16,390 nt of DNA, taken from Tannerellaceae bacterium. GTDB lineage: Bacteria > Bacteroidota > Bacteroidia > Bacteroidales > Tannerellaceae. The notes under the pieces were generated by a model. It did no database searches and was not told where the DNA came from. It saw nothing but the letters and a program-made list of their open reading frames with translations. Made by a program: the position numbers and the translations under genes. Every line of letters begins with the position of its first letter. Position 1 is the first letter of the stretch. Shown one piece after another: positions 1-16,390 of the stretch. Where the stretch lies: NCBI GenBank assembly GCA_031273385.1, contig JAISRY010000089.1:1-16390 (forward strand), in the 5' to 3' direction.

Positions 1-1
1 T

Positions 2-35
2 TACGAAATATTCGTATGTTTGCGATGTATTCGTA
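2..35. promoter_or_regulatory. Palindromic operator for the BlaI-type repressor operon
   Basis: Positions 2-16 form an inverted repeat, TACGAA-ATA-TTCGTA, with perfect 6-bp arms. A further TTCGTA half-site lies at 30-35, just before the repressor gene. BlaI/MecI-family repressors bind palindromes upstream of their own operon, so this is the natural operator candidate and implies autoregulation. The arm sequence differs from the classical staphylococcal bla/mec operator, as expected for a distant family member. The assignment rests on position and symmetry only. Confidence 0.6.
15..22 (+). promoter_or_regulatory. Bacteroidetes -7 box of the repressor operon
   Basis: TATGTTTG matches the Bacteroidetes -7 consensus TAnnTTTG. 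It overlaps the right arm of the palindrome at 2-16, and the second half-site at 30-35 falls near the expected transcription start, so a bound repressor would cover the promoter. The -33 element would lie left of the window and cannot be seen. Confidence 0.6.
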
Positions 36-49
36 ATTAAGTAAGTATC

Positions 50-421
50 ATGGAGAAATTAACACCACAGGAAGAGGAAGCAATGCGTTGGATATGGCAG
101 ATGGGCGCCTGCTTCGTCAAAGAGATCGTCGCCCATTATCCCGATCCCAAGCCGCCATATACGACCGTAGCCTCGGTCGTAAAGAATTTGGAACGTAAGA
201 AATATGTCACATCCCGGCAATTCGGGAATACCTACCAATACAGCCCCCTGGTTCAGGAAAGCGAATATAAGCGGATATGTATGAGCGGTATCGTGCGGAA
301 TTACTTTGAAAATTCGTACAAGGAGATGGTTACATTCTTTGCAAAAGAGCGAAAGATATCGGCCACCGACCTCGAAGACATTCTCCGGATGATCGAAAAA
401 GGAAAGCATAACCGTACCTAA
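50..421 (+). CDS. BlaI/MecI-family transcriptional repressor
   Basis: This 123-residue protein has the normal length and layout of the BlaI/MecI/CopY family: an N-terminal winged helix of about 70 residues, then a helical dimerisation tail. The recognition-helix region is visible as PYTTVASVVKNLERKKYV at residues 36-53, the typical 'YTTV..vl..LekKG.v' pattern of the family. The ATG at 50 follows the putative operator directly. Only 11 nt separate its stop from the M56 peptidase gene, the usual repressor-sensor pair. In the classical system the peptidase inactivates the repressor by proteolysis when a signal is sensed. The actual ligand or target genes here are unknown, and beta-lactamase is not encoded nearby. 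Family call secure; physiological role inferred. Confidence 0.93.
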   Translation: MEKLTPQEEEAMRWIWQMGACFVKEIVAHYPDPKPPYTTVASVVKNLERKKYVTSRQFGNTYQYSPLVQESEYKRICMSGIVRNYFENSYKEMVTFFAKERKISATDLEDILRMIEKGKHNRT

Positions 422-432
422 ATCCCCCCGCC

Positions 433-1716
433 ATGTCACCGGAAGCTATCTACCTCCTTAAAGTCAATGTCGCGCTTGTGCTGTTCTACGCCTTTTACCG
501 GCTGTTCTTCTACAAGGATACCTTCTTTGTATGGCGGCGGTCGCTGTTGCTGGCGTTCTTAGGGCTGGCGGTCGTCTATCCCCTGCTGAATATCCAGGAA
601 TGGATACGGGAACGGGAGCCGATGAACGGCATCATCCTCACCTATTCGGCCATCTGGTCGGACGTCACCGTAACGCCCGCCGAAAGCGCCGGCTGGCAAA
701 GCCTCGTGCTGACCGTTGCCGCCGGATGTTACCGGACGGTTGCCGCCCTGCTGGCGCTGCGTTTCACGGTGCAACTGGGGCGCATCTTCCACTTGGCGTG
801 GAGAAGCAGGCGGGCGGTTATCGGTGGAACGAACGTCTATCTGTTGGACAAGCCCTCGGGGGCGTTCTCCTTTTTCCGGTTTATCTTTCTATACCCGGAC
901 GCCCACCGCGAGGGGGAGGTAGAAAAGATCCTGACGCACGAACGGACGCACGCTTCCGAATGGCATTCCATAGACGTCGTCATCAGCGAATGGATGTGTA
1001 TCCTCTGCTGGATGAACCCTTTTGCCTGGCTGTTGAAGCGGGAGGTGAGGTACAACCTCGAATACCTTGCCGACAATACCGTCCTCCAATCCGGCCACGA
1101 CAGCAAAAGCTATCAATACCTTTTATTAGGGCTCACACACCCCCACAAGGCTGCAGCAAACCTATATAATAACTTTAATGTATCACACTTAAAAAAAAGA
1201 ATCAGTATGATGAACAAAGCACGTTCCCATGCGATAGGGAAGATAAAATACCTGCTATTCCTGCCCCTGACAGCCGCACTGATGCTGTTCAGCAATATGG
1301 AAGCCATCGCACATGTAACGAAAAAAGTAGCGGTAGGCGATCCGTCGCTTAATCCCGCCACCTTAGTGGCGGAGAAGCCCGACGCACCACAAGAGAAGAA
1401 GAAGGTTTATACCGTAGTAGAGATTATGCCTCAGTTTCCCGGAGGGACTAATGCGCTTCTGCAATACATTGCTAGAAACGTAAAGTATCCGAAAGAGGCG
1501 CACGAAAAAGGCATACAGGGCCGAGTCATCCTCCATTTCGTCATCAATGACGATGGACGGATCAGCGACATAGAGATAGCCAGAGGTGTCGATCCCTTGC
1601 TGGATGCCGAAGCCATACGCGTTATCGAATCCATGCCCAAATGGACGCCAGGCAAACAAAACGGGAAAGATGTATGCTCCAGATACACCATGCCGATTAC
1701 GTTTAGATTACAATGA
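433..1716 (+). CDS. M56-family (BlaR1-like) membrane metallopeptidase with TonB C-terminal domain
   Basis: The 427-residue protein has hydrophobic segments at about 10-27, 36-50, 94-112, 185-200 and 272-288. Between them lies a zinc-peptidase motif HERTH (H169, E170, H173) with a downstream NLEYLAD that can supply the third ligand (E210), the signature of M56 peptidases such as BlaR1/MecR1. After the last membrane segment a linker leads to a TonB C-terminal-like domain at about 333-427, starting PQFPGG and ending MPITFRLQ. Bacteroidetes often fuse M56 to this domain instead of the penicillin-binding sensor of true BlaR1. The gene sits 11 nt after the BlaI-type repressor and 9 nt before a secreted TPR gene, so the three are probably one operon. 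Likely role: an inner-membrane protease that cleaves the cognate repressor on an envelope signal. The signal is unknown. Confidence 0.9.
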   Translation: MSPEAIYLLKVNVALVLFYAFYRLFFYKDTFFVWRRSLLLAFLGLAVVYPLLNIQEWIREREPMNGIILTYSAIWSDVTVTPAESAGWQSLVLTVAAGCYRTVAALLALRFTVQLGRIFHLAWRSRRAVIGGTNVYLLDKPSGAFSFFRFIFLYPDAHREGEVEKILTHERTHASEWHSIDVVISEWMCILCWMNPFAWLLKREVRYNLEYLADNTVLQSGHDSKSYQYLLLGLTHPHKAAANLYNNFNVSHLKKRISMMNKARSHAIGKIKYLLFLPLTAALMLFSNMEAIAHVTKKVAVGDPSLNPATLVAEKPDAPQEKKKVYTVVEIMPQFPGGTNALLQYIARNVKYPKEAHEKGIQGRVILHFVINDDGRISDIEIARGVDPLLDAEAIRVIESMPKWTPGKQNGKDVCSRYTMPITFRLQ

Positions 1717-1725
1717 GCAAAAAAG

Positions 1726-3114
1726 ATGCGAAATAAGCTTTTCCTGACGTTCCTCCTGCCGCTCCTCCTCTTTTCCTACGGGAAAGCACAGACGGAGAGG
1801 TGGCAGGAGTTGGTCAACAGCAAGCGCTATGCCTCCGTCATCGCCGAGGCGAAGAGCCTCACGCCCGAAGACTCGACCGATTACCGGAAGATGAACCTGG
1901 TCGCCCAGGCGTATGAGGGGGTCTTGAAATACCGCGACGCCCTCGGCTTCTACCGGCATTGCTTCCAGTTGGATTCCACCAATATGGACAACCTGAACGC
2001 CTTGGCGCGCACGGCCACCAATCTGGGAAGAGCCGCCGAAGCCGAATCCTATTTCCGGAAAGTACTGGCAACGGACAGTACAAACTTTTACGCCCAATAC
2101 CAACTGGCACGGCTTTATCAACAGACGGGACGCTACGACGAAGCCATCGACACCTATTATACGCTCCTGGAGCAAGACCCCGAAAACGCTTTCCTGCTAC
2201 GGAGCATCGGCGACTGCCACGCACACTGGGAGGAGTGGGTCGGGGCGACGCTCAGCTACCGCCGCGCCTATATGTCGAACAAGGAGAACGCCGGACTGGG
2301 CAGCGCCCTGATCAATACGATGCTGCGCGTCGGGGGTGAATTTCTCCCCGAAGCCCTGGAGATCGCCGACACCGCGCTGTATTACAACCCGGGCAACCGC
2401 CTCTTGCGGCAAAACAAAGGGTTGGCGCTCTATATGAACCGGCGGTTTGCCGAAGCCGATACGCTCTACACCGAACTGCTGGCCGAGGGCGACTCGACCT
2501 ACCTGACGCTGAAGTTCTGCGGCTCCGCACGCTACTATGCCGGCCAACACTACAAGTCGATCGACCCGCTGGAATACGCCTACGCGATGGATCCGACGGT
2601 GGTGGAGGTCTGCCTGCTGCTGGGATCGGCGCTGGGAAAGACCTACGACCGCAAACGCGCCTACGCCCTGTTCGACGAGGCGGAAGAGTGCATGAAGCCC
2701 GATGAGTTCCTGTCCGGCCAACTCTCCATGTTCAAGGCCGAGCTGTTACAAAAGGACAACCGGAGGGACGAAGCCGCGCTCCTATACTACCGCCTCTGGC
2801 AAAAGAACAAAAAGCTGAGCCTGCTGGCCATGATCAGCAACCTGTACTACGCCTCCAACGTCTCGCAATACAAAAGCCCGGAGCGAAGACAACGCGCCAT
2901 CTTCAGCATCGTACTCTACCTCAACGAACTGATCGCCAAAGAAGACGACCTGACACAAACCCGCCACTACCGCCGCATCCTCAACTCCCTGCAGGAAGAC
3001 CTATTCTTCCGCAACGCAACGGAAGAGCCCATGCTCTCCCCCGACGGAAAAAAGAGCAGCCTCCCCCTCGACGACCTGAAAGCCCTCATCACAATAGTGA
3101 ATAGTGAACAGTGA
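1726..3114 (+). CDS. Secreted or periplasmic TPR-repeat protein
   Basis: This 462-residue protein begins with a clear signal peptide (charged MRNK, a leucine-rich core, cleavage likely after YGKAQ at residue 22). It contains several tetratricopeptide repeats, clearest at about 66-165, where units such as GRAAEAESYFRKVL and GRYDEAIDTYYTLL recur, and weaker copies follow. It starts 9 nt after the M56 peptidase stop and is probably the third gene of the operon. TPR proteins are scaffolds for protein binding, so it may act as a periplasmic partner of the membrane sensor; this is inference. The last codons (I-V-N-S-E-Q-stop) are encoded inside a GTGAATA/GTGAACA heptamer array, so the native C-terminus has been replaced or extended by repeat DNA. 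Confidence 0.85.
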   Translation: MRNKLFLTFLLPLLLFSYGKAQTERWQELVNSKRYASVIAEAKSLTPEDSTDYRKMNLVAQAYEGVLKYRDALGFYRHCFQLDSTNMDNLNALARTATNLGRAAEAESYFRKVLATDSTNFYAQYQLARLYQQTGRYDEAIDTYYTLLEQDPENAFLLRSIGDCHAHWEEWVGATLSYRRAYMSNKENAGLGSALINTMLRVGGEFLPEALEIADTALYYNPGNRLLRQNKGLALYMNRRFAEADTLYTELLAEGDSTYLTLKFCGSARYYAGQHYKSIDPLEYAYAMDPTVVEVCLLLGSALGKTYDRKRAYALFDEAEECMKPDEFLSGQLSMFKAELLQKDNRRDEAALLYYRLWQKNKKLSLLAMISNLYYASNVSQYKSPERRQRAIFSIVLYLNELIAKEDDLTQTRHYRRILNSLQEDLFFRNATEEPMLSPDGKKSSLPLDDLKALITIVNSEQ

Positions 3115-3152
3115 ATAGTGAACAGTGAATAGTGAATAGTGAATAGTGAATA
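3097..3152 (+). repeat. Heptamer tandem array, left edge of island A
   Basis: Eight perfect-length 7-bp units alternate between GTGAATA and GTGAACA. The first units are the last codons of the TPR gene, and the TGA at 3112-3114 inside the array is its stop. Because 7 is not a multiple of 3, the array reads through all frames within 21 bp and always meets a TGA or TAG on this strand. Confidence 0.95.
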
Positions 3153-3174
3153 GCTCCCCCTACCGAGGTTCAGT

Positions 3175-3276
3175 TACACAACTGTGTAGCCGGACGCACA
3201 CAATTGTGTAGCCCCGACTACACAATTGTGTAACCCCGACAACACAACTGTGTAGCCCCACCTACACAATAGTGTA
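3175..3276. repeat. Array A of five palindromes with exact 22-bp pitch
   Basis: Five 14-bp imperfect-to-perfect palindromes of the type TACACAATTGTGTA start at 3175, 3197, 3219, 3241 and 3263, exactly 22 bp apart. Arms ACACA/TGTGT are kept while the central two bases vary (AC, TT, TT, AC, TA). The 8-bp spacers are also related (GCCCCGAC, ACCCCGAC, GCCCCACC). This looks like a set of dimer-binding sites placed two helical turns apart, all on one face of the DNA. The function is not known to me. Confidence 0.93.
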
Positions 3277-3278
3277 TA

Positions 3279-3299
3279 GTGAACAACGAATAGTGAATA
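3279..3299 (+). repeat. Short heptamer array after palindrome array A
   Basis: Three 7-bp units (GTGAACA, ACGAATA, GTGAATA) follow the last palindrome without a gap of more than a few bases. Like the array at 3097-3152 it runs straight into AGCTCCC, which suggests that the heptamers, and possibly the palindromes between them, were duplicated as one block. Confidence 0.85.
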
Positions 3300-3424
3300 G
3301 CTCCCGTCCGAAAAAAAATAGCTCCCGACCTATTTAGAATAGCTCCCGTCCCGTTGAAAATAGCTCCCGTCCTATTTAGAAAAAGCCCGCATCCTATTTA
3401 AAAATAGCTTCTTGTCTATTCTAT
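3297..3424 (+). repeat. 21-bp tandem repeat, about six units
   Basis: ATAGCTCCCG begins at 3297, 3318, 3339 and 3360, an exact 21-bp pitch, followed by two degenerate units at about 3381 and 3404. Later units share TCCTATTTAGA in the second half. No reading frame of credible size uses it. The array lies between the palindrome array and the large inverted repeat. Confidence 0.85.
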
Positions 3425-3440
3425 TAGAATATCCTCATAC

Positions 3441-3937
3441 AAACGCTTTACTCTTTTTGCTATAAATTTTGCTCTTTTTCATACAAAATCGAATAAACAG
3501 AGCAAAAAACCCCCCAAATAAAGTTTAGCATTTTTTGCCTTCACTCCTTCACCTTTTCAGATAACGCGATGATTGATACCCAAATATGGTGAAGGCAGGG
3601 TGAAGGCAGGTGAAGGGACGGTGAAACGGGATACAAGGAAGGCTAACTTACCCTTATTGTAGAAATAAGCAGATCATAAATAATAGCCGGCCCCAAGATC
3701 AAAAATTCTCCAATTTACACAAGAAGATCAGCCAGCCCCCTCCGGCATCCCGTCCCCCCGTCCCTTCACCTCCCTTCACCCTCCCTTCACCACATTCAGT
3801 TATCACACAATACGTTACACAAAAGGTGAAGGAGTGAAGGCAAAAAAAAGAAAACTTTTCCTGGAGGCCTTTTTACCCTATTTATTCGATTTCGTAAGAA
3901 AAAGAACAAAATTTATAGCAAAAAGAGCAAAGCGCAA
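3441..3937. repeat. Large inverted repeat with two 192-bp arms
   Basis: The left arm is 3441-3632 and the right arm 3746-3937, with a 113-bp middle. When the right arm is read on the opposite strand, long blocks match: CTCTTTTTGCTATAAATTTT, then ATCGAATAAA, then TTTTTTGCCTTCACTCCTTC, then GGTGAAGG-type units and GTGAAGGGACGG. The match is imperfect but runs the full arm length with almost no gaps. It lies between two convergent TPR genes, so read-through RNA from either side could fold into a long hairpin. It could equally be a remnant non-autonomous mobile element. No ORF of note and no transposase is present. Confidence 0.88.
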
Positions 3938-3973
3938 GAGCGGCGAATATGCTAAAAAATAAACAAAAAGCTA

Positions 3974-4120
3974 CCGTCATTTCCAGACGATTACAATCAA
4001 GTGGTGTCCGTCATTGCGAACGCAGTGAAGCAATCCAGAGGTGCGTCTGTGTGTCCCACTCCTGGATTGCTTCACTGCGTTCGCAATGACGAATACTATT
4101 TGATTTACAGGTGATTGCGA
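3974..4120. repeat. Dispersed 147-bp hairpin element, copy A
   Basis: The core is a perfect 30-bp inverted repeat at 4009-4038 and 4062-4091 with a 23-nt loop. The arm begins CGTCATTGCGAACGCAGTGA. A second copy in the opposite orientation lies at 14486-14632; without gaps the two match at about 130 of 147 positions by my count, including the loop and flanks. Repeats with a GTCATTGCG core are, from memory, scattered through many bacterial genomes. It may work as a transcription stop between the convergent TPR genes. Confidence 0.92.
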
Positions 4121-4121
4121 C

Positions 4122-4177
4122 TGTTCACTGTTCACTGTTCACTATTCACTATTCACTGTTCACTATTCACTGTTCGC
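4122..4177 (-). repeat. Heptamer tandem array, right edge of island A
   Basis: Eight 7-bp units read TGTTCAC or TATTCAC on the + strand, that is GTGAACA/GTGAATA on the - strand; the outermost one is TGTTCGC. The - strand gene ends inside it: its stop TGA is at 4167-4169 and its last codons (D-S-E-Q) come from the array. Together with 3097-3152 it gives island A inverted heptamer ends. Confidence 0.95.
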
Positions 4178-6344
4178 TGTCTAACGCGTAGCGTAGTTGG
4201 TCGAGCATGAGGGGGACTTCGGTGGGTTCGATGCCGGCGATGACGAGGTCGGGGATGTCCAGGGTGAAATGTTTTTTGAATTGCTGGAAGTCTTCGTTTT
4301 CCATCTTGATGGCCAGTTTGTAGTAGGTGACGGCGGCTTTGATGTTCTGTAATGCCCATTCGGTATGGCCGGCGTTCAGGAGGTCTTGCATGATGGGCTG
4401 GTCGTTGATGATCTTATGGTAGTAGTTTCGCGCCTGGTCGTACTTGCCCGTAAGGAATGAACACCAGGCGATGGGACGCCAGGCTTTGTGGCTTTTGCCG
4501 TCCAGGTAGTCCGCTTTGAAGTAGTATTTCAGGGCTTCGCCGTACTCTTTCAGCTCCATGTAGCAATGGCCTATGTTGATGAGTACCGGTAGGTTGCCGG
4601 GGCTTAACTCTTCGTAGCGACGGTAATATTCGAGCGCTTTTGCGGGCTGTTTGAGCGTCCGGTAGCAGGCGGCGATACGGCGGATCAGCCATTTGCTTCC
4701 GGTATTCAACAGGTCGGCGCGAAGATAGGCCTCCAACGCCCCCTCGGCATCGCCGGTCATCTGTTTGCAGTAGCCCGTTTTCTGGAAAAGGATATCGTTG
4801 TCGCTGCTTTTCCGCGTCAGGGCGTCGTAGATCGTCAGGGCGTCGGTGAAATAGTTTTTCCGGAGATAATACTCGGCGATGGTGGCGAGGCTCTCTTCGT
4901 GGGCGATGTAGGGGCTGAGGATAGGCAGGTTATGGAAATCGAGCGGCAGGGTGAAGATGTCCTGGAAGTCGGGATGGTTGGGGTGCAGCTTGAAGAAGCG
5001 GTAGAGGTCTTGGATGTACTGTCCGGTGATGACCTCCACCTTACCCTTTTTGACGGCCAACTCCTCCTTATTTTGCCGGATCGCTTCCGATGCCTGTCCG
5101 TTGAACTGGGAGATCATCACCTCCCTCGTCTCTTTGGGTAGTTGCATCATGCTGAAGAACAGCGAATACTTGTCGGAATTACACATGAATGTGGCGGCCA
5201 GCATCGTTTCGAGTATCTCCCGTTCGCCGCTGTTCAGCTGGGCGGCGCCTCCGATCAGGGAGTGCCCGGGGATGAAGGGCAGGAACCAGTTGCCGATATC
5301 GCGGAAGAAAGGGAAACTCTTCAGGTGGATAAAGGTCGAATGCATCACATCGGCGCCCTCCTGCTGTAATTCGCTGAACTCTTCGATCTTTTTCCCCAGC
5401 GAACTGTCGGAGAGGATATCCTGCCATTCGGGGTTCATCTCTTCGCCGGGGTTTTCGAGCGCCAGGTCGCCCAGGTTGATCTTCCGGGTTATTTTCGGGT
5501 TGAGCCTGATCATTTCGGGGATGATTTCGTCTTGCAGTTTCCTGGTGATCTTTTCCGTCTCCCGCGAGAGGATAAACCGCAGGATGATGGTCTGTACCAT
5601 GGCGGTAAAGCCGGGCGACTCGGAGAGGATGGCCAGCCTCGTTTCGACCTGCCGGTAGAGCGGCGCCCGTTTGTGGTAGACATACAACGTCAGCAGGATA
5701 CCGATCATCGCGCGTACACGTACCTCTTCCGCCTCTTCCGGCAGGGAGGCGGCGTCGAAGAGCAGCAACAGCTTCTCCCGGTCAAAGGACGACAATAGCC
5801 CGAGGATCAAGGCCGACACCACCTGGCAGCCCGCCGTAAAAGGGAGGGCGCGGTCGCACAGGATCTCCTTGATGGCGGCGCTCTCTTCCGCCGTACAGGG
5901 ATCGGACGTCCAGATGAGGTGGAACAGCGAGGCGAGCGACAGGTCGTACTGTTTCTGGTTGTCGGTATCGGAATGCATCAGCAGCCGGGCATGCAGTTCG
6001 GGCAGGGAGACCTGCGGGAAGAGATGCCGGGAGCGCCTGTTGTTGTAATACGCGAGGGAGGATTCCGCGTCGCATACCTTCTGTTTGATCCGGTCGGCCA
6101 GCTCGTAGGCGGCGACCAGCAGGTCGCCGTATATCTTTTCCTGCATCGGGTCGCGCGCCCCCTCGATCCTGTAGCGGAGCATGTAGCGGTAGGTCTCCTG
6201 CAGTTCGTCCAGTTTGTCTTGAAAGGCATATTCGCGGCTGAGGGCGATGAGCGACTGTATCTCCCCGAAAGCGTCCCTCAGCTCCCGGTTGTCCAACGAA
6301 CCGGTAATCCGGTGATAGGCCTTGTTTATCTCTTGTTGTGTCAT
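4167..6344 (-). CDS. Large cytoplasmic TPR-repeat protein
   Basis: The 725-residue protein has no signal peptide or membrane segment. The N-terminal 480 residues are mostly helical with no domain I recognise. The C-terminal part, from about residue 490, holds tetratricopeptide repeats, for example FTDALTIYDALTRKSSDND, PAKALEYYRRYEELSPGN and YGEALKYYFKADYLDGKSH. I recall similar long TPR proteins as conserved hypotheticals in Bacteroidales; the role is unknown. It is transcribed alone, away from the helicase-like gene. The last residues (LDSEQ) come from the flanking heptamer array, so the original C-terminus may have been altered. The start ATG at 6342-6344 is the first in the frame and lies close behind a possible -7 box. 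Confidence 0.82.
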   Translation of the reverse strand: MTQQEINKAYHRITGSLDNRELRDAFGEIQSLIALSREYAFQDKLDELQETYRYMLRYRIEGARDPMQEKIYGDLLVAAYELADRIKQKVCDAESSLAYYNNRRSRHLFPQVSLPELHARLLMHSDTDNQKQYDLSLASLFHLIWTSDPCTAEESAAIKEILCDRALPFTAGCQVVSALILGLLSSFDREKLLLLFDAASLPEEAEEVRVRAMIGILLTLYVYHKRAPLYRQVETRLAILSESPGFTAMVQTIILRFILSRETEKITRKLQDEIIPEMIRLNPKITRKINLGDLALENPGEEMNPEWQDILSDSSLGKKIEEFSELQQEGADVMHSTFIHLKSFPFFRDIGNWFLPFIPGHSLIGGAAQLNSGEREILETMLAATFMCNSDKYSLFFSMMQLPKETREVMISQFNGQASEAIRQNKEELAVKKGKVEVITGQYIQDLYRFFKLHPNHPDFQDIFTLPLDFHNLPILSPYIAHEESLATIAEYYLRKNYFTDALTIYDALTRKSSDNDILFQKTGYCKQMTGDAEGALEAYLRADLLNTGSKWLIRRIAACYRTLKQPAKALEYYRRYEELSPGNLPVLINIGHCYMELKEYGEALKYYFKADYLDGKSHKAWRPIAWCSFLTGKYDQARNYYHKIINDQPIMQDLLNAGHTEWALQNIKAAVTYYKLAIKMENEDFQQFKKHFTLDIPDLVIAGIEPTEVPLMLDQLRYALDSEQ

Positions 6345-6368
6345 AGGTCTTTGTGTCTAAATATCGGT

Positions 6369-6376
6369 CAAAATTA
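6369..6376 (-). promoter_or_regulatory. Possible -7 box for the large TPR gene
   Basis: On the - strand this reads TAATTTTG, matching TAnnTTTG, 25 bp ahead of the start codon. No good -33 TTTG is found at the proper distance. An alternative match (TACTTTTG on the - strand) is at 6452-6459, touching the -33 box of the divergent gene. Confidence 0.35.
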
Positions 6377-6459
6377 GGTGATAAACAGAGGAATCTCGGC
6401 CTGTTTGATTATAAAAATACCTAAATTGTATGATATAAAGAATGAAAAAAACAAAAGTA

Positions 6460-6491
6460 TTTGTTGTAACCCGTTATTATACTTATCTTTG
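6460..6491 (+). promoter_or_regulatory. Bacteroidetes promoter of the helicase-like gene
   Basis: TTTG at 6460-6463 and TATCTTTG at 6484-6491, separated by 20 nt, match both elements of the Bacteroidetes sigma-ABfr promoter. The -7 box ends 32 bp before the ATG at 6524, leaving a short untranslated leader. Confidence 0.78.
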
Positions 6492-6523
6492 TGCCCTCAA
6501 ACTAAGTCTATAAAATAACGAAA

Positions 6524-8107
6524 ATGCGTCAAGAGATTATTATTAGTATCCACAAGAATGAGTATTTGCCGGATGCACTGAAACGCCAGGGCTACGAAAC
6601 CCTCCCGTCCAACTGTATCATCAACAAACCTCTTTCGGGAATCGGTGCGACCTGTGGCGAGCTGGTTTCCGCCAGGAATACCCTCATTATCGAACCGAAC
6701 ATTCCCGCCGTCAAAGGGAAAGTGGCGAACCACAAGTATGTACTCGGCGTACACGACGGCGTGAGATTTGAATACATTTCCCGTTATTTGCAGCAGCCGG
6801 GGTGGAAGAAAGTCATCACGACGCCCGAATATTACCCGGTGGTCAAGAAGATCATGAACGAGTTGGCCGTCAATATGTTCGACACCTACTTCCTGCTGTT
6901 CGACGAATGTGAGAACGCGATATTCAATATGGAGTCCCATGCCGCCGCCGAAGAGCTGATGAGCGATTTCTTCCTTTTCGCGAACCGTTCGGTGATCTCA
7001 TCCTCCGCCGGCCTCTTTACCGAGGATATACGCTTGAAGAAGTACGATTTCTCCCTGCTGAGAATCCAGCCCGAATATGAAGACAGGCAGCCTCTCCGGC
7101 TGATTACGACCAACAACATCGCAGAATCGGTCATCTCGGCGATCGGGGCGTTGGAGGGTACCGTCTGCCTGTTCTGCCATTCTATCGATACGATCCATTC
7201 GCTTGTGCGCGACGTCCCGGAATTGAACAAAGGATATATCTTCTGCGACGAAGAGCCTGTCATGAGGCAGTATGACAACCGGTTGATCAAAAAAGAGACC
7301 GGCACGACAAAGCTGAGCCAGTACAACCTCTTTACCCTGCGCTACCATGCCGGCGTCGACATCGAAGCCTCCGCCCCTCCCCACATCATCATCATCACAG
7401 ATATGTCCGGGGAAAAGGAACCCTCCGTCATCGACCCGCAAACGGAAACGATGCAGATCGCCGGACGTTTCCGCAAGGGGGTAAAAAGCATTACCCACAT
7501 CAGCAATATACACCCCGGCATGAAATACCTGACGCCGCGGCAGGTATCCCTCTGGTTGCAAGGGGCGAAAAAGGTCTATACCGGATGGGTCAAGAAAAAG
7601 GGCTCCGCAAGCAATGACGGCATATCCGACCTCCTGCAGGAGGCGATAACGAAGAACCGGTATGTCCGGTTTATAGATAAAGACGGCAACCTCAATCCAC
7701 ACTATGTCGCCCGCTTTATTGAAAAGGAGAGGGTGAAAAGCCTCTACACAAAAGAGAAAGCGCTGCGCGACGCTTACGTGGCCACCGGCTATTTCGACGT
7801 CACCCATTCGCGCGAGGTACATATCTTCTCGGACGAAGACCGGATACACCTACACCAAAAGTATACCCAGGAGGGACGGAACCACCTGCTGCTTGCCCGC
7901 TTCGAACAACTGGAAGTGTTGCGCAAAGTACGCTCCACAAAAGCGCAGGAACGCTATCAATACCTGATCGACCGCTTGATCAACACCGCCTCGGATCGTT
8001 TCCTGTACGACTGTTACCTCAAATACGGCAGCGATTTCATCCGCAATGCCAGCTTCCGCGAACAATACATGCGGAAAGAGCTACACCATATCAGGGAAAA
8101 GAAATAG
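6524..8107 (+). CDS. SF2-helicase-like protein with altered Walker A motif
   Basis: The 527-residue protein shows superfamily 2 helicase motifs in the right order. Motif I is PLSGIGAT at 36-43, where the usual GSGKT-type lysine is replaced by Ala42. Others are a motif Ia-like segment at 52-66, TTPE at 99-102 (Ib), LLFDECE at 124-130 (motif II, D127-E128), SSSA at 159-162 (III), a motif IV-like strand at 212-229, HAGVDIEAS at 285-293 (V) and QIAGRFRKG at 311-319 (VI, with putative arginine finger R315/R317). The last 170 residues are charged and helical and are not recognised. The retained DE box and GRFRKG suggest nucleotide binding is not wholly lost, but loss of the P-loop lysine makes ordinary ATPase activity doubtful. 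It has its own promoter and stands alone. No nuclease, methylase or other defence partner adjoins it. Substrate and pathway unknown. Confidence 0.75.
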   Translation: MRQEIIISIHKNEYLPDALKRQGYETLPSNCIINKPLSGIGATCGELVSARNTLIIEPNIPAVKGKVANHKYVLGVHDGVRFEYISRYLQQPGWKKVITTPEYYPVVKKIMNELAVNMFDTYFLLFDECENAIFNMESHAAAEELMSDFFLFANRSVISSSAGLFTEDIRLKKYDFSLLRIQPEYEDRQPLRLITTNNIAESVISAIGALEGTVCLFCHSIDTIHSLVRDVPELNKGYIFCDEEPVMRQYDNRLIKKETGTTKLSQYNLFTLRYHAGVDIEASAPPHIIIITDMSGEKEPSVIDPQTETMQIAGRFRKGVKSITHISNIHPGMKYLTPRQVSLWLQGAKKVYTGWVKKKGSASNDGISDLLQEAITKNRYVRFIDKDGNLNPHYVARFIEKERVKSLYTKEKALRDAYVATGYFDVTHSREVHIFSDEDRIHLHQKYTQEGRNHLLLARFEQLEVLRKVRSTKAQERYQYLIDRLINTASDRFLYDCYLKYGSDFIRNASFREQYMRKELHHIREKK

Positions 8108-8109
8108 CA

Positions 8110-8144
8110 GTGGATAGTGAATAGTGGATAGTGAATAGTGAAAA
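8110..8144 (+). repeat. Heptamer tandem array after the helicase-like gene
   Basis: Five 7-bp units (GTGGATA, GTGAATA, GTGGATA, GTGAATA, GTGAAAA) begin 2 nt after the TAG stop of the helicase-like gene, in the same strand sense as that gene. A terminator hairpin follows 3 nt later. Here the array is next to, not inside, the coding region. Confidence 0.92.
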
Positions 8145-8147
8145 GAA

Positions 8148-8196
8148 AAAGAGCCTGCACAGGCCGTCATCGGGACGGAAACTGTGCAGGCTCTTT
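8148..8196. terminator. Bidirectional terminator hairpin
   Basis: AAAGAGCCTGCACAG at 8148-8162 pairs perfectly with CTGTGCAGGCTCTTT at 8182-8196. A-rich sequence on the left and T-rich on the right give a U tract in both directions. It separates the convergent helicase-like and mutB genes and probably stops both transcripts. Confidence 0.88.
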
Positions 8197-8214
8197 CGTT
8201 ATCTTCCTCTACGG

Positions 8215-10362
8215 TTATTCTCCTAACAGGATCTCCAGCATTTGAACGGCGGCTTTGGCGACGGATGTTCCCGGGCCAAAGATAGCGGCAACGCCCGCCT
8301 TGTACAAAAAGTCATAATCCTGTGCCGGAATCACACCTCCGGCGATCACGATAATATCCGGACGCCCCAGCTTCTTCAGCTCTTCGATCACCTGCGGAAC
8401 CAAGGTCTTATGCCCCGCCGCCAGCGAAGAGACGCCCATTACGTGTACGTCGTTCTCTACCGCTTGACGGGCTGCTTCCGCCGGTGTCTGGAACAAAGGC
8501 CCCATATCCACGTCGAAACCGCAGTCGGCATAACCGGTAGCCACCACTTTAGCCCCCCTGTCGTGCCCGTCCTGACCCATCTTGGCAATCATAATACGAG
8601 GCTGGCGCCCCTCTCTCTTTGCAAACTTTTCCGCCAATTCGCACGCTTTGGCAAAGCACGGGTCTTTCCCTGTTTCTGATAAGTACACGCCTGATATTGT
8701 TCTGATAATTGCTTTATAACGACCCGCCACCTCTTCGCAGGCATCGGATATCTCTCCCAATGTCGCACGAAGCCCGGCAGCTTTGACAGCCAACTCCAAC
8801 AAGTTGCCCTTTTTAGTACGGACACATTCCGTGATCTCCGCCAATACCCGCTTCACCGCTTCGTTGTCGCGCTTGGCCTTGAGTTCGTTCAGCCGCTCGA
8901 TCTGCTCGAGGCGGACAGCCGTATTGTCGATCTCCAGGATATCAATCGGGTCTTCCTTTTCCAGGCGGTACTTGTTCACGCCGGCGATGGTCTGGATGCC
9001 CGAGTCGATACGCGCTTGCGTCCGTGCGGCTGCCTCTTCGATACGCATCTTCGGCAGGCCGGTTTCGATCGCTTTCGCCATACCGCCCATGCTTTCGATC
9101 TCCTGAATCAGCTCCCATCCCTTATGCACCAGTTCGTTGGTCAACGTTTCGACATAGTAGGAACCGCCCCAGGGGTCGATCTCCTTGCATATCTGCGTCT
9201 CTTCCTGGATATATATCTGTGTGTTACGGGCGATACGGGCGGAGAAGTCCGTCGGCAAGGCGATGGCTTCGTCCAGGGCGTTGGTATGCAGCGATTGCGT
9301 ATGCCCCAATGCCGCCGCCATCGCTTCGATACAGGTACGCCCTACGTTGTTGAACGGATCCTGCTCGGTCAGCGACCAGCCCGACGTCTGGCAGTGCGTA
9401 CGGAGCGCCAACGACTTCGGATTCTTGGCGCCGAAACTCTTCACAATCTTAGCCCACAACATACGGGCGGCACGCATCTTGGCAATCTCCATGAAGTGGT
9501 TCATCCCGATCGCCCAGAAAAACGACAGACGGGGCGCAAAAGCGTCCACGTCAATACCGGCATTGATCCCTGCGCGGAGATACTCCATCCCGTCGCACAG
9601 CGTATAGGCCATTTCGATATCCGCCGTCGCACCGGCCTCCTGCATGTGGTAGCCCGAAATGGAGATGGAGTTGAACTTCGGCATTTTCTGTGACGTATAC
9701 TCAAAGATATCTGCAATGATCTTCATCGAAAATTCGGGAGGATAGATGTAGGTATTACGTACCATAAACTCTTTCAGGATATCGTTCTGGATCGTGCCGG
9801 ACATCTCTTCCAATTTGGCGCCTTGCTCCAAACCGGCGTTGATATAAAAGGCCAGGACGGGAAGAACGGCTCCGTTCATCGTCATGGATACCGACATCTT
9901 GCTCAATGGGATACCGTCAAACAATACCTTCATATTCTCCAGCGAACAGATCGACACGACGGCCTTGCCGACGTCGCCGACGACACGTTCGTGATCGGCA
10001 TCGTATCCGCGGTGGGTAGCCAGGTCGAAAGCGACCGACAGCCCTTTCTGCCCCGAGGCCAGGTTGCGGCGGTAAAACGCATTCGACTCTTCCGCCGTAG
10101 AGAAGCCGGCGTACTGGCGGATCGTCCACGGACGCATCGCATACATCCCGCTATACGGCCCGCGCAGGAAAGGAGGCAGTCCCGAAGCGTAGTTCAAATG
10201 CTCCATCCCCTCCAAGTCCTCTTTCGTGTAAACGGATTTTACTTCGATATGTTCCGGCGTTTTCCAATCCGCCGTAATTCCATTCGCTTTTGCCCATTCG
10301 CTGCCATTCGTCGCAACAAATCCGGCGCTCTTTATATCTATATTCTTAAAATTCGGTCTCAT
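8215..10362 (-). CDS. mutB: Methylmalonyl-CoA mutase large (catalytic) subunit
   Basis: This 715-residue protein is the adenosylcobalamin-dependent subunit that interconverts succinyl-CoA and (R)-methylmalonyl-CoA in the cytoplasm, the key step in propionate production by Bacteroidales. The N-terminal TIM-barrel domain carries family-typical stretches such as [18 protein letters not shown] and SGYHMQEAG. The C-terminal cobalamin-binding domain contains DGHDRG at 598-603, with His600 the lower cobalt ligand, and [12 protein letters not shown] further on. Length is normal for the family. It lies 12 nt downstream of mutA in the same direction, so the two are co-transcribed and form the heterodimer. 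The terminator at 8148-8196 follows the stop. No methylmalonyl-CoA epimerase or decarboxylase gene is seen in this window. Confidence 0.97.
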
Positions 10363-10374
10363 ACTTCTTTTTAC

Positions 10375-12240
10375 TTAAACGATTCCCAATTTAGCGTTGA
10401 ACCCTCTCAGCGTATCCAGCACATTGCTCTTGACGTTGATAAATTGCGTGATGCCCTGCGCCTTTAGCTCGTCCATACAGGCGGGGGCGCCGGCAACGAC
10501 AAACTCGGCTCTTCCGTCCAACGCCTTGTAAGCGGCGGGAGCATATCCGGCGTATTCGTCGTCGCTCGAACAGAGCGTAACGATAGCGGCGCCCGCCTTT
10601 AGTGCGGCTTCGATACCGGCCTCAACCGTTTCAAACCCCAGATTGTCGATCACCTTATACCCTGCACAGGCAAAGAAATTGCTCGAGAACTGCGAACGGG
10701 CTAAGCGCATCGCCAGGTTACCGATCGTCAGCATAAAGACTTTAGGCGTTTTGCCGCTCTTCTCCGTCGCCAGGCGGAGGGCTTCAAATTCGGATGCGCC
10801 ACGCGAGAAATCAAGCGCCGGGATCGTCTGCTGCTCCTCACAGCCACAATCGCACGTACCGTCGCCTGTATCTTCTTTCTTGATCTTATCCGCCGCTACC
10901 TCCGCAAAGTTCGGGAACTGGTTCGTTCCGAGCAGGATCTCCCGCCGCGTGGCCACCGCTTTCCGGCGTGCGGCGGACGACGTATTCACGACCTCCTGCA
11001 CTTCGCCCGCTTTCGCTGCGGCATAGAAACCGCCCTTTTCTTCCACTTCGAGGAAAAGCTTCCAGGCAACGTCCGCCAGGGAAGCGGTCAGCACCTCTAT
11101 ATAATAGGAACCGGCGGAGGGGTCGACCACCTTATCGAAGTGGCACTCCTCTTTCAGCAGTATCTGCTGATTGCGTGCGATACGTTCGGAGAAATCGTCC
11201 GGCGTCCGGTATATCTCGTCAAAGGGGAATACCGTTATCGAATCAACGCCCGCAATAGCGGCGGACATCGCCTCCGTTTGCGAACGAAGCAGGTTGACAT
11301 GCGCATCGTAAACCGTCATGTTCCATTTCGACGTTTGCGCATGCGCCACCATCTTACAGGCACAAGGATACTGGGGATGATAGGCAGCCACGATTTCCGC
11401 CCATAACCAACGGGCTGCACGGAACTTCGCGATCTCCATAAAATAGTTGGCGCTGACGCTGAAGTTGAACTTGATCTTCCCGGCCACCTCGTCCGCCGCA
11501 AAACCGGCCTCCGTCAGCTTAGCCACGATCTCATTCCCCCAAGCCAGAGCATACCCCAGCTCCTGGAAGATATAGGCGCCCGCATCGCTCAACCCGCAAG
11601 CGTCGACGGCCAACGTCCGGTAGCGGGGCAAGGCTTTGCCCGCCTCAAGCACGGCAGCGGTTTGCGCCACCCAATCGTCGGCCAAACAGCCTTTCACCAA
11701 CGGCTTTTTGAACGGGTTGAACCCTACCGAGCCCTCGCACTTGCCGGCATCTACGCCCTGTTTCTTCAAGTACTCAGACAGGATACGGATGAGTTTCTCC
11801 GCTTTGCCGTTACAGGTTTTGAAGTTCAACTCCACGCGCTCGGGAGAGATCCCGTACAGCAGGGACGCTATGTTTTCCTCCCTGACGTCATCTCCCTTGA
11901 AATGAAAGCCGAGGGAGGTAACGCCTTTCCCAAGCAGGTCGAGCGCTTTTTCGTTCGCTGCCTTAAAGTCTGTCACGTCGATGTTCTGACGTACTTTCCA
12001 ATCGTTGTCTTTTTTGATTCCACGAATATATGGGAACTCGCCCGGAAGAGAAACGGCCGTCTGCAATCCTTCGATATCTTCTGCACGATAGAAAGGGTTT
12101 ACGTTAAATCCTTCGCTTGTTTTCCAAACCAGCTTTTTCTCAAACGGAGCCCCTTTCAGGTCTGTCGTAATCTTCTCCATCCATTCTTCTGTCGGGATTG
12201 GCGGAAATTCGGGGAAAAGTTTTTCCATTAAATCTGTCAT
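10375..12240 (-). CDS. mutA: Methylmalonyl-CoA mutase small (beta) subunit
   Basis: The 621-residue protein is the non-catalytic partner of the mutase heterodimer. It has the same two-domain plan as mutB, but its C-terminal flavodoxin-like domain lacks the DxHxxG cobalamin motif (the strand reads VFMLTIGNLAMRLARSQF), as expected for the small subunit. Segments such as ANYFMEIAKFRAARWLW and HAQTSKWNMTVYD in the barrel are diagnostic. An unusual cysteine cluster, CDCGC at 463-467, sits in the linker before the C-terminal domain. It is first in the operon, with a strong promoter upstream. The leader is only about 60 nt, with no room for a cobalamin riboswitch. The ATG at 12238-12240 fits the family's N-terminus; a second Met at codon 5 is a possible alternative start. 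Confidence 0.96.
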   Translation of the reverse strand: MTDLMEKLFPEFPPIPTEEWMEKITTDLKGAPFEKKLVWKTSEGFNVNPFYRAEDIEGLQTAVSLPGEFPYIRGIKKDNDWKVRQNIDVTDFKAANEKALDLLGKGVTSLGFHFKGDDVREENIASLLYGISPERVELNFKTCNGKAEKLIRILSEYLKKQGVDAGKCEGSVGFNPFKKPLVKGCLADDWVAQTAAVLEAGKALPRYRTLAVDACGLSDAGAYIFQELGYALAWGNEIVAKLTEAGFAADEVAGKIKFNFSVSANYFMEIAKFRAARWLWAEIVAAYHPQYPCACKMVAHAQTSKWNMTVYDAHVNLLRSQTEAMSAAIAGVDSITVFPFDEIYRTPDDFSERIARNQQILLKEECHFDKVVDPSAGSYYIEVLTASLADVAWKLFLEVEEKGGFYAAAKAGEVQEVVNTSSAARRKAVATRREILLGTNQFPNFAEVAADKIKKEDTGDGTCDCGCEEQQTIPALDFSRGASEFEALRLATEKSGKTPKVFMLTIGNLAMRLARSQFSSNFFACAGYKVIDNLGFETVEAGIEAALKAGAAIVTLCSSDDEYAGYAPAAYKALDGRAEFVVAGAPACMDELKAQGITQFINVKSNVLDTLRGFNAKLGIV

Positions 12241-12303
12241 AATCTATTCTGTTTATAATACGGATTTCATTTTCTGTTTTCTATATTGTTCAATAACAGG
12301 GTG

Positions 12304-12335
12304 CAAAGGTAGAATAAATAAATAGGAACAACAAA
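12304..12335 (-). promoter_or_regulatory. Bacteroidetes promoter of mutAB
   Basis: On the - strand TTTG (12332-12335) and TACCTTTG (12304-12311) are separated by 20 nt, a full match to the Bacteroidetes -33/-7 pattern. The -7 box and its neighbours (GTGCAAAGGTA on the + strand) are identical to those of the tRNA-Arg promoter, consistent with strong constitutive use. Confidence 0.82.
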
Positions 12336-12346
12336 GAAATTTTACG

Positions 12347-12354
12347 TACTTTTG
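12347..12354 (+). promoter_or_regulatory. Candidate -7 box for the secreted propeller gene
   Basis: TACTTTTG matches TAnnTTTG and lies 47 bp before the start at 12402. The -33 element is not evident, so the call is weak. It would fire away from the mutAB promoter, whose -33 box ends 12 bp to the left. Confidence 0.45.
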
Positions 12355-12401
12355 TCATCGTGATATGAAATGGACAAGTAACAATCAGTAGGATTCGAAA
12401 A

Positions 12402-13280
12402 ATGAAAAAGTTTCTTTTAATGGCGCTCTGCCTGCCGGCATTGACAGGGTATGCGCAAACGTCCGGCAAATTGCTGTTGGCAGGCTCGGGCTGGAATAAA
12501 ATCGTGATCGCCGACAAAGCGACGAAAGCGATCGAGTGGGAATACCCCCTTAGCGAGGGGTGGGACTGTAATTCGGTGGCCGCGACCCCCGACGGGAATA
12601 TCCTGTTTTCCTATTCAAAAGGGGCAAAGCTGATCACCCGGGATAAGAAAGAGATATGGGATATCGCCGTCCCCGAAGGGTGCGAGATGCATACGGCGCG
12701 GGCGCTTCCCGACGGGAACTACCTGTTGGCCTGGTGCGGTATTCCGGCGACCATCCTGGAGGTGAACCCGCAAGGTGAAGTCCTGTCAAAAACCGAAGTC
12801 GACACACAGGTAAAGAACCCCCATGCCCAGTTTCGCCAGATAGACAAAAACAGTCGGGGGAATTACCTGATCCCCCTATTCGCCACTTCCGAAATACACG
12901 AAATATCACCGGCGGGAAAACTGATCAACCGCACCAAAGTCGACGGCAACCCTTTCTGTATAGCCCCTTTAGAGAATGGCAACCACCTGGTCGCCTGTGG
13001 TGATGCCCATAGTTATATGGAGATCGACTTGAAGACAGGGGAGGCGATACGCACGGTCGGCGCATACGATATTGAGGGCGTTTCCCTCTCTTTTGTCGCC
13101 CAACTGCTCCCCGTCGCCCAAGGCGGCCTCTATATATGCAATTGGCAGGGGCACGACAAAGCGGCCACTTTCGGCGACAATCCTCAAGTCATAGAGGTAG
13201 ACGCCAACGGCAAAATAGTCTGGAGCCTGAACGACCATACCGCTTTCGGCCTGATCTCCGCCCTCTGCCCGATCAATTAA
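12402..13280 (+). CDS. Secreted beta-propeller-like protein, function unknown
   Basis: The 292-residue protein begins with a good signal peptide (MKKFLLMALCLPALTGYAQ, cleavage after residue 19). The rest consists of repeated strands of the pattern 'G..l....d...i.e.dp.G', for example SVAATPDGNILFSYSKGAK, ARALPDGNYLLAWCG, LEVNPQGEVLSKTEV and IEVDANGKIVWSLNDH. These resemble blades of a PQQ-like or arylsulfotransferase-like propeller. Catalytic residues for either activity are not recognised. It is likely periplasmic or surface exposed. It is divergent from mutAB and followed by tRNA-Cys; the neighbourhood gives no hint of a substrate. I recall propeller proteins of this kind in Bacteroides annotated only as hypothetical. 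Confidence 0.8.
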   Translation: MKKFLLMALCLPALTGYAQTSGKLLLAGSGWNKIVIADKATKAIEWEYPLSEGWDCNSVAATPDGNILFSYSKGAKLITRDKKEIWDIAVPEGCEMHTARALPDGNYLLAWCGIPATILEVNPQGEVLSKTEVDTQVKNPHAQFRQIDKNSRGNYLIPLFATSEIHEISPAGKLINRTKVDGNPFCIAPLENGNHLVACGDAHSYMEIDLKTGEAIRTVGAYDIEGVSLSFVAQLLPVAQGGLYICNWQGHDKAATFGDNPQVIEVDANGKIVWSLNDHTAFGLISALCPIN

Positions 13281-13305
13281 TATTTAGGAAAAAGGACGGC
13301 ATGTA

Positions 13306-13337
13306 TTTGTATAATTCAAAAAGATTGGTTTACTTTG
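13306..13337 (+). promoter_or_regulatory. Promoter of tRNA-Cys
   Basis: TTTG at 13306-13309, 20 nt, then TTACTTTG at 13330-13337, one base off the TAnnTTTG consensus. It lies 31 bp ahead of the tRNA and after the stop of the propeller gene. Confidence 0.65.
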
Positions 13338-13368
13338 CACTCGCAAAAGAGGACAACCCCTTTTGAAT

Positions 13369-13439
13369 GGTTCCTTGGCCGAGTGGCTAGGCGCCGGTCT
13401 GCAAAACCGTTTACGGCGGTTCGAATCCGCCAGGAACCT
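13369..13439 (+). tRNA. tRNA-Cys (anticodon GCA)
   Basis: A 71-nt cloverleaf: acceptor GGTTCCT pairs with AGGAACC, the T arm is GGCGG-TTCGAAT-CCGCC, and the anticodon loop CTGCAAA has GCA at 13401-13403. The 3' CCA is not encoded and must be added by CCA-transferase. A terminator hairpin follows 8 nt later. Confidence 0.96.
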
Positions 13440-13447
13440 CGCTTCTA

Positions 13448-13481
13448 CAAAAGCCGGACATCGCAAGATGTCCGGCTTTTG
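13448..13481 (+). terminator. Terminator of tRNA-Cys
   Basis: A 15-bp perfect stem with a GCAA tetraloop (13448-13462 and 13467-13481; CAAAAGCCGGACATC and its complement). The 3' half ends in a run of four Ts plus TGCTATT. It would stop the tRNA-Cys transcript. Confidence 0.85.
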
Positions 13482-13686
13482 CTATTATCCCCGTCGTCCG
13501 TCCGAATCCGAATCAGAATCAGGATTTTCAGAATTATAGAATTTACAGGATTAATATACCCCATTATTGAGTTGAGAATGGCGGGGTATGTCTGTCGTTG
13601 ATGGGTATGACGGGATGTCAATGTAGGGATGCAAAATTTTGCGTCTCTACACACGCACACGTCATCGCGCAATGACCCGTCGATAG
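13482..13686. other. Intergenic stretch between the two tRNA genes
   Basis: No gene is supported. It holds short direct repeats of the type GAATC/AGGATT at about 13500-13555, similar to AGGATTTTCAG-type repeats I recall from other Bacteroidetes, a palindrome at 13623-13650 (separate entry) and GTCATCGCGCAATGAC at 13661-13676. The last is a near-palindrome with the GTCATTGCG core of the dispersed hairpin element and could terminate tRNA-Arg. Confidence 0.7.
13623..13650. repeat. 28-bp palindrome, GTAGGGATGC type
   Basis: GTAGGGATGCAAAA pairs with TTTTGCGTCTCTAC without a loop, apart from two wobble pairs. This resembles a small palindromic repeat (GTAGAGACGC family) that I recall as widespread in bacterial intergenic regions; the family match is from memory. 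Confidence 0.75.
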
Positions 13687-13760
13687 TGATCGAGTTGGGA
13701 TTCGAACCCAAGACCCACAGCTTAGAAGGCTGTTGCTCTATCCAGCTGAGCTACTCGACC
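13687..13760 (-). tRNA. tRNA-Arg (anticodon UCU)
   Basis: A 74-nt cloverleaf on the - strand: acceptor GGTCGAG pairs with CTCGATC with one wobble, the D loop is AGCTCAGCTGGATAGAGC, the anticodon arm is ACAGC-CTTCTAA-GCTGT, and the T arm is TTGGG-TTCGAAT-CCCAA. The discriminator is A and CCA is not encoded. Confidence 0.96.
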
Positions 13761-13778
13761 GTTTTTTATTTTCCGGTG

Positions 13779-13809
13779 CAAAGGTAATATTTTATTTTTA
13801 TATAGCAAA
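13779..13809 (-). promoter_or_regulatory. Promoter of tRNA-Arg
   Basis: On the - strand TTTG (13806-13809), 19 nt, then TACCTTTG (13779-13786), a full Bacteroidetes promoter match. The heptamer at 13814 starts 4 bp upstream of its -33 box, so island B begins right at the edge of this promoter. Confidence 0.8.
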
Positions 13810-13813
13810 ACCG

Positions 13814-13827
13814 GAGGATAGTGAATA
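13814..13827 (+). repeat. Heptamer pair, left edge of island B
   Basis: GAGGATA and GTGAATA are two units of the same heptamer family, in the same sense as at the left edge of island A. The array is short and degenerate here and lies 4 bp upstream of the tRNA-Arg promoter rather than at a gene end. Confidence 0.65.
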
Positions 13828-13843
13828 GTGGTTCCTGTCTGGC

Positions 13844-13945
13844 TACACTATTGTGTCGTTGACGCTACACAGTTGTGTTGTGCGGGCTACACAGTTGTGT
13901 TGTCGGGGCTACACAATTGTGTAGCGCCAACGACACAATAGTGTA
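13844..13945. repeat. Array B of five palindromes with exact 22-bp pitch
   Basis: Five 14-bp palindromes start at 13844, 13866, 13888, 13910 and 13932, again exactly 22 bp apart, with arms ACACA/TGTGT. The 8-bp spacer GTCGGGGC is the reverse complement of GCCCCGAC in array A, so array B is the same array turned over. Its first unit (TACACTATTGTGTC) is the exact reverse complement of its last (GACACAATAGTGTA). Confidence 0.93.
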
Positions 13946-14290
13946 CGGGGGGAACAAGTGGTGAGGAGGGGGTCAAAAACGCATATTTCAACTTATATAC
14001 ACTTTTATTGCTTTTCTGTTTTTTTCTATAGAGTTTCATTTTTTGCTTTTTCTCCCCACTACTCCACCATTTACTATCTTTTTCTCTCTTTTAGAGAAAG
14101 GAAGAAAGAGAGTAATAAGAGTAGAAAGGGCTGATTGCCTGTTTTTTATGGATTCGTTAGGCTGTCATTTTTTGTTCGCCGGGAAATCGGTTTTTTTGAT
14201 AAAAAGTGGTAGGGAAGCCCTTTTTTCTTCCCCACTTTTTTCCTTTTTACCCCACCATTTTGCCCCTTTTTGGGCTGAAAACGGGGATTG
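13946..14290. other. AT-rich, purine/pyrimidine-skewed stretch of island B
   Basis: No gene is supported. The only open frame (14043-14324) begins with TTG, has low-complexity F/L-rich content and ends in the tandem repeat. A stretch near 14036-14075 (AGTTTC then ATTTTTTGC then CTCC..CACC) resembles the inverted-repeat arms of island A. A hairpin AAAAAGTGG/CCACTTTTT with inner GGGAAG/CTTCCC lies at 14201-14240. Confidence 0.7.
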
Positions 14291-14386
14291 GAAGACACTT
14301 AGAAGACACTTAGAAGACACTTAGAAGACACTTAGAAGACACTTAGAAGACACTTAGAAGACACTTAGAAGACACTTAGAAGACAC
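14291..14386. repeat. 11-bp tandem repeat, 8.7 copies
   Basis: GAAGACACTTA is repeated eight times without a single change at 14291-14378, followed by a partial copy to 14386. Perfect identity between units implies recent expansion or strong upkeep, and copy number is likely to vary between strains. No credible gene covers it. Confidence 0.97.
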
Positions 14387-14485
14387 AAAAGGGCAAAAAA
14401 AATCCGGAGCATGTTCCCTTGTTCCGGATAATTTATGATTGATGGATTGATGGATGGATGACACTGCGTTTATAATGACGACGAA

Positions 14486-14632
14486 TCGCAATCGTATGAA
14501 AATCAAATAGTATCCGTCATTGCGAACGCAGTGAAGCAATCCAGGAGTGCGACACATAGATACACCTCTGGATTGCTTCACTGCGTTCGCAATGACGGAT
14601 ACCACTTAATTATAATCAGCTGTAAATCACGC
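14486..14632. repeat. Dispersed 147-bp hairpin element, copy B
   Basis: This is the inverted copy of the element at 3974-4120. The stem is longer here: 35 bp, 14510-14544 pairing with 14568-14602, with a 23-nt loop. The arms are identical to copy A, while the loop and flanks differ at about 17 positions in all. It lies in the 3' region of lpdA, next to the heptamer array, as copy A lies next to the large TPR gene. Confidence 0.92.
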
Positions 14633-14696
14633 AATCGCCGTCATTTCCCTTTTTGATAAACCTGGTTTATTGGGCACTCACAATGACGATTACTAC

Positions 14697-14724
14697 TGTT
14701 CACTATTCACTGTTCACTATTCAC
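14697..14724 (-). repeat. Heptamer tandem array, right edge of island B
   Basis: Four units alternate TGTTCAC and TATTCAC on the + strand (GTGAACA/GTGAATA on the - strand). The lpdA stop TGA (14707-14709) and its last codons (V-N-S-E-Q) lie inside the array. Confidence 0.94.
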
Positions 14725-16077
14725 TGTCAGGATCGTGGCCTCTTTGAGTATTTCTCCGACGGTGGGATGGGGGAATACGAAAGAGGCGAGGTCGTTGGCT
14801 TTCAGCTCTTTTTCGATGGCTATGCCGGCGATGACGATGAGTTCGGAAGAGGGGTTGCCAAGGAGGTGTGCGCCGACGATGGTGTTGTCTTCCGAGAGGA
14901 TGAGTTTGCAGACGCCGTTCGTTAGCTCGTTTTCGGCGACAAAACGACCGGAGTAAGACATGGGGATCTTTGTTGTCCGGTAGGGTTTGCCGGCGGCTTG
15001 CAGTTGCTCTTCCGTTGCTCCGACGCCGGCCATTTCGGGGTTGGTATAGAGTACGCCGGGGATGGCTTTGTAGCTCATGCCGGCGGCCGGCTTGCCCAGG
15101 ATATGGTTTACGGCTACTTCGGCTTCGCTTACCGCCGTATGCGCCAGCAACGAATAGCCGGTGATGTCGCCGCAGGCATAGACGTTCGGCAGCGACGTTT
15201 GCATGTATTCGTTTACTTTCACGCCTTGACGGGAAACGTCCACCGCTAAGGTTTCCAGCCCGAACCCTTTCGTCACCGGGCGGCGGCCGACGCTAAGCAG
15301 GATCTTTTCCGCCTGGAGCGTAACGGTTTCCCCCTCCTTTTCGATGATGGTTGCCGTCCCGTTTATGGCGATGACTTTGTGTCCCAGATAGAAATTGACG
15401 CCTCTTTTTGTGTATTCGGCGCGTAACAGGGCGGCCAGCTCTTTATCCATTCCGTTCAGGATCTCGTCCAGCATCTCGACGACCTGAACCTCCGTACCGA
15501 GGCTGCCAAAGAAAGAGGCGAACTCCATGCCGATGACGCCGCCGCCGATGATCGTCAGCGACGCCGGCAGCTCTTTTGTTTGCAGGACTTCGCGGCTCGT
15601 CCAGTATCCGGAGGTATCCAGTCCGGGGATGGGGGGGACGACCGGTTCGGAGCCGGTACAGAGGATCAGGTGTTTGGCTTCGTAGAGCGCTTCGCCTGAG
15701 GCGATGGTCAGCGTGCCGTCCGTTGCGCGGCCTTTTATTACGGCTTCGCCATTGACCGTCAGCACGCCATGTTCGGTCATCTTCATCCGGATGCCGGCGA
15801 CTAATTTCTTGACCACTTTGTTTTTGCGGGCGATGATTTTGGGCAGGTCGAAAGAGGCGTTCTCAGCGCCTATGGCATATTTCGACGCCTGCCTGACCGT
15901 ATCGTATACCTTGGCGGAATACAGCAGCGTTTTTGTCGGTATGCACCCCTCGTTCAGGCATACCCCGCCCAACGATTCCTTTTCAAATAACACACACGAG
16001 AGGCCGTTTGCCCCCGCTCTTTCCGCCGCAGTATAGCCTGCCGGACCGCCTCCGATGATTGCCAGATCGTATTTCAT
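14707..16077 (-). CDS. lpdA: Dihydrolipoyl dehydrogenase (E3)
   Basis: This flavoprotein reoxidises dihydrolipoyl groups with NAD+ in the cytoplasm. The FAD motif GGGPAG is at 9-14, the redox disulfide CLNEGC at 40-45 within GGVCLNEGCIPTK, the NAD-binding GGGVIGMEFASFFG near 170, the second FAD motif VYACGDITG near 300, and the catalytic pair H437/E442 in HPTVGE. I place the start at the ATG 16075-16077 (456 residues, MKYDLAIIGG). The frame opens earlier at a TTG, but the extra nine residues are not typical and overlap the A-rich leader. The last five residues, VNSEQ, come from the heptamer array and have no counterpart I know in E3 enzymes. It starts 10 nt after the upstream hydrolase gene, so it is probably co-transcribed with it. 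No E1/E2 or glycine-cleavage genes are present. Confidence 0.95.
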   Translation of the reverse strand: MKYDLAIIGGGPAGYTAAERAGANGLSCVLFEKESLGGVCLNEGCIPTKTLLYSAKVYDTVRQASKYAIGAENASFDLPKIIARKNKVVKKLVAGIRMKMTEHGVLTVNGEAVIKGRATDGTLTIASGEALYEAKHLILCTGSEPVVPPIPGLDTSGYWTSREVLQTKELPASLTIIGGGVIGMEFASFFGSLGTEVQVVEMLDEILNGMDKELAALLRAEYTKRGVNFYLGHKVIAINGTATIIEKEGETVTLQAEKILLSVGRRPVTKGFGLETLAVDVSRQGVKVNEYMQTSLPNVYACGDITGYSLLAHTAVSEAEVAVNHILGKPAAGMSYKAIPGVLYTNPEMAGVGATEEQLQAAGKPYRTTKIPMSYSGRFVAENELTNGVCKLILSEDNTIVGAHLLGNPSSELIVIAGIAIEKELKANDLASFVFPHPTVGEILKEATILTVNSEQ

Positions 16078-16087
16078 ATTTATTGTC

Positions 16088-16390
16088 CTATTTATTGTTA
16101 TCAAATGAATTGCCTTGTTTTGTCCATGTCCAGTCGTTGTCGAAATAACCGGCGGCCTCTACGCCGGCCAGTCCGTCGCGCAACATGCCGGCGCGATAGA
16201 TGACGAGGTCGGGGAAGCCGGTAATGCCGGAGATGTAATTGTTCGGGGAGGTGGCGCGCATACCGGCGTCACCCGTCCCGGCCACAACGCCTACCGATGC
16301 CGTATCGCTTTCGGGGTGGGGGTAGATGAAGCAGGTTGCCAGGTCGTCGCCCCGGTACGCATGGCCGCCTGCGGTGATTTCCCCGTTGCC
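16088..16390 (-). CDS. C-terminal part of a probable alpha/beta-hydrolase (partial)
   Basis: The last 100 codons of a gene that continues beyond the right edge; the frame is open to position 16390 and ends at TAG 16088-16090. Visible are IYPHPESDTASVGVVAGTG, then SGITGFPDLVIYRAGMLRDG, then VEAAGYFDNDW. This pattern resembles the C-terminal domain of Bacteroidetes esterase/prolyl-oligopeptidase-like proteins as I remember them. The catalytic region lies outside the window, so the family is tentative. It precedes lpdA by 10 nt on the same strand. Confidence 0.6.
   Translation of the reverse strand, partial: GNGEITAGGHAYRGDDLATCFIYPHPESDTASVGVVAGTGDAGMRATSPNNYISGITGFPDLVIYRAGMLRDGLAGVEAAGYFDNDWTWTKQGNSFDNNK

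Follow-up and report, generated by a model that had tools for sequence, protein, structure and literature searches.

The two intergenic islands described here, island A (3093–4180) and island B (13817–14727) of the window (the whole 16,390-nucleotide stretch of Tannerellaceae DNA that was analysed), are best read, with a probability of about 55%, as REP/MITE-like mosaics of non-coding hairpin repeats that grow as nested quasi-palindromes. Two sets of modules make up such islands. Set 1 consists of a palindrome array (P), a repeat block (L) and an AT-rich body (A), or of P and another body (B); set 2 consists of heptamer arrays (H) and the hairpins X and K in the concentric arrangement H>X>K[C]<K<X<H, where C is a further body. 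The order common to both islands is that of two repeat sets landing in the same long gaps and not that of one architecture. On our best reading the new parts are the polarity of the heptamers and the 22 bp pitch of the palindromes, and the remainder fits the known REP/MITE-like kind.

Layout of the two islands

Island A opens with an H array, (GTGAAYA)n (3093–3153, + strand; TRF period 7, 8.7 copies), which is oriented into the gap and provides the stop codon of the + gene at 1726–3114 (...IVNSEQ*). It is followed on the + strand by P (3175–3276), with five palindromes of the ACACNNNNGTGT kind at an exact 22 bp pitch, a short heptamer remnant in the interval between P and L (3277–3298), L (3295–3381), a 21 bp repeat block (AATAGCTCCCGTCC...) that often adjoins P, and body A (3444–3934), an AT-rich giant quasi-palindrome of ~490 bp belonging to set 1. 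Body A contains two arm pairs, 3444–3557/3821–3934 (85%) and 3562–3632/3747–3817 (80%). The K hairpin (3975–4120, +) is built from two facing CGTC...GCAATCCA units with a 13 nt loop between them and has its arms at 3995–4043/4057–4105 (88%). An H array on the − strand (4120–4180), at the 3′ end of the − gene 4167–6344, closes the island. Heptamer arrays are also found alone: an H array without an island lies at 8109–8142 (+), at the 3′ end of the + gene 6524–8107.

Island B starts with a short heptamer remnant (13817–13831, +), followed by a P of five palindromes at 22 bp pitch in the sense opposite to that of island A (13844–13945, −) and by body B (13960–14486, +), which comprises an AT-rich part (13960–14290), an 11-mer array (GAAGACACTTA; 14291–14386, 8.7 copies) and a tail. 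The second copy of K (14486–14631, −) is inverted and 89% identical to the first, and X, a second hairpin oriented toward K (14634–14687, −), separates it from an H array (14695–14727, −) at the 3′ end of the − gene 14707–16104 (...TVNSEQ*).

An earlier note on this DNA had named most of these parts, its list omitting L. They exist and are multi-copy: both islands were located, and the heptamer pattern (with two or fewer mismatches) occurs at 103 + 129 places in the genome, compared with 0 for a reversed control, and the palindrome-pair pattern at 38, compared with 0 in the control. Heptamers had been placed at both ends of each island; island A has full arrays, whereas the left end of island B retains only ~2 units. 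The outer heptamers do form inverted ends, as all seven of the seven neighbouring array pairs without an intervening gene face each other. A TTTTTTGC..CTCC..CACC-like stretch is present in the AT-rich part of both islands, but the AT-rich stretches themselves, taken by the earlier note for one common module, are different elements, each with its own relatives in the genome. P and K had been described as turned over in island B. P does differ in sense, but its sense relative to body B is opposite to that relative to body A in P-L-A (judged from the linkers by eye), so that its turning over marks two types of arrangement; K is almost self-inverse, and its turning over therefore tells little.

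Linkage and polarity of the modules

Co-occurrence was evaluated over 330 gaps of a module-rich sample, the contigs of which were selected for holding modules, against 2000 length-matched permutations. Palindrome arrays were located with a loose scan, a strict one having missed imperfect arrays. Within set 1, P–L (25 versus 7.7 expected), P–A (23 versus 6.5), L–A (22 versus 5.6) and P–B (11 versus 2.8) co-occur, as do K–X (45 versus 20.1), K–C (8 versus 2.8), H–X (16 versus 8.2) and H–K (13 versus 7.3) within set 2. Across the sets, H–P (7 versus 5.3, p = 0.26) and H–A (4 versus 3.7, p = 0.52) are found about as often as space predicts. The proposal that islands are assembled from parts by rules is borne out, and some modules co-occur far beyond chance, but the fixed four-part architecture is rejected, because H is linked to neither P nor A and the places of K and L vary. 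Body A lies within 750 bp of P in 23 of the 45 P arrays in the sample, with L between P and A in 15 of these, on the far side of P in five and absent in three; ten of the 45 abut body B and 12 have neither body. Depending on the island, K flanks P-L-A at its A end or its P end, or sits between L and A; K/X is between L and A in islands L007 and L129, and island L143, with heptamers on both sides, has the order H X K X L P A H. Body C sits in the loop of K in islands L144 and L216, and the latter is self-inverse across 813–1383 at 92.4%. X is oriented toward K in 50 of the 54 X matches with a K within 160 bp (26 more have no K within that distance). Nested-palindrome modules occupy 28% of the intergenic bases of the module-rich sample.

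The repeat elements are presumably mobile, and ordinary MITE insertion is a possible, if doubtful, account of the islands: K/X and P-L-A would be non-autonomous transposons moved in trans, and nesting and order would be by-products of insertion into safe gaps. P-L-A is multi-copy and intergenic, as a MITE would be; 11 copies, chosen for showing that order, align along their length, and what precedes the first palindrome on its left is unrelated among them, an observation that also favours the nested quasi-palindrome reading. One P-A copy of this genome has a counterpart in L073 (titled Prevotella sp.) with 93% identity across 496 bp, and the nearest known kind, the BrickBuilt MITE of Porphyromonas gingivalis, carries tandem repeats between a leader and a tail in the accessible part of its description. 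However, no terminal inverted repeats were seen by eye in the viewed part of the 11-copy alignment, the inverted repeat of the left end not being visible at the right end, the boundary of which is soft. The Y1 tyrosine transposase (PF01797, the only transposase family covered) is matched in 21 of 40 genomes, with no match in this genome (70% complete) or in the related genome G013 (84% complete). REPs driven by a RAYT were provisionally set aside on the same search of these two incomplete genomes. MITE insertion alone also leaves the polarity of the heptamers and the matching of arms unexplained.

In total, 62 of 65 heptamer arrays, drawn from three families, are directed into the gap and away from the gene edge closest to them (binomial, 1.2e-15); this count includes as 5′ antisense three antisense arrays, 45–70 bp from called starts, that had first been classed as inside an ORF. 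Selection on stop and start codons could by itself be proposed as the cause. Read as triplets, GTGAAYA and GAGAGTT contain stops when followed outward at 3′ ends but are open the other way, and ORFs run through antisense arrays. Arrays at gene 5′ ends follow the rule too, however, among them 15 of GTGAAYA oriented away from the gene, and AATTACG is stop-free outward, yet its arrays are outward in 5/5 cases. The argument from AATTACG is thin, since in other genomes it is outward in 1/2. As the sole cause, stop codons leave the 5′ arrays and AATTACG uncovered, and we consider a purely codon-based polarity improbable.

Arm matching and possible mode of growth

The two arms of body A resemble each other more within copies (identity 0.891) than between copies (0.804; 12 copies, permutation p = 1e-4). 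Their mismatches in 16 copies comprise 70 G-U, 77 A-C and 113 others, with no G-U bias. Together, these observations suggest that matching of the arms of body A is maintained at the DNA level. For the arms of K, of which the sample holds 25 full two-armed copies as facing dimers, identity is no higher within copies (0.918) than between them (0.925; p = 0.94), the copies being nearly alike.

Arrays and hairpins might alternatively be regulatory, acting as terminators or RNA-processing signals at gene ends under transcript-level selection. Body A is predicted to fold into very stable RNA structures from either strand, and by their sequence the heptamers place a stop in every frame at 3′ ends. 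Among 64 gene-flanked P arrays of other Bacteroidales, convergent gaps are favoured (21 arrays in 10,635 of 53,271 intergenic bases) and divergent gaps avoided (nine in 13,778 bases), with 34 in tandem gaps; 11 more arrays are at edges and three inside ORFs. We nevertheless regard a regulatory origin as unlikely. The even G-U and A-C mismatches imply that no transcribed strand is favoured in body A, the 15 GTGAAYA arrays noted above point away from gene 5′ ends, and the P arrays of this genome are divided evenly between convergent and divergent gaps (four each, 16 at edges). Rfam returned only two tRNAs above the gathering score, and a single RNA element with a conserved fold was discarded on this result and on the lack of G-U bias in body A.

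The P arrays could also bind a dimeric protein at sites two helical turns apart, for example a nucleoid or partition protein. Their pitch is exactly 22 bp while their centres vary, and a scan of 84,980 species gave 79 stretches, all titled Bacteroidales except one titled only Bacteroidetes; among the carriers are isolates of Bacteroides caecigallinarum, in which 22 bp arrays are numerous. The same pitch, however, is kept by unrelated palindromes (GAGTATGCATACTC and, in G013, TCGACAGTTGTCGA) and so is not needed by one sequence-specific protein. Protein binding is the least probable of the explanations considered. CRISPR arrays require identical repeats and unrelated spacers, whereas here the copies, like the linkers, are similar but imperfect.

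Returning to the nested quasi-palindromes, new hairpin elements would be gained beside older ones or inside their loops, so that the gap would expand as a nested quasi-palindrome with inward-pointing heptamer arrays as its outermost arms, where the island meets the genes. The arms of the giant palindromes would most likely be matched by hairpin-templated template switching during replication, and expansion may be tolerated because the lineage would lack the hairpin nuclease SbcCD. No SbcD above the cut-off was found in the three congeneric genomes that have many repeat matches (this genome, G013 and G004; 70, 84 and 87% complete, respectively), nor in four others of the genus in which repeat copies are not numerous. 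An empty-site comparison of island A proved unusable, as its left gene does not adjoin the gene on its other side at the loci of relatives; the absence of the island from G013 could thus be owing to rearrangement. More tentatively, Bacteroidales without SbcCD may build concentric palindromes by hairpin capture at the dyad, template-switch correction of the arms and polarity-locked heptamer feet, in which case the 22 bp pitch would come from this DNA process and not from a binding protein.

Relation to known repeats and significance

The available part of the BrickBuilt description gives 19 copies in P. gingivalis with 23 nt tandem repeats and 12 nt IS5-like terminal inverted repeats (PMC4596501). 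As far as that part goes, the present elements resemble it in being intergenic in Bacteroidales, in having tandem repeats flanked by other conserved parts and in lacking an internal transposase, and differ in that each 22 bp unit is palindromic, ends of that type were not seen and several sets of repeats share the islands (PMC4596501). The CGTC repeats of Bacteroidetes are described, in the portion of the source at hand, as dimers that have no dedicated transposase and whose partners may be separated by inserted DNA (PMC3733652). K is comparable to these CGTC-tagged REP dimers, so far as that portion describes them, in its facing units, CGTC end, AT stem start and CCA tail, all three sequence features being present in the unit CGTCATTGC...GCAATCCA at 4009 (PMC3733652). 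Unlike them, as there described, it has no simple 8–9 bp stem with a 4–5 nt loop (the minimum-energy fold of the unit pairs otherwise, and the outer ATTGC/GCAAT gives 5 bp), it is wrapped by X and heptamers and its loop can hold a palindrome of ~200 bp (PMC3733652). Among the literature matches listed for the K stem sequence, none looks related by title.

Direct repeats of the heptamer TAACTGA occur in Beggiatoaceae, Cyanobacteria and some Bacteroidetes and, according to the accessible text, likewise form seven-base intergenic arrays at gene edges in which every frame of one reading direction has stops (PMC4679880). In the Beggiatoaceae genome treated in that text most arrays point toward a start codon, whereas here they point away from genes; the sequence also differs, and here the heptamers bound hairpin islands (PMC4679880). 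The dRS3-bounded mosaic elements of Neisseria are, in the part of their description available, likewise intergenic mosaics of repeats with short inverted repeats at their borders. They belong to another phylum and, to our knowledge, have neither heptamer ends nor 22 bp palindrome arrays. dRS3 itself is counted as a CGTC repeat in the portion of that source at hand (PMC3733652).

In the literature searched, no published description of the heptamer polarity or of the constant 22 bp pitch was recognized. Both, the latter in unrelated palindromes, are simple regularities that can be checked. For annotation, sense heptamers append VNSEQ tails to proteins, and antisense heptamers hold reading frames open, so that annotated starts may lie too far upstream. 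Long palindromes are normally unstable in bacterial chromosomes, and a lineage rich in arm-matched nested palindromes would offer a natural test case for the way in which palindromes arise, persist and vanish.

Contents of the islands and their copies

Islands A (3097–4177) and B (13814–14724) contain all of the parts listed in an earlier note, which had described them as one architecture of four modules in fixed order with heptamers as inverted ends; island A additionally carries a 21-bp repeat block (L) and island B a second hairpin (X). The modules are grouped here into two sets: the first comprises the 22-bp palindrome array (P), L, a giant palindrome of ~490 bp (body A) and another AT-rich body (body B), and the second the heptamer arrays (H), the hairpins X and K, and a body (C) in the K loop, with the concentric order H>X>K[C]<K<X<H. 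The island flanks resemble ordinary genes, including a tRNA gene, and from their translations we take the flanking genes to encode TPR-like proteins and a lipoamide-dehydrogenase-like protein.

The assembly that holds the window (as contig C184) comprises 2,306,640 bases in 251 contigs and is 70% complete. Allowing up to two mismatches, heptamers were found genome-wide at 103 places in forward and 129 in reverse orientation, and the reversed control gave 0. Palindrome pairs occupy 38 places (control, 0). Counting both strands, there are at least 102 matches to K (40 of 121 candidates scored), at least 101 to body A with L (40 of 116) and at least 54 to body B (40 of 141). Body B includes 8.7 copies of the 11-mer GAAGACACTTA (14291–14386; 100% TRF match), and other 11-bp repeats occur in body A-like places.

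Modules were counted in 80 contig stretches (862,298 bases with the window), nearly all picked for carrying a module, and genes were called with a scripted simple hexamer model. In this module-biased sample, modules account for 27.8% of intergenic bases and are present in 37 of 47 internal gaps of at least 400 bp, compared with 11 of 149 gaps of 30–199 bp. Within 400 bp of the stretch ends there are 275 of the 858 module matches (overlapping matches counted; 7.5% expected), as if the repeats had broken the assembly.

Two linked sets of modules

To evaluate co-occurrence, 330 intergenic regions, of which 106 are at contig ends, were compared with 2000 permutations made among regions binned by unmasked length. 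The pairs K–X, P–L, P–A, L–A, P–B, K–C, H–X, H–K and H–C exceed expectation in these regions, K–A, K–L and X–L do so slightly (p of about 0.016), and H–P (7 versus 5.31, p = 0.26), H–A (4 versus 3.68, p = 0.52) and H–B (2 versus 1.55, p = 0.48) do not. At least three of the four module classes share a gap in 25 cases (15 expected) and all four in five (1.3 expected), excesses that are overstated because the null breaks the P–A link. The parts are thus linked within two sets, and the sets meet each other at nearly the rate predicted by space, so that the density-level co-occurrence that the earlier note had named as evidence against its claim applies to half of the comparison.

Body A lies within 750 bp of 23 of the 45 P arrays in the sample, with L between P and A in 15 of these, beyond P in five and absent from three; body B adjoins ten arrays, and the remaining 12, three of them with L, have no body in reach. 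In the listed portions of 11 aligned copies, chosen for showing the order P, L, A, five P unit positions are followed by approximately four 21-bp L units, a variable stretch and the giant palindrome; the sequences preceding the first palindrome are unrelated. In the 16 regions with both P and K, the placement of K varies: the hairpin lies to the side of A, to that of P, or separates L from A. The observation in the earlier note is sound; its reading as a single fixed architecture is not borne out, as there are two linked repeat sets with variable positions of K and L.

Heptamer polarity, concentric hairpins and pitch

Polarity was counted for sample arrays of at least three heptamer units, with arrays lacking a gene within 400 bp classed as gene-less. 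The 43 GTGAAYA arrays are located at gene 3′ ends in sense (25), at 5′ ends in antisense (15) or at 5′ ends in sense (two), with none at a 3′ end in antisense and one gene-less. The GAGAGTT arrays (n = 19) are distributed as 13 3′ sense, four 5′ antisense, one 5′ sense and one gene-less, and the AATTACG arrays (n = 5) as three 3′ sense and two 5′ antisense. Pooling the three families, 62 of 65 arrays are directed away from the nearest gene edge and into the gap, and eight of ten arrays in other genomes obey this rule. GAGAGTT and AATTACG are further families, in contigs of the window's own genome, that share the GTGAAYA polarity (for example, locus L012 7108–7177, L143 11285–11340 and L129 5669–5696). 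Neighbouring arrays without an intervening gene face each other in all seven pairs, with spacings as small as 17 bp (L206), and arrays also occur singly (window 8109–8142). In all 24 arrays that have a K, X or C within 600 bp, the closest such element is on the pointed-to side, an agreement that follows partly from the gene-edge rule; another 19 arrays have none in that range. For P, L, A or B the count is 8 of 12. Open reading frames run through antisense heptamers at L144 8342–9604, L205 2315–3640 and L221 421–3435; since these heptamers lack stop codons and leave the frames open, the gene starts were likely called too early.

The X hairpin is directional, being aimed at K in 50 of the 54 X matches with K within 160 bp, at a distance of 22–24 bp in 25 of the 54; another 26 X matches have no K in reach. 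Body C occupies the K loop in L216 and L144. The L216 island is palindromic over 813–1383 (92.4% matching) and the window islands are less regular, with island A self-inverse over 3405–3973 (78%) and island B over K only.

In 58 contigs not selected by the palindrome-pair pattern, and hence without adjacent 22-bp pairs, the seven spacings of up to 100 bp between neighbouring ACACNNNNGTGT sites are each a multiple of 22: one is of 44 bp, three are of 66 bp and three of 88 bp. The unrelated palindrome GAGTATGCATACTC is arrayed at 22-bp pitch in the same genome (L006 5876–5955 and L007 3245–3323). A third palindrome arrayed at 22 bp, TCGACAGTTGTCGA with ACAGCTGT-like linkers, takes the place of island A in another genome of the genus (G013, L147), behind the homologue of window gene 4167–6344, the right neighbour of island A. 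The commonest TRF periods in the sample are 22 (92 rows), 7 (86), 21 (73), 11 (58) and 9 (46). Palindromes with a 41-bp period occur at three places among the same-genus loci L147–L170. Stand-alone ACACNNNNGTGT arrays in L049–L124 (Bacteroides caecigallinarum and others) are commoner in convergent than in divergent gaps, and some have outer flanks that complement each other, at 1 to 11 of 14 bases.

Matched arms, SbcD and distribution

The arms of body A are more alike within a copy (mean identity 0.891) than are left and right arms of different copies (0.804; 12 copies, permutation p = 1e-4). Mismatched pairs in 16 copies comprise 70 G–U, 77 A–C and 113 others, and given the similar G–U and A–C counts neither strand looks like selected RNA. 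The K arms show no within-copy matching (0.918 within versus 0.925 between, p = 0.94), but the K core hardly varies. Template switching at quasipalindromes would explain how the body A arms are kept matched (cf. the review PMC7999016).

In E. coli, SbcCD removes structures formed by inverted repeats, according to PMC3733652. Among 18 genomes of the genus, an SbcD match above the TIGR00619 cut-off is present in 11 and absent from G000 (the window's own), G003, G004, G007, G013, G014 and G016. Matches to window 3170–3960 number 96 in G000, 36 in G013, 29 in G004 (to L and a heptamer remnant, among the matches listed), one each in G006 and G009, and none in 13 genomes. G013 is the nearest of the 17 other genomes (81%, one protein compared). 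The three repeat-rich genomes, G000, G013 and G004 (70, 84 and 87% complete), all lack SbcD above the cut-off; the chance of all three falling among the SbcD-less genomes is 35/816, about 0.04 (by hand).

A scan of 84,980 species, with a pattern that itself fixes the pitch and outer bases and thus tests distribution only, returned a three-unit palindrome array in 79 stretches, titled Bacteroides, Phocaeicola, Parabacteroides, Prevotella, Paraprevotella, Bacteroidaceae, Prevotellaceae, Tannerellaceae and, once, just Bacteroidetes. Counting the window's own genome, palindrome pairs occur in seven and the exact heptamer pattern in five of 100 genomes; K is widespread, and of 296 genomes sampled from the phylum 27 have its stem pattern. 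A P–A copy in L073 (4437–4932), a record that bears the title Prevotella sp. Kf353_bin95, shares 93% identity over 496 bp with a copy in this genome. For one L073 gene, the match to G013 is 76% over 324 aligned residues, compared with 40% for the best own-genome match in the sample. This combination hints at exchange, but mis-binning, or orthologues missing from the own-genome sample, may account for it. The islands are a rule-bound mosaic of two linked repeat sets, in which heptamers obey a polarity rule, the pitch is constant and arms are matched.
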